A DNA stretch of 50,714 nt from Candidatus Zixiibacteriota bacterium (GTDB lineage: Bacteria; Zixibacteria; MSB-5A5; WJJR01; JAJRUJ01): NCBI GenBank assembly GCA_024277855.1, contig JAJRUJ010000031.1, forward strand, positions 1 through 50,714. Direction: 5' to 3'. This document shows positions 1 to 50,714 of this stretch, piece after piece (positions within the stretch are counted from its first letter, which is position 1; each line of letters begins with the position of its first letter). Both the position numbers and the translations under genes were made by a program. The notes below the pieces were generated by a model. It did no database searches and was not told where the DNA came from. It was given only the letters and a program-made list of their open reading frames with translations.

Positions 1-2
1 AC

Positions 3-3000
3 GCCGGTGAATGTGATGCGGTGGTCGATTTTGCGATTGATTTCACCGACAATTGCTCCGGCGGCAGTGTTGTGGCTTCGCCGGCTTCGGGCAGCGTATT
101 CCCGATCGGCACGACTCCGGTGACAGTCACCGCGACCGATGACGTCGGCAACACGGATGTATGCACTTTCGATGTAACGGTCAACGACACCGAAGACCCG
201 ATAATCACCTGTCCGGGTGATCTCGCGATTGGCGATCAGGACCCGACTGGTCCGGAATTTACCGGTTATGCCACGGCGACCGACAATTGCTCAGATCCGA
301 CCGTTACCTACGCTGATTCGCAAACCGATAACGTGATTACGCGTACCTGGACAGCGACCGATGGCAGCGGGAACTCTGCTTCTTGTGATCAGCTGATCAC
401 GATCACTTCGGCAAACCTGGCCCCGCAGATCACCTGCCCGGGTCCGCAGGAAGTTGCTGTGGACGGCCTTCTGGAATTTGTTGTTACCGCGACCGATCCG
501 AATGACGATCCGGTGACAATCACGATGGAAGATGCGTCTGTCGGCGGTAGTTTCGATGGTACGGACTTCTCGCTGACTCCGGATTGTGCCGCGCTGGGCC
601 TGCATACGTACACGTTCATTGCCTCCGACGGTGATCTTGCCGACACTTGTTATGTCGATATTACCGTTGTCGACGGCACCGATCCGGTGATCACCTGTCC
701 GGACAACCTGATTGTCGAATGCGGCGATCCGACCGATCCGACGGCCACCGGCGAGGCGACGGCAACCGATAATTGTGACCTTGACATCACTATCGAATAC
801 GCCGACAATGTGATCCCCGGCAACTGCGAAAATAGTGTAATGATCGAACGGACCTGGACGGCCACCGATGATGCCGGCAATACTCATAGTTGTGTCCAGA
901 CCATTGAAGTCCTCGACACAACGTCGCCGCAGATCACCTGTCCGGCGGACATCACGGTTCCTGAAGGTCAAACCGATCCGGCATTTACGGGCGAAGCAAA
1001 CGCCAGTGACATTTGTGATTTCAGACCGAATGTCACTTTCGATGATGTCCGGATCGATGACACGATTACTCGGACCTGGACGGCCACCGACAACTGCGGC
1101 AATCTGATCACGTGTGTTCAGACCATCACAGTTGAGCCGGCCGTTGAATGCGGCGACACCTGCTGGGTCGGTGAAATTTCCGGCAACGTTGGTGAAACCG
1201 TTGCAGTCCCGGTGAGCTTCAAAAACTGTGTTGCGCTCGGCGGCCTTTCCGTCCCGCTGTCCTGGGACCCTGACTGTGTGACGCTGGAATCGATTGACTG
1301 GACCGGCTCACGCGTTGAAGGTGTGGTCACCAAGTCTGACGCTTCCAGTATCAACAACACCGACAACAACGTGTTCCTGTATGCGGTCCTGATTTCTGAA
1401 GATCCGATCGCGCCGGGTGAGGGCTTGTTTGCGACGTTGAACTTCACGATTAACAAATGTTGTGGCAGCCCGATTGTAATCGACACGCTGTTTATCCCGC
1501 CAACCGGCTATTACATGTTCGCCGATGTTGACGGTTATGAAGTTCCGACTGAGTTTGTCAGCGGTGGAATTACCGTCGAGCCGGGCGAGATGAATGTGCT
1601 GGTCGATCCGGCTCAATTCGATTTCGAGGCCACCGCAGGCGCCACTACGCCGTTGTGCGAACAGTTGGCCATCACCACCGATTACTGTGGTGAAAGCGGC
1701 TGGGCCCTCGCCTACGACGCATCCTGGCTTTCAGTCAGCAGTGATAATGGTGCTTTCCCGGGCAACGTCGATGTCTGTGTCGATCCGACCGGATTGCCCG
1801 CCGATGTCTATGTTGATTCCATCTGTGTGTCGGAAGCGATCCTCGGGGCGAAAACCCCCTTGGAATGCACCTGGGTCGTGGTTACGCTGACCATCACAGA
1901 ACCCGAACCGATCATCATGCTGGATGCCGGCCTGTTCCAGTTCGAGGTTACCGACTGCGAACCAAACAGCACCGACGGTGATACATTCAACATCACCAAT
2001 ATGGGTGGCGGTACGCTCAACTGGTCGGCCACCTGGACCAACGGCTGGCTGGATGTTTCCCCGACCTCCGATACGGCTCCGACCGAGGTTGCTGTTTCGG
2101 TCAATGGTTTTGGGCTGCCGGCCGATTCCTACAAAGACACAATTAAAATCACCGGTAATGCAATAAACTCGCCGCAATACGTCATTGTCGAGATGACAGT
2201 CACCGAATGCCCGCAGGCCGACACTGTCTGGGTTGGCTCCGGCTTCGGCGGTCTGGGTGATATCGTGACGATCCCGGTGGAATTCTCCAATTCGCAGCTC
2301 CTTTCCGGTATCACCGTGCCTCTGCACTACACCGGCACGAATGTTGTTGCCGTTTCCGGCGACTTTGCCGGTTCGCGGGTTGATTACCTCAGTGAGAAGA
2401 GCGTGACGATCGATGATGTCGCGCAGACAATCTGCATCGCGGCAATCCCGATCACCGAAGATCTGATTCCGGCGGGCGATGGTTTGCTGGTCAATCTGAA
2501 CTTCGAAGTCGTCTCCACCGACGGCTGCCCGAGCATCGAGCCGGTCGAAGTATTCATCGACTCGCAGTATATCGCTCCTGGTTGCGAACTGATGTTTGTC
2601 GACGAACAAGCCGATCCGGTCTACCCGGAATTTTATGCCGGTTCGATCGGGATCGAATGCCCGGGTGGCATCTCCGGTATCGTCGAAGAAGATCAGGGCG
2701 GCGGTATTGACGGGTGCATCGAAGTCTGGACGTCCTACCCCGATGGCGAGTTGATCATCGATGGTTGTGCCGGTCCGGACGGCAGCTTTGAATTCACCGA
2801 CCTGCGGGATGGCTGCTACGACCTCCGGGTCATCCGTGAAGGGTACTGCCCGGTAGTTGAAGAAGTGTGCAGCCCGGCCAGTGGCGTGATTATCACGATG
2901 TATCCGATTCCTGAGCCGGTGGTGACACCGTTTGTCGCCGATTTCTGGACAACCTCGGCTACACTTTATGGTGTGCCGCTGAAAGTCGGCGATGTAATTA

Positions 3001-4415
3001 CCGCCGAGAATTCTGACGGCACAGTCTGCGGTGTCGCCTATGTCGAGACGCCGGGTGAGTTCCTGATCCACGTCTACGGTGACGACACCCTCACCACTCC
3101 GAACGACATAGAAGGCGCGGCCGACGGCGAACGGGTGACTTTCTACCTTAACTGCGATTGCCCGCTCGAAGCAGAAAACCTCTGGGTCAACCACGGCTCG
3201 TTCGAAGAAGAGTTTAGTTTCGAGTGCATCCGCACTCAGGAAATCGAGCTTTGCGGCGATTGGACCCTGATCTCTTACAACGTCACAGTTGACGATCAGT
3301 CGCTGGATAACGTCATGTCCTCGATTGCCGGTTCGTATGAGCAGGTGATCAGTTCGACCTGTGATCAGGGAGCAATTACCTGGGATATCAATCGTCCGTC
3401 AAACTTGAACGACTTGAATTCCATGGACAACGAACACGGATACTGGGTCTATGCACCGGGTCCGTTGTCGATGTCGGTCACCGGTCTGCCGATCGATCCC
3501 GCGGAGATGCCGCTTGATCTCTGCAGCGATTGGAACCTGATCTCGTACTTGCCGAACGAGTCCGACGACTTGACCCACGCTTTCGGTTCAATCGACGGCC
3601 TGTATGATTTCGTCTTCGGTTTCGATTGCGAATTCGGCGCCCAGACCTATGACCCGCAACGTCCGGACATTCTCAACGACCTGAGCTGCCTCGATCCGGG
3701 GCACGGTTACTGGGTGAAGATGGCCGACGCGGCCACGCTGACCTACCCGAGTTCCGGGTATGATTGTAACGACGTGATCGATCCGCTGAGCAAACCGGTC
3801 AACTTAACGACAATCGTCAAACCCACCCCGTGGGTGTGCGACTTCTGGTCATACGGTTCAGTTGATGGGCCGGCCGAAGGCGCAATCCTGACCGTCTTTG
3901 ACGAAGACGGTGTGGCGTGCGGTCAGACGCAGGTCCTTGATAACGGTATGTTCATGATTCACGTCTACGGTGACGATGCGAAGACTGAACGCGACGAAGG
4001 CGCCGCCGCCGGTTCGAAGTTGAGCTTCAAAGCCAACGGCGACGTTTACGAAGTTACCGGCAATAACAACTGGACCGAACGCGGGTCGTTTGAAGTCTCA
4101 CTTACCCGGTCGGGCAGCAGCGCCCCGGTGCCGAATGCGTACGAGTTGTCGCAGAACTATCCGAACCCGTTCAACCCGCAGACCACAATCCGGTTCCGCA
4201 TCCAGGACAACATGCGCGTGACGATGACGATCTTTAACGTCCTCGGTCAGCAAGTGCGTAACCTGCTCGACGAGCAGCAGATGTCGGCCGGAGAACACGA
4301 AGTTGTCTGGAACGGTAAGTTTGACGATGGCACGAGTGCCGAGAGTGGTGTGTATTTCTACCGCATTTCCACCGAGGCATTCACCGATGTACGCAAGATG
4401 ACTTTGCTGAAGTAA
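3..4415 (+). CDS. Secreted multidomain HYR/cohesin-like protein with FlgD-like C-terminal sorting domain (5' partial)
   Basis: The reading frame is open through the left edge, so the N-terminus and any signal peptide are missing. Visible modules in order: about four HYR-type domains with repeated ITCP and ATDNC/WTATD motifs plus one Ig-like unit (nt 3-1140); a cohesin-like domain (about 1150-1580); two BACON-like beta domains (about 1600-2205); a second cohesin-like domain (about 2218-2655); a carboxypeptidase-regulatory-like fold with the motif EVWTSYPDG (about 2668-2900); two copies of a module containing IHVYGDD (about 2925-3150 and 3805-4045) flanking two copies of a DW-LISY...GYW unit (about 3235-3460 and 3525-3730); and a C-terminal FlgD-like domain with NYPNPFNP (about 4125-4415). 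Cys is frequent, as expected for an exported protein. The C-terminal domain type is linked to type IX-like secretion and surface anchoring in FCB bacteria. Function is inferred to be surface adhesion or scaffolding; the ligand is unknown. Confidence 0.85.
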   Translation, partial: AGECDAVVDFAIDFTDNCSGGSVVASPASGSVFPIGTTPVTVTATDDVGNTDVCTFDVTVNDTEDPIITCPGDLAIGDQDPTGPEFTGYATATDNCSDPTVTYADSQTDNVITRTWTATDGSGNSASCDQLITITSANLAPQITCPGPQEVAVDGLLEFVVTATDPNDDPVTITMEDASVGGSFDGTDFSLTPDCAALGLHTYTFIASDGDLADTCYVDITVVDGTDPVITCPDNLIVECGDPTDPTATGEATATDNCDLDITIEYADNVIPGNCENSVMIERTWTATDDAGNTHSCVQTIEVLDTTSPQITCPADITVPEGQTDPAFTGEANASDICDFRPNVTFDDVRIDDTITRTWTATDNCGNLITCVQTITVEPAVECGDTCWVGEISGNVGETVAVPVSFKNCVALGGLSVPLSWDPDCVTLESIDWTGSRVEGVVTKSDASSINNTDNNVFLYAVLISEDPIAPGEGLFATLNFTINKCCGSPIVIDTLFIPPTGYYMFADVDGYEVPTEFVSGGITVEPGEMNVLVDPAQFDFEATAGATTPLCEQLAITTDYCGESGWALAYDASWLSVSSDNGAFPGNVDVCVDPTGLPADVYVDSICVSEAILGAKTPLECTWVVVTLTITEPEPIIMLDAGLFQFEVTDCEPNSTDGDTFNITNMGGGTLNWSATWTNGWLDVSPTSDTAPTEVAVSVNGFGLPADSYKDTIKITGNAINSPQYVIVEMTVTECPQADTVWVGSGFGGLGDIVTIPVEFSNSQLLSGITVPLHYTGTNVVAVSGDFAGSRVDYLSEKSVTIDDVAQTICIAAIPITEDLIPAGDGLLVNLNFEVVSTDGCPSIEPVEVFIDSQYIAPGCELMFVDEQADPVYPEFYAGSIGIECPGGISGIVEEDQGGGIDGCIEVWTSYPDGELIIDGCAGPDGSFEFTDLRDGCYDLRVIREGYCPVVEEVCSPASGVIITMYPIPEPVVTPFVADFWTTSATLYGVPLKVGDVITAENSDGTVCGVAYVETPGEFLIHVYGDDTLTTPNDIEGAADGERVTFYLNCDCPLEAENLWVNHGSFEEEFSFECIRTQEIELCGDWTLISYNVTVDDQSLDNVMSSIAGSYEQVISSTCDQGAITWDINRPSNLNDLNSMDNEHGYWVYAPGPLSMSVTGLPIDPAEMPLDLCSDWNLISYLPNESDDLTHAFGSIDGLYDFVFGFDCEFGAQTYDPQRPDILNDLSCLDPGHGYWVKMADAATLTYPSSGYDCNDVIDPLSKPVNLTTIVKPTPWVCDFWSYGSVDGPAEGAILTVFDEDGVACGQTQVLDNGMFMIHVYGDDAKTERDEGAAAGSKLSFKANGDVYEVTGNNNWTERGSFEVSLTRSGSSAPVPNAYELSQNYPNPFNPQTTIRFRIQDNMRVTMTIFNVLGQQVRNLLDEQQMSAGEHEVVWNGKFDDGTSAESGVYFYRISTEAFTDVRKMTLLK

Positions 4416-4445
4416 ACCGACTGGAATAGCCAGTCGTGACTGAAT

Positions 4446-4486
4446 AATCGGGTGGGCCGCCCACAGCGGGCGGTCCACCACCGATT
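4446..4486. other. Strong intergenic hairpin between two secreted-protein genes
   Basis: A 12-bp stem (4451-4462 with 4468-4479, one G-T pair) closes a 5-nt loop and is extended by an outer aatcg/cgatt pairing. There is no following T-run, so it is a weak candidate as an intrinsic terminator. It lies about 30 bases after the upstream stop codon and just before the ribosome binding site of the next gene, so it could stabilise or attenuate a shared transcript. Confidence 0.5.
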
Positions 4487-4499
4487 GGGGGTTTATTTC

Positions 4500-5834
4500 A
4501 TGACCGTTTTCCGGAGACTCATTCTGAGGATCGCGGCGGTCGGGGTGTTTTTACTGGTGTTGGCCGGTGGTGCGGTTAATGCCGATATTACTGGTTCTGT
4601 TGTCGACGAGGCATTTCAGCCGCTCGTCGACGCCCACGTTGAGTTGTGGACCTCCTATCCAGACGGCACGAAATTGGCGGCAACGCTGTCGGGTGCTGAT
4701 GGGAGTTATTCCTTTTCCGGTTTTAGCGGAAGCTCGTACGACATACGGGCGTGGAAAGGTGACATTCCCACCAAACTATATTTTCCAACCGTTTTATTTG
4801 ATATTCCACAGCCGTTTCCCGGACTATTGTTTATCGGGCTGGTTAAAACTCCTGACGTTCCCGGCAGCCCGGTCCAAACCTGTGATTTCTCCGACACGTC
4901 GTTTACCTCGACTTACCTGGGGTTTCCAATCCAGCGGGGTGATGTCGTCCAGGTTGTTGATCCCGATGAAACGATCTGTGGAATGTTGACTCTTCCCACC
5001 CCGGGCACGGAAGGAGCATATCTGGTCCATGTCTATGGCGACCTGGGTTCGACCGTCGGCACCGACGAAGGCGCCGTTGGCGGCGATACCCTGAAATTTT
5101 TAATTAACAACAAGGCGGCCGAAGTAATCGATACCGTTGCAATCTGGCAAACGGGGAATTCCTTCTACCTGCCGTTGACCGGCACATCGGTTGATATCGA
5201 GGGTGTTTCTGTCGGCAATCCCGCCGATGAAATGGTGTCACCCGGGGCGGTCATCAATCTGGAATTCAAAGTTACCAATACCGGCAATCACGCAGATGCT
5301 TTCGATTTGCAGGCCGTTTCGGTTGGCGACTGGACGGTTTCGATGCCGGGGGGCGCAGCGACGGGAACTTTGAATCCGGGTGAGTTTGAATTGGTGGCGG
5401 TAACGGTCAATGTGCCGCCGGATGTCCTCGCTAATGAAGAGGAGCAGGTGTTTCTCTCGGCGACGTCGCAGGCCAATTATGCAACTTTGGGTGTGGGACA
5501 TGGGACGCTCACGGCCGAGAGTGTCGGGGTTTTTGAAGATGAAACCGGTGTGCCTGAAACCTATTTTCTCGCGCAGAACTATCCCAATCCGTTTAACCCG
5601 TCGACCAAAATTTCTTACGGTCTGGAAGTTGGCGGCCACACTACGATCACCGTTTACAACCTCCTCGGGCAGAGGGTGGCCGGCTTGCTGGATGAATTCC
5701 AATCGGCGGGTAACCATACCGCCACCTGGGACGGTCTTGATAGTCAAAACGAGCCGGTCCCCAGCGGAATCTATTTCTACCGCATTCGCTCGGGAGCATT
5801 TGAACAAACCCGCAAGATGGTCCTGATGAAATAG
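4500..5834 (+). CDS. Secreted CarboxypepD_reg-like / NEW3-like protein with FlgD-like C-terminal sorting domain
   Basis: This 444-residue protein starts at ATG 4500, preceded by a GGGGG tract. That start gives a clean signal peptide (positively charged MTVFRR, hydrophobic stretch, cleavage near GGAVNA). An upstream in-frame start at 4452 would place a charged tail before the signal and lie inside the hairpin. Order: carboxypeptidase-regulatory-like domain with ELWTSYPDG (residues about 28-110), a module containing VHVYGD and a GAVGGD tail (about 125-215), a NEW3/CARDB-like domain with KVTNTGNHAD (about 235-345), and an FlgD-like C-terminal domain with NYPNPFNP ending RKMVLMK. Three of these modules also occur in the large gene just upstream, so the two are related by module shuffling. 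Probably exported to the cell surface; the ligand is unknown. Confidence 0.8.
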   Translation: MTVFRRLILRIAAVGVFLLVLAGGAVNADITGSVVDEAFQPLVDAHVELWTSYPDGTKLAATLSGADGSYSFSGFSGSSYDIRAWKGDIPTKLYFPTVLFDIPQPFPGLLFIGLVKTPDVPGSPVQTCDFSDTSFTSTYLGFPIQRGDVVQVVDPDETICGMLTLPTPGTEGAYLVHVYGDLGSTVGTDEGAVGGDTLKFLINNKAAEVIDTVAIWQTGNSFYLPLTGTSVDIEGVSVGNPADEMVSPGAVINLEFKVTNTGNHADAFDLQAVSVGDWTVSMPGGAATGTLNPGEFELVAVTVNVPPDVLANEEEQVFLSATSQANYATLGVGHGTLTAESVGVFEDETGVPETYFLAQNYPNPFNPSTKISYGLEVGGHTTITVYNLLGQRVAGLLDEFQSAGNHTATWDGLDSQNEPVPSGIYFYRIRSGAFEQTRKMVLMK

Positions 5835-5864
5835 TCTACCCACCCCTTGAGTTATAAGTACCCG

Positions 5865-5895
5865 AACCCCGGTCTCCCGACCGGGGTTTTCTTTG
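5865..5895 (+). terminator. Intrinsic terminator after the two secreted-protein genes
   Basis: A perfect 10-bp stem (5865-5874 with 5879-5888) around the loop tccc is followed by a T-rich tail. It lies 30 bases after the stop codon of the secreted protein and closes the transcription unit. Confidence 0.85.
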
Positions 5896-6004
5896 GGAAA
5901 GAGCCTGCGATTTTTATCGGTTGGCGAGAAGTATTTACCCACTGTAAACGGGTGAGACCCTTTCGCGTTTTCAAGGATGAAGAACGTTTGTATGGGAGGA
6001 TTGC

Positions 6005-6931
6005 ATGAGAAGCTTTAGACGACTCCCCTGGAGAGAATTGGCATTCTGGTCATTGCTGATTGTGATTTCTGGCCTCGTGCTGTACCAGACAGATTTCTTC
6101 GAATCTGCAGGAAACGGGAAGGCAAAGAGCCAACTCATAGACAACTATTACATTCCCAAAGATTTTACACAGAAAAAACCGCTGACTGTTGCCCGAAAAG
6201 CACTGGCCCGCCTCAACTCCGAATCGCCCAAGAAGTGGTATGTCAGATGGAATATGTTCACTGGCCTGCCACGCATGATGACCGGAACAGGAGAAAAATC
6301 TCGAGCACAAACAAATGAAGAAATCGCAAAAACCTTCGTCAAGAAACACCTCGCCCTTCTAGTCGGGATGGAGGATTCGATCTATTTGAGCGATTTTTCA
6401 TTTGAAGTGAAATCATCCGGATTCTTTCGAACCTTCACCTCAATTGGACTGCGAACATATTATCGAGGAATCGAGGTCCTGAATGGTGGGCTTTCCGCCG
6501 ACGTCAATAACGAAGGTCAAGTCATAAGTATCTCTAATTCTCTGACAAATATCCAATCGATCGATCTCAATCCTTCGATCTCAGCAGAAGATGCTGATAG
6601 AATAATAAGAGAAACCGCTGGACAGAAGGAAGTTATGCAAGTGGAGGGTCCACTCAGGCTTGGTATTTATCAGTCAACTCCAGCCCGATTGGCCTATCAT
6701 GGTTACCGCAAAGTCGGCATTTGGACCTGGAGGTTTATGATCGACGCGCATACCGGTGAATTGATTATGTCGCGTCGCCTCGGACATGATGACGATTTAC
6801 GTAATCCCGATGCTCCGCGTGCACCCGAACCGTCACCAGCAGATACTCTGCCTGATTCGGCATATGAGATCTTCAAAAACAAGTTCGGATTCGATCCGCG
6901 AACCAGGAGCATCAAAATGCCAAACAGATAG
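6005..6931 (+). CDS. Stand-alone FTP/PepSY-type metallopeptidase propeptide protein (no catalytic domain)
   Basis: The 308-residue product starts at ATG 6005 with GGGAGGA 4 bases upstream. It has an N-terminal membrane or signal segment (about residues 13-28). An FTP-like propeptide region follows, with TYYRGIEVLNGG and DVNNEGQVISISN (about 150-180), then a PepSY-like region ending WTWRFMIDAHTGELI (about 235-255). Such regions normally precede the catalytic domain of M4/M36 (thermolysin/fungalysin) peptidases as chaperone and inhibitor. Here the frame stops soon after, with no HExxH motif in the gene or in the following 98 bases. It resembles the first part of the broken minus-strand gene at 18597-20662 (shared RLTGLPREM / MFTGLPRMM and DANTGE / DAHTGE segments). 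Base composition looks more AT-rich than its neighbours. It is either a truncated peptidase remnant or a free propeptide-like inhibitor; I cannot tell which. Confidence 0.65.
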   Translation: MRSFRRLPWRELAFWSLLIVISGLVLYQTDFFESAGNGKAKSQLIDNYYIPKDFTQKKPLTVARKALARLNSESPKKWYVRWNMFTGLPRMMTGTGEKSRAQTNEEIAKTFVKKHLALLVGMEDSIYLSDFSFEVKSSGFFRTFTSIGLRTYYRGIEVLNGGLSADVNNEGQVISISNSLTNIQSIDLNPSISAEDADRIIRETAGQKEVMQVEGPLRLGIYQSTPARLAYHGYRKVGIWTWRFMIDAHTGELIMSRRLGHDDDLRNPDAPRAPEPSPADTLPDSAYEIFKNKFGFDPRTRSIKMPNR

Positions 6932-7029
6932 CTCTTACCCACCCGATTATGGTAGTTGGCGTATGTTCTCACCAGCTTCTTCAGGGTACGCGTCAGCAAT
7001 ACCGGTTATCGATCAATCGTAAACGAAGA

Positions 7030-7632
7030 TTAGTCTTCACTCGGAGCGAAGCGTTCTTCGAGGATTTCGCAGAGGATGTGCAGGCAGAATAGATGTGTTT
7101 CCTGAATACGCTGGGTGCTCTCGGCAGGAATGACCACGGCAATATCGGCCAGTTCCGCCGCCTCTCCCCCGGTTTTGCCCAGCAGACCCATCACCCGCAT
7201 TTTCAAATCGTGAGCAGTGTTGACCGCATGAACCAGGTTTGATGAAACTCCCGACGTTGACAAGACCAGGAGGCCGTCGCCCGGACGTCCGAGCGCCTCG
7301 AGTTGACGCGAGAAGATATAATCGAAACCGAAATCATTAGCTGTGGCGGTGAGGATCGAGGTGTCGGTGGTCAGCGCAATCGCCGGCAACGGGTCACGCT
7401 TTTGCGTGGCGTCGAGTCGGACCACCAGCTCGGTCGCCAGGTGCTGGGCATCGCCTGCCGAACCGCCGTTGCCGCAGATATACAACCGACGGCCGGATTC
7501 GAACACCGCCGTCAGCATATCGGTCAGCGCCGCGAACTCGTCGAGACATTGTTCGATAAACGCCTGCTTAACCGCATAGTTTTCCTGAGCGCGCGCGGTC
7601 AGATAGTCGACAAACGATGACGAATCAACCAT
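7030..7632 (-). CDS. gmhA: Phosphoheptose isomerase (SIS domain)
   Basis: The 200-residue protein converts sedoheptulose 7-phosphate to D-glycero-D-manno-heptose 7-phosphate, the first step of the ADP-heptose pathway for the LPS core. The sugar isomerase fold is shown by YICGNGGSAGDAQHLATEL (residues about 50-68), TSGVSSNLV (about 120-128) and the C-terminal AESTQRIQETHLFCLHILCE helix typical of GmhA. Start at ATG 7632 was chosen because the family begins just before the first helix and the longer frame only adds residues antisense to the neighbour. Its first 8 bases overlap the end of the GGGP synthase gene, suggesting translational coupling. It links functionally to the heptosyltransferase gene at 36835-37908 in the same window. 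Confidence 0.9.
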   Translation of the reverse strand: MVDSSSFVDYLTARAQENYAVKQAFIEQCLDEFAALTDMLTAVFESGRRLYICGNGGSAGDAQHLATELVVRLDATQKRDPLPAIALTTDTSILTATANDFGFDYIFSRQLEALGRPGDGLLVLSTSGVSSNLVHAVNTAHDLKMRVMGLLGKTGGEAAELADIAVVIPAESTQRIQETHLFCLHILCEILEERFAPSED

Positions 7633-8398
7633 TGCTTTGCTCCGCCCCGGTCGCCACCGGGTGGGCGGCGGCGGCCATCTCTTTGAGGAAGCCGACTGTG
7701 GGGTTAAACTCCAGCGCACTGCCCACCACGACAATATCCGCCCCGGCCTTGACTGCCGCGCGAACCTGTTCGGGGGTAGTCAGACCACCCCCGACGATCA
7801 GCGGGATGGAAATATATTCGCTAACCTGTCGGACCATCTCGACCGGCACCGGTCGGGGTGCTCCCGAACCGGCCTCAAGGTAGACAAATTTCATGCCCAG
7901 GTATTCGGCGGCCAGTGCATGGTATTTGGCGATGTCCGGTTTGCCCGCCGGCACCGGCAGGGTTTGGCTGATATGCTGAACGGCGGTGATTGCTCCGGAT
8001 TCGACCAGAATGTAACCGGTGGGGATCGGCTCGATGCCGAACGATCTGATCGCCGGTGCTCCCGCCACCTGTTCGCCAATCAAAAATTGCGCATTGCGCC
8101 CGGAAACCAATGAAAGGTAAAGAATCGCATCGACAAATTTGTTAACCTGGATCGCCGAACCGGGGAACAAGATCAACGGCAAATCGGTATTGGCCCGGAC
8201 ATTTTTTATTACGGCCTCGGCCGCCGGCGAATACCCCGTGCTGGTGCCGATCAGGATCGCATCCACTCCCGCTTCGCGCGCCTTTTCCCAGCGCGGATCG
8301 ATCATTTCGGGCAATACGCGGGCCGGATCGATCAACCACAGAAAACGGCCGCCGTTGCGGGCCTCGGTCAAATTCCGATAGATATTTCCGTTTTTCAT
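7625..8398 (-). CDS. Geranylgeranylglyceryl phosphate synthase family protein (GGGPS, group II)
   Basis: This 257-residue TIM-barrel prenyltransferase family joins a polyprenyl diphosphate to sn-glycerol-1-phosphate, the first ether bond of archaeal-type lipids. Diagnostic segments are visible: LIDP (residues 22-25), LILFPGS (75-81), GYILVES (128-134), YLEAGSGAPRPVP (173-185), VGGGLTTPE (202-210) and ADIVVVGSALE (220-230). These match group II enzymes of methanogens and some Bacteroidota better than Bacillus PcrB. The ATG at 8398 overlaps the alaS stop (ATGA), and its own end overlaps gmhA. No G1P dehydrogenase or DGGGP synthase gene lies in this window, so whether complete ether lipids are made cannot be judged here. 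Family assignment is firm; the exact prenyl chain length is not. Confidence 0.88.
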   Translation of the reverse strand: MKNGNIYRNLTEARNGGRFLWLIDPARVLPEMIDPRWEKAREAGVDAILIGTSTGYSPAAEAVIKNVRANTDLPLILFPGSAIQVNKFVDAILYLSLVSGRNAQFLIGEQVAGAPAIRSFGIEPIPTGYILVESGAITAVQHISQTLPVPAGKPDIAKYHALAAEYLGMKFVYLEAGSGAPRPVPVEMVRQVSEYISIPLIVGGGLTTPEQVRAAVKAGADIVVVGSALEFNPTVGFLKEMAAAAHPVATGAEQSNG

Positions 8399-10995
8399 TT
8401 TCCGGAAACCATACTTTCAATGGTACGTTGCCAATGCTGTTCGGCTTCAGCCCAACCGGAGAGATCTTTGGCTTTCCCCTGGGCAAAATTCGGTTTTCCA
8501 CCCCCCCCGCCGTTGAAGACCTTCGACATTTCGCGGATCAGATTCCCGGCGTGAGCGCCAATCTGAACGGCCGACTTGCTGGCGACCGAAGCGAGCATTC
8601 CACTATCATTGGCCAGCAGAGCGACTGTCGGCTTATTTTCCTTCTGGAGGCGGTCGGCCAGCGCTTTGAGGTCATCCGGCGAGTAATCCTCGAATTTTTT
8701 GTAAAGCAAAAACAATGTCTGACCGCCCAATTCCGCTTCAGCGGGCGTGGTATCATCCGAGCCGCCCGCCAACTGCCGCTGCCGCAATTTTTTGTTGTCT
8801 GCCCTAAGCTCTCGGATTTCGTTCAGCCGCTCGGCCAACCGGTCGACTATTTTATCCGGCGCCGTGCCCAGGAGATCGGCGGCTTTGAGAATAGTGTTTT
8901 CATGTTGGACCGCGCGAGTGTAGGCCGCCTCGCCGGTGATCGCTTCGATCCGCCTGACACCGGCGGCGACACCGGTCTCGGAGACGATCCGCAATTGGCC
9001 GATGGCGCCGGTGGAGGCAACATGCGTGCCACCGCAGAGTTCGGCGGAAACATCACCGATTTTGACCACCCGCACTTCGTCGCCGTATTTCTCGCCGAAC
9101 AGCGCCATCGCACCGGCCTTGACGGCCTCATCGTACGAGGTGTGCGCGATACTAACCGGGTAATTTTCGAGAATGTATCGATTAATCTGCGATTCGACTT
9201 TCGTAATTTCCTCGGGTGTCATCGGCTTAAAATGAGAAAAATCAAATCGCAGTCGATTCGGATCGACCAGCGAACCCGCCTGCTGGACATGGTCACCGAG
9301 AATATCGCGCAATGCGCGATGAAGCATGTGGGTAGCGGTATGGTTGCGCATAATCCGCCGCCGCCGGAGACTGTCGATTCGGGCGGTGACCGCCTTGCCG
9401 CACAATACAGCGGGATCGCCTCTTTCCAGGCGACCAAGATGGAATAGTGCATCGCCTTTTTTCATCATTTTTTCGACGATGAAACGGCAGTTGTCATTTT
9501 CGATGACCCCCAGGTCATCGACCTGGCCACCCGCTTCGGCATAGAACGGCGTCCGATCCAAAACGATCGTCCCACCGTCATCGGCAATCCAGACAATCCG
9601 GGCTTCGATTGCAAAACCGTCATATTCAAATTCTGTCGGCCCGGCCTCACTGCATTCCGAGGGAACTGTCAAATCGACGGTGAATTTGCTGGCCTTGCGG
9701 GAGCGTTCACGTTGTACAGTCAATGCCCGGTCAAAACCCGTGTGATCGACGGTCAAGCCCTCTTCCGCGGCCATTACCTCGGTTAAATCGAGAGGAAATC
9801 CATAGGTATCAAAAAGCTTAAAAGCGTCCTCGCCGGGAATAACTTTCCCGCCGGTTTTTTTCAATTTACCCCGGATACGGTCGAATTGCGCCAACCCGGC
9901 GTCGAGAGTCTCGGCAAACCGTTCTTCCTCCGATTTGATTACCGTGATGACATGGTCTTGCCGTGAAACGAGTTCGGGATAGGCCTCACCCATCACCGAG
10001 GTCAACACCGGGACGATTTTATACATGAACGGTTCGTCAATGCCCAGCAGCTTGCCGTGACGCACGGCGCGGCGGAGGATTCGCCGAAGGACATAACCGG
10101 CGCCCTCATTGGCCGGCAGGCCGCCGTCGGCAATCGCAAACCCGAGCGCGCGGATATGGTCGGCGGCCACGCGATGCGACGTTCCGGCCGGGCCCGGTTC
10201 ATATGATTTCCCCGAGATTTTTTCAACCTCGGCAATCAACGGCAAAAACAGGTCGGTTTCATAATTGGACGGGGTACCCTGCATTACCGAGGCGAAACGT
10301 TCCAGCCCGCCGCCGGTGTCAACCGATGGCTTGGGTAGCGACGTGATTTTGCCGTCGGCATCGCGGCTGTATTGCATAAAAACCAGGTTCCACAATTCGA
10401 GATAGCGATCACACTCACAATTGACCGTGCAATCGGGCTTTCCACAGCCATATTTTTCACCCCGGTCAATGTGGATCTCCGAGCAGGGGCCGCAGGGGCC
10501 GATCTCGCCCATACTCCAGTAATTATCTTTCTTACCAAAACGCCGCACCCGGTCTTTCAATTCGGGGGCAATCTTTTTCCAAAGATCGAAGGCTTCGTCG
10601 TCCTCGGTGAAGACTGTCGCGTAGAGACGGTCTTTGGGCAAACCGAGAGTCCTGGTCACCCATTCCCAACCATAGGCAATGGCCTCTTCCTTGAAATAGT
10701 CCCCGAAAGAGAAATTGCCGAGCATCTCAAAAAACGTATGATGCCGCGACGTCCGCCCAACATTCTCCAGGTCATTGTGTTTGCCGGAGACACGGAAACA
10801 TTTTTGTGCAGAAGTCGCCCGGGTATACGGCCGGCTCTCCGAACCGAGAAATACCGATTTAAACTGGTTCATCCCGGCGTTGATAAACATCAGGGTCGGA
10901 TCGTTTTTCACCAGCAACGAAGCCGACGGGACTTCTGTATGGTCTCGCTCGACAAAGAAGTCGAGAAATGATCGTCGTATTTCGGCCGCTTTCAT
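8395..10995 (-). CDS. alaS: Alanyl-tRNA synthetase
   Basis: This full-length 866-residue class II synthetase charges tRNA-Ala in the cytoplasm. The N-terminal catalytic core has FINAGMNQFK and TSRHHTFFEMLGNFSFGDYF. The editing domain carries the zinc motif HTATHMLH (HxxxH) and the CGGTHV (CxxxH) motif. A DHHA1-like C-terminus contains the glycine run FNGGGGGKPNFAQG typical of AlaS. The ATG at 10995 is preceded by a GAGG element. The gene ends in an ATGA overlap with the GGGP synthase gene and lies 147 bases after recX. No T-box or leader structure was recognised upstream. Confidence 0.97.
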   Translation of the reverse strand: MKAAEIRRSFLDFFVERDHTEVPSASLLVKNDPTLMFINAGMNQFKSVFLGSESRPYTRATSAQKCFRVSGKHNDLENVGRTSRHHTFFEMLGNFSFGDYFKEEAIAYGWEWVTRTLGLPKDRLYATVFTEDDEAFDLWKKIAPELKDRVRRFGKKDNYWSMGEIGPCGPCSEIHIDRGEKYGCGKPDCTVNCECDRYLELWNLVFMQYSRDADGKITSLPKPSVDTGGGLERFASVMQGTPSNYETDLFLPLIAEVEKISGKSYEPGPAGTSHRVAADHIRALGFAIADGGLPANEGAGYVLRRILRRAVRHGKLLGIDEPFMYKIVPVLTSVMGEAYPELVSRQDHVITVIKSEEERFAETLDAGLAQFDRIRGKLKKTGGKVIPGEDAFKLFDTYGFPLDLTEVMAAEEGLTVDHTGFDRALTVQRERSRKASKFTVDLTVPSECSEAGPTEFEYDGFAIEARIVWIADDGGTIVLDRTPFYAEAGGQVDDLGVIENDNCRFIVEKMMKKGDALFHLGRLERGDPAVLCGKAVTARIDSLRRRRIMRNHTATHMLHRALRDILGDHVQQAGSLVDPNRLRFDFSHFKPMTPEEITKVESQINRYILENYPVSIAHTSYDEAVKAGAMALFGEKYGDEVRVVKIGDVSAELCGGTHVASTGAIGQLRIVSETGVAAGVRRIEAITGEAAYTRAVQHENTILKAADLLGTAPDKIVDRLAERLNEIRELRADNKKLRQRQLAGGSDDTTPAEAELGGQTLFLLYKKFEDYSPDDLKALADRLQKENKPTVALLANDSGMLASVASKSAVQIGAHAGNLIREMSKVFNGGGGGKPNFAQGKAKDLSGWAEAEQHWQRTIESMVSGK

Positions 10996-11142
10996 GATCT
11001 GTCGCCTCGGTTGAGCACAATGACGATTCCGCCGGAGCGGGAATGTGCTGTAAGCATTTAAGGTAACATTTCATGCGCCGTCGGGGCAAGTCTGATTCAG
11101 GGTTGATTCGGCGCTCGCGGGCGATTGCCCCGGGCAAGTCTG

Positions 11143-11763
11143 TCATAAATCGGGGAAATGCTCGTCAAGCGTACCACGGATATCACCGTAAGAAAACCCC
11201 CGCCGGGCCAAAAAACTCATCAGGCGGCGTTTGAACACCTCCGGCGCCAACCGGCCCGCCGAACGCATCCGTTTCTTAATCAGATCAATCAGCAACGCCT
11301 GCTCGGTCTGCTCCGGGAAATGTTCGTCGAGCGCCTCTTTGGCCAATTCCGGTGAAATTCCTCTTTGCTGCAATTCGACACTGAGCATTCGTCGACCACG
11401 TGGATGACCGTTACAGCGTCGTTCGATCCAGAAGGAGGCGAAACGCCGGTCATCAAGATAGCCGCGCGTCACAAGGTCGTCCAGGACGGCCTTGATCGTA
11501 CCACCGGCATACTTTTTCTGCTTCAACTTTCCGGCAAGTTCGGCCCGTGAGTGTTCCCGGCGTGCCAGCGACAGCAACGCCGATTCCCGCACCGCGGCAA
11601 AGGTCATTGCCCGACGTAACTCGGGATCGACCTCCATCCCCATCTTAAGTCGGAGATCACTCGCCGCTTTGCCTGAAAGACCGATGAAAAACTCGTCGTC
11701 GAGGTATACCGAGACCCGTCGAGGGCCGCCTTTTTGCCGTTCCAGCCGGGTAATCCGCGTCAT
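11143..11763 (-). CDS. recX: Regulatory protein RecX
   Basis: The 206-residue product is a RecX-family modulator that binds RecA filaments and inhibits or tunes recombination. It is all-helical after a short N-terminal segment (RRVSVYLDDEF). It carries RecX signatures: ALLSLARREHSRAEL, the LVTRGYLDDRRFASFWIE segment with the conserved YLDD, and RRMLSVELQQRGIS. ATG 11763 was chosen because a GGAG lies about 8 bases upstream and the longer frame adds a non-conserved stretch. recA is not in the window. It lies upstream of alaS in the same direction, an arrangement (recX-alaS) seen in other bacteria. Confidence 0.88.
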   Translation of the reverse strand: MTRITRLERQKGGPRRVSVYLDDEFFIGLSGKAASDLRLKMGMEVDPELRRAMTFAAVRESALLSLARREHSRAELAGKLKQKKYAGGTIKAVLDDLVTRGYLDDRRFASFWIERRCNGHPRGRRMLSVELQQRGISPELAKEALDEHFPEQTEQALLIDLIKKRMRSAGRLAPEVFKRRLMSFLARRGFSYGDIRGTLDEHFPDL

Positions 11764-12095
11764 AGGACTCCATTCATCTATCCGCAAGTAAACAATCAAA
11801 TCTTCCAAGGACAAGGGACATTGATTACCGATTTTGGTGACGAACAATCGTCGGTTTGCGGCGTACAAGGAAAGTGCGATGGGAGCGCATGGGTGGCTTG
11901 TCTATTCGGTCCAGCGCACAAGTTTTGACCCGATATTCCGATGTAAAGTATATGGGCCACAAGATGATGGTGGTCCGGATCGGGAATCATCGGCAACAAA
12001 TGGCCATTGCAGCGGATCCTCGATGAGTGTATGCTGTCAGCTGAGAGCGGCAGGTAACCGACCGACTCGGGGAAAAATCAAGGGGAGTCAAGGAA
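11764..12095. other. Divergent intergenic region between recX and pckA
   Basis: The 332 bases hold no supportable gene. They should contain promoters for recX (leftward) and pckA (rightward). The pckA ribosome binding region (aaggggag, then aagga) lies in the last 25 bases. One sigma-70-like candidate is listed separately; nothing else stands out. Confidence 0.6.
11925..11954 (+). promoter_or_regulatory. Candidate promoter for pckA
   Basis: TTGACC (11925-11930) and TATATG (11949-11954) are separated by 18 bases, about 140 bases upstream of pckA. This is a sequence-only guess; the promoter consensus of this lineage is unknown. Confidence 0.25.
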
Positions 12096-13712
12096 ATGGA
12101 CACAAATGAACAAACCGGCAGCCACACCGCCGAAATGCTGAATTTGCGAAATATCGGCCGGGTCTACCCAAACCTGACCACCTCCGCGTTGTACGAACAG
12201 ATCATCCGCCGACGGGAAGGCGACATGATCCATCTCGGGCCGATTGCTGTTCGCACCGGCCATCACACCGGCCGTGCGGCCAACGACAAGTTTATCGTCA
12301 AGGACGCCGAATCGGCAGACAAAGTCTGGTGGAGTAAGAGCAATCCTCCGTTCGAACCCGAGCGGTTTGAAGCACTGTATCGCCGGATCGGCGCATACCT
12401 CCAGGGTCGTGACTTGTTTGTGCAGGACGTTTTCGCGGGCGCCGACCCCCGTTATCGGATCGCCGTGCGGGTGGTCAACGAAACCGCCTGGCACAATCTT
12501 TTTGCCCGGACAATGTTTGCGCGGACATCGGCTGAGGATTTACAGAATTTTCAGCCCGATTTTACAATCCTGCATGTGCCGAATTTTAACGCATATCCCG
12601 AAATTGACGGCACCAACTCCGAAACATTCATTATCATCAATTTGAGTCGCAAATTGGTCGTCATCGGCGGCACCAGCTACGCCGGAGAAATTAAGAAATC
12701 GATTTTCACCGTGCTGAACTATCTCCTCCCGCAGGAGAAAGTTCTCTCGATGCACTGCTCGGCCAATATTGGTCAGAATGACGATGTCGCCCTGTTTTTC
12801 GGCCTTTCGGGTACCGGCAAGACAACCCTGTCGGCTGACCCCCATCGACGCCTGATTGGCGATGACGAACATGGCTTGAGCGATCAGGGTGTTTTTAATT
12901 TCGAGGGCGGTTGCTACGCCAAGGTCATTCGACTCTCGGCTGAGTCAGAGCCGGAAATCTACGAATGCACGCGACGTTTCGGGACCATCCTGGAAAATGT
13001 CGCCTATGACCCGCAAACCCGGCGGCTGGACTTGGATGATAATTCGCTGACAGAGAACACCCGCGCGGCATATCCACTCACCCACATTCCCAGTGCAGTC
13101 CGTTCCGGCCGGGCGGCGCAGCCCAAAAATGTGATCATGCTGACCGCCGACGCCTTCGGTGTTTTGCCGCCGATTGCCAAATTAACCCCGGCCCAGGCGA
13201 TGTATCACTTCATTTCGGGATATACCGCCAAACTCGGGGGCACCGAAAAAGGGTTGGGCGCTGAGCCGCAGGCCACATTCTCGGCCTGTTTCGGCGCGCC
13301 GTTTATGGCGTTGCATCCCTTTGCCTATGCCTCCCTGCTCAATGACAAAGTCATCGCGGGTGGTGTCGATTGTTGGCTGATCAATACCGGCTGGTCCGGT
13401 GGGCCTTATGGCATCGGCGAGCGGATGAGAATCGACCACACGCGAGCAATGGTAAAAGCAGCGCTGGAGGGAGCGCTCAAGGACGTGCCGACCACAGCGC
13501 ATCCGGTGTTTAAAATTGGGGTTCCCCAATCATGCCCCGGGGTACCGGCCGATGTTCTCGATCCGCGCCGCACCTGGTCGGATCCGGAGGCCTATGATCG
13601 ACAGGCGCTTGAATTGGCCCGGAAATTCAAGGAGAATTTCGTTCAGTTTGCCGACCGGGCCTCCGACGAGGTAAAAGCCGCCGCGCCGTCAGGAGAAGCG
13701 GTCATCGCCTGA
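12096..13712 (+). CDS. pckA: Phosphoenolpyruvate carboxykinase (ATP)
   Basis: The 538-residue enzyme makes phosphoenolpyruvate, CO2 and ADP from oxaloacetate and ATP, the entry to gluconeogenesis. Signatures of the ATP-dependent family are RTGHHTGRAANDKFIV (residues 53-68), the P-loop GLSGTGKTTLS (236-246), the metal-binding GDDEHG (255-260) and NFEGGCYAK (268-276). Length matches the family. ATG 12096 follows AGGGGAG/AAGGA elements. Two glycogen-metabolism genes follow on the same strand, so the block supports hexose synthesis and polymer turnover. Confidence 0.97.
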   Translation: MDTNEQTGSHTAEMLNLRNIGRVYPNLTTSALYEQIIRRREGDMIHLGPIAVRTGHHTGRAANDKFIVKDAESADKVWWSKSNPPFEPERFEALYRRIGAYLQGRDLFVQDVFAGADPRYRIAVRVVNETAWHNLFARTMFARTSAEDLQNFQPDFTILHVPNFNAYPEIDGTNSETFIIINLSRKLVVIGGTSYAGEIKKSIFTVLNYLLPQEKVLSMHCSANIGQNDDVALFFGLSGTGKTTLSADPHRRLIGDDEHGLSDQGVFNFEGGCYAKVIRLSAESEPEIYECTRRFGTILENVAYDPQTRRLDLDDNSLTENTRAAYPLTHIPSAVRSGRAAQPKNVIMLTADAFGVLPPIAKLTPAQAMYHFISGYTAKLGGTEKGLGAEPQATFSACFGAPFMALHPFAYASLLNDKVIAGGVDCWLINTGWSGGPYGIGERMRIDHTRAMVKAALEGALKDVPTTAHPVFKIGVPQSCPGVPADVLDPRRTWSDPEAYDRQALELARKFKENFVQFADRASDEVKAAAPSGEAVIA

Positions 13713-13723
13713 TCCGGGTGAGA

Positions 13724-13744
13724 CGACCCGGCCCCAGCGGGTCG
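13724..13744. other. Hairpin between pckA and glucan phosphorylase genes
   Basis: A 7-bp perfect stem (cgacccg/cgggtcg) with a 7-nt loop lies 12 bases after the pckA stop. No T-run follows, so it may act as an mRNA 3' stabiliser or weak attenuator rather than a terminator. Confidence 0.35.
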
Positions 13745-13811
13745 GATACGGTGTCCCCCGGCAGGATCGCAACGAAACCGTACCACGGATGGAAGGGAGA
13801 TCGACCAACTC

Positions 13812-16379
13812 GTGAGAGCAATCAAGACTCTGGAAATACAACCGGCGCTGCCGGACCGCCTCGAACCGTTGCGGGAGATCGCCTACAATTTGTTGTGGTG
13901 CTGGCATTCTGTGGCGGTCGAATTGTTCCGGCGGCTGGATCGCACGCTTTGGGAAAAGGTCAACCATAATCCCGTCCTGCTTCTGGGTTCGATCGACCAG
14001 GAAAAATTAGATCATGCGGCGGGCGATGATGCATTTCTGGCCCACCTTGATCGGGTCAATGAAAGTTTTAAATCCTATCTGGCCGCGCCAACCTGGTTTT
14101 CCCGCACGCATTTCAAAACCGACGGCCCGATAATCGCCTATTTTTCGGCAGAGTTTGGCTTGACCGAATGCCTGCCCATCTACTCCGGCGGTTTAGGCGT
14201 CCTGGCGGGAGACCATCTCAAGTCGGCCAGCGAACTTGGTGTCCCATTGGTCGGGGTGGGACTGCTGTATCAAAAGGGGTACTTCCAACAATATCTTAAC
14301 GCCGACGGCTGGCAACAGGAATTCTATCCCGACAATGACTTTTTCAATCTCCCTGTCTGGCTGGAGAAAGACCAGAATGACGGGCCGCTGCAAGTCGCGG
14401 TAGATTTTCCCGGCCGCAAAGTTCATGCCCGCGTCTGGAAAATCCAGGTCGGCCGTGTGCCCTTGCTGCTGCTGGATACAAACATCTCGATCAACACCCC
14501 GGAAGACCGCCAAATCACCGCCGAACTCTACAGCGGCGATAATGAGAATCGCCTCAAACAGGAGATTATCCTCGGCATCGGCGGGATTCGCGCCCTGCGG
14601 GGCGCCGGGATTAACCCGGCGGTCTGTCATATGAACGAAGGCCACAGCGCCTTCCTGGCCCTCGAACGGATTCGCCAGTCGATCAAGGGGGACGACCTCT
14701 CCTTCGGGGAAGCCGCGGCGCTCTCGGGTAAGAGCACCGTGTTCACGACGCACACGCCGGTGCCGGCCGGTATCGATGAGTTCTCGCCGTTGTTGATGGG
14801 GAAATATTTCGGCGACTATTATCCGCAGCTAAAAATTTCCTGGAATGAATTTTTGGGCCTCGGCCGCCGCAACCCGGCCGATGACACCGAGCCGTTCAAC
14901 ATGGCATATCTGGCTTTACACGTCGCGCCGTATGTCAATGGTGTATCCCGGTTGCATGGGGCGATTTCGCGCCGGATGTGGCAGGAACGCTGGCCGGGAG
15001 TGCCGGTGGACGAAATCCCGATCGGGAGTATTACCAACGGGGTCAATACTCCGAGTTGGATCTCGGCAGAAATAGGACAGCTCTTCGATCGTTATCTCGG
15101 TCCGGATTGGAAATATAAGCCCGCCGACCAGACTATTTGGCGCGCAATCGACACGATTCCCGACGAAGAACTCTGGCGCACTCATGAACGCCGCCGCGAA
15201 CGCCTGGTGGCTTTCAGCCGCCGTCAGTTGAACGCACAACTGAAACGGCGGGGCGCGCGGGAAATGGAACTGCGCCGGGCCGCCGAGGCCCTCGACCCGG
15301 AGGCGCTGACCATCGGTTTTGCCCGCCGGTTCGCAACATATAAACGGGCCACGCTGATCCTCCGTAATCCGGAACGGTTACGGCGGATACTCGCCAACCC
15401 CAAGCAACCGGTGCAGTTAATTTTTGCCGGAAAAGCACACCCGCATGACAATGAAGGCAAAGAACTGATTAAACAGATCGTCCATTTCGCCCGGACCGAA
15501 GATATGCGGCGGCGGGTCTTATTCCTGGAAAATTATGATATCAATATTGCCCGCCATCTAGTCCAGGGCGTCGATGTGTGGCTCAATACGCCGCGCCGCC
15601 CAATGGAAGCCAGCGGAACAAGCGGGATGAAAGTCCTTTTCAACGGTGGGCTGAATTTGTCGGTGCTGGATGGCTGGTGGGTCGAGGGATATTCGCCCGA
15701 ACGCGGTTGGGCTATCGGCAACGGTGAGGAATATGATGACCACGAAGAACAAAACGAAATCGAGGCCAATGCCATTTATGATCTCCTCGAAAAAGAAATC
15801 GTGCCGCTCTTTTACGATCGCGGCACCGACGGCCTCCCCCGGGGCTGGATCGAGAAGATGAAACACTCGATGAGCGAACTTTGCCCGGTCTTCAACACGA
15901 ATCGCATGGTCAAGGAATATACCGAAAAATCGTACCTACCCGCATATGAACGCTACCGCCGGTTCTCGGAGAATGGCACATCGACAATCAAAGATTATCA
16001 GGAACGCACGGCCCTGATTAAAAAACTTTGGAAAAATGTAAAAATCCTCGGCCCGACTTCGGACAGCCAGGGGCCGATTCCGGTCGGGACCCCGATTACA
16101 ATCAAAGTCGAAGTCGACCTCGGCGGTCTGTCGCCGGAGGACCTGCAAGTTCAGGTATACCTCGGCTTGCTCAACACCGAGCATGATATCACCGAGGGAA
16201 TGCCGATTACGATGGAGCCGAAAAAACAGGTTGCCGACGGTCGGTGGGAATTTGTCGCGACCACTGCCTGTCGTCAAAGCGGACGTTTCGGTTATTCAGT
16301 TCGGGCGATGCCGGCACATCCTGAATTTGTCAGCCCATTTGAACTTGGTTTGATCCGCTGGGCCAATCCTGGAAATTAA
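13812..16379 (+). CDS. glgP: Alpha-glucan (glycogen/maltodextrin) phosphorylase, DUF3417-containing type
   Basis: The 855-residue GT35 enzyme releases glucose 1-phosphate from alpha-1,4-glucans. The N-terminus carries the short helical DUF3417 (AYNLLWCWHSVAVELFRRLD) found in the long bacterial/archaeal-like branch. The catalytic core shows YFSAEFGLTECLPIYSGGLG, HMNEGHSAF, TTHTPVPAGID and GFARRFATYKRA. The pyridoxal-phosphate site MEASGTSGMK has its lysine at residue 607. GTG at 13812 is the start, with GGGAG about 12 bases upstream. It lies 63 bases before glgX, which removes the branches this enzyme cannot pass. Confidence 0.93.
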   Translation: MRAIKTLEIQPALPDRLEPLREIAYNLLWCWHSVAVELFRRLDRTLWEKVNHNPVLLLGSIDQEKLDHAAGDDAFLAHLDRVNESFKSYLAAPTWFSRTHFKTDGPIIAYFSAEFGLTECLPIYSGGLGVLAGDHLKSASELGVPLVGVGLLYQKGYFQQYLNADGWQQEFYPDNDFFNLPVWLEKDQNDGPLQVAVDFPGRKVHARVWKIQVGRVPLLLLDTNISINTPEDRQITAELYSGDNENRLKQEIILGIGGIRALRGAGINPAVCHMNEGHSAFLALERIRQSIKGDDLSFGEAAALSGKSTVFTTHTPVPAGIDEFSPLLMGKYFGDYYPQLKISWNEFLGLGRRNPADDTEPFNMAYLALHVAPYVNGVSRLHGAISRRMWQERWPGVPVDEIPIGSITNGVNTPSWISAEIGQLFDRYLGPDWKYKPADQTIWRAIDTIPDEELWRTHERRRERLVAFSRRQLNAQLKRRGAREMELRRAAEALDPEALTIGFARRFATYKRATLILRNPERLRRILANPKQPVQLIFAGKAHPHDNEGKELIKQIVHFARTEDMRRRVLFLENYDINIARHLVQGVDVWLNTPRRPMEASGTSGMKVLFNGGLNLSVLDGWWVEGYSPERGWAIGNGEEYDDHEEQNEIEANAIYDLLEKEIVPLFYDRGTDGLPRGWIEKMKHSMSELCPVFNTNRMVKEYTEKSYLPAYERYRRFSENGTSTIKDYQERTALIKKLWKNVKILGPTSDSQGPIPVGTPITIKVEVDLGGLSPEDLQVQVYLGLLNTEHDITEGMPITMEPKKQVADGRWEFVATTACRQSGRFGYSVRAMPAHPEFVSPFELGLIRWANPGN

Positions 16380-16442
16380 ATTGAATTTCGCCGATGAACG
16401 ACAGATATTGATTATAATAAACAAAATTCAGGGGCCAACGCG

Positions 16443-18590
16443 ATGTCATCGGCTGACCAATCCACTACCGTAACCCATGCGCCTGCGCCAACCGATTCGG
16501 CAATCTCCGCCGAATTTCCCCTGACAATCTCACTCGGCGCAAATGTACACGCCGGCGGTGTGAGATTTTCGTTGTTCAGCCGTCATGCCACTGCCGTCAC
16601 GTTGCTGCTTTTCGATCAGGCCGATGACCAGGCTCCGGCGCAAGAGGTCGTCTTTGACCCGCATCAGAATCGAACCGGGGATATCTGGCATGTCGATATC
16701 GCCGGACTGGGTCCGGGACAGTTATATCTTTACCGGGTCGATGGACCGTATCGCCCCGAGAACGGCCATCGCTACGACCCACAGGCGATGCTGCTTGACC
16801 CGTACGCGAGGGCGCTCACGCGGGCGGTGCCGACATTCGCGGCCAACGGCGATGATGACTTTATCCGGCCAATTCCGAAGTGTGTGGTGATTGACGATAA
16901 TTTCGATTGGGAAGGTGACCGGCCGCTGAATGTGCCGTTGCGGGAGACAATTATTTACGAGACCCATCTGCGCGGTCTAACCTGCCATCCCTCGGCACAC
17001 AGTCAAAATCCGGGGACATATTTGGGCCTCACCGAAATGATTCTTTATTTTCAGGAGTTGGGGATCACCTCGGTTGAACTGTTGCCGGTGCAGGAATTCC
17101 ACGAATGGGATATCTTCCGGGCAAACCCGGTAACCCACGAACCGCTGCGGAATTACTGGGGATACAACACGATAAGTTTTTTTGCCCCCAACAGCCGATA
17201 TTCGAGTTCCGGTGATCGCGGGCAACAGGTGGTCGAATTCAAAACAATGGTCAAACAGTTGCATGCGGCGGGCATCGAAGTTATCCTGGATATTGTTTTT
17301 AATCATACCGCCGAGGGCAACGAATACGGCCCGACCATCTCCTTCCGGGGCATCGACAACGTCATCTACTACATGCTCGAAGACGACCGGCGAAAATATC
17401 GTAATTATTCCGGCTGCGGGAATACCCTCAACTGCAACCACCCGGTCGTGCGCGATTTTATCATGGATTGCCTGCACTACTGGGTGATGAATATGCACGT
17501 CGACGGTTTTCGGTTCGACCTGGCTTCCATTTTGGGGCGTGACCAGGACGGTCGGTTGATCCCCAATCCTCCGCTGGTCGAGCGGATCGCCGAAGACCCG
17601 ATTTTGCGGGATACGAAAATCATCGCCGAGGCCTGGGACGCCGCCGGGGCCTACCAGGTCGGCTCGTTCCCCGGGGGACGATGGGCCGAATGGAACGGCC
17701 GTTTCCGCGACGATATCCGCCGCTACTGGCGGGGCGATCCGGGAACGGTCGCCGCGCTGGCAACCCGGGTGGCCGGGAGTTCCGATCTCTACCTCCGGGA
17801 CGGGCGGGCGCCCTTTCACAGCGTCAATTTCATCACCTGTCATGATGGCTTCACCCTGAACGATCTGGTCAGCTACAATTACAAACACAATCTGGCCAAC
17901 GGCGAAAATAACGCTGACGGCGAGAATCATAACCTGAGTTTCAATTACGGCGTTGAAGGCCCGACCGACGACCCGGCAATCAAGATAATTCGTACGCGAC
18001 AAATTAAGAATTTTCTGGCAACATTGATGCTTTCGCAGGGAGTGCCGATGGCCCTGGGCGGGGATGAAATCCGCCGCACCCAGGCCGGGAATAACAATGC
18101 CTACTGCCAGGACAACGAGACCTCATGGTATAATTGGGATTTCAAAGAGAAAAACAAAGATATCCTGCGGTTCTATCGCGAGTTGATTGCCTTCCGCAAA
18201 CGGCATCCCGCCCTGTCACGTGAACATTTTTTTGACGGCGAAAATTCACCGCACAACCAGTTTCCCGATATTCGCTGGTTTGACAACCGGGGCAAAGTAC
18301 CCGACTGGCACGGCAGCCGGCCAACATTGGGCTGTTTTCTCAATGGCTGTCACTTGGAAATCGAGGCCGACCGCGATGATAACGATTTTTATATCATGTT
18401 CAATTCCGGCACTCATGACCGGATGTTTGTTGTCCCGGTTCCCCCGAGTTTGAAATTCTGGCGCGTGGCTATCGACACCGGCCGCCCCTCCCCCGCTGAC
18501 ATCTTGCTTCCCGGTAATGAATTGGAACTGGAAAACCAGACACTCTATCGCGTCAAATCCCGCTCACTGGTTGTCTTGCTGTCGTTTTGA
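16443..18590 (+). CDS. glgX: Glycogen debranching enzyme / isoamylase
   Basis: The 715-residue GH13 (isoamylase subfamily) enzyme hydrolyses alpha-1,6 branch points of glycogen or limit dextrin. An N-terminal CBM48-like domain (residues about 28-130, VHAGGVRFSLFSRHA) precedes the (beta/alpha)8 barrel. Catalytic residues are visible: nucleophile Asp359 in DGFRFDLAS, acid/base Glu396 in IIAEAWD and Asp468 in CHDGF. ATG 16443 has AGGGG 9 bases upstream. It follows the glucan phosphorylase in the same direction. The stop codon is only 6 bases from the end of the converging broken peptidase gene. Confidence 0.94.
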   Translation: MSSADQSTTVTHAPAPTDSAISAEFPLTISLGANVHAGGVRFSLFSRHATAVTLLLFDQADDQAPAQEVVFDPHQNRTGDIWHVDIAGLGPGQLYLYRVDGPYRPENGHRYDPQAMLLDPYARALTRAVPTFAANGDDDFIRPIPKCVVIDDNFDWEGDRPLNVPLRETIIYETHLRGLTCHPSAHSQNPGTYLGLTEMILYFQELGITSVELLPVQEFHEWDIFRANPVTHEPLRNYWGYNTISFFAPNSRYSSSGDRGQQVVEFKTMVKQLHAAGIEVILDIVFNHTAEGNEYGPTISFRGIDNVIYYMLEDDRRKYRNYSGCGNTLNCNHPVVRDFIMDCLHYWVMNMHVDGFRFDLASILGRDQDGRLIPNPPLVERIAEDPILRDTKIIAEAWDAAGAYQVGSFPGGRWAEWNGRFRDDIRRYWRGDPGTVAALATRVAGSSDLYLRDGRAPFHSVNFITCHDGFTLNDLVSYNYKHNLANGENNADGENHNLSFNYGVEGPTDDPAIKIIRTRQIKNFLATLMLSQGVPMALGGDEIRRTQAGNNNAYCQDNETSWYNWDFKEKNKDILRFYRELIAFRKRHPALSREHFFDGENSPHNQFPDIRWFDNRGKVPDWHGSRPTLGCFLNGCHLEIEADRDDNDFYIMFNSGTHDRMFVVPVPPSLKFWRVAIDTGRPSPADILLPGNELELENQTLYRVKSRSLVVLLSF

Positions 18591-18596
18591 TCCCTG

Positions 18597-20662
18597 CTAC
18601 TCAGGGCATTTGTCCGGGCAATCGTCGCAATTGGGTGGACATAGATCGCAATCAGGAAGCGGGATGTTTTTATATACATAATTGATGGCAAGAACGACAT
18701 CGACGGGACCAATATTTCCACTACAATCGATATCACCCTTGTAATGCAAACGGTCACGAAACGGACATATTCCGTCACTTGGTGGCGCCCCATTTTTATA
18801 GACATAATTCACCAGCAACACCACATCGGCAGGATTGGCAAAAGCATCCCCATTTATATCCAATTTGAGGTACTCCGACCAATGACACCATTTTAATCCA
18901 CGACTCACCAGAATGCTGTCAACTATAGAAATAACGGAATCACCATGGCCGAGAGTTTTTTGCTCAAGAAATTTGGTAGCCCAATAGAAATTTGCGGTAT
19001 CAATAACAGGCAGAAACGGGGAGAATCTACCATAAGTTCCAATAATTATCTGCACGGTCTTTTCTTTCCCAATCCGCTCATGGATATCCCACAGCACCCC
19101 CGCCCAAAATTATCCATTTCTATGTGTGTGCTCTGGGTCATCTGTGCTCAAGAGGGAACATGGGTACGTCCGCTCGTGGTCCAGGTCGTAGAGAAATAAC
19201 TCTTCGTAATCTCGGCCCGATGCCATCCCTTCGTAAATTTTCGTTGACGGATAGTTATTTGCCTCGTCCGCCGAATCGTTCATCGCTGCAGCCCAGTAAA
19301 AACTCAGGCCTTCTTTCAAATAAATCGTCTCGTCTATCAAAGAGGAGAAAGCCCACGGGGCAAGGCTATGAACAATTGCATGGCCATATTCGTGCATAAT
19401 GATGACCGCATCCTTCCCAAAGTCGATTCCTCGTAAGTGTCGGCATCCCAATCGAAAGCGGCTTCGATCATATATCCATCCTGGTCCCCGTCGCCATAGG
19501 GAGACGTGAACAAATAATCGTAGAAATAGCAACACGATTGAGGATGCGAAATGTTTGCAAGACGTAGGGAACGTTCTGAGGATTTCGGCAGAACTGTAAC
19601 CCCCCGCAGTAATTCGCCGCCCTGATAATAGTTGCTCTCGCTCCGAGGAGGGTTGTCGGTACTGTCAGGAATTGGGTCATCCACGGGACGCGGAATAATC
19701 GGCCAGTCAATAAGCGGGGGAGGGGTGAGCTTCTACGGCGCAGTGTCAGCAGGCACGGGCTGGGGCACTTCCGGTACATAAGAGGAATCATACACCATAT
19801 AAGTTTCCACTTGACCTGCTGAATCTGTATTTAGCCGATACTTCGATTTCCGGAATGGACTTGTGACCCAGTCTTTAACTGCTAGATTCGGCGTCGATGA
19901 GACTATTTCTCCTGTATTTGCATCAATGAGAAAATACCAGGTCAGAGCACCGATTCCCCGGGCAGTTCGATATACCAGTCTTGGCGGATCGGAAGGGTAG
20001 ATTCCCATTTCCCAGCCAAATCCAAAATCAACCGTACCGTCCGGACATGCAGCCTGACTGATCACATGCTCGGCATCCTCGTGTGATAGAGTGGGTTCCA
20101 CGGGGGCATCCCCGATCGGTTTGAGTCCATCATTGATGTATCGTATCCGGCCATCATCATAAATATAGAACCAAATACTCCCGGCGAGGATTAGTCTGCC
20201 GTTAAAGAGGATGCCCAGTGATACAAAGTAATAAAGTGAATCAGGGCCGTGATTCAATGTCTGAAACGAATAGTTGGCAAGCTGGTTGGGATCGTCGGTC
20301 CCGGTCAACAGGTCTTTATACTCTTTGGCAAATTCCATGGCGATGAAAACGGGATCTCCGGAGTATTCCTTGCTTACACCTTTCATTTCCCGTGGAAGAC
20401 CGGTGAGTCGGTCCCACACAATTTCCCAATTTTTCTCGGATTCCCCGTTTAGCCGCTCGATTGCCTTCTGCGATACGAGCGAGGGATCGCGCTTAGTCGT
20501 GTTCCCCGGCACATATACATGACTCTGCAATGTCGGTATACCTGCCTCCGATGAACCTGCCCGCAGACCAGGAGTGGTAAACAGGATGATTACAATTGTA
20601 AAACAAATCAATTCTAGGCCACTTCGAAGCAGGCCCCGGCTCGAACTCCTTTTTCTAAACAT
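18597..20662 (-). pseudogene. Decayed secreted gluzincin metallopeptidase (FTP/PepSY propeptide, HEYGH catalytic domain, C-terminal dockerin)
   Basis: Three reading segments on the minus strand join into one protein. 20662-19736 encodes a signal peptide (start ATG with GGGAGGTG upstream) and an FTP/PepSY-like propeptide. After an in-frame TAG (19733-19735) the same frame continues with a linker and FDWDADTY. Near 19437 the frame shifts, and the new frame gives the zinc motif HEYGH (codons 19394-19380) plus a downstream KEGLSFYWAA that fits the glutamate ligand of gluzincins. An in-frame TAA (19110-19112) then interrupts, and the same frame resumes with WAGVLWDIHERIG. It ends in two dockerin-like repeats (LDINGDAFANPADVVLLVN and GDIDCSGNIGPVDVVLAIN). 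The parent would be a secreted peptidase docked to a cohesin. Three independent lesions argue for a pseudogene; sequencing error is possible but less likely. The N-terminal fragment could still be expressed. Confidence 0.8.
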
Positions 20663-20905
20663 GTAACACCTCCCGTATTTAACTTCGGGCTATTATGCAA
20701 ACGCAAATCAGCCGCTGTTGCTTACTTCAACAACAATATAGACGCTTACATCAAATGTGCACACGTCCCCCTCCCGTCTGAGACAACGGGTGTTACGGCC
20801 GAACGGTACTGCAATCACCCATAACCTATGACCCAGCGATTCCTTGTCAATCTTTTAATCGAGAAAACTGTGAGTTTCCAACTGCTTAGGAAGAAATAAA
20901 CAGAA

Positions 20906-22231
20906 TCAAGCTTCCGTCCACCTGCGGCCGTCGAAGCGGGAGTGGATCAGTTTTGCGGGTTTCTTGCGAGTTGGGCCGATGACCAGCGATGCGGAGATTT
21001 CGTCGGAGACAACTTTCAATTTGCTCTTGGTCCCACCGAAAACACTGCCGACAATTTCGCCCTTTATAACTCGCGCACCAATTTTCTTTTCGAGAATTAT
21101 ACCGGCAGTCAGGTCAACTTCATCGTCGGATTTTTTACGGCCCACGCCAAGCTCGACCAGCGCCCAGCCGATTCGGCAGGTATCTATTTTCTGAACATAC
21201 CCGGTTTTCGACGCGCGCAACGGCTGACTGCATTTCGGTTGGGGTAAGCGCAATGGCTCATCGACAACACGCGGATCGCCGCCTTGTGCTTTAATCATCG
21301 CGCGGAGTTTGTCGAGGGCGGAACCGTCGTCAATGGCTTTCTCCAAACGGTCAATTGCCCGCACACGCGAACGAAAGAGACCCGCGAGAATCAGCATTTC
21401 GACGGCCAGTGCCCGGGTGATCCGGTAAAGATCGTCGGGCCGGCGAATCTGTAAACAACCGATCGCTTCAACAACCTCGCAGGCGTTACCGGCGGCAAAT
21501 CCGGTCGGTTGATCCATCGCCGTCAACAGGGCAACCGCTTTCTTGCCCGCTGACTGTGCGATTTTGACCAATGATTCGGCCAGGGTTTTCGCCGCCGGCA
21601 AATCGACCATGAACGCGCCGGAACCATACTTGACATCGAAAACATACCCGTTCGCGCCCTCGGCCAGTTTTTTAGCCAGGATACTGGCGGTGATTAACGG
21701 AATCGATTCGACCGTGCCGGTGGCATCGCGCAACGCGTACATCCGCCGGTCGGCCTGGGCGATGCCCGGCGTGGCGGCCAGCAGAACTACGCCGATTTTT
21801 TTCAGGACGCGAATCGCCTTTTGTTTGGTCAGCGCGGTTTCGAATCCCGGGATGGCGGCCAGTTTATCCAACGTGCCGCCGGTGTGACCCAGCCCCCGAC
21901 CGGACATCATGGGCACCACCACCCCGCAGGCGGCAATCCAGGGCGCGAGGACCAGCGAGACTTTATCACCGACACCGCCGGTCGAATGTTTGTCGATTTT
22001 CGGGCCGGAGATGCTTGCGAGGTCCCAAACCTCGCCGGAAGCGGTCATTGCGCGGGTGAGAGCGGCGGTTTCTTTGGGAGTGAGTCCGTTAATGCAGACG
22101 GCCATCAAAAAGGCGGCCATTTGTTCGTCGGTGAAATCGCCCGCCAGATAGGCGGTAATTAACTGCCCGATTTCGGCGGGCGTCAATTCGCCGCCGCCGC
22201 GTTTTTTGCTGATCAGCCGATATGGAATCAT
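20906..22231 (-). CDS. deoA: Pyrimidine-nucleoside / thymidine phosphorylase
   Basis: The 441-residue enzyme splits thymidine or related pyrimidine deoxynucleosides with phosphate to the base and deoxyribose 1-phosphate. The glycosyltransferase family 3 fold shows ISKKRGGGELT at the N-terminus, the phosphate-binding KIDKHSTGGVGDK (residues about 78-90) and MMSGRGLGHTGGTLDKL. A C-terminal alpha/beta domain follows (about 335-425). ATG 22231 was chosen because it overlaps the deoC stop (ATGA) and the conserved MIPYRLI start follows; the longer frame is not conserved. Whether it prefers thymidine (DeoA) or is broader (Pdp) cannot be read from the sequence. Confidence 0.93.
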   Translation of the reverse strand: MIPYRLISKKRGGGELTPAEIGQLITAYLAGDFTDEQMAAFLMAVCINGLTPKETAALTRAMTASGEVWDLASISGPKIDKHSTGGVGDKVSLVLAPWIAACGVVVPMMSGRGLGHTGGTLDKLAAIPGFETALTKQKAIRVLKKIGVVLLAATPGIAQADRRMYALRDATGTVESIPLITASILAKKLAEGANGYVFDVKYGSGAFMVDLPAAKTLAESLVKIAQSAGKKAVALLTAMDQPTGFAAGNACEVVEAIGCLQIRRPDDLYRITRALAVEMLILAGLFRSRVRAIDRLEKAIDDGSALDKLRAMIKAQGGDPRVVDEPLRLPQPKCSQPLRASKTGYVQKIDTCRIGWALVELGVGRKKSDDEVDLTAGIILEKKIGARVIKGEIVGSVFGGTKSKLKVVSDEISASLVIGPTRKKPAKLIHSRFDGRRWTEA

Positions 22232-22917
22232 CGTCGGCAAAAATCTCCGCCAAAACGTTTGGCCCATTCCTCAGCAACTTGCACCGCCGATGACGTCCCG
22301 ATCCGCCGCGCTCCGGCGTTAACCATCGCCCAGGCGTCCAGTCCGGTGCGAATCCCGCCGGAGGCCTTGATTTTTGCTTTGCCCGCGAGGGCCTTGCGCA
22401 CGGTTTCGACATGTTCGGGTGTTGTCGGCCCTTGCGAGCCGGTCGCCGTTTTTACATAATCGGCGCCGCAGGCCTCGGCTATTTGGGCCGCTTTGGTAAT
22501 CAGTTCATCGGCAAGCAACGGTGCCTCGATGATAACTTTGAAAATAATACTTTTGGGGATCACCTCGCGCACGGCCTTGATATCGGCGGCGTAATCAGCA
22601 AAGCGGCCGTCGGTGAGCAGACAGGAAGCGGCGACCATGTCAATCTCCTCGGCACCGTCAGTCACGAGCTGTTTCGCTTCGGCGACTTTGATTGCCGTGG
22701 TATGGGCGCCGGAGGGAAAGCCGACCACTGAGCCGGTATGCACGCCGCTTCCGGCGAGAAATTCTTTGGCCGCCTTGACCCAAATCGGAAAGACAAACAC
22801 GCAGGCCATCTCCCCCGCGCGGGCTTCAGCGCAAAGCTTGCGGACACTTTCAATCCCCCCTGAAGGGACCAGCATGGTATGATCCAGCAAGGGGGCGATA
22901 GATTTTGCATCAACCAT
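22228..22917 (-). CDS. deoC: Deoxyribose-phosphate aldolase
   Basis: The 229-residue class I aldolase cleaves 2-deoxyribose 5-phosphate to glyceraldehyde 3-phosphate and acetaldehyde. Key residues are visible: Asp93 in EIDMV, Lys127 in FKVIIEA, the Schiff-base Lys156 in DYVKTATG and Lys184 in KASGGIR. GFPSGAH (residues 66-72) replaces the more usual GFPLG. ATG 22917 has GGAG 7 bases upstream. It lies between cdd (33-base gap) and deoA (ATGA overlap), forming a salvage operon. No phosphopentomutase gene is present in the window. Confidence 0.95.
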   Translation of the reverse strand: MVDAKSIAPLLDHTMLVPSGGIESVRKLCAEARAGEMACVFVFPIWVKAAKEFLAGSGVHTGSVVGFPSGAHTTAIKVAEAKQLVTDGAEEIDMVAASCLLTDGRFADYAADIKAVREVIPKSIIFKVIIEAPLLADELITKAAQIAEACGADYVKTATGSQGPTTPEHVETVRKALAGKAKIKASGGIRTGLDAWAMVNAGARRIGTSSAVQVAEEWAKRFGGDFCRR

Positions 22918-22950
22918 AATATCTCCAAATACTTTCTGATGATACGCAGT

Positions 22951-23364
22951 TTATTCTCCGGGCGCATCCAGCACAAAGCGGTCCGGCAACAATGTCCGCA
23001 TATCGGTCTTAATCATACGGCCGGTTGTGTCGATTCCGATGACTACCATATTCGGTGAGAAGTCGGCCAGCACCTGGCGGCAGGCCCCGCAGGGATACCA
23101 GATGCGCTCGTCGGGCGAGGCCACCGCCACCGCCACCAGGTCTTTGTCACCGGCGGTAACCGCGTTGAACACCGCCACGCGTTCGGCGCAGACGGTCAAG
23201 CCGTATGACCCGCTCTCGACATTAACGCCGGGATAGATCTTGCCGCCGCCGGTAAGTACCGCCGCCCCGACTTGCATGCCGGAGTATCTCGCCCAGGCGC
23301 GCTTGCGGATTTTTTGTGCCGTTGCTACCAGTTGTTTTTCGTCCTCGGTCAATTCCAGAGCCAT
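22951..23364 (-). CDS. cdd: Cytidine deaminase
   Basis: The 137-residue homotetrameric-type enzyme deaminates cytidine and deoxycytidine to uridine and deoxyuridine. Zinc and catalytic residues are present: Cys59-Ala-Glu61 in TVCAERVAVFNAV and Cys92/Cys95 in PCGACRQVL. NVESGSYGLTVCAER is the substrate-binding signature. ATG 23364 fits the family start; a GTG three codons earlier (23373) is an alternative. It is the first gene of the cdd-deoC-deoA run, feeding deoxyuridine to the phosphorylase. Confidence 0.94.
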   Translation of the reverse strand: MALELTEDEKQLVATAQKIRKRAWARYSGMQVGAAVLTGGGKIYPGVNVESGSYGLTVCAERVAVFNAVTAGDKDLVAVAVASPDERIWYPCGACRQVLADFSPNMVVIGIDTTGRMIKTDMRTLLPDRFVLDAPGE

Positions 23365-23540
23365 CAGCCCCACCGCCTTTCCTGTAGACTCTCATTGGAT
23401 AACAGAAAGCGCCCGCCAGATCAAGAGCGTCTTCATACACCACGAGCACGAATTGAGGAATCACGAACCCGGGAAATGACGCCGGCCGCCACATCCGGTT
23501 TAACGGGAAAGTCGAATTGCAGAATTGATCCTGATTCGGC

Positions 23541-24482
23541 CTAAAAACGTTTCACATAGCCATGACAATAGGGCTGCTTGCCGGTTTTGCGATAGTATTC
23601 CTGGTGATATTCTTCGGCCGCCCAGAATTCCCCGGCAGGGGCAACCTCGGTAGCCACGTCAAAACCCTTGATCCTGAGCAGACTGATAAGCTGCAATGTA
23701 ATCTCTTTTTGTTCATCGTCCTGGAAGTAGACCGCCGACCGATACTGGTCGCCGATATCCGGCCCCTGACGGTCAACCTGGGTTGGGTCATGAATCTCGA
23801 AAAACAACCGAGCAAGTTTTTCGAACGTGGTCTTAGTCGGATCATAGACGACTTCGACGGCTTCGGCATGGCCGGTCTTTCCCGAACATACCTCTCCATA
23901 TGTCGGATTGTCTTTCTGTCCGCCCATATAGCCGACATTTGTGGTGATCACGCCGTCGGCCCGCCCAAAGAAATGTTCGACACCCCAAAAACACCCGCCG
24001 GCGAAATAGGCCGTTGCCGTTTTGACCTCATCGGCAGACGCAATAAAACCCATCGAGATCGAATTAACGCAGTGACGTGTATTTTTGGCGGTAAGTCCCT
24101 CGCCGAGGAACACATGCCCCAGATGACCGCCGCAATTGGCACAGACAATTTCGGTCCGGATCCCGTCGGCATCGGGCACCCGTCTGACCGCCCCGGGAAT
24201 TTCATCGTCAAAACTTGGCCAACCGCAATGTGAGTCGAATTTGTCCTCAGATTTGTACAACGGCGCATTGCACTGGCGACAGATATATGTCCCGGCCTCT
24301 TTATGCGTGTTATACTTGCCGGTAAACGGCTTTTCGGTTTCTTTTTGGAGGATTACGCGTTCTTCTTCGGTTGTCAATTTGTTATATTGCATAGTCGTAT
24401 CCTGGGCCTTTCCCGACGAATGACGTACGGCAAAAATGACCAGCATCATCATTGCCGGGATCATAAACTGTCTGCTTCGCAT
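23541..24482 (-). CDS. msrBA: Exported peptide methionine sulfoxide reductase MsrB-MsrA fusion
   Basis: The 313-residue protein repairs oxidised methionine in envelope proteins: the MsrB half reduces R-sulfoxides and the MsrA half S-sulfoxides. ATG 24482 (AGGAGG 9 bases upstream) gives a signal-like N-terminus (IPAMMMLVIFAV). MsrB (about residues 35-150) has zinc cysteines 68/71 (CRQC) and 114/117 (CANC) and catalytic Cys138 in RHCVNSISMGF. MsrA (about 155-313) has catalytic Cys164 in GGCFWGVEHFF. Domain order is B then A. Cys199 (GEVCSG) and Cys306 (QPYCHGY) are candidate resolving or partner cysteines. No electron-donor domain is fused, so an external thioredoxin-like donor is needed. Confidence 0.93.
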   Translation of the reverse strand: MRSRQFMIPAMMMLVIFAVRHSSGKAQDTTMQYNKLTTEEERVILQKETEKPFTGKYNTHKEAGTYICRQCNAPLYKSEDKFDSHCGWPSFDDEIPGAVRRVPDADGIRTEIVCANCGGHLGHVFLGEGLTAKNTRHCVNSISMGFIASADEVKTATAYFAGGCFWGVEHFFGRADGVITTNVGYMGGQKDNPTYGEVCSGKTGHAEAVEVVYDPTKTTFEKLARLFFEIHDPTQVDRQGPDIGDQYRSAVYFQDDEQKEITLQLISLLRIKGFDVATEVAPAGEFWAAEEYHQEYYRKTGKQPYCHGYVKRF

Positions 24483-24694
24483 ATTCCCTGCCTCCTGAAC
24501 TAATACGCGAATTCCCGAGAATTGCATGGAGTCATCTGACAGGTTCGAGCGGATAGTTACGAAGCTTGCCGTCAACGTCGAAACAACTCGTTGCGTAACA
24601 ATTCGGGACAACATTAGTCCGAAACCCGGCAGGAACCGGCGAGATGTGATAATATAATCACCGCGCTGAGGCCATATACACACAGGGAGGTTAG

Positions 24695-25297
24695 ATGGAA
24701 ACGACTGAGGCGATTCGCGCACGCCGCGCGGCCAAACATTTCGATCCAAATCACGAAATGACCAAACAGGAAATAGAGCAAATCCTGTCGCTGGCAATTC
24801 TCTCGCCGACCGCTTTCAACATTCAAAACTGGCGTTTTGTCGTCGTGCGCGACGCCGAACTCCGGCAAAATATCCGAACCGTGGCCTGGGACCAGGCCCA
24901 AATTACCGATTGCTCGTTGCTGGTGATCCTCTGCGCCGACTTGAAATCGTGGGAAAAACAGCCGGAACGGTACTGGCGCGAGGCGCCGCCGGAATTCCAG
25001 AAATTTATCATTCCCGCCATCGACCAATATTACCGTGGGCATGAACAAGTTCAGCGGGACGAAGCGATGCGCTCCTGCGGAATTGCCGCCCAGACATTGA
25101 TGCTCACAGCCAAATCGATGGGTTACGATTCCTGCCCGATGGATGGTTTCGATTTCGATGCCGTCGGTGACCTGATCGGATTACCGGACGACCACGTGAT
25201 CAGCATGTTTGTCGCGATCGGCAAAAACATCGGTGAAATCAGACCGCGAGGCGGGCAGTTGCCACTTGAGGAATTGGTCATCACCGATCGGTTCTGA
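24695..25297 (+). CDS. Nitroreductase family protein
   Basis: The 200-residue FMN-dependent oxidoreductase family member begins with the typical ETTEAIRARRAAKHFDP, where basic residues contact the FMN phosphate. SPTAFNIQNWRFVVVRD follows (residues about 37-53), with AKSMGYDSCPMDGFD later. GGGAGG lies 5 bases before ATG 24695. The physiological substrate cannot be predicted; family members reduce nitro compounds, quinones or enones with NAD(P)H. It is divergent from the neighbouring msrBA gene, so the 212-base region between them probably carries both promoters. Confidence 0.88.
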   Translation: METTEAIRARRAAKHFDPNHEMTKQEIEQILSLAILSPTAFNIQNWRFVVVRDAELRQNIRTVAWDQAQITDCSLLVILCADLKSWEKQPERYWREAPPEFQKFIIPAIDQYYRGHEQVQRDEAMRSCGIAAQTLMLTAKSMGYDSCPMDGFDFDAVGDLIGLPDDHVISMFVAIGKNIGEIRPRGGQLPLEELVITDRF

Positions 25298-25401
25298 TCG
25301 TTTGGCTGATGAATCGAATTTGGGCAGAGGGTGTGTGGCCCATCCGCTCGGTACCATTGATTGATTGTCGCCGCATATCCACTTACTTGCTGTCTTATAA
25401 A

Positions 25402-25443
25402 CCCTGACCGGGGGACTTTTTGCAAAAGTCCCTGTGGTCAGGG
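25402..25443. repeat. Long two-part inverted repeat beside tRNA-Leu
   Basis: An 8-bp outer arm (ccctgacc 25402-25409 with ggtcaggg 25436-25443) encloses a 9-bp inner arm (gggactttt 25412-25420 with aaaagtccc 25424-25432) around a 3-base loop. It lies in the 241-base gap between the nitroreductase stop and the tRNA. There is no T-tail. It may be a nitroreductase transcript end or a dispersed palindromic element; the rest of the gap shows nothing. Confidence 0.6.
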
Positions 25444-25500
25444 CCACACCAGCCGCAGAGCAAATGGAGTGTCGGAATTTTTGGGCTGAAAAAACAGCAT

Positions 25501-25532
25501 AAAAAAGCCCGAGTCCGGCAAAGGCCTGGGGC
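25501..25532 (-). terminator. Probable terminator downstream of tRNA-Leu
   Basis: On the minus strand an imperfect 10-bp stem (8 pairs, two mismatches) with a 6-base loop is followed by six T residues. It begins 6 bases after the encoded CCA end of the tRNA. Confidence 0.55.
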
Positions 25533-25538
25533 AATTTT

Positions 25539-25624
25539 TGGTGCCGAAGGAGGGATTCGAACCCTCACGCCCGGAGGACACGGCGCCCTGAACACCGCGT
25601 GTCTACCAGTTCCACCACTTCGGC
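25539..25624 (-). tRNA. tRNA-Leu (anticodon CAG)
   Basis: The 86-base gene folds as a class II tRNA. The acceptor stem GCCGAAG/CTTCGGC is followed by discriminator A and an encoded CCA. The D-arm contains AACTGGTAGA. The anticodon stem CGGTG/CGCCG has loop TTCAGGG with anticodon CAG at 25590-25588. There is a long variable arm typical of leucine, and a T-arm GAGGG-TTCGAAT-CCCTC. Confidence 0.96.
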
Positions 25625-25743
25625 ACGGCTTGCATATTAAACGATTTTGTGCCGTTCGGCAACGAGAAAAATATGGTGACGGGGCCTATTCGTCAAAAAC
25701 CCCCCATTTTGGAAGTTCCATTGTACAAGGGGGTTGGCGGCGG

Positions 25744-26856
25744 TCAAAATTGCAGACCGGTCGAAAGCTGATAACGCACGATCCGACTGTTACCGGTATC
25801 GGCAATATAGACAGTCCCGTTGCCGTAGGAGATGCCGTGCGGGGCATTGAGCTGACCCGATTCACTCCCGGCCTCGCCGAAGCTGAGGGTAAACGCGCCA
25901 TGACGGGTAAAGCGATATACTTTATTCCCGGTAGTCGAAACAATCAGGAAATTACCCTCATCGTCGGCAGTCACCTGTTTGTGTCCGGCGGGAACATCGT
26001 TGTAAATGTCGGCCACATCCAACCGTACATCACGGAACCTTCCATTCTTACTCTCGATAATGCGCAGGCCGTCGTTGCGTCCGTTCCCCAGCTGGGTTAA
26101 CACAATGTTATATGATGTTTCTGAAGTTGGATAGGTCATGATCCCGATCGGATCGACTGCCGCTTGCAGGTTAAAGGCGCGCATCAGATCGGCGGCGAGA
26201 CCGTGATCCTCGGCATCCAGCACAGTCAACTGGCTGCGGGTCGAATCCACCACGTAATAGTAGCGGTCGATCAACGGCGAGGCCGCGATCCCGGTCAACC
26301 CGGTGGGGACATAGGTCAGGACGGTGTCATAGATAATGATATTAATCTCGACCCAGACCCCGTCAATCAGGACGGTATCGACACCGGGTCGTTGGGTTTC
26401 GATAAAGACCGCCATCGAATCACGATAAAGTGCGGTATCGAACTCGCCACCGCCGAAATATTTGCGGCGGTACACTGTCCCCTCGCCGTCGACACAGATA
26501 AGATTAAGCTGGCGGTCCTGGGTGATTTGCGTCGGATGTTCAACCGCGTATTCTTCGATAAACTCCCCGGTAATACTCAGGCGCACTACCCGGTCGTTCC
26601 CGGTATCGCAAATATATACCGATCCGTCATAACCAAAAGTCACGCCACGGGGAAACGAACATTCCCGCCCATTGGCCTCAGTCCAGATCGGTTGAAGCAC
26701 CAGGTAAGTTGTATCGCCCCCTACGCCCGATTCGCTCGGATCAGGCAGATCGGTCGGGAATTCAGTCTTACTGACACAGCCGACAATGACGAGTAGGCAA
26801 ACGGCGGCCAAACCGACAAACAATCGGAGCTGATTTCTGTTGATATATTTATCCAT
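25744..26856 (-). CDS. NHL-repeat lipoprotein
   Basis: The 370-residue protein has a lipoprotein signal (hydrophobic LAAVCLLVIVG then Cys27). A beta-propeller follows, built from NHL-like repeats such as GYDGSVYICDTGNDRVVRLS (about residues 75-95) and GNGTVYIADTGNSRIVRY (near the C-terminus). The start is ATG 26856. It lies 38 bases downstream of a TonB-dependent receptor gene and is probably co-transcribed. Propellers of this kind bind proteins, RNA or glycans, so a surface or periplasmic binding partner for the receptor is a reasonable inference, but the ligand is unknown. Confidence 0.8.
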   Translation of the reverse strand: MDKYINRNQLRLFVGLAAVCLLVIVGCVSKTEFPTDLPDPSESGVGGDTTYLVLQPIWTEANGRECSFPRGVTFGYDGSVYICDTGNDRVVRLSITGEFIEEYAVEHPTQITQDRQLNLICVDGEGTVYRRKYFGGGEFDTALYRDSMAVFIETQRPGVDTVLIDGVWVEINIIIYDTVLTYVPTGLTGIAASPLIDRYYYVVDSTRSQLTVLDAEDHGLAADLMRAFNLQAAVDPIGIMTYPTSETSYNIVLTQLGNGRNDGLRIIESKNGRFRDVRLDVADIYNDVPAGHKQVTADDEGNFLIVSTTGNKVYRFTRHGAFTLSFGEAGSESGQLNAPHGISYGNGTVYIADTGNSRIVRYQLSTGLQF

Positions 26857-26894
26857 CTCAAATATCTCGGCTTTGCCCGACCATTAATGGATTC

Positions 26895-29732
26895 TCACCA
26901 CCCGAATCGTACGCCTGTCTTGATCTTCCGCGGCGGCTCAAACCGCGACGGGTCCTGCCAGATCGGCAAGTTGTACCCCACGGGTGGCAATTCGAAAAGA
27001 TTTCCCCCTGTCGGGATATCATCGCCTTGTTTGAATACCTCACCGGTCAATGGATTGATCAAGGCCACGTTCTTGTGGTCGAGTAAGTTGGTCACCTCAA
27101 AATAGACCGTCCAGCGGTATTTCCCCATCGTAAAGTATTTCTGCAAGGCCAAATCGAGGGAACTGCGATAGGGGCCAAGTCCCGAATTAGTCTCGCCCGC
27201 CGGGTCGCGCGAATAGCTGATCACTTCGCCGTAGATCGCATCAATCGTGGTATCGGCGACATACGGTGTATACCGCTTGCCGGCCTCAGCCCACCAGGAC
27301 ACATTCAGGTTCCAGGCAGAGGGTAATGATATCCCGAATACCCGGGGTTCCATATTTTTATCAACGGCGAAATTCGCCTTCACACTGAACCGCCACGGCT
27401 GGTCCCAGTCAAACTTGATTTCCTGGTAAAGCAGGTCGGCCTCCCGCCCCTGGATGTCTCGCAGGATATCGGTCGGCAATGATCGCTCACCAATCGAGTG
27501 CGAATATGTCGCGGCCGCCTGACCGGTAAACCAGCTACCCAGCCGTTTATTGAATGAGAACTCCACGCCGGTCGATTTGGCCAGGTCGTGATTATAATAG
27601 ATGTAATAATATTCATCCATGTAGGCCGAGTCGGGGATCACCACGGTCGCGGCAATGTAATCGCGCAGGTCTTTTTGATAGGCGACAAGTTGGAATGCGT
27701 CATCGGCCGAAAGCAGGTATTTGATTCCCAACTCCATTGTCGTGATCTTCTCCGGGTTCAATGCCGGGTTCCCGTACAATTGGAAAGTGGCCTGCGAACC
27801 GGAGGTCAGCCGCGAGTAGAGATAGCGTGGATTGGGCCGCTGCGAAAGGCGGCTATATGAGGCAAACAAGCTGATATTCGGCCCGAGGATGAAGGAAAAG
27901 CCCATGCGCGGTAACAAGCGTGATTTCGCGCGGCCGCCCATAAATGAAAACGACTCGTTGGCAAAATCTTCGCGCATCCCCGGCGTGATATTCGGCAGAG
28001 TAGTGTCGCTTAGGGCGTCTTCCAGGTACCGACCAGGCCACCACAGGAAACCCCGCAGGCCAAAATAAATCGCCGCGCCGCCAAGGTTGAAACTTACCTG
28101 TGCATACGAAGAGGTCACTGTCGATTGCGCCCGATAAAAATCAAAATCAAGTCCATATCCGGCATCGCCGAGCCAGGGTTGGTAGATGTCCATCACCTGT
28201 AGTTTTTGTTTTTCGACTAAAAACCCGCCGGAGTATGAGAAGTTCGTCTGCACCTGTCGTGAATGATCGGCTTTCAACGACCAGGTTTCGACGTGATGAT
28301 CATACCAGGTATCGCCGTCACCGCCGTCGTAAAAACCGTCTCCCCGCCCGATCGTAAAATAGCTGGAGTCCTCACTCAATTCGAAGATGTTCGGCAGTGT
28401 GTCGACCGGGGCATCATATTCCCTCCAGTTCTTGCCGCGTACGTCCGAGCGCAATTGAGAGATGAAGCGGCCGAGAGTAAATTTCCAACTGGTCCGATCA
28501 GACGGCCGTACATTCCAGACAAGAATCTGAGCCTCGGAACGATAGGTATACGTATTGTACGAATCGAGATTTTTGCTGTACTCAAACGGCGCGCCGGAGG
28601 CATAGGTTACCGAGCGCACGCGGGTATCCAACTGGCCGGGGTCCTGATTGATCGTGGCCGAACCGCTGAAAGAGAAATCGAAATGGTGCAATTTCCCCGG
28701 CCGCCACGCAATTTTACCCAGCCACCGATAATCGTTGTCCTGCCGCAAGGCAAACGTCTTCCCGCCGAATGTCGAGGAATAAAGCTGATCAGCCGTGGCC
28801 AAATATGAGTCGGTAAGCCGTGCCTGCAGATCGACCATGTATGTCGGCGGCATCAGGCCGGCATCCAGCGGCAGGGGGCCGGCCAAATGCAACGCCAGAT
28901 CGTCGGTGTTAAACCCCGCCGCGCCGGAGAAATGGTCGGTCTTATAGGTGATTGAGCCGCGATGCTCATTAGTCCCCTCACGGGTCTGGATCTTGACAAC
29001 TCCGGCGGTGGCCTCACCGAATTCCGCCTTTAAGCCGCCGGTCAGGACTTCCATCGATTCAATGGCGTCGGGCGAGGGCGAAATTCCATAGCCGCGACGA
29101 ATAAACGGATCGGTCACCGAGACACCGTCAACCAGGTAGAGGTTTTCGTACGTACGTCCGCCGCGCACATGCAGCTCGTTGTCGAATTCCACCACTCCCG
29201 GCTGCGCTGAGACGATATCGGAGAGTTCAACGATAGTGCCCCGTTGCAACCCGACCACATCGATTTCGCGGCGGGTCGCCGGAATATCGAGTTGCAAAAG
29301 CGGCTTCCGTCCCCGGACAATAACTTCCTCACCCAGCGGCAAAACGGTGGTCTGCAAGATAACATCCAGCAGGGTTGTGTCGTCGCTTTTGATCGAAACA
29401 CTGAGCAGTCGCTCGACTTTATACCCGATCGACGAAAATTCAATCGTGAACAAACCCGGCACAATCTTGACGATTTTATAGACGCCGTCAGCATCGGTCG
29501 AGGCGCCCTTGCCTAATTCACGGATATAGACTGTTGCGCCGGGGATCGGCTGACCGTCCGTGGCGCTGGTTACGGTCCCGGTGAGGACGCCCTTGACCAG
29601 CGCGTGGGAGGGGGCGGCGATAACCAGGACAAGAGCAATGATCGCCGCCAGTAACAGCAGGATTTTAGGTGGTCGGAGTGGCGGCCCGACGATGGGATCG
29701 GGGCGGGGATTAGAGTGGCTGGTTGTCAACAT
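26895..29732 (-). CDS. TonB-dependent outer-membrane receptor with carboxypeptidase-regulatory-like N-terminal domain
   Basis: The protein has an N-terminal hydrophobic signal segment (ILLLLAAIIALVLVIA). A CarboxypepD_reg-like beta-sandwich follows (VLTGTVTSATDGQPIPGATVYI). Next is a plug domain with ELSDIVSAQPGVVEFDNELHVRGGR, NLYLVDGVSVTDP and EVLTGGLKAEFGEATAGVV. The rest is a long 22-strand-type barrel rich in aromatic alternation, ending in Trp. No SusC-type extra features or SusD gene are adjacent; an NHL lipoprotein gene follows instead. ATG 29732 was chosen for the signal peptide; a TTG at 29771 in frame is an alternative, and neither has a clear ribosome binding site. Probably imports a large substrate using TonB energy; the substrate is unknown. 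Confidence 0.88.
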   Translation of the reverse strand: MLTTSHSNPRPDPIVGPPLRPPKILLLLAAIIALVLVIAAPSHALVKGVLTGTVTSATDGQPIPGATVYIRELGKGASTDADGVYKIVKIVPGLFTIEFSSIGYKVERLLSVSIKSDDTTLLDVILQTTVLPLGEEVIVRGRKPLLQLDIPATRREIDVVGLQRGTIVELSDIVSAQPGVVEFDNELHVRGGRTYENLYLVDGVSVTDPFIRRGYGISPSPDAIESMEVLTGGLKAEFGEATAGVVKIQTREGTNEHRGSITYKTDHFSGAAGFNTDDLALHLAGPLPLDAGLMPPTYMVDLQARLTDSYLATADQLYSSTFGGKTFALRQDNDYRWLGKIAWRPGKLHHFDFSFSGSATINQDPGQLDTRVRSVTYASGAPFEYSKNLDSYNTYTYRSEAQILVWNVRPSDRTSWKFTLGRFISQLRSDVRGKNWREYDAPVDTLPNIFELSEDSSYFTIGRGDGFYDGGDGDTWYDHHVETWSLKADHSRQVQTNFSYSGGFLVEKQKLQVMDIYQPWLGDAGYGLDFDFYRAQSTVTSSYAQVSFNLGGAAIYFGLRGFLWWPGRYLEDALSDTTLPNITPGMREDFANESFSFMGGRAKSRLLPRMGFSFILGPNISLFASYSRLSQRPNPRYLYSRLTSGSQATFQLYGNPALNPEKITTMELGIKYLLSADDAFQLVAYQKDLRDYIAATVVIPDSAYMDEYYYIYYNHDLAKSTGVEFSFNKRLGSWFTGQAAATYSHSIGERSLPTDILRDIQGREADLLYQEIKFDWDQPWRFSVKANFAVDKNMEPRVFGISLPSAWNLNVSWWAEAGKRYTPYVADTTIDAIYGEVISYSRDPAGETNSGLGPYRSSLDLALQKYFTMGKYRWTVYFEVTNLLDHKNVALINPLTGEVFKQGDDIPTGGNLFELPPVGYNLPIWQDPSRFEPPRKIKTGVRFGW

Positions 29733-29923
29733 CGCGGCAATCAAGATATATGTCCGACCGATCTCGATCAAGGATAACGGTCAATTGGTTGCATTATATA
29801 CCGTCGAATGGCCGGCATATTCCTCGGGCAGGTGAAAATCCTTGAGGATTCGGACGGGGTGATCTACATTGAACCAGGATGGAACCGGGGAGGCCTGAGG
29901 TCGCCGAAATCAGGTGCAGAGCA

Positions 29924-30403
29924 ATGAAAAAAGCCGGCCAAAAAGACGATCCGACGCGGAAACTGATCGCGCGCAACCGGAAGGCGCGTCATGATTATCA
30001 TATCCTGGAGACACTGGAAGCGGGGATTTCGCTGGTCGGGACCGAGGTCAAATCGCTCCGCGCCGGGAAATGTAACCTCCAGGATTCGTATGGCCGGTTG
30101 CATAATGGGGAGGTTTTCCTGGAAAACCTGCATATCTCGCCCTACGATCCCGCCAATCGATTTAATCACGATCCCCGTCGCACCCGCAAGTTGTTGCTCC
30201 GACGGCGGGAGATTAAGCGGTTGATCGGCAAGACACGGGAGAAGGGTTTGACGTTAATTCCACTGTCGATGTATTTCAAGGGCCGACACGCAAAGGTCGA
30301 GCTGGGCCTGGCACGCGGCAAGCGGCAATACGACAAGCGAGAAGCCATCAGCAAGCGGGAATCTGATCTGGAATTGCGGCGGGCGGCGTTTCGGCGGCAA
30401 TGA
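29924..30403 (+). CDS. smpB: SsrA-binding protein SmpB
   Basis: The 159-residue protein binds tmRNA and brings it to stalled ribosomes for trans-translation. Family signatures: [34 protein letters not shown] begins at about residue 13 (quoted partly: [26 protein letters not shown]), then [29 protein letters not shown] and the basic C-terminal tail ([15 protein letters not shown]) that acts in the ribosomal decoding site. ATG 29924 follows AGGTG; a longer in-frame start at 29879 is not conserved. No tmRNA gene was recognised nearby. Confidence 0.95.
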
Positions 30404-30460
30404 ACCGCCAAGGCCTCTGCTCGTATGACGGGAGAATATTCTGACACACTCGGCTGTCCG

Positions 30461-31951
30461 ATGAAAATAAAAGTCAGGGACATTTTGCAACGCCTTGTCC
30501 TCGCACTGGCAATTGCCCTCATTGTCCCCGTCGTTTTGTCGGCCGAGATCACACTAAGCTCGGCGGGCAAGACCGTGGCCATCCGGTCGGCGCAATATAA
30601 GACCGGCGAGTATGTCGCCTTAATGGAGCTATTCGACGCCCTCGGCGGCCGGACTACCTGGAACCAGCTGGCCAAAACTCTTTCGGTAGACCTGGCTGGT
30701 CACCATTGGCGCTTTCAGCTATTTTCGCCGTTTGTCGGCATCGACGGCGACCCATATAATCTGGTTTATCCACTACGCTTTCAGGACGACGCGATCATGG
30801 CCCCGCTGGCTACACTCGCGCCTTTGCTCGACGCTGCCCATCCGATGCGGGTGGTCTGGCAGCCCGAGCAACGGATGCTGATCATCGAAACCGAACAATT
30901 CAATATTCTGGAGCATCGGATCGAGCGAAAGAAAAACGGCCTGCTCCTGGAATTGGTCACCACCCGTCCCCTCAAATTTGAGGCCTTTGCATCAGAGGGT
31001 AACTGGTTGAATATCACGCTGTTCGAGGGACAGCTCGACCCGGGAAAATTCAACCGCCGCTACCGCTCATCGCTGGTCCGCGAAGTCAAAGCATATCAAT
31101 TCGACCAATCGGCACAGGTTTCCTTTCGTTTTGCCCGCAACCCCGGCGCGTTCGTTACCGGGACGGCGACCGAACCCGACCGGCTGCAAATTATTTTCGA
31201 GGATACGACGTTTTTCCCGGACTATCCGACACCACCCAATATCCAAATGGAAACCAACCCTGAGCCGATCGACCTGATTGTGATCGATCCCGGACATGGT
31301 GGCAAAGATTCCGGGGCAATCGGCCGCAAGAAAAAAACCAAAGAGAAAGATATCGTCCTCAGGATTGGCAAGTACTTAAAAGAACTGATCGATAAAGACA
31401 AGACGATGCGGGCAATCATTACTCGTCACGATGACCGCTTCATCCCGCTGCACGTGCGCGCGAAGATCGCCAACGACGCCGGGGCCGATTTGTTCATCTC
31501 GATCCACGCCAACGCCTCACCCAAGGCCAAGCCGCGCGGCTGTCAAACATTTTTCCTGGCCCGCGCCAAAAACGACGACGCGCGGGCGGTCGCCCAATTA
31601 GAAAATGCGGCGCTGCAGTATGAAGACAATGGCCCCGCCGATACCTCGGTGGTGAATTTTATCTTACTGGACATGATTCAAACCGAATTTCAACGTGAAT
31701 CGGCAGACCTGGCTGAATTAGTCCAGAAAGAATTCGAACACAGGCTGAAGATTCCCTCACGCGGGGTCGATCAGGCCGGGTTTGTGGTGTTGAATAAAGT
31801 CTATATGCCTGCGGTGTTGGTCGAATCGGCGTTTATCTCCAATGAAAAAGAAGAAAAACTCCTGCGCAAAAAATCATTTCAGAAAAAAGTGGCTGAAGCC
31901 ATTTACCGCAGCATCAAATCGTTCAAGAAAAAATACGATCCCGCCTACTGA
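30461..31951 (+). CDS. N-acetylmuramoyl-L-alanine amidase (Amidase_3, AmiC-like)
   Basis: The 496-residue exported zinc amidase cleaves the bond between N-acetylmuramic acid and the stem peptide of peptidoglycan during cell separation. ATG 30461 gives a signal peptide (RLVLALAIALIVPVVLSA); an ATG at 30425 would only add 12 residues, and neither has a clear ribosome binding site. A stalk-like beta region (about residues 30-150) and an AMIN-like domain (about 155-255) precede the catalytic domain (about 270-490). That domain has zinc His279 in VIDPGHGGKD, HVRAKIAN, SIHANA and catalytic Glu455 in LVESAFISN. A perfect bidirectional terminator follows. Targeting to the septum by the AMIN-like domain is inferred from the family. 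Confidence 0.92.
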   Translation: MKIKVRDILQRLVLALAIALIVPVVLSAEITLSSAGKTVAIRSAQYKTGEYVALMELFDALGGRTTWNQLAKTLSVDLAGHHWRFQLFSPFVGIDGDPYNLVYPLRFQDDAIMAPLATLAPLLDAAHPMRVVWQPEQRMLIIETEQFNILEHRIERKKNGLLLELVTTRPLKFEAFASEGNWLNITLFEGQLDPGKFNRRYRSSLVREVKAYQFDQSAQVSFRFARNPGAFVTGTATEPDRLQIIFEDTTFFPDYPTPPNIQMETNPEPIDLIVIDPGHGGKDSGAIGRKKKTKEKDIVLRIGKYLKELIDKDKTMRAIITRHDDRFIPLHVRAKIANDAGADLFISIHANASPKAKPRGCQTFFLARAKNDDARAVAQLENAALQYEDNGPADTSVVNFILLDMIQTEFQRESADLAELVQKEFEHRLKIPSRGVDQAGFVVLNKVYMPAVLVESAFISNEKEEKLLRKKSFQKKVAEAIYRSIKSFKKKYDPAY

Positions 31952-31975
31952 CCACACCAAATAAATCATTAATAG

Positions 31976-32006
31976 AAAAAGCCCTCACGTTCGGTGAGGG
32001 CTTTTT
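31976..32006. terminator. Bidirectional intrinsic terminator
   Basis: A perfect 8-bp GC-rich stem (31981-31988 with 31994-32001, loop gttcg) is flanked by five A residues on one side and five T residues on the other. It can serve both the amidase gene (plus) and the converging repeat-protein gene (minus). Confidence 0.92.
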
Positions 32007-32034
32007 ATTCCCCGGCGAAAGTCGATGTGAATTT

Positions 32035-33789
32035 TTATTTCTCGGCCTCGGTCACGATGATCCCCCACATTAGGGGGTCATCGGGTTCAGCGGCGTTATA
32101 ATCATGACAGGAATGGGAACCGTCCGTGATGTAATAAACGACATAATTACCTTTGTCCAGCAAGATTGTCTGATTAACCGCACGGTTCTTTTCGGCCCCA
32201 CCGGCATGATGCGTCTTGCGCGGAGTCATCTCCCAGACAACCTCCCCATGGTCAGCATCTTCGATCCAGCCATAATCGTACATTTCATTACGGTCACCTT
32301 CGCCCACCGCGCGAATATTGACTCTGGTAACTTTTTGCAGCGTAAACCGCGCCTTACGCCGTTCATTATCGCCGACGCAGGTAATGGCGGCCAGCGCACC
32401 AGCCGGGCCTTCGGACGGCTCGAATAACGTAATCAGGCCGGCCGCATCCTGATCGCCGGGAACATAGATGGAAATACCGTATGCCGACTGATCGTAGGGT
32501 GGGGAGGCATTCCAGTCACAATAGGAATGCGAACCATCCGTCAGGTAGTGCACGACATACTCGCCTTTGTCCAGAGTAACGACCCCGTCATACATCCGAT
32601 TTTTGGCGGCCCCGCCGGCATACTCGGTATTGTCGTCATCCATCATCCAAATTATATCGCCGCTGGACGCATCGGTGATCCAGCCATAGTCGGCAAGTTT
32701 ACGATTGTATCGATTATCCTCACCGATGGCATATACTAACAAGTCCGCCGGCTTGCTGAGCTTGAATCCCTTGGAAATAAATTCATTATTGCAGACCTGG
32801 GTTATCTGAATAACCGGCTTTCCGTGCAAAGAGACCTGTTTTGCCTGAATCGCGTCAGCATCGGCTGGATCGGCGGCGCGGATTCGCAACCCCCACGCCT
32901 CCGGATCGTAGGGCGGCGGTTCGTTCCAATCACCGGCAGTATGAGAATCATCGGTGACATAGCAGGCCAAATACTCACCCACAGGCAAAGTAATCGTTTC
33001 CCGCACCACACGGTTTTTTTCGGCACCGCCCGCCCAGTCAGTATTCCAGCGATCCATTTCCCAAACACGCTTGCGTGTCTTGGTGTCGGTGATCCAGCCC
33101 CAATCAACCATCATTTCCGACCACTCGGAGTATTCACCGGCCGCGTAAATTTCCAACTCGATCTCTCGCGTGAGAACAAATCCTTTACGCTCGTAGGCAT
33201 CGTTGTCCGGGTTCGTCAGTTCTATCGCTGAGGGTGGTGGGCCGGTTATCCCGGAAGATTTTGAGACTGCCTTGCTGTCGGTGGAAAGACGGATATAGTA
33301 CTCCCGGGCCAGATCGCGATCCGACGGCCGATCCTTGGAACCCAGGACATCTTTGAGCAGGTCCTTCAAGTCGCTAAAATCATTTACGCTGCCTTTCATC
33401 ATCCCGACCGGTTTCCCGGCGTAAAAATACAGGTCGTACGTGCCGGGCTTGAGAGAAATCTCATCATCAAAATCGCGCAGGTAGACATTGTTCTTATGGC
33501 GATGCGTAAACTCCTCTTCCATCGACCAGACAACTTCACGCGAAACCGCATCGAGCAGCCAACCGTAGGCAAACATCCGATCGGTTCGGTTGTGATAGCC
33601 CCCAACAGCTTCGATAAGCACATTGAGATCATCGGTAACGGTGAACTCCGCGCTCTTGATCATCTCGGGGCGAAAATGATCCAACTCGACTATTGTATAC
33701 TCTCCGGCAGAAACCAATGGGGCAACACTCAATACTATGCACAAGGCCAGCGCATACCTCAACTTGTCAGACATCGCCATCTGCCTCAT
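32035..33789 (-). CDS. Secreted four-repeat protein of unrecognised family
   Basis: The product of about 584 residues has a signal peptide (KLRYALALCIVLSVAPLVSA). It then has four related units of about 110-120 residues. The last three are clear and share the order: N-terminal beta strands, DYGWITD/YGWIED, a VWEM or IIWMM strand, AGGAEKNR, a LDKGEYVVHY-type strand, TDGSHS or TDDSHT, DWN-PPYDP and WGIxI. The first is more diverged (AYGWLLDAVSREVVWSM, LKPGTYDLYFYAG), and a helical linker of about 60 residues follows it. ATG 33789 is preceded by GGTGGG; in-frame ATGs at 33780 and 33774 are alternatives. I do not recognise the family. All-beta repeats with conserved Trp, Asp, Asn and His suggest binding domains, but that is inference. 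Transcription ends at the shared terminator. Confidence 0.75.
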   Translation of the reverse strand: MRQMAMSDKLRYALALCIVLSVAPLVSAGEYTIVELDHFRPEMIKSAEFTVTDDLNVLIEAVGGYHNRTDRMFAYGWLLDAVSREVVWSMEEEFTHRHKNNVYLRDFDDEISLKPGTYDLYFYAGKPVGMMKGSVNDFSDLKDLLKDVLGSKDRPSDRDLAREYYIRLSTDSKAVSKSSGITGPPPSAIELTNPDNDAYERKGFVLTREIELEIYAAGEYSEWSEMMVDWGWITDTKTRKRVWEMDRWNTDWAGGAEKNRVVRETITLPVGEYLACYVTDDSHTAGDWNEPPPYDPEAWGLRIRAADPADADAIQAKQVSLHGKPVIQITQVCNNEFISKGFKLSKPADLLVYAIGEDNRYNRKLADYGWITDASSGDIIWMMDDDNTEYAGGAAKNRMYDGVVTLDKGEYVVHYLTDGSHSYCDWNASPPYDQSAYGISIYVPGDQDAAGLITLFEPSEGPAGALAAITCVGDNERRKARFTLQKVTRVNIRAVGEGDRNEMYDYGWIEDADHGEVVWEMTPRKTHHAGGAEKNRAVNQTILLDKGNYVVYYITDGSHSCHDYNAAEPDDPLMWGIIVTEAEK

Positions 33790-33948
33790 GGTTTCCCACC
33801 GCCTAACGTTTTGCCGTCCCAACTGTTATCTCCAGAAGTGGATACGGTTAACCCGGCAGATAAGTTTCATTTACCTCCCGGGAACCGGAACTTATGACAA
33901 CCGGCGGCGTCCGAATAACTTATTGTCACCCTGCGTGTTATCGGGGGG

Positions 33949-35301
33949 CTAATAATCGGTCTTCCCGGTAAATCTAAAAGACCCCACGCGCATCGCCGGT
34001 GCCGTGATACAACCAAGGGCATCCCACCACGTACTGACCAGTTCACGTTCGGCGGTCAGGCCACGAATGTCGGAAAAAACCCGCAGCATGCTGTCGGTGA
34101 ACCGCAGGTTTTTGACGCCACCCCGCAACTTGCCGTTCTTGATGCGAACGAGACCATCCCGGGTCATCCCGGTGAGGACACCATTGGGCGTATCGATAAA
34201 CCCATTGATATAATGGAACCGGGTAACCAGCAGACCGTTTTCCACCCCCCCGATAAGTTCATCGAGTGTTTGGTCACCACCGGCGACAAACAGATTAAAG
34301 GCCAAACCGCCCTCACCGGCGTCGTTGGGAGTCAGGGCATTCCCGGTCGATTTTTTATTTTCCCTGGCCGCCGACATCGTGTCGTAAGTTACGCCTTTGG
34401 CCACACCGTCGGTAATCAACTCGACCTTACGTTTCGGCGTCCCCTCAAAATCGAACGGGAAAGGCGCGGCGGTCGGGTCTGTCGCATCATCGTAGATCGT
34501 CAACTGCTCGCCGGTGATTTTCTCACCGATACGACCGGAAAGGAAACTCGTCTCTTCCTGGAATGATTTCGAGCCAAAACCGATATAGTTTAACCACTCC
34601 AACAGGGTAGCCACCGCGACCGGTTCGAGGACAACTTCGTATTCGCCCGGGTCAATATCTTTTGGGTTACGGCATTGATGCGCGCGCTTAATCGCTTTGG
34701 CGCCGATACTGCGAATATCGACCTCCCCCACTTTGCGCGACATCCCCTGGCCGAAGCCCGAGCTGGTATCGGTCATTGCAATCGCCGCCGCCGCCGCGGA
34801 GGTAAACGGCTGGTAAGCATTAACCCCGGCGGTGTTGACCACGGCCAGCTCTCCGGACCCGGTGCTGAACGATCCGGCCAGGTTCATCTGTTTGGTCGCC
34901 GCCCGCTTGAATATTGTTTTCAGTTTGCCGGCCCGTTGCCGGGGCGAAAATTTCGCCGTCTGTTCATCAAAGGTCGGCAAGTCAGGATAGTCCGCCGCCG
35001 TCGGCGGCCCGAGATAGTAAGGATTCTCCTGCTGGTTTCGCGCGATTTGCATCGCGTTTTTCAATGCCCGCCGAAGATCGGTAACTGAAAAGGCGTTGGT
35101 TGCCGCCACGCCGATCTTCCCGCCCAGGGCGACGCGGAAAAATGTCTTGCTGTTGGTCTCGGCAACATTCTGATGGATGTAGTTATTGGCAAAGCGGGTC
35201 AGCCCCGATTCGCTGCCGATAAAAACGGCTTCGGTATGGTCGGCCTTGGATGAGGCAACGACCTTGTTCAAAGTCTCAAGTAGACGTTCTCGGCCGATCA
35301 T
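33949..35301 (-). CDS. TldD/PmbA family protein, TldE-like subunit
   Basis: The 450-residue protein belongs to the TldD/PmbA family but lacks the HExxxH zinc motif, as expected for the TldE (PmbA) partner. It has family segments RFANNYIHQNVAETNSKTFF (residues about 36-55) and TPNDAGEGGLAFNLFVAGGD (about 327-346), plus a C-terminal VLTGMTRDGLVRIKNGKL. In known systems TldD and TldE form a heterodimeric peptidase that trims unfolded or modified peptides. The start overlaps the tldD stop (ATGA at 35301-35298), which supports a heteromeric complex. The substrate is unknown. Confidence 0.87.
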   Translation of the reverse strand: MIGRERLLETLNKVVASSKADHTEAVFIGSESGLTRFANNYIHQNVAETNSKTFFRVALGGKIGVAATNAFSVTDLRRALKNAMQIARNQQENPYYLGPPTAADYPDLPTFDEQTAKFSPRQRAGKLKTIFKRAATKQMNLAGSFSTGSGELAVVNTAGVNAYQPFTSAAAAAIAMTDTSSGFGQGMSRKVGEVDIRSIGAKAIKRAHQCRNPKDIDPGEYEVVLEPVAVATLLEWLNYIGFGSKSFQEETSFLSGRIGEKITGEQLTIYDDATDPTAAPFPFDFEGTPKRKVELITDGVAKGVTYDTMSAARENKKSTGNALTPNDAGEGGLAFNLFVAGGDQTLDELIGGVENGLLVTRFHYINGFIDTPNGVLTGMTRDGLVRIKNGKLRGGVKNLRFTDSMLRVFSDIRGLTAERELVSTWWDALGCITAPAMRVGSFRFTGKTDY

Positions 35302-36740
35302 TGCATCACCCCCACTTCGATATTGCGAAACCGGCTGGGCGAAGTGCCGTGGGCCACGCGGGCGGTTTGCATCGGCTCACCCTTGCCGCAGTTGGCCACT
35401 CCCCAAACATGCCAGTGCTCTTTGTTGCAGATTGCATCGCAACTGTTCCAGAATTCCGGCGTGATGCCGGTATAGAGCGGATTTTTATACATCGTCCCTT
35501 TTCCCCCGCCCCGGATCTCCCAGGCCGCCTCCACCCCAAACATAAAATTCAATCGCTGGTCGTCGATCGACCATGACTTGTTCGTTTCGAACAACAGACC
35601 GCCCTCGGTGTCAGCCAGGAGATCGTCATAAGAAACATCACCCGGTTCGAGATTAATATTGGTCATCCGGATCAGGGGAATGCGATTCCAGCCGTCGGCG
35701 CGCATCGTGCCGTTGGATTTGCGGCCGATCACCGGCGCGGTTTCACGCGACGTCAGATAACCGACAAACAGGCCGTCGCGGATGATAAAGTCGCGTGCGG
35801 CGGGCACCCCCTCATCGTCGTAGCCGAATGTACCCAACCCATTGGGCGAGGTGGCATCGGCGACGATGTTGACGATTTTCGAGCCGTACTGCAACTTATT
35901 CAACTTCTCCAACTGCATAAAGCTGCCGCCGGCCAACGAAATTTCCGTGCCCAACACCCGGTCCAACTCGGTCGGATGGCCGCAGGATTCATGGACCTGC
36001 AGGGCCAACTGGGAGGGGCCGATGATTATATCGCGGCGTCCGGCGGGTAATGGTGGCGCCGCCAACAGAGCCACGGCTTCCTCGCGGACACGTTCGGCAT
36101 GGTCGAGCAGGTTCATCTGTTCGACAAATTCGAACCCGCCGGTACCGAAATCCCCGCCGTGTGAGTTGGGGTAGCTCCGCTTTTGCACATCGGACCCCTC
36201 GACGGCCGTGGCGGTATATCCCGCACCCGACTGGAGAATATCCTGCTCAATTTCCGCTCCCTCGGTCGAACAGAATACCTGGTGTGTCTTGAAAAAAGCC
36301 AGTGACGATTCGGCAACTTTGATCTTGGAATTTTTAGTCAGAATCTTATTGATCTTGAGCAACAGGTTAATCTTCGGCTTCAAGCGCACGGCAAACGGAT
36401 CGGTAACGAACGGTGTGGCATACGAACCGATCTGCGGCTCAACCTCGGCAAGGCGAACGTCCTCTTTTTTGGTCAGCGCCGAGGCCTTACCGATATTGAT
36501 CGCCCGGTTGGCAATTTTGCGCATCTCGGCGGCGGTGCAGATCGACGACGAGGCAAATCCCCAGGCCCCATCGACAATTACCCGGATACCGAATCCCTGG
36601 TCGATGTCTTTGGTCAGCGTATCGACGGTTAGGTCGGTGACGCGGATCGACTCGGTCTCGATCCGGACATAGCGGATATCGCCATAGTCGACTCCTTTTG
36701 ATTTAAGGTAATCGACTACGGTTTTCAATTTATCTTTCAT
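35298..36740 (-). CDS. tldD: TldD family metallopeptidase (catalytic subunit)
   Basis: The 480-residue protein carries the family zinc motif HESCGHPTE (residues 250-258; HExxxH) and the C-terminal NKEHWHVWGVANCGKGEP segment. The N-terminal domain shows DIRYVRIETE and GFGIRVIVDGAWGFAS. Together with the downstream TldE-like subunit it should form a cytoplasmic peptidase. ATG 36740 is preceded by GAGGAGGG. No peptide-toxin (microcin-like) or modified-peptide gene is recognisable beside it, so a general peptide clean-up role is the more likely one. Confidence 0.91.
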   Translation of the reverse strand: MKDKLKTVVDYLKSKGVDYGDIRYVRIETESIRVTDLTVDTLTKDIDQGFGIRVIVDGAWGFASSSICTAAEMRKIANRAINIGKASALTKKEDVRLAEVEPQIGSYATPFVTDPFAVRLKPKINLLLKINKILTKNSKIKVAESSLAFFKTHQVFCSTEGAEIEQDILQSGAGYTATAVEGSDVQKRSYPNSHGGDFGTGGFEFVEQMNLLDHAERVREEAVALLAAPPLPAGRRDIIIGPSQLALQVHESCGHPTELDRVLGTEISLAGGSFMQLEKLNKLQYGSKIVNIVADATSPNGLGTFGYDDEGVPAARDFIIRDGLFVGYLTSRETAPVIGRKSNGTMRADGWNRIPLIRMTNINLEPGDVSYDDLLADTEGGLLFETNKSWSIDDQRLNFMFGVEAAWEIRGGGKGTMYKNPLYTGITPEFWNSCDAICNKEHWHVWGVANCGKGEPMQTARVAHGTSPSRFRNIEVGVMQ

Positions 36741-36834
36741 GACCCTCCTCGGCAGTAAATATCATCTATTCAACATCGAGGCGCGGGCGACATATGGTGA
36801 ACAACACACCGCCCGATTTACCCAAAAATCAAAG

Positions 36835-37908
36835 CTATCCGAATCGGCGTCGGCTGTCAATCGCTTTGGCGCCCTTGCCGGTTTTGGCGCGGACCGCGGC
36901 GTACACCTCGTCGACATCGATAAGTGTGAGACATTCCAACGGTTTGTCTTTGCGCCAGCAATAGTTTTTATAGCATGGCTTGCAAAAGAGTGGTTTGGCG
37001 ATGGTGATCGCATGATCACTGTACGGTCCGACCTCATGCTGGTCTCCCGGGCCGGAAAGGACCACCGCCGGAACAGCAACCGCCGCCGCAACGTGGGCCA
37101 ATCCGGAATCATTACCGACAAATACCGCCGCTCGCCGGATCACTTCGGCGGTAAATTGCAGGGACCCTGCGCCCGTTAGGTCTATAATATTCTCCACTTC
37201 AGACAAACGGGCAATTTGTCCGGCAAGGTTTTTTTCCGCCGGCCCACCCACCAGAACAACGGCCAAACCATCGCCGGCTAATTGTCGGGCAAGCTGGGCG
37301 AATCGTTCGGGCATCCACATCTTATTTGGCTGGGCCGCTCCCGGTGCGATGGCCACATATGATTCAGCGGATTGACGATTGATGACAGCGGCAAATTCTG
37401 TTTCAATCCCGGCCGCGACCGGCAACGATAATTCGCGGACATAAATCGGCTGGTTGGTAATCAGCGTCAACAACTTCAGATAATATTCCACCCGGTGCGG
37501 GCGTTGCCCCTTGACCGGGAAATCCATTGAATCGGTCAAAAGCATCCGCCGCCAATCACCGCGATAGCCGACCCGGCAGGGAATGCGGGCAAGATAGAAA
37601 ATCATCGCGGCCGAAAACGAATTGGGTAAGGAAACTGCCAGATCAAATCCGTATCTTTTCAGATGCCGGGCATTGAGACGTGCCGCCGCCAAACCAGACC
37701 GGCCACGGGATTCATCAAGCGTCAGGATTTCGTCAATATCCAATCGGGCAGAATAAATGTCGGCTACCGTTTGACGGCAAAGACAGGTGATCCGCGACTG
37801 CGGCATATTCTCGCGGATCGAGGCGAAAAACGCTGTGGCCATGACGGCGTCACCGACCCAGTTCGGCGCACGGACGACGATGTTTTTTGCGGTGACGGAC
37901 ACATTCAT
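36835..37908 (-). CDS. waaF: ADP-heptose:LPS heptosyltransferase II (GT9)
   Basis: The 357-residue glycosyltransferase adds heptose from ADP-heptose to the growing LPS inner core at the cytoplasmic face of the inner membrane. Visible signatures: NWVGDAVMATAFF near the N-terminus, APGAAQPNKMWMPERFAQLA, VFVGNDSGLAHVAAAVAVP and GPGDQHEVGPYS, with a Cys-rich FCKPCYKNYCW near the C-terminus as in many WaaF. ATG 37908 overlaps the stop of the acyltransferase gene (ATGA); a longer frame is not conserved. GmhA at 7030-7632 supplies an earlier pathway step. Confidence 0.88.
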   Translation of the reverse strand: MNVSVTAKNIVVRAPNWVGDAVMATAFFASIRENMPQSRITCLCRQTVADIYSARLDIDEILTLDESRGRSGLAAARLNARHLKRYGFDLAVSLPNSFSAAMIFYLARIPCRVGYRGDWRRMLLTDSMDFPVKGQRPHRVEYYLKLLTLITNQPIYVRELSLPVAAGIETEFAAVINRQSAESYVAIAPGAAQPNKMWMPERFAQLARQLAGDGLAVVLVGGPAEKNLAGQIARLSEVENIIDLTGAGSLQFTAEVIRRAAVFVGNDSGLAHVAAAVAVPAVVLSGPGDQHEVGPYSDHAITIAKPLFCKPCYKNYCWRKDKPLECLTLIDVDEVYAAVRAKTGKGAKAIDSRRRFG

Positions 37909-38789
37909 GATGAGTGTTTCCAGCGTCGATGTGTCCAGAGCCACTGTCCCGGTTGACGCCGGATATACCCTTCGAGGACCCGCGTATATGCCTGGGTCAC
38001 GGCAAGGATATCATCATCGAGCGAGCCGGTTGACTCAATCGGTAGTGGACCACCGGCCAATGCCTGATGACGGCCGTCATCCTGTCGGATTAAAACACCG
38101 TGCAGGATCGGGCAGCCGAGTTTCAGGGCAATCGCTGCCGGGCCGCGATGGGTGGCTGTCTGACGGCCAAAAAACTCCACCGGGACGCCGTCGTTACCCG
38201 CGTATTGGTCGGCGAGGATTGCCACCAGGCGGTTTCTTCGCAAAGACCTGATAATCTCTCGGCTGGCTTTCCGGGTGGGAATGATCCCGACCCCGTTTGC
38301 CCGACGCAGCGTATTGTAAAATGCATCGGCTGAGGTATTGCGCTGTGGCTTGACTACGACATCGATCGGCTGGCCCAATGCGGCCACCCAGGCGCCGAAT
38401 AATTCCCAATTCCCATAATGCGCCGAAAGTAATATCGCCCCCTTGCCTTCGGCCAGCGCCTCATCGAAAATATCCGGTGTAGCGAAATCTACCCGCGCCA
38501 AAATCTCTTTTTGCGACAACAGCGGGAACCGAAATACCTCGACCGCTGTTCGGCCGATATTTTCGAAAACCTGTTTGACCAGCGCACCGATTTCTGCTTC
38601 TGTCACTTCCTCGCCCAACGCTCGTCGGATATTATCAGCGGCAATTTCACGCCGACCGGATGCGAGCGTATGACCCAAAATGCCCAGCGTACGACCAAAT
38701 TCGCGGGCGGAGGCCTCCGGCAACGCGCGGGCAATCGCCGCCGCTGTTTTCAGGCCGAGAGTTTGCAGCATGTAGGATAATCTTTGCAT
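37905..38789 (-). CDS. lpxL: Lipid A biosynthesis acyltransferase (LpxL/HtrB family)
   Basis: The 294-residue membrane-associated acyltransferase adds a secondary acyl chain to lipid A. The HX4E catalytic motif HYGNWE is at residues 124-129. PQRNTSADAFYNTLRR, a diagnostic QYAGNDGVPVEFFGRQ segment and THRGPAAIALKLGCPI follow. ATG 38789 is 10 bases after the peptidase gene end; a longer in-frame start overlaps that gene. Which acyl chain and position are used (LpxL, LpxM or related) cannot be decided. It shows the cell makes lipid A. Confidence 0.88.
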   Translation of the reverse strand: MQRLSYMLQTLGLKTAAAIARALPEASAREFGRTLGILGHTLASGRREIAADNIRRALGEEVTEAEIGALVKQVFENIGRTAVEVFRFPLLSQKEILARVDFATPDIFDEALAEGKGAILLSAHYGNWELFGAWVAALGQPIDVVVKPQRNTSADAFYNTLRRANGVGIIPTRKASREIIRSLRRNRLVAILADQYAGNDGVPVEFFGRQTATHRGPAAIALKLGCPILHGVLIRQDDGRHQALAGGPLPIESTGSLDDDILAVTQAYTRVLEGYIRRQPGQWLWTHRRWKHSS

Positions 38790-38799
38790 CAGAAAGCGA

Positions 38800-39759
38800 T
38801 TACTCCCTGTTCCCCGGTCTTTGATCGAACATTTCCTCGGCCACCGCCGCTTGTTCCCATTCGGCAAGTTTCTTTTTGGTGCGCCACCGTTTCAATAAGT
38901 ACAAGATTATCAGCAGTCCGACCAGTAGAATCCAAAGCAGCATCGTATCGGAAAACAGCATTGCCCAGTTATATTTGTTGGCCAGATAACTATCGAATTC
39001 AGTTTGAAAGCCGGAGTACTTCAAACCAATGGCCGCCATGAATGCCCGATCCAGATTGTTACTCCGGCGCAATTCTTGCAGCAGGACCAAAAAAGATTTC
39101 CAACCATATTCCTGCAAAAAATAATTCATCGCCAGATACGACTGGGCATAAGCCAGTCGTGCCTCACCAACAGAGAATCGGTTCAGGGTTTCAATTCTCT
39201 TAAGGGGGACTATTCTGTCGGATAGCATGGCCCGCGCAACGAGCCAGTCATCGCCATATCGCCACTGGTGTCCGATCAACATCGCAAATCCCTCGTCCAT
39301 CCAACGGGGCGGGCGGGCACCGCCGGCAAGATCGTGCAAATACAAATGTGCGAGTTCATGGCGGAGCACTTCGACCAGGTTGACTTCATGGGGAAACAGA
39401 TACGGCGACAGGATGACTATCGTACGACGCGAGGGAATTGCGCAACCTGCACCCCAGTCGGGAAAATGGCCGCCAACGGTTGAATCGAATTGTTCCCGTC
39501 GAGTGGCCACGAGGACCGTGATCGTATCGCGCAACACGGCGCCCCCGCGCAAAACCAATTGTGTATACGTTGTGGTCAGGATCGAGTCAATCTGTCCAGC
39601 GAGTGCCCGGTCGTCGGAATGAACATTAAAAACCGGTCGCTGAGGATCACGATCGACGGCGGCGGCGGTTCCGGGGAAAATCCAGGCGGCGAATAATATC
39701 AGAAACGTTAGCAGCCGGTAACGACTCTGAACGCTGGAAAACACAATCAAAATCTTCAT
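38800..39759 (-). CDS. Membrane-anchored peptidase MA-like metalloprotease
   Basis: The 319-residue protein has a signal peptide (residues about 15-34), a zinc-peptidase domain with HELAH (134-138) and the third-ligand-type WMDEGFA (Glu156), and a C-terminal transmembrane segment (TMLLWILLVGLLIILYLL). The catalytic domain would thus face the periplasm. The pattern fits the MA-like gluzincin family. It overlaps AsmA by ATGA and lies 10 bases before the lipid A acyltransferase, so its job is probably envelope maintenance. The substrate is unknown. Confidence 0.8.
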   Translation of the reverse strand: MKILIVFSSVQSRYRLLTFLILFAAWIFPGTAAAVDRDPQRPVFNVHSDDRALAGQIDSILTTTYTQLVLRGGAVLRDTITVLVATRREQFDSTVGGHFPDWGAGCAIPSRRTIVILSPYLFPHEVNLVEVLRHELAHLYLHDLAGGARPPRWMDEGFAMLIGHQWRYGDDWLVARAMLSDRIVPLKRIETLNRFSVGEARLAYAQSYLAMNYFLQEYGWKSFLVLLQELRRSNNLDRAFMAAIGLKYSGFQTEFDSYLANKYNWAMLFSDTMLLWILLVGLLIILYLLKRWRTKKKLAEWEQAAVAEEMFDQRPGNRE

Positions 39760-42188
39760 TTGGGTTGAATCAGTCCATCAAGAACATGCCTGGCCCGATC
39801 CTGTAAATTCTTCTCGAAAGATTTGCGGTTATCGCTGGAGTCGATACCGACTACCGGTTTTGCGTACGTGCCGGTCAACGACAGGTTGATTTTCACATTC
39901 GATCCCCCACCCAAAAAACCACCCAGGGTGGACAACAGCCCGCCACCCTCGCCGGTCGGAATCGTCGCGGCGATACGGTAGTCGAGTGAACCGTCGAACC
40001 CCACCGAACCGGCCAAATTGTAGAGAATACCCGAGGAATTGATTTTCCAGTCGCGGCAGTAGAGGCGGCTGGCTTCGATCCAGTAGTCGGCTGTCATTTC
40101 CTCAATCGGCCCGGAATCGCGTATCCCGGATAATCCGGCCTGCCGCCCAAGAGTTTCCAAAAATTTGAGTCCCGCGAAGCGGCCGTTTTTCATCGCCGCG
40201 GTACCTTTGGCCGTGAGTGACTGGACAATCTCTCTTGCGTCCGCGCCTTTGCCGACAAAGATACCGTTTAAGTCGAGACCCCCGAATAAATGTCCGCCAA
40301 AACCGGTGAAATCCTCCAGGAAGTCATTGGCTTCGATCTTCGTAGCAGAGGCATCAACGGAAAACATCGGCCGTTCGAGATCGGCAAAATCCACCATCCC
40401 CCCACCGGTGACTGCGCCGCCATAAACCCGACTGCCTGCCTCGGTGATTTTTAACTGCCGGTCGGCAAAGTGGAGCCGGCCGTCAAAACCGCCAAAGGGC
40501 ACCCCAAAATAAATCCCGGAATCGACACGGATTGTGCCGTCGGCGATCAGCTCGATCAGGTGGATCGGTGGTGCGCTGGCCATCGGCGAAGATTTCCCGC
40601 CCGTTTGGCTTGCCTTATCATCGGGAAACAAACTATCGAGATCCAAATATGCGGACGTCGCCGAGAAGTCGAATCGGGGTATTGCAACATCTCTGCCGGC
40701 ATGAGTCAAGTACGGCACCAGGCCGGCGATACTGCCGGAAAGATTGATGCTCGACTCACCAGATTGTATCTGTAGGTTCTCCACTGTGACTCCGGTCCCT
40801 TTGAGACCGATTCGACCGGAAAGGTTATCGAGGGGCAATGCCGTCGGATCGTCGGGATGCCAGGATATATTTTGAAAATCAAGATACCCGTTGAGATTCA
40901 TTGATTGCCAATTTTTGACTACGCCAAAAGCGGAAAGAGAGAAAGCGCAATTACCGGAGACGACCACGCCCTGTTCGTGAGCCAAAATCCCGGCCAGTTC
41001 GGTCATCGGTGCCGAGCCGGAGATACCGCCGGAAAAATCCGGAGCGCCTGGTTGATCCAATGTCGCGTTCAAAGTCAGCGGAATTCCTGCAATCGAAAGC
41101 GACTGACTGGAGACAGAGGCAACTGTCCGGGTAAGCCGAACCTCCACGCCGGCGGCGGAGAAAGGAATACCATCCTCGCCGTACTGCCCGGCCAACTCCG
41201 TGACTCGAAGTTTCCCCTCCGGTTCAGGATAGCCGCCGCCGAACGTCGGCGAGTGAAACACCACCTCCGCGTCAAAGGAACCGGCGGGCGCACCTGATGG
41301 AAAAAACGGCTGCCAAAGCGAGTCGGCCAGTTGCCCGAATATCGCAGACAGGGGGGTCGGCTCGACAGTCGACGAGATGGTATACTGCAACGGGTCGCCG
41401 GAGATCCTGATCTCACCGGAGAAATCAATCGGAATACCGAAAACCTCACAGTCGATTTTTCTCAGGTCAACTTGTCCGCTCGACGGATCGACAGCAATGA
41501 CAAAATCAACTGCGGGCTGTGCGGTGGTCAATGTTTGTGTATACGCTGCCGTGCGAAACTCGCCGTCATCAACAGTGAGAGAACCCGTGATCTCGGCCGC
41601 CTGACCATCAGGCGCGGAGTCCAACGATAAGTCGCCGTTGACTCCAACTAACTCGGCGGAAATATTGTTCTCACGGTCATCAAACGAGATATTCACGTCG
41701 TCGAATTCCATCCTGCCGGCAACCGGGATTGGCGGCATCGCGGCCAACACACTGTCCGGGATTCCGGTCGGGGCAATACTGGTATCGGGTTTGACAACAT
41801 TTGTCCAGTTTTTCTGTCCCTGGTCGTCGATCTCCATCCGCAGATCACCCGGACCAATCACAATGCGATCGATGCGCACGTCGCCGCTCAACAAAGGCCA
41901 GGTGCGTACCTTGACATCAAGGGCATCAAGATGCAATAGATGTGGTTGGGTGAATCCGGGAACATTGCCGATAGTGATACCCTCCAGCCGCACACCGAGT
42001 CCGCCCCAAAACGATAATTTGGCGCCGGTGATCTCGACCGCACGGTCCAGGTTTTTTTCCAACTGTGGTTTGACCACCGCCAGAATACGGTCACTGGAGA
42101 AATAGAAGTACGAAAAGACCAGCGCCAGGACCACCGCAGCGGCAACCGTACCGATAAAGATAACAAGCAATTTGACTGGACGATTCAC
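39756..42188 (-). CDS. AsmA family protein
   Basis: The 810-residue protein has an N-terminal transmembrane helix (LLVIFIGTVAAAVVLALVFSYFYF). A long periplasmic beta-rich body follows, with AsmA-type segments: ITGAKLSFWGGLGVRLEGITIGN near the N-terminus, and RVYGGAVTGGGMVDFADLERP and LFGGLDLNGIFVGKG toward the C-terminus. AsmA-like proteins are thought to span the periplasm and move lipids to the outer membrane or influence its assembly. The start is GTG at 42188 with GGTGGAG 7 bases upstream. It heads the overlapping run AsmA, peptidase, acyltransferase and heptosyltransferase, which supports an outer-membrane role. Confidence 0.85.
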   Translation of the reverse strand: MNRPVKLLVIFIGTVAAAVVLALVFSYFYFSSDRILAVVKPQLEKNLDRAVEITGAKLSFWGGLGVRLEGITIGNVPGFTQPHLLHLDALDVKVRTWPLLSGDVRIDRIVIGPGDLRMEIDDQGQKNWTNVVKPDTSIAPTGIPDSVLAAMPPIPVAGRMEFDDVNISFDDRENNISAELVGVNGDLSLDSAPDGQAAEITGSLTVDDGEFRTAAYTQTLTTAQPAVDFVIAVDPSSGQVDLRKIDCEVFGIPIDFSGEIRISGDPLQYTISSTVEPTPLSAIFGQLADSLWQPFFPSGAPAGSFDAEVVFHSPTFGGGYPEPEGKLRVTELAGQYGEDGIPFSAAGVEVRLTRTVASVSSQSLSIAGIPLTLNATLDQPGAPDFSGGISGSAPMTELAGILAHEQGVVVSGNCAFSLSAFGVVKNWQSMNLNGYLDFQNISWHPDDPTALPLDNLSGRIGLKGTGVTVENLQIQSGESSINLSGSIAGLVPYLTHAGRDVAIPRFDFSATSAYLDLDSLFPDDKASQTGGKSSPMASAPPIHLIELIADGTIRVDSGIYFGVPFGGFDGRLHFADRQLKITEAGSRVYGGAVTGGGMVDFADLERPMFSVDASATKIEANDFLEDFTGFGGHLFGGLDLNGIFVGKGADAREIVQSLTAKGTAAMKNGRFAGLKFLETLGRQAGLSGIRDSGPIEEMTADYWIEASRLYCRDWKINSSGILYNLAGSVGFDGSLDYRIAATIPTGEGGGLLSTLGGFLGGGSNVKINLSLTGTYAKPVVGIDSSDNRKSFEKNLQDRARHVLDGLIQPK

Positions 42189-42211
42189 CGCGCTGCTCCA
42201 CCAGGTCAGAT

Positions 42212-42895
42212 CTAATATTCGTACTCATCCCCGATTTCGAGGACAACAATCTTTGCGCCGGTTTTTGCGGCATTTTTGGCAAAGGCCTGGGGGTCCTGTT
42301 CGATCAACCCAAAGGTGTCATAATGCATCGGGATGACTGCCCTGGGAGCCAGCAATTCGGTCGCCTTGACTGCATCATCCGGCCCCATCGTAAAATTGTC
42401 GCCAATCGGCAAGAGCGCCAGATCGATCGGATTCATCTCACCGATCAATTTCATATCATAGAAAATCCCGGTATCACCCGCGTGGTAAAGCGTCTTGCCC
42501 TCGGAGATAATCAAGAAACCGCATGGATTCCCGAGGTAAAGCGTTCCGTCCTCCCCACCACCCGAGCCGTGATGGGCTATCGTCAGCTTGATCCGGCCAA
42601 AATCGAAATCCCAACCGCCGCCGATATGCATCGGGTGTACGGTCGCGCCCTTACTTCCGCAGTAAACCGCCAATTCATTAGGAGCAACAATGGTTGCGCC
42701 GGTTTTTTGGGCGATTGCCAATCCATCACCAAGATGATCGCTATGACCATGGGTCAGAAGTATATAATCGGGATGGAGGCGATCCGGCTTTTCCTTGGCC
42801 AGTGGATTGCCGGTCAAAAAAGGATCGATAAGCAGCTTTTTCCCCCCGGTTTCAACCCAGAAACATGAATGTGACAGCCAGCGTACTTTTGGCAT
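42212..42895 (-). CDS. UPF0173 family metal-dependent hydrolase (MBL fold)
   Basis: The 227-residue protein is a metallo-beta-lactamase-fold hydrolase with zinc motif HGHSDH (residues 49-54), later ligands in HHGSGGG and HAGDTGIFYDM, and a C-terminal PMHYDTFG. This pattern fits the UPF0173 group, whose substrate is not established. ATG 42895 is preceded by AGGAGGG. It lies 23 bases before the AsmA gene and may be co-transcribed with the envelope genes, but a direct link to their function is not shown. Confidence 0.88.
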   Translation of the reverse strand: MPKVRWLSHSCFWVETGGKKLLIDPFLTGNPLAKEKPDRLHPDYILLTHGHSDHLGDGLAIAQKTGATIVAPNELAVYCGSKGATVHPMHIGGGWDFDFGRIKLTIAHHGSGGGEDGTLYLGNPCGFLIISEGKTLYHAGDTGIFYDMKLIGEMNPIDLALLPIGDNFTMGPDDAVKATELLAPRAVIPMHYDTFGLIEQDPQAFAKNAAKTGAKIVVLEIGDEYEY

Positions 42896-43024
42896 AATTT
42901 CCCTCCTTACTCAATCTTATACACCTGCTGAAGGATAGCGTCCACATCCCTTGAAGGCAACCAGATTGCAACTGCGGGATGCTGAGGACGGGCGGACTTA
43001 TGCGTGGCAGGAAGCCCTACTCGC

Positions 43025-43765
43025 CTATTTCTCGTAGATACCCAACTCGGAGAGGGCGGCAGGATAACGCTTTTGCAGGTCGGAGCGGATTTTTTTGCGG
43101 GCGCGGTGGAGATACCAGCGAACCGTCGCCTGCGGCATCCCCATGATATTCGCGATCTCGTCGATTTCGAGGCCTTTGACATCTTTATATAAAAACGCAT
43201 CGCGTTGCTTGTCGTTGAGCTTTTCGGCGGCCACCATCACGTAGTTCTTCAATTCCTTGAGCTGAAAAAGCTGCTCAGGATTCTTGATATTGACTTCTTT
43301 TGATTCCTTGATATCGTCAAGTTCCTCAAATTTATGTTTGCGGAACTTGCGGACATAGTCAATCGAGGCGTTGACGGCGATCCGGTAGAGCCAAGTGGAG
43401 AACCGCTTACCGGTGTCGAACCGGTCAAGATTATAGAAGGTCTTGACAAACACCATCTGGGTGATATCCTTGGCATCGTCGTTGTCCCCCACCATCTTAA
43501 ATGCAATCCCAGTCACCTGGTTCCGGTAGCGGTCGACCAATTTACTGAACAGCTCCTTATGGCCGGCCTGGATCTTCTTGATGATCCGTTTAGTATCGGC
43601 CTCCATCTCGTCACGGGCTTTGTCCGATTCCGAGACAATCCTGGTCGGCTTGCCGTTTCCACCGGATTTTACGGTGACCGGTGGTGTTTTTTTGCTTTTT
43701 CGGCCCGATTCCGCCACTAAGCTTCTCTCGTCCGTCCCTGTCGGGACTGTATTCCCGGCACTCAT
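43025..43765 (-). CDS. ECF-type RNA polymerase sigma factor with long N-terminal extension
   Basis: The 246-residue sigma factor has region 2 (LVDRYRNQVTGIAFKMVGDNDDAKDITQMVF and FSTWLYRIAVNASIDYVRK, residues about 78-140; quoted in parts) and region 4 (GLEIDEIANIMGMPQATVRWYLHRARKKIR, about 200-230). A basic, Ser/Thr/Gly-rich, probably disordered extension of about 55-60 residues precedes region 2. ATG 43765 has GGAG about 8 bases upstream; a TTG at 43795 is the alternative. No anti-sigma gene is adjacent. The signal it answers is unknown. Confidence 0.88.
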   Translation of the reverse strand: MSAGNTVPTGTDERSLVAESGRKSKKTPPVTVKSGGNGKPTRIVSESDKARDEMEADTKRIIKKIQAGHKELFSKLVDRYRNQVTGIAFKMVGDNDDAKDITQMVFVKTFYNLDRFDTGKRFSTWLYRIAVNASIDYVRKFRKHKFEELDDIKESKEVNIKNPEQLFQLKELKNYVMVAAEKLNDKQRDAFLYKDVKGLEIDEIANIMGMPQATVRWYLHRARKKIRSDLQKRYPAALSELGIYEK

Positions 43766-43891
43766 ATTCAACTCCGGGGTGTAATCTTTGACCAACTAAA
43801 TATAACTAATCCAATTGAGTTCTGTCACCTTGAAACAGATACCCGGGGAAAAAAACCACGCATCACCCATTTCATACCTCATCTTCCCCAG

Positions 43892-43924
43892 TTGTCCTCT
43901 GTCATGGATACGCATAGAGGACAA
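43892..43924. promoter_or_regulatory. Nine-base-pair inverted repeat upstream of the ECF sigma gene
   Basis: The arms ttgtcctct (43892-43900) and agaggacaa (43916-43924) match perfectly around a 15-base spacer. The repeat lies in the 278-base gap between the M23 peptidase gene and the sigma gene, about 127 bases upstream of the sigma start. It is not followed by a T-run on either strand, so an operator is more likely than a terminator. The rest of the gap shows nothing recognisable. Confidence 0.4.
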
Positions 43925-44043
43925 AATGGTTCCCATTTTTGTAATCTTTTACGACACCTTTACCTCCACTGGTTTAGTTGCCTGACAAAGTAATCCGTAG
44001 CACGGAAATGAGATCAATATTGCCTTGGAGGGTGAGAACTTAT

Positions 44044-44976
44044 CTAATGTTGAGCGAGGATGCTGCCGTCGTAATCCCAGATGTATTTCATCGGGTTAAC
44101 TGGTTGGCCGTTCACGTGCACTTCATAATGTAAATGCGGTCCGGTGGACATCAACCCGGTTGCGCCCACCAAGGCGATAATCTCGCCGCGCTTAACCACT
44201 TGGCCGACACTGACTTTCTCCTTGTGCAGGTGGCCGTATACGGTGCTGACCCCATATCCGTGGTCGACAACGACTGTCCGCCCCAGTGTCTTGCTGTTCC
44301 TGACCGAAATGACTTTCCCATCAGCCGGCGCAATGACCGGCGTACCAATTGGGGCGGAAAAATCAACACCACGGTGCATGGTGGGAACACCGGTAATCGG
44401 ATGGCGTTTCCGCATCCCAAACGAACTGGAATAATAGCCCTGCGTAGGTTTGATCGACGGTGTATGGTCCAGTTGTACTTTGCGGGATTCCAGGGAATCC
44501 AGAATCAAGTTGAAATTCTCCCGCTCAAAACTTACCCGGCGCATCAATTGTTCCAACTCCGCTTCGGTCTCGAATGAGACTTGTTCGTAGGAGTCAAGCT
44601 CTGTATCGGTGATTGACGGAAATCCTCCGATACCCAATGCGCGTTCAGCCGGATCGACATCGGGGAATCCAAAGACGAGTCTGATATTCTCTTCGGTCTG
44701 CTCAATACCATGCAGGTAGGTGCCAAAAGTGGCCATCGATGATTTCATCTCGGCCAGACGGCTCTGGAGGAAAGCATTCTCAGCGCGGAGGTCGGCCAGT
44801 TGCTCGGTGGTATCTTTACTCCCGACGTAATCCAGCAACAAAAATCCAAACAGAAAAACACCAATAACCAGAATAGACCCAGCCACAGAGACAAAAACCT
44901 GAGGGAGATTAAACTGGACAGTTTCACCCGAGGATGGTGGAACGATGAGAATATTGAATTTTTTCTTACCTGCCAA
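44044..44976 (-). CDS. Membrane-anchored M23 (LytM-type) peptidase
   Basis: The 310-residue protein has a short cytoplasmic N-terminus, one transmembrane helix (VFVSVAGSILVIGVFLFGFLLL, residues about 27-48), a coiled-coil region (about 55-165) and a C-terminal M23 domain (about 178-300). Zinc ligands are intact: His201 and Asp205 in HRGVDF and His283 in HLHYEVH. It should therefore be an active glycyl- or D,D-endopeptidase rather than a degenerate EnvC-like activator. The start is a TTG at 44976, supported by GGAGG 6 bases upstream. The coiled coil suggests self-association or regulation from the membrane. Confidence 0.9.
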   Translation of the reverse strand: MAGKKKFNILIVPPSSGETVQFNLPQVFVSVAGSILVIGVFLFGFLLLDYVGSKDTTEQLADLRAENAFLQSRLAEMKSSMATFGTYLHGIEQTEENIRLVFGFPDVDPAERALGIGGFPSITDTELDSYEQVSFETEAELEQLMRRVSFERENFNLILDSLESRKVQLDHTPSIKPTQGYYSSSFGMRKRHPITGVPTMHRGVDFSAPIGTPVIAPADGKVISVRNSKTLGRTVVVDHGYGVSTVYGHLHKEKVSVGQVVKRGEIIALVGATGLMSTGPHLHYEVHVNGQPVNPMKYIWDYDGSILAQH

Positions 44977-45192
44977 AGCCTTCCTCCATGAGGCTTTCCC
45001 TCATCTGAGCGCTCGCCAAGACTCGCCCCAGAATATGGGGGGTACACGACCATGTCAAGGACATATTGGGCCCGCCCATGAACAGACTGTCATCTATTGC
45101 ATAGTCGGCCCGACCCTGCCTGCAAACCCTTTTGTGACCGGCAACCGTTCATCCCTGAACGGACACTAATCAGCCGTCGATGAGCTACCGAG

Positions 45193-45333
45193 CTACTTAA
45201 TCAAGACAAATTTTTGCTTGAGCACCTTGTCGACGACTTTGATAAATTTCTCCGGGTTCAGGTTCTGCAAACTGTAGAGGTGCCAGTAGGTCTTCTCCGG
45301 CAGTTTGAACCCGTTTTTTTTGTTGTTCCTCAT
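45193..45333 (-). CDS. Small basic protein of unknown function (46 aa)
   Basis: A 46-codon gene starts at ATG 45333 with a strong GGAGG 8 bases upstream. The product is Lys-rich (KNGFKLPEKTYWHLYSL, NPEKFIKVVDKVLKQKF) and has no membrane segment or signal. The longer frame up to 45549 lacks a ribosome binding site and looks non-coding before this start. I do not recognise the family. It lies in an otherwise gene-poor stretch between the M23 peptidase and a divergent ECF sigma gene. Confidence 0.5.
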   Translation of the reverse strand: MRNNKKNGFKLPEKTYWHLYSLQNLNPEKFIKVVDKVLKQKFVLIK

Positions 45334-45869
45334 CGAGGTTCCTCCGGGTATACCGAATTCCTCCCCGGAGTGAACCGATCGGAACATCGGCTTACTCAGG
45401 AAGTATATCGGCTGATCCACACGGATCATCGACCGCCATTCACTGCGATAGTGAGCAATTGGGCTGCCCGCCTCTCCAGCTCGGCCGAAAACAGCCGTAA
45501 AGTATTGGTATATATAGGCATAATTAAAAACCGGCGACTTCTCCGCCAACCAATATTTAGGCCGAGTTTGGCCTGATTCCCCTAATGTATAGGGGCTAAC
45601 CTACAAGGGATTCATCATCGGTTTTGTCGTGGGCAGGGCTGTGGCCTGTAATCCATTCATCTCCGGGCAAGCCGGGATTGAGTTATTTTGGGTCAAACCA
45701 ACAGTGTATTTACCGACAATTGCCACGGACGACACAATTGCAAATCACCGGATGTCGTTCAGGAGTTTTCACTTGGGAGACGCACGCCACCACCCTATTA
45801 TTACCCGGTTGTGATATCGGGCGAAACCTCGATATCGAGATATGCGTATACGTAAAAAAGGGATGGTCG
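45334..45869. other. Gene-poor divergent region upstream of the second ECF sigma gene
   Basis: About 536 bases separate the small basic protein gene (leftward) from the ECF sigma gene (rightward). Open frames here lack ribosome binding sites and protein-like composition. The right end holds a 12-bp palindrome and an ECF-like promoter candidate. The middle shows no recognised feature. Confidence 0.5.
45823..45848 (+). promoter_or_regulatory. Candidate ECF-type promoter and palindrome before the sigma gene
   Basis: GAAACC (45823-45828) and CGTA (45845-45848) are spaced by 16 bases, like many ECF-dependent promoters, and end about 20 bases before the start codon. The perfect palindrome ctcgatatcgag (45828-45839) sits between them. 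Autoregulation is possible but rests on pattern alone. Confidence 0.22.
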
Positions 45870-46442
45870 GTGGCCGATTTGTCCGACGAAGTGCTGATCA
45901 AGAATGCCTTGCAGGGCGACCAGCAAGCCTATAAGAAGCTTTTGGAGCGGCACCGTAAAGCGATTTTTCATATCGCCTATAAAATCGTGCGTAACTCTGA
46001 GGAAGCGGCCGACTTGGTTCAGGAAACCTTTATGAAGGCATTCGGCTCACTAAAAACCTATCGTTTTGAATATCGGTTCTCCACCTGGCTCTACCGCATC
46101 GCGGCGAACAATGCCATTGATTTTTTGCGAAAACGGAAAATTGAGGCCCTTTCACTTGACCGCCCCGTGGAAACCAGGGATGGCTCTGTAGAATTGCAAC
46201 TTCCCGACTGGACCCATAATCCGGAATTTGATTTTACACGTAAACAGCGGCGGATTTCGATCGAAGAGGCCATCAGCCAATTACCGGACAAATATCGTGA
46301 GGTAATCATCTATCGACATAATGAAGACAAATCATACGATGAGATTGCCCGGATCCTAGATATCCCGGTAGGGACCGTCAAGGCCAGAATATTCCGGGCC
46401 AGAGAGCTGTTGAAGAAAAAACTGAAAAACGCATTACTTTAG
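45870..46442 (+). CDS. ECF-type RNA polymerase sigma factor
   Basis: The 190-residue protein has region 2 (LLERHRKAIFHIAYKIVRNSEEAADLVQETFMKAF and FSTWLYRIAANNAIDFLRKRK, quoted in parts: HIAYKIVRNSEEAADLVQE) and region 4 (YREVIIYRHNEDKSYDEIA, then IPVGTVKARIFRARELLKKK). GTG 45870 was chosen because AGGGA lies 6-7 bases upstream and ECF domain homology starts right after it; upstream frame residues look non-coding. It is followed 30 bases later by a membrane protein gene, where anti-sigma factors are often found, but that protein has no anti-sigma motif. The regulon is unknown. Confidence 0.9.
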   Translation: MADLSDEVLIKNALQGDQQAYKKLLERHRKAIFHIAYKIVRNSEEAADLVQETFMKAFGSLKTYRFEYRFSTWLYRIAANNAIDFLRKRKIEALSLDRPVETRDGSVELQLPDWTHNPEFDFTRKQRRISIEEAISQLPDKYREVIIYRHNEDKSYDEIARILDIPVGTVKARIFRARELLKKKLKNALL

Positions 46443-46472
46443 TAAATTGACTCTTCTATTCGGTTGACGAAG

Positions 46473-47903
46473 ATGATTGGTGCGCGCAAAAAGACGACGA
46501 TGACGGTCTTATGGGCGGTGATTCTCCCCGCCATCTTGACCATATTCGTTACAGCTCAACCGGCCGCACCGGCAGATCCAGTAAAACCAGCCAACACCGT
46601 AAGGCGTACGCCCCGGGTCTATTTTAATGAATCTGATACCCTCGACCAGGAGTCACTCGAGGTTAAGAAAGCCCCTCGACCGGCGGAAGAAACCAGACGT
46701 CTGACCCTTGAGGTACAGCAAAAAGTGCTGGACAACATCGAGAACGGTCTCGGCGGGCTTGACCTCAGGATACCACCGATGCCCGATCTCCCCGACACCG
46801 ATTATGAGTTCATCCTGCCTGACACTATCTATACCACTGAGATCACCATCGGGCCTAATACCATAGAATATTACGACGCATCCGGCAGACGAAAAACAAT
46901 CGCCGGCAGCCCGGTAAGTCCGGATGCAATCTTTATTTGGGACCCCGAGGGCGGGCGGAAACTGACGACGAGGAGTTCATCGGATATCGTCCGGATCGGC
47001 TCGGAAGTTATTATCCATCCCGGTGAACGTATCGATGGCGATGTGGTCAGTATTGCCGGCCGGATCCGGGTCGAAGGCGAAGTCAAAGGTGACGTGGTGG
47101 CGATCTTCGGCGATATTATTGTCGACGGATACGTACATGGCTCGGTAGTTGCCCCATTCGGCAAAGTGATTGTCAATTCGACCGGTCGAGTTCGTCAGGA
47201 CGTTGTCGGCAGCACAATCGAGCAGCGGCCCGGATCGCGGATTGGCGGTCAACGGTCGTTTACCCATGTCTCAGTGCCGCTGGGCGTGGAAACCTGGGAT
47301 GCGATCTATGGGGCTATGTTGGTGGCACACCTGGCTTCGGCTGTGTTCCTGATTTTCCTGATCCTGCTGGCCCATGTTTTTGCCGGGCGCAATATCGCCG
47401 CTCTGGAAACCTATATCGGCCGCTCGGGCTTTAAATCCTTTGTTATCGGCCTGCTGATGGAATTGATCGGCCTGCCGGTACTCTTTCTACTATTGTTTAT
47501 TACCGTCATCGGCATTCCGGTAGCTGTTTTAGTCCTGCCGATTGCGGTCGTGGTGGCCGGTATATTGGGTTACGCGGCCTTCGGCCTCCGTTTTGGGGCG
47601 AAACTGGCCGAGAATTCCGGATTGAACATCACTTCGCAATTGGGCCGCACAATGGCCGGCGTCCTGGCCATGCTGCTAATTATATTCCTGGGCGGCGCCC
47701 TGGCCTGGATTCCCTCTGCGCCGTTTCGCGTATTTGGATTGTTCTTGTTCGGCGTAGGTCACGCAATCGGGTTTATTGCGGTGACTACCGGCCTCGGCGC
47801 AGTAACCCTTACCCGTTTCGGCGCCCGCGGGAAGACACCGGCGCCCAATCCTGATGTTGAGGCCTCATCACCACCGCAGACCATGGCTGATTCGACGGCC
47901 TGA
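46473..47903 (+). CDS. Membrane protein with periplasmic bactofilin-like beta-helix
   Basis: The 476-residue product has a signal-like N-terminus (TVLWAVILPAILTIFVTAQ). A proline-rich linker follows, then a beta-helical stretch in the polymer-forming cytoskeletal (bactofilin) style at about residues 180-250 (RIDGDVVSIAGRIRVEGEV, KGDVVAIFGDIIVDGYVHG). About four transmembrane helices come next (about 285-445) and a Pro/Ser-rich tail ends it. If the first segment is a signal, the beta-helix is periplasmic, unlike cytosolic bactofilins. ATG 46473 is preferred over a TTG at 46464. It lies 30 bases after an ECF sigma gene and is probably co-transcribed, so it may belong to an envelope-stress response or modulate the sigma factor. 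Confidence 0.75.
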   Translation: MIGARKKTTMTVLWAVILPAILTIFVTAQPAAPADPVKPANTVRRTPRVYFNESDTLDQESLEVKKAPRPAEETRRLTLEVQQKVLDNIENGLGGLDLRIPPMPDLPDTDYEFILPDTIYTTEITIGPNTIEYYDASGRRKTIAGSPVSPDAIFIWDPEGGRKLTTRSSSDIVRIGSEVIIHPGERIDGDVVSIAGRIRVEGEVKGDVVAIFGDIIVDGYVHGSVVAPFGKVIVNSTGRVRQDVVGSTIEQRPGSRIGGQRSFTHVSVPLGVETWDAIYGAMLVAHLASAVFLIFLILLAHVFAGRNIAALETYIGRSGFKSFVIGLLMELIGLPVLFLLLFITVIGIPVAVLVLPIAVVVAGILGYAAFGLRFGAKLAENSGLNITSQLGRTMAGVLAMLLIIFLGGALAWIPSAPFRVFGLFLFGVGHAIGFIAVTTGLGAVTLTRFGARGKTPAPNPDVEASSPPQTMADSTA

Positions 47904-48190
47904 TGCACTTAAATCTACAGCAGTGGTCGCCGGGCGATTATCTCTTACGCCCGGGGCACCTGATTGTTGTCTTCTGCTTACACCATCATTTCGGCTCCCG
48001 GTAAGCATCTCATAATGAATCGTGAGACATCGGACATTTGAATGAGTCGATAAAATGTCTGCCGAAGCGGCCAGAAAAAATAAACTGATTTCTACCCGTG
48101 CTTCGTTGTGTACTCTAACCGGCATGACGGAGAAACAGCAAAGACCTCATAAAGTAGCATGGTCTGCCTCACCGACAAAATATATTTATC
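47904..48190. other. Intergenic region between converging membrane-protein and sigma genes
   Basis: Nearly 290 bases hold no supportable gene. An 87-codon plus-strand frame that begins here runs into the antisense of the sigma gene, lacks a ribosome binding site and reads through the terminator hairpin, so it is not called. Confidence 0.5.
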
Positions 48191-48222
48191 AAAAAAGAAG
48201 CCGCCTCCCGAAAGGAGGCGGC
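48191..48222 (-). terminator. Intrinsic terminator of the primary-type sigma gene
   Basis: A perfect 9-bp stem (gccgcctcc 48200-48208 with ggaggcggc 48214-48222, 5-base loop) is followed on the minus strand by TTCTTTTTT. It starts 25 bases after the sigma stop codon. Confidence 0.92.
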
Positions 48223-48247
48223 CCACAACATCGTCTTTTCGCATCAC

Positions 48248-49054
48248 TCAATCGAGATAAGCCCGGAGTGACTTGGATCGTGAGGCATGACGCAAACGCC
48301 GGATCGCCTTTTCTTTGATTTGGCGGACCCGTTCACGCGTGAGCGAAAAACGCACGCCAATCTCCTCCAATGTCAGCGCCTTCTCATGGTTGAGACCGAA
48401 GTAGAGATTAATCACCTCGGCCTCCCGTGGAGTAAGCGTATCCAGGGCTTTTTCGATTTCACCCCGCAACGAATCGTTTAAAAGCGATTCGTCGGGTGCC
48501 GGCTGCATCTCGTCTTCCAAGACATCTATCAAACTATTGTCTTCCGAACTGGAAAACGGTGCATCCAGCGACAGGTGCGAGTTGGAAATTTTCAAGGTGT
48601 CGGACACCTCGGCGGCAGAGAGTTCCAGCTTATTGGCGATCTCATCGGCAGTCGGTTCACGACCGAAGACCTGTTCGAGTCGGCTGGAAATCTTTCCGAT
48701 TTTGTGCAGCGTTCCCACGCGATTCAGCGGCAACCGCACGATACGCGATTGCTCGGCCAATGCTTGTAAAATCGCCTGGCGAATCCACCACACGGCATAG
48801 GAGATAAATTTAAATCCGCGGGTTTCATCAAACCGCTTGGCGGCTTTGATCAATCCGATATTGCCCTCATTAATCAGGTCAGCCAGGGACAGGCCCTGGT
48901 TCTGATATTGTTTGGCCACGGAGACCACAAACCGCAGGTTGGCCTTGGTCAAGCATTCCAGGGCATACTGATCGCCTTCCCGGATACGCTTGGCCAGAGA
49001 TACTTCCTCCTTGGGAATCAAAAGCGGGGTTTCCCCGATTTCTTTGAGATACAA
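48248..49054 (-). CDS. RpoD-type sigma-70 factor (short form; true start probably upstream)
   Basis: The 268-codon frame from TTG 49054 contains sigma regions 1.2 ([11 protein letters not shown]), 2 ([16 protein letters not shown] and [20 protein letters not shown]), 3 and 4 ([34 protein letters not shown]). It lacks region 1.1, like the Bacteroidota primary sigma. The conserved frame continues upstream through [10 protein letters not shown] to a stop at 49112-49114, but no ATG, GTG or TTG occurs between that stop and 49054. An AAGGAG lies 8 bases before a GTA codon at 49099, where homologues would begin. The annotated start is therefore only the first standard codon. The gene follows htrA and is probably co-transcribed with it. 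It is most likely the housekeeping or a group 2 sigma factor. Confidence 0.88.
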
Positions 49055-49130
49055 ATCCAGGGACCTGTCTTCATCCCTGTATTTTCGGGACGATCGTACG
49101 GCGATGGCTCCTTACCCCCTGCAAGAAGAT

Positions 49131-50594
49131 TTACTGAACTGATTCCGGACGTATAGCAATGTACCCGGTATTTCCCCGACGGTCGTAGACCAGCAGAGAA
49201 ATTGGTTTTTTCCGGTCAGCCAATTCACTGACCACCCGATTATACTCACTTTTGTTTCCAATTGATTGGTGGTCAATCTCGGCGATAATCATCCCCCGAC
49301 GGATCCCTTTCTCATACGCCGGGCTGTTGAGATCGACATCCACCACCAAAGCGCCCGGTTTATACGTGGTGCTGTACTGTTCGGCCGCCTGTGGTGTGCT
49401 GGTTTCGACTTGCATGCCCAGCCAACGCTCATCAGGTGGCTGCTCTTGCATCAAGCGATTGCTGTTAACCGAACTTAGCCCAACGGCCCGATCACCGAGT
49501 TTGACGGGGATTTCAAGATCTTTGCCCTGGCGGATTACCGACAGCACCAGCCGTGCATCAGACTTGGCCGTCCAGATCAACCGCATAAAATGCTGTGCAT
49601 CGATGATTTTTTCACCGTCGAAAGCAACGATGACATCACCCGGACGCAGACCGGCATCATCAGCAGGAGTTCCGTCGAATACTGCATTGACCAACACGCC
49701 GTTGGCCGATTTGAGATCTTCCGCTTCCACATCGTCCCAGGTCAGGTCGCGAGGTTGAATACCCAGCCACCCGCGTGAAACCGAGCCGGAGGCCTGCAAT
49801 TCGGGCACAACCAACTTGGCGAAGTTGATCGGAATGGCAAAACCGATCCCCACACTGCTGCCGGTCGGGCTGGCGATCGCCGAATTGATCCCGATGACTT
49901 CCCCACGCAGGTTAATCAGCGGCCCCCCCGAATTACCGGGGTTAATCGAGGCATCGGTCTGGATATAGTTTTGATACGTCGGCGTGCCATCGCCAAAAAT
50001 AAGGTCCTTACGACCCAGCGCCGAAATCACCCCGACGGTCACTGTGCGATCGAGGCCCTGCTGCGGGAACGGGTTGCCGATGGCAATCACCCAGTCCCCG
50101 ACATAAAGAGAATCGGAATTACCCAGATGAAGAAAGGGAAGGTCATGACCGGGGTCGATTTTAAGCACCGCCAGATCAGTTGCCTGATCGACACCGACTA
50201 CCCGCGCACTAATCTCGGACTTGTCGGACAGACGCACAGTGACTTCTTCCGACCCCTCGATGACGTGGTTATTCGTTAGAACATAACCGTCGGCGCTGAT
50301 CATGAAACCTGATCCGAGCGACCGCTGACGCGGCATGTTGCCGCGCGGAATCATGTCGTCAAAAAACGGATAAAATGGATGGCTCCAACTATCCTGTTCG
50401 CTTTTGACCGCAGAGATATTGACAACGGCATCTTTAACGTTTTGGACCACCTCCACAAAGGGAGAGTGGCCGGTCGCGGTCACCGGCAAGCCCGGTCCGA
50501 CTACCTGGGCAACCGCCGGGAAGGCAAACAAGCAGACCAGGATCAGCGTTCCCAACCAACGGCAGATACCATTTTCCCATGAAATAGTAATCAT
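49131..50594 (-). CDS. HtrA/DegP-family periplasmic serine protease
   Basis: The 487-residue protein has a signal peptide ([15 protein letters not shown]), a trypsin-like domain with the catalytic triad His110 (NNHVI), Asp140 (TDLAVLK) and Ser222 (GNSGGPL), and two PDZ domains (about residues 275-360 and 395-480). HtrA proteins degrade or refold misfolded envelope proteins. The gene is followed 16 bases after its stop by the in-frame upstream part of the sigma factor gene. ATG 50594 has no strong ribosome binding site nearby (a GAGGA lies about 14 bases upstream). The 120 bases to the window edge show no further gene. Confidence 0.92.
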
Positions 50595-50714
50595 TCCCGG
50601 TGACTAAATCCTCGTGACAAACTTACATAATAAGTAAATTCCCTGCCCATGTCAATTGCGGTTTTTCACTTTCGGCTTACATACACGGGCCCTGATATTT
50701 AGCTCCAACCCCGG

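Follow-up and report, generated by a model that had tools for sequence, protein, structure and literature searches.

A group II GGGP synthase gene in an LPS-making Zixibacterium, its gene row and its partner genes across the phylum

What is a gene for an archaeal-type lipid enzyme doing in a bacterium that makes LPS? The question is raised by a Zixibacterial contig of 50,714 nucleotides (the whole stretch analysed, here called the window), in which a sequence-only reading had recognized a group II GGGP synthase (GGGPS) encoded together with GmhA, an LpxL-type acyltransferase and WaaF. If it is true that LPS-making bacteria also make archaeal-type ether lipids, archaeal and bacterial membranes are less sharply divided than is taught. 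The source is a metagenome-assembled genome (MAG) of 3.07 Mb in 129 contigs, with a completeness of 100% and a contamination of 2.9%, and it was analysed together with 132 relatives as a phylum set of 133 genomes, 79 of them of good quality. Members of the set have GGGPS sequences identical to those in named Zixibacteria records (L026 = L057, L025 = L089), which identifies the phylum as Zixiibacteriota. The features that the argument needs are the following.

7030..7632, minus strand: gmhA (sedoheptulose-7-phosphate isomerase), 200 aa from ATG
7625..8398, minus strand: group II GGGPS, 257 aa, ATG start, assigned from profile scores and catalytic residues
8395..10995, minus strand: alaS (alanine-tRNA ligase)
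11143..11868, minus strand: recX, first gene of the row recX-alaS-GGGPS-gmhA
36835..37944, minus strand: WaaF-type heptosyltransferase II (TIGR02195, 179.2 bits, cut-off 134.6)
37905..38867, minus strand: lipid A acyltransferase, LpxL type (PF03279, 185.8 bits)
Contig C47, 50969-51880: DGGGPS-like UbiA protein, assigned from its closest solved match (6m31) and both Asp motifs

All three envelope genes named in that reading are thus present in the window. At its very start, positions 3-5834 encode two large exported proteins whose C-termini bear, by eye, a sorting-like tail of the type FNPxTxI...GxYFYR...KMxLxK.

Identity of the GGGPS reading frame

The reading frame is open and intact. Curated profile searches place it above the cut-offs of NF003198 (272.5 bits against 247), TIGR01769 GGGP synthase (200.6 against 161.6), TIGR01768 (183.4 against 113.3) and the Pfam PcrB family (133.9 against 23.9). 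It falls far under those of the group I models (21.8-40 bits, the A. fulgidus type giving the 40) and of PcrB, the group Ib heptaprenylglyceryl phosphate synthase (NF003197, 29.9 bits against 260). Its closest solved structures are group II GGGP synthases, 4jej from F. johnsoniae (E 2.8e-51) foremost, with 4mm1 from M. thermautotrophicus also among the best (E 7e-49). These scores and solved relatives rule out a placement with PcrB-like or other TIM-barrel proteins. Together with the LPS genes of the window, they bear out the proposed group II GGGPS in an LPS-making FCB bacterium, and the motifs on which that proposal drew, LILFPGS, YLEAGSGAPRPVP and VGGG, are all in the frame.

The residues expected of a working enzyme are retained. 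Y129, Y173 and E175, assigned by motif and spacing in the alignment, are spaced as the catalytic Tyr/Tyr/Glu (residue roles from PMC9385802), and the G1P phosphate-binding residues S178-G179, G203-G205 and G226 are kept. The position that limits prenyl length holds V85, as small as V86 of the M. thermautotrophicus enzyme. At the hexamer anchor stands H142, where most of the 115 aligned homologues have Tyr or Phe; a histidine at this position is reported to be able to support hexamers (PMC9385802). The group IIb bacterial enzyme of F. johnsoniae (FjGGGPS, 4jej), about 42% identical, shares the fold family, the catalytic Tyr/Tyr/Glu, the phosphate-binding loops and a small limiter residue. It differs at the anchor, which is Arg in F. 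johnsoniae and Tyr or Phe in most FCB homologues, and the Zixibacterial protein has Ser at a position that is usually Thr in group II. The MtGGGPS numbering Y134/Y178/E180 printed in the review PMC9385802 fits FjGGGPS on structure-chain numbering. Bacillus PcrB belongs to the same superfamily and performs the same chemistry of prenyl transfer to glycerol phosphate; the Zixibacterial protein differs from it in its group, in its score against the PcrB model and in lacking an AraM partner. The GGGPS gene is real, and it is probably functional and inherited.

A conserved gene row and its inheritance

The end of alaS shares 4 bases (ATGA) with the beginning of GGGPS, and the end of GGGPS shares 8 bases with the beginning of gmhA, overlaps which suggest that the three genes are co-translated. 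The gmhA frame scores 181.8 bits against NCBIfam gmhA, under the cut-off of 209.5; read by eye, it retains the H-x3-E and Q-x7-H residues, and it is the sole clear GmhA copy in the genome.

Coupling to alaS and gmhA had been thought unusual, a view that the relatives overturn. The nearest one, a member of the same family (G125), has the identical row recX-alaS-GGGPS-gmhA with a GGGPS 77% identical, and among the flanks of about 1.5 kb at 30 GGGPS loci of the phylum, alaS is found in 28 and gmhA in 26. The arrangement is therefore the standard one of the phylum, which goes beyond Coleman 2019 and Villanueva 2020. In named FCB genomes, the full row alaS-GGGPS-gmhA is seen again in KSB1, in Kryptonia and in some of the Ignavibacteria. 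Many Ignavibacteria, and also Marinimicrobia, pair GGGPS with gmhA but lack alaS beside it, and different genes flank GGGPS in Bacteroidales, Saprospiraceae, Chlorobi and Poribacteria. Such coupling is thus widespread, and probably ancestral. A search of the open-access literature found no paper joining GGGP synthase and gmhA. In the window the row stops at gmhA. In many Zixibacteria gmhA is followed by a gene for an O-antigen ligase-like protein or a polysaccharide flippase (L027:1-863, L042:2804-3666, L044:2788-3681 and others), so that there the row extends into surface-glycan genes.

GGGPS itself was found in 98 of the 133 phylum genomes; of the 79 with good quality, 65 have it. In the GGGPS tree the window sequence groups with its own order (SH-aLRT 95%), the deeper forks being weak. 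Its single archaeal row sits on a long branch, so that the tree cannot place the bacterial clade relative to Archaea. Presence in most of the phylum and in much of the FCB group marks GGGPS as a normal inherited gene, ordinary for Zixiibacteriota, rather than an oddity.

Partner genes and the source of glycerol phosphate

The sequence-only reading had stated that some FCB bacteria carry GGGPS genes, and the literature confirms this. Coleman 2019 (PMC6431249) surveyed 12 FCB phyla, Zixibacteria among them, and reported both GGGPS and DGGGPS in every one. Villanueva 2020 (PMC7852524) described this gene set in MAGs of Ca. Cloacimonetes that lack CarS and G1PDH, and tested the enzymes in E. coli, where the Cloacimonetes GGGPS and DGGGPS yield archaeal-type lipids (PMC7852524; PMC6431249). 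The two papers disagree on G1PDH in Cloacimonetes, for Coleman 2019 found that enzyme, among those FCB phyla, only in Fibrobacteres and Cloacimonetes. A literature search found no report of archaeal-type diether lipids from any Zixibacterium.

How much of this gene set does the present genome hold? Profile searches found four UbiA proteins: MenA, one of the decaprenyl-phosphate phosphoribosyltransferase type, a chlorophyll-synthase-like protein beside cdsA, and the DGGGPS-like protein of contig C47. The last has as its only strong solved match the M. jannaschii DGGGPS 6m31 (E 6.7e-27) and carries both Asp motifs (N79/D83/D87 and D201/D204/D208), yet falls under the curated NCBIfam DGGGPS cut-offs (157.7 against 296 bits); the DGGGP synthase that was to be looked for thus has a candidate. 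Two GGR-family proteins exceed their cut-off. The one on contig C55 (TIGR02032, 214.6 bits, cut-off 158.8) matches the archaeal digeranylgeranylglycerophospholipid reductase 3oz2 with E 6e-58 and lies below the cut-off for the archaeal equivalogs. The second, at L008:1240-2388 on contig C47, scores 159.1 against 158.8, with some 15 kb between it and the DGGGPS-like gene. Since 22 of 43 sampled GGGPS-bearing relatives have no GGR homologue, GGR was rejected as an obligate partner. There are also two polyprenyl synthases and a CdsA, and bacterial CdsA is able to replace CarS (PMC7852524), for which the genome gave no match. On contig C94 the chlorophyll-synthase-like UbiA gene directly follows cdsA (L006:1330-3126, L017:7967-12645), and upstream of the pair are genes that resemble, by eye from their protein starts, tsf, pyrH, frr and uppS.

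The set is one already described for FCB bacteria, and GGGPS here accordingly belongs to a known kind. GGGPS, DGGGPS, GGR and polyprenyl synthases are common to the Cloacimonetes/FCB set (PMC7852524, PMC6431249) and this one, as is the absence of CarS and G1PDH; the differences are the phylum, the alaS/gmhA row and a GGR that is optional in Zixiibacteriota. The potential for archaeal-type lipids raised at the outset is thus strengthened by the DGGGPS-like UbiA, the archaeal-type GGR, the polyprenyl synthases and CdsA, and is weakened by the absence of CarS and EgsA/AraM.

EgsA/AraM was not found in the genome, its sole Fe-ADH_2 match being aroB in a shikimate cluster, which was rejected. Nor was a G1P dehydrogenase found in the 133 phylum genomes, where the best Fe-ADH_2 score was 45.5 bits and a very divergent G1PDH could escape; the same model matches control genomes that include M. 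jannaschii and B. subtilis. When two of the three highest-scoring phylum matches were read as ORFs, the first-ranked proved to be an iron alcohol dehydrogenase and the other AroB, and neither was kept as G1PDH. This phylum-wide absence, too, goes beyond Coleman 2019 and Villanueva 2020. The reading had proposed that a genome devoid of any G1P source would speak against GGGPS. The known source, EgsA/AraM, is indeed missing, but this does not refute GGGPS activity, because G1P lipids have been shown to form in E. coli without AraM and GGGP synthase to use G3P (PMC7852524, PMC9385802). According to a 2026 paper, E. coli must have another G1P route, but none is known (PMC13400652).

Joint loss and the competing explanations

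The main new support for GGGPS and DGGGPS acting together comes from the genomes that have lost them, and goes beyond the earlier papers. GGGPS is missing from 14 good phylum genomes. In five of these (G012, G043, G095, G116 and G117, two of them single contigs) the loss is clean, with alaS directly beside gmhA. A gmhA search dismissed seven others as probable assembly gaps, gmhA lying at the edge of a contig or close to it (G127, G056, G119) or being missing too (G130, G079, G085, G091). G021 and G104, in which gmhA has no adjoining alaS, were left unclassed. In G104 the gmhA homologue lies, by eye, between sugar kinase-like and HAD phosphatase-like genes (L163:391-2635), possibly a heptose cluster.

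The DGGGPS-like gene, present in 71 of the 79 good genomes, is missing in four of the five clean-loss genomes versus three of the 65 good GGGPS-bearing ones (Fisher one-sided p = 1.8e-4; p = 1.5e-3 with one genome per genus), in a comparison of small numbers that was chosen after seeing the data, that handles kinship only by the one-per-genus count, that takes UbiA presence from a single-query search and that for G043 and G095 draws on fragmented MAGs. The two genes, lost jointly, behave as one pathway, and the clean-loss genomes offer natural comparisons for it. Their joint retention and loss, with G1PDH absent throughout the phylum, sharpens the question of the source and handedness of the glycerol phosphate.

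Beyond what is observed here, namely the intact gene, its residues, the gene set and the joint loss in relatives, we consider it likely, with a probability of roughly 0.7, that GGGPS works as a group II enzyme making GGGP for a diether lipid together with the DGGGPS-like UbiA. GGGPS would join a diphosphate, presumably of a C20 isoprenoid, to glycerol phosphate, which may be G1P from a non-EgsA route or else G3P. The C47 UbiA would convert the product into an unsaturated diether phosphate, which the archaeal-type GGR of C55 may partly reduce and which CdsA could activate in place of CarS. A much broader proposal strikes us as distinctly doubtful: that the whole phylum Zixiibacteriota makes archaeal-type diether lipids beside LPS without a known G1P dehydrogenase, through an undescribed G1P source or G3P, and that the GGGPS-gmhA pairing reflects a heptose-bearing or outer-membrane role of the isoprenoid lipid. 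The pairing was not kept as proof of joint function, an argument weakened by the fact that alaS and gmhA remain adjacent where GGGPS is lost.

Conceivably, GGGPS instead makes a monoprenyl glycerol phosphate which, after removal of its phosphate, serves as a polyprenyl carrier or minor lipid, as with Bacillus PcrB, and no membrane diether is ever formed, the UbiA protein belonging to a different pathway. The absence of both G1PDH and CarS, the non-universal GGR and the company of gmhA and, often, an O-antigen ligase or flippase, that is, of cell-surface glycan genes, would suit such a role. We nevertheless hold it unlikely, since the scores part GGGPS from PcrB (NF003197 and the A. fulgidus type as against TIGR01769) and the C47 UbiA, which has both motifs of DGGGPS, is lost jointly with GGGPS.

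That GGGPS runs in reverse, degrading archaeal lipids taken up as food, as suggested in Coleman 2019 (PMC6431249), is in keeping with the lack of G1PDH across the phylum. It is very improbable for a chromosomal gene in a housekeeping row that is vertically inherited and lost jointly with the DGGGPS-like gene, and no uptake or catabolic genes were seen among its immediate neighbours. Moreover, pyrophosphate is released in the forward direction, and reversal should be difficult. A functionless relic or binning contaminant, which the fragmented and slightly contaminated MAG and the dispensability of GGGPS in five relatives might suggest, is scarcely credible and is already contradicted by residue conservation and by synteny, the gene having intact catalytic residues, the same row and 77% identity in a same-family genome, a place within its own order in the tree and a maintained presence in most good genomes of the phylum.

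Follow-up and report, generated by a model that had tools for sequence, protein, structure and literature searches.

Jelly-roll modules of the PPC, CUB and GOLD sort mostly act in binding and are exported or lumenal. The GOLD domains of p24 proteins belong to the eukaryotic secretory pathway. In the regulators that carry Reg_prop repeats, the propeller-bearing part is presumably the periplasmic part. Histidine is an unusual calcium ligand in general. For the CUB domain of C1s, PMC4222235 places Asp53 in the calcium site and describes Glu45, Asp98 and Ser100 as contacts of a lysine of the ligand.

We analyzed a repeat protein encoded in a window of 50,714 nucleotides, the whole stretch of contig JAJRUJ010000031.1 of a Candidatus Zixiibacteriota bacterium, and compared it with these modules. 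The gene is a single open frame, is present as a single copy in its own assembly, and has full-length homologues; an in-frame TTG upstream at 33822 is an alternative start. The features of the gene are as follows.

32035..33789, minus strand: four-repeat gene, ATG at 33789, stop ending at 32035, 584 residues
33706..33789, minus strand: signal-peptide-like N-terminus, residues 1-28, a by-eye reading of the sequence
33421..33675, minus strand: copy 1, residues 39-123, profile domain, divergent, with the fold residues kept and the polar motif gone
33223..33420, minus strand: linker after copy 1, containing a stretch modelled with low confidence
32881..33222, minus strand: copy 2, residues 190-303, profile domain with the full motif
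32464..32811, minus strand: copy 3, residues 327-442, profile domain with the full motif
32053..32388, minus strand: copy 4, residues 468-579, profile domain with the full motif

The first 28 residues show, by eye, a basic start, a hydrophobic core and a cleavage-like VSA end. This agrees with the original prediction of a secreted protein, and the four-repeat protein is probably exported, being either periplasmic or secreted. The likeness among the four copies is far above chance. BLASTP gave E values of 2.6e-38 for copies 2 and 3, 3.6e-27 for copies 2 and 4, and 1.6e-33 for copies 3 and 4, and the pairwise identity among these three copies is 41-45%. The E values for copy 1 against the other copies were 2.9e-8, 6.1e-11 and 3.3e-11. 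Copy 1 contains the YGW element together with the W and G-x-Y core, and its sequence lacks AGGA-KNR, TDGSHS and DWN..PP. Thus, the prediction of four repeats is correct as to the number of copies, and the signature that had been ascribed to all of them is complete only in copies 2-4. Likewise, the predicted repeat length of about 115 residues is that of the domain, and copies 2-4 recur with a period of 138 residues, corresponding to direct DNA repeats 414 nt apart. Copy 1 precedes copy 2 by ~155 residues.

To describe conservation, residues are numbered by alignment A3, which comprises 60 copies from 20 loci and includes one protein twice (L022 = L031). The copies were counted in 76 four-copy proteins, which were taken from the best-matching loci with exactly four profile hits required, proteins with other hit numbers or with frames cut by the locus ends being left out, and which were deduplicated only where the aligned domains were identical. 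In copies 2-4 of these proteins, E31, D41, G66, G67 and N71 were each present in 228/228, K70 in 227/228, and D92 and H95 in 227/227, in copies found by a profile that had been built from motif-bearing copies and is biased toward conservation of the motif. The motif residues are therefore kept in homologues, and the loss that the original prediction had named as evidence against itself did not arise. In the same set of proteins, copy 1 showed a different pattern. W44, W55 and G83 were present in 76/76 and Y85 in 75/76. Position 41 was mostly A, V or S (46, 9 and 9 of 76), and E was outside the three commonest letters at position 31. N71 was found in 6/71 and K70 in 10/74, and copy 1 was mostly unaligned beyond position 90, with a letter at position 92 in 19/76. 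R72 may be structural, since copy 1 keeps it in 49/74. From the pattern in the sequences, in which the polar set disappears together but the fold is retained, the set is best interpreted as a single functional site, and its residues would cluster in space. The original prediction left the choice between a binding and a structural role. A role of this kind is supported, and a binding site is favored over a purely structural one because copy 1 keeps W44, W55, G83 and Y85 but has little of the polar motif left. Copy 1, from which the site has been lost as a set, provides a natural control for testing the function of the site.

The family had not been recognized in the original prediction, and the searches agree with this. 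The four-repeat protein matched none of the families in Pfam (2025) and NCBIfam 20.0 at E up to 1, so that the hit to a characterized domain that would have spoken against the prediction did not appear in these libraries. A sequence search of solved structures gave nothing significant (best E 0.68 for the protein and 0.49 for the repeat profile). In the literature searched, coverage of which stopped short of subscription journals and preprints, no account of the domain was found. Relative to the libraries searched, the domain represents a new family with a common fold, and not a new kind of system. It is likely that the fold class is known and that the family is unplaced.

Some homologues matched the glycogen-binding family AMPK1_CBM (PF16561), which suggests an alternative in which the repeats would be relatives of the AMPK/CBM48 family and act as carbohydrate-binding modules. 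Such matches were obtained at E up to 1 for 13/32 homologues (best 1.1e-6), where the 32 rows count one protein twice (L022 = L031). When 20 homologues were scanned singly, one of them, L027, exceeded the cut-off (29.2 versus 26.8 bits), and two of six further homologues matched below the cut-off. However, PF16561 did not match the four-repeat protein itself. The matching stretches in the homologues were partial, and none of them alone passed E 1, or E 0.01 in the single scans; the best ones covered ~27 to 45 residues of the 85-position profile, around the G-x-Y...TD-x-S strand. The matches being weak and partial only, membership of this family was rejected, and we regard the relationship as very improbable.

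The original prediction had proposed structure prediction of one repeat as a check. Copy 3 modelled alone gave a confident jelly-roll sandwich with a mean pLDDT of 96.3. The full model (557 residues) had a mean pLDDT of 87.3 and a pTM of 0.78; its low-confidence stretch in the linker, with pLDDT below 50, comprises model residues 102-125, which are protein residues 129-152. The best structural neighbors of the single-copy model were the PPC domain 5sv5 (Z 8.4, rmsd 2.7, 88 residues aligned), the Kremen CUB domain 5fwt (Z 8.1, rmsd 2.2, 86 aligned), the CUB1 domain of C1s 1nzi (Z 7.8, rmsd 2.3, 88 aligned) and the GOLD domain 5azy (Z 7.3, rmsd 3.3, 86 aligned). PPC, CUB and GOLD are tied in Z, near a level that models lacking a clear match often reach. 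Foldseek found no match to the single-copy model at E up to 0.001, the top match being the GOLD domain 5azx (E 3e-3, probability 1.00). With the full model, five chains reached E 0.001 or better, of which 8h3u was the best (2.3e-5); these chains are of little use because their TM-scores are all 0.14 or less. Among the best 50 structural matches, neither a catalytic domain nor an AMPK-type module was seen, and judging from the aligned ranges, the peptidases among them seem to be aligned via accessory sandwich stretches.

Copy 1 was also modelled as a sandwich, with blockwise pLDDT of 85-95 across model residues 1-100. Its region aligned to the GOLD domain 5azy (model residues 6-144, Z 7.2) and to 8zi4 (model residues 3-147, Z 6.6), matches that represent the GOLD and CUB folds. 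This bears on the alternative that the polar set only stabilizes the module, by calcium or by a salt-bridge network, in a protein that serves as a structural spacer or an envelope scaffold. Jelly-roll modules in general often carry structural calcium, and residues such as G66-G67 and P105 are commonplace in loops, as this alternative would expect. On the other hand, the model gives copy 1 the same type of sandwich even without the polar set. We consider a purely stabilizing role unlikely, with further evidence for and against it in the distribution of the domain described below.

The domain was compared with each of the three known families. Like PPC, it is a predicted jelly-roll and is found in a probably exported protein, PPC often being an accessory module, and PPC was the first structural match by a small margin. 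However, the polar signature of the domain is absent from an alignment of 18 PPC stretches, and no Pfam match was obtained: the PPC profile (PF04151) had 0 matches in the own genome, while as a control it matched in 3/14 genomes. When alignments A3 and A4 were compared by hhalign with the 18 PPC stretches, which came from the own phylum, the scores were 13.3 and 13.4, and the best of 100 column shuffles reached 16.5 and 18.7. Membership of PPC was rejected, the profile comparison being no better than shuffles. The GOLD domains of p24 proteins are beta-sandwiches of comparable size, but their Z value is tied with those of PPC and CUB, and their sequences were compared via Pfam alone. The hhalign scores against eight solved CUB stretches were 12.1 and 12.0, and the best of 60 column shuffles reached 19.4 and 21.6; with the profile scores under the best shuffled controls and no Pfam match, membership of CUB (PF00431) was also rejected. 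Moreover, the cysteines of CUB domains are conserved, whereas cysteine is found neither in the consensus nor among the invariant columns of A3.

Despite these differences, the domain and CUB resemble each other in their polar residues. All eight CUB sequences share an invariant E, an invariant D and a further invariant D downstream, and the order of E, D and D-x-S in the domain is the same. In copy 4, the E is followed 8 residues on by a D preceded by Y and then by D-x-S; the spacing is the same as in CUB, and the strand order fits. The predicted strands of the single copy are 22-33/38-47 and 71-80/83-90; if these pairs form hairpins, E31 would face residues 40-41, and residues 70-72 would face residues 91-93. 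By this likeness to the CUB calcium ligands, metal dependence of the module is plausible, and the calcium-site analogy, which is our working basis for the metal, has about an even chance of holding. The domain differs from CUB in having H95, K70, N71 and the W100-N101-P105 loop as additional invariant or near-invariant elements. Nothing in the CUB site corresponds to H95 or the GG-x-x-KN turn, and these two could point to a different metal, to an acidic ligand or to some other chemistry.

Taken together, we propose that the protein is an exported string of four jelly-roll modules, in which the polar site of copies 2-4 binds a ligand, likely via a divalent cation. We give this reading as a whole an equal chance of being right or wrong. 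Copies 2, 3 and 4 would each hold one polar site, made of E31, D41, the G66-G67-x-x-K70-N71 turn, D92, H95 and W100-N101. The ligand of this site would be extracellular, and the most likely link to it would be a divalent cation, for instance calcium, held by E31, D41 and D92 as in calcium-binding CUB domains. Copy 1 would be a degenerate, probably structural, cap. In this scheme, we infer the ligand, the metal and the location of the protein.

Relatives of the whole protein were present in 44/58 near genomes, and the repeat profile A3 matched in 80/132 genomes of the own phylum. The four-repeat protein looks dispensable in many lineages, because 52/132 genomes of the phylum, including 26/78 of good quality, were without a match. 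A wider sample gave matches in 89/386 genomes (E up to 0.01), nine of which were outside the own phylum, among ~254 genomes (the 386 minus the 132 of the own phylum). Searches centered on four of these nine genomes found the domain in 1/1, 13/80, 39/40 and 39/82 genomes, and in the phylum with 39/40, all of the 23 good-quality genomes matched. Such an even presence fits a structural envelope protein and is a point in favor of the purely stabilizing role. The domain occurs in at least six phyla of the genomes searched, since the four genome lists do not overlap and none of them includes the outside genomes G183, G191, G209 and G326. A domain that carries an invariant polar site and is this widespread gave no match in the Pfam and NCBIfam searches. 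No relatives were found in plasmids and phages with the single protein as the query, nor in viral contigs with the copy-4 alignment as the query. A contig scan with the single protein gave three loci only and is no measure of spread.

The four-copy layout predominated. Among 93 distinct repeat-bearing frames inside the fetched loci, with frames touching the locus ends left out, 72 had four hits, four had three and one had six; the remaining 16 had one or two hits, and comprised 13 fusions and three frames that were short, masked or split. In the 76 four-copy proteins, the closest copy in another protein was the one at the same position for 220/228 of copies 2-4 (copy 4, 75/76; copy 3, 73/76; copy 2, 72/76), a count that is aided by close relatives. 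The mean identity was 49% between proteins at the same position versus 45% between positions within a protein. By this same-position similarity, the four-copy layout looks old and inherited as a unit. Variants of the layout were also observed. A four-copy homologue of 719 residues (L132, contig G021:C91, 4278-6434) has an insert of ~130 residues between copies 3 and 4, which is charged and, by eye, probably helical. A version of 852 residues (L169, contig G493:C51, 2896-5451) has six copies, a divergent first copy followed by five more. In L134 (contig G387:C253), the four-copy gene seemingly lies in two frames, owing to a frameshift or an assembly error.

The module is also found in other proteins. 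Twelve long frames (907-1518 residues) from two other phyla carry one or two copies each, and two shorter frames, L166 and L158 (cut, 730 residues), carry it as well. When five of the twelve long frames were scanned with Pfam, Reg_prop was found in 5/5, Y_Y_Y in 4/5, and kinase or SpoIIE-type outputs in 4/5; the fifth, L157, had propeller-type matches only. The module sits inside the propeller-bearing part of these regulators. The Reg_prop/Y_Y_Y two-component-type regulators thus share the module with the four-repeat protein, but in them it is an insertion among propeller repeats, whereas here four modules make up a chain of their own. Among 17 fused copies, D41, N71, D92 and H95 were kept in 17/17, E31 in 16 with a D in the remaining one, K70 in 13/17, and S94 in only 7/17. 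Most fused copies hence lack the serine that would correspond to the ligand contact of CUB, which speaks against the CUB analogy. A further protein from the class to which the window belongs (L113, contig G057:C106, 5219-6934) is of the beta-lactamase family (PF00144) and has one C-terminal copy; against NCBIfam it scored far under every cut-off among the matches listed.

Single or double copies within sensor propellers, and once after an enzyme, are more natural for a binding role than for a purely stabilizing one. They also bear on the alternative that the module is a small enzyme, such as a hydrolase or a lyase, with D92, H95, K70, N71, E31 and D41 as the active site. A histidine kept in 227/227 together with Asp, Glu, Lys and Asn exceeds what is seen in many binding modules and would suit catalysis, but three tandem sites, like single copies joined to sensors or to a separate enzyme, are typical of binding modules and atypical of enzymes, and we consider an enzymatic module improbable. 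Returning to ligand binding, the module among the propeller repeats of the sensors would let those regulators see the same class of ligand. A broader form of this proposal is a new family of metal-dependent extracytoplasmic modules, in which the soluble protein with one degenerate and three active copies, retained over a long time, and the reused, ligand-sensing inserts of the membrane sensors in these phyla would recognize the same envelope or environmental molecule; this extension is tentative, and we hold it to be possible though on the less probable side. As sensor regulators contain this module too, its ligand would also reveal a signal to which these bacteria respond.

Two genes lie next upstream of the four-repeat gene in the window.

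33949..35301, minus strand: PmbA/TldD-type peptidase gene (Pfam, NCBIfam), next upstream
35298..36740, minus strand: second PmbA/TldD-type peptidase gene, TldD-like (Pfam, NCBIfam), next upstream again

PmbA/TldD genes were found upstream on the same strand in 12/30 neighborhoods of the own phylum and in 0/14 outside it, where the neighboring open reading frames were chosen by length and some may be spurious, chiefly in GC-rich loci. Both genes were present in eight of the 12 linked neighborhoods, the PmbA-like gene alone in three and the TldD-like gene alone in one, with two of the 12 being the same gene (L031, L065), in loci that encode identical proteins in identical order. PmbA/TldD genes were absent from the stretch read in 18/30 neighborhoods of the phylum. 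One locus, L109, gave no repeat frame when picked by length and is outside these 44 neighborhoods. We treat the linkage to TldD/PmbA as conserved gene order and not as a mechanism.

Genes for a heptosyltransferase and a lipid A acyltransferase lie further upstream in the window. In two related genomes, an exported-looking protein of 315-335 residues is encoded directly after the four-copy gene (L128, 5219-6223; L131, 2113-3057), and the one in L128 had no match in Pfam. ECF sigma factor-like genes are near the four-copy gene in L066, L068, L110 and L133, the assignment in L110 and L133 being made from the start of the sequence only; those of L066 and L068 fall into one cluster with the window's sigma-70 gene (43025-43795). 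In two loci of the same genus, L108 and L111, the four-copy gene lies between an Omp85-superfamily gene and a DUF4097 gene on the same strand, as assigned by Pfam on L108 only.
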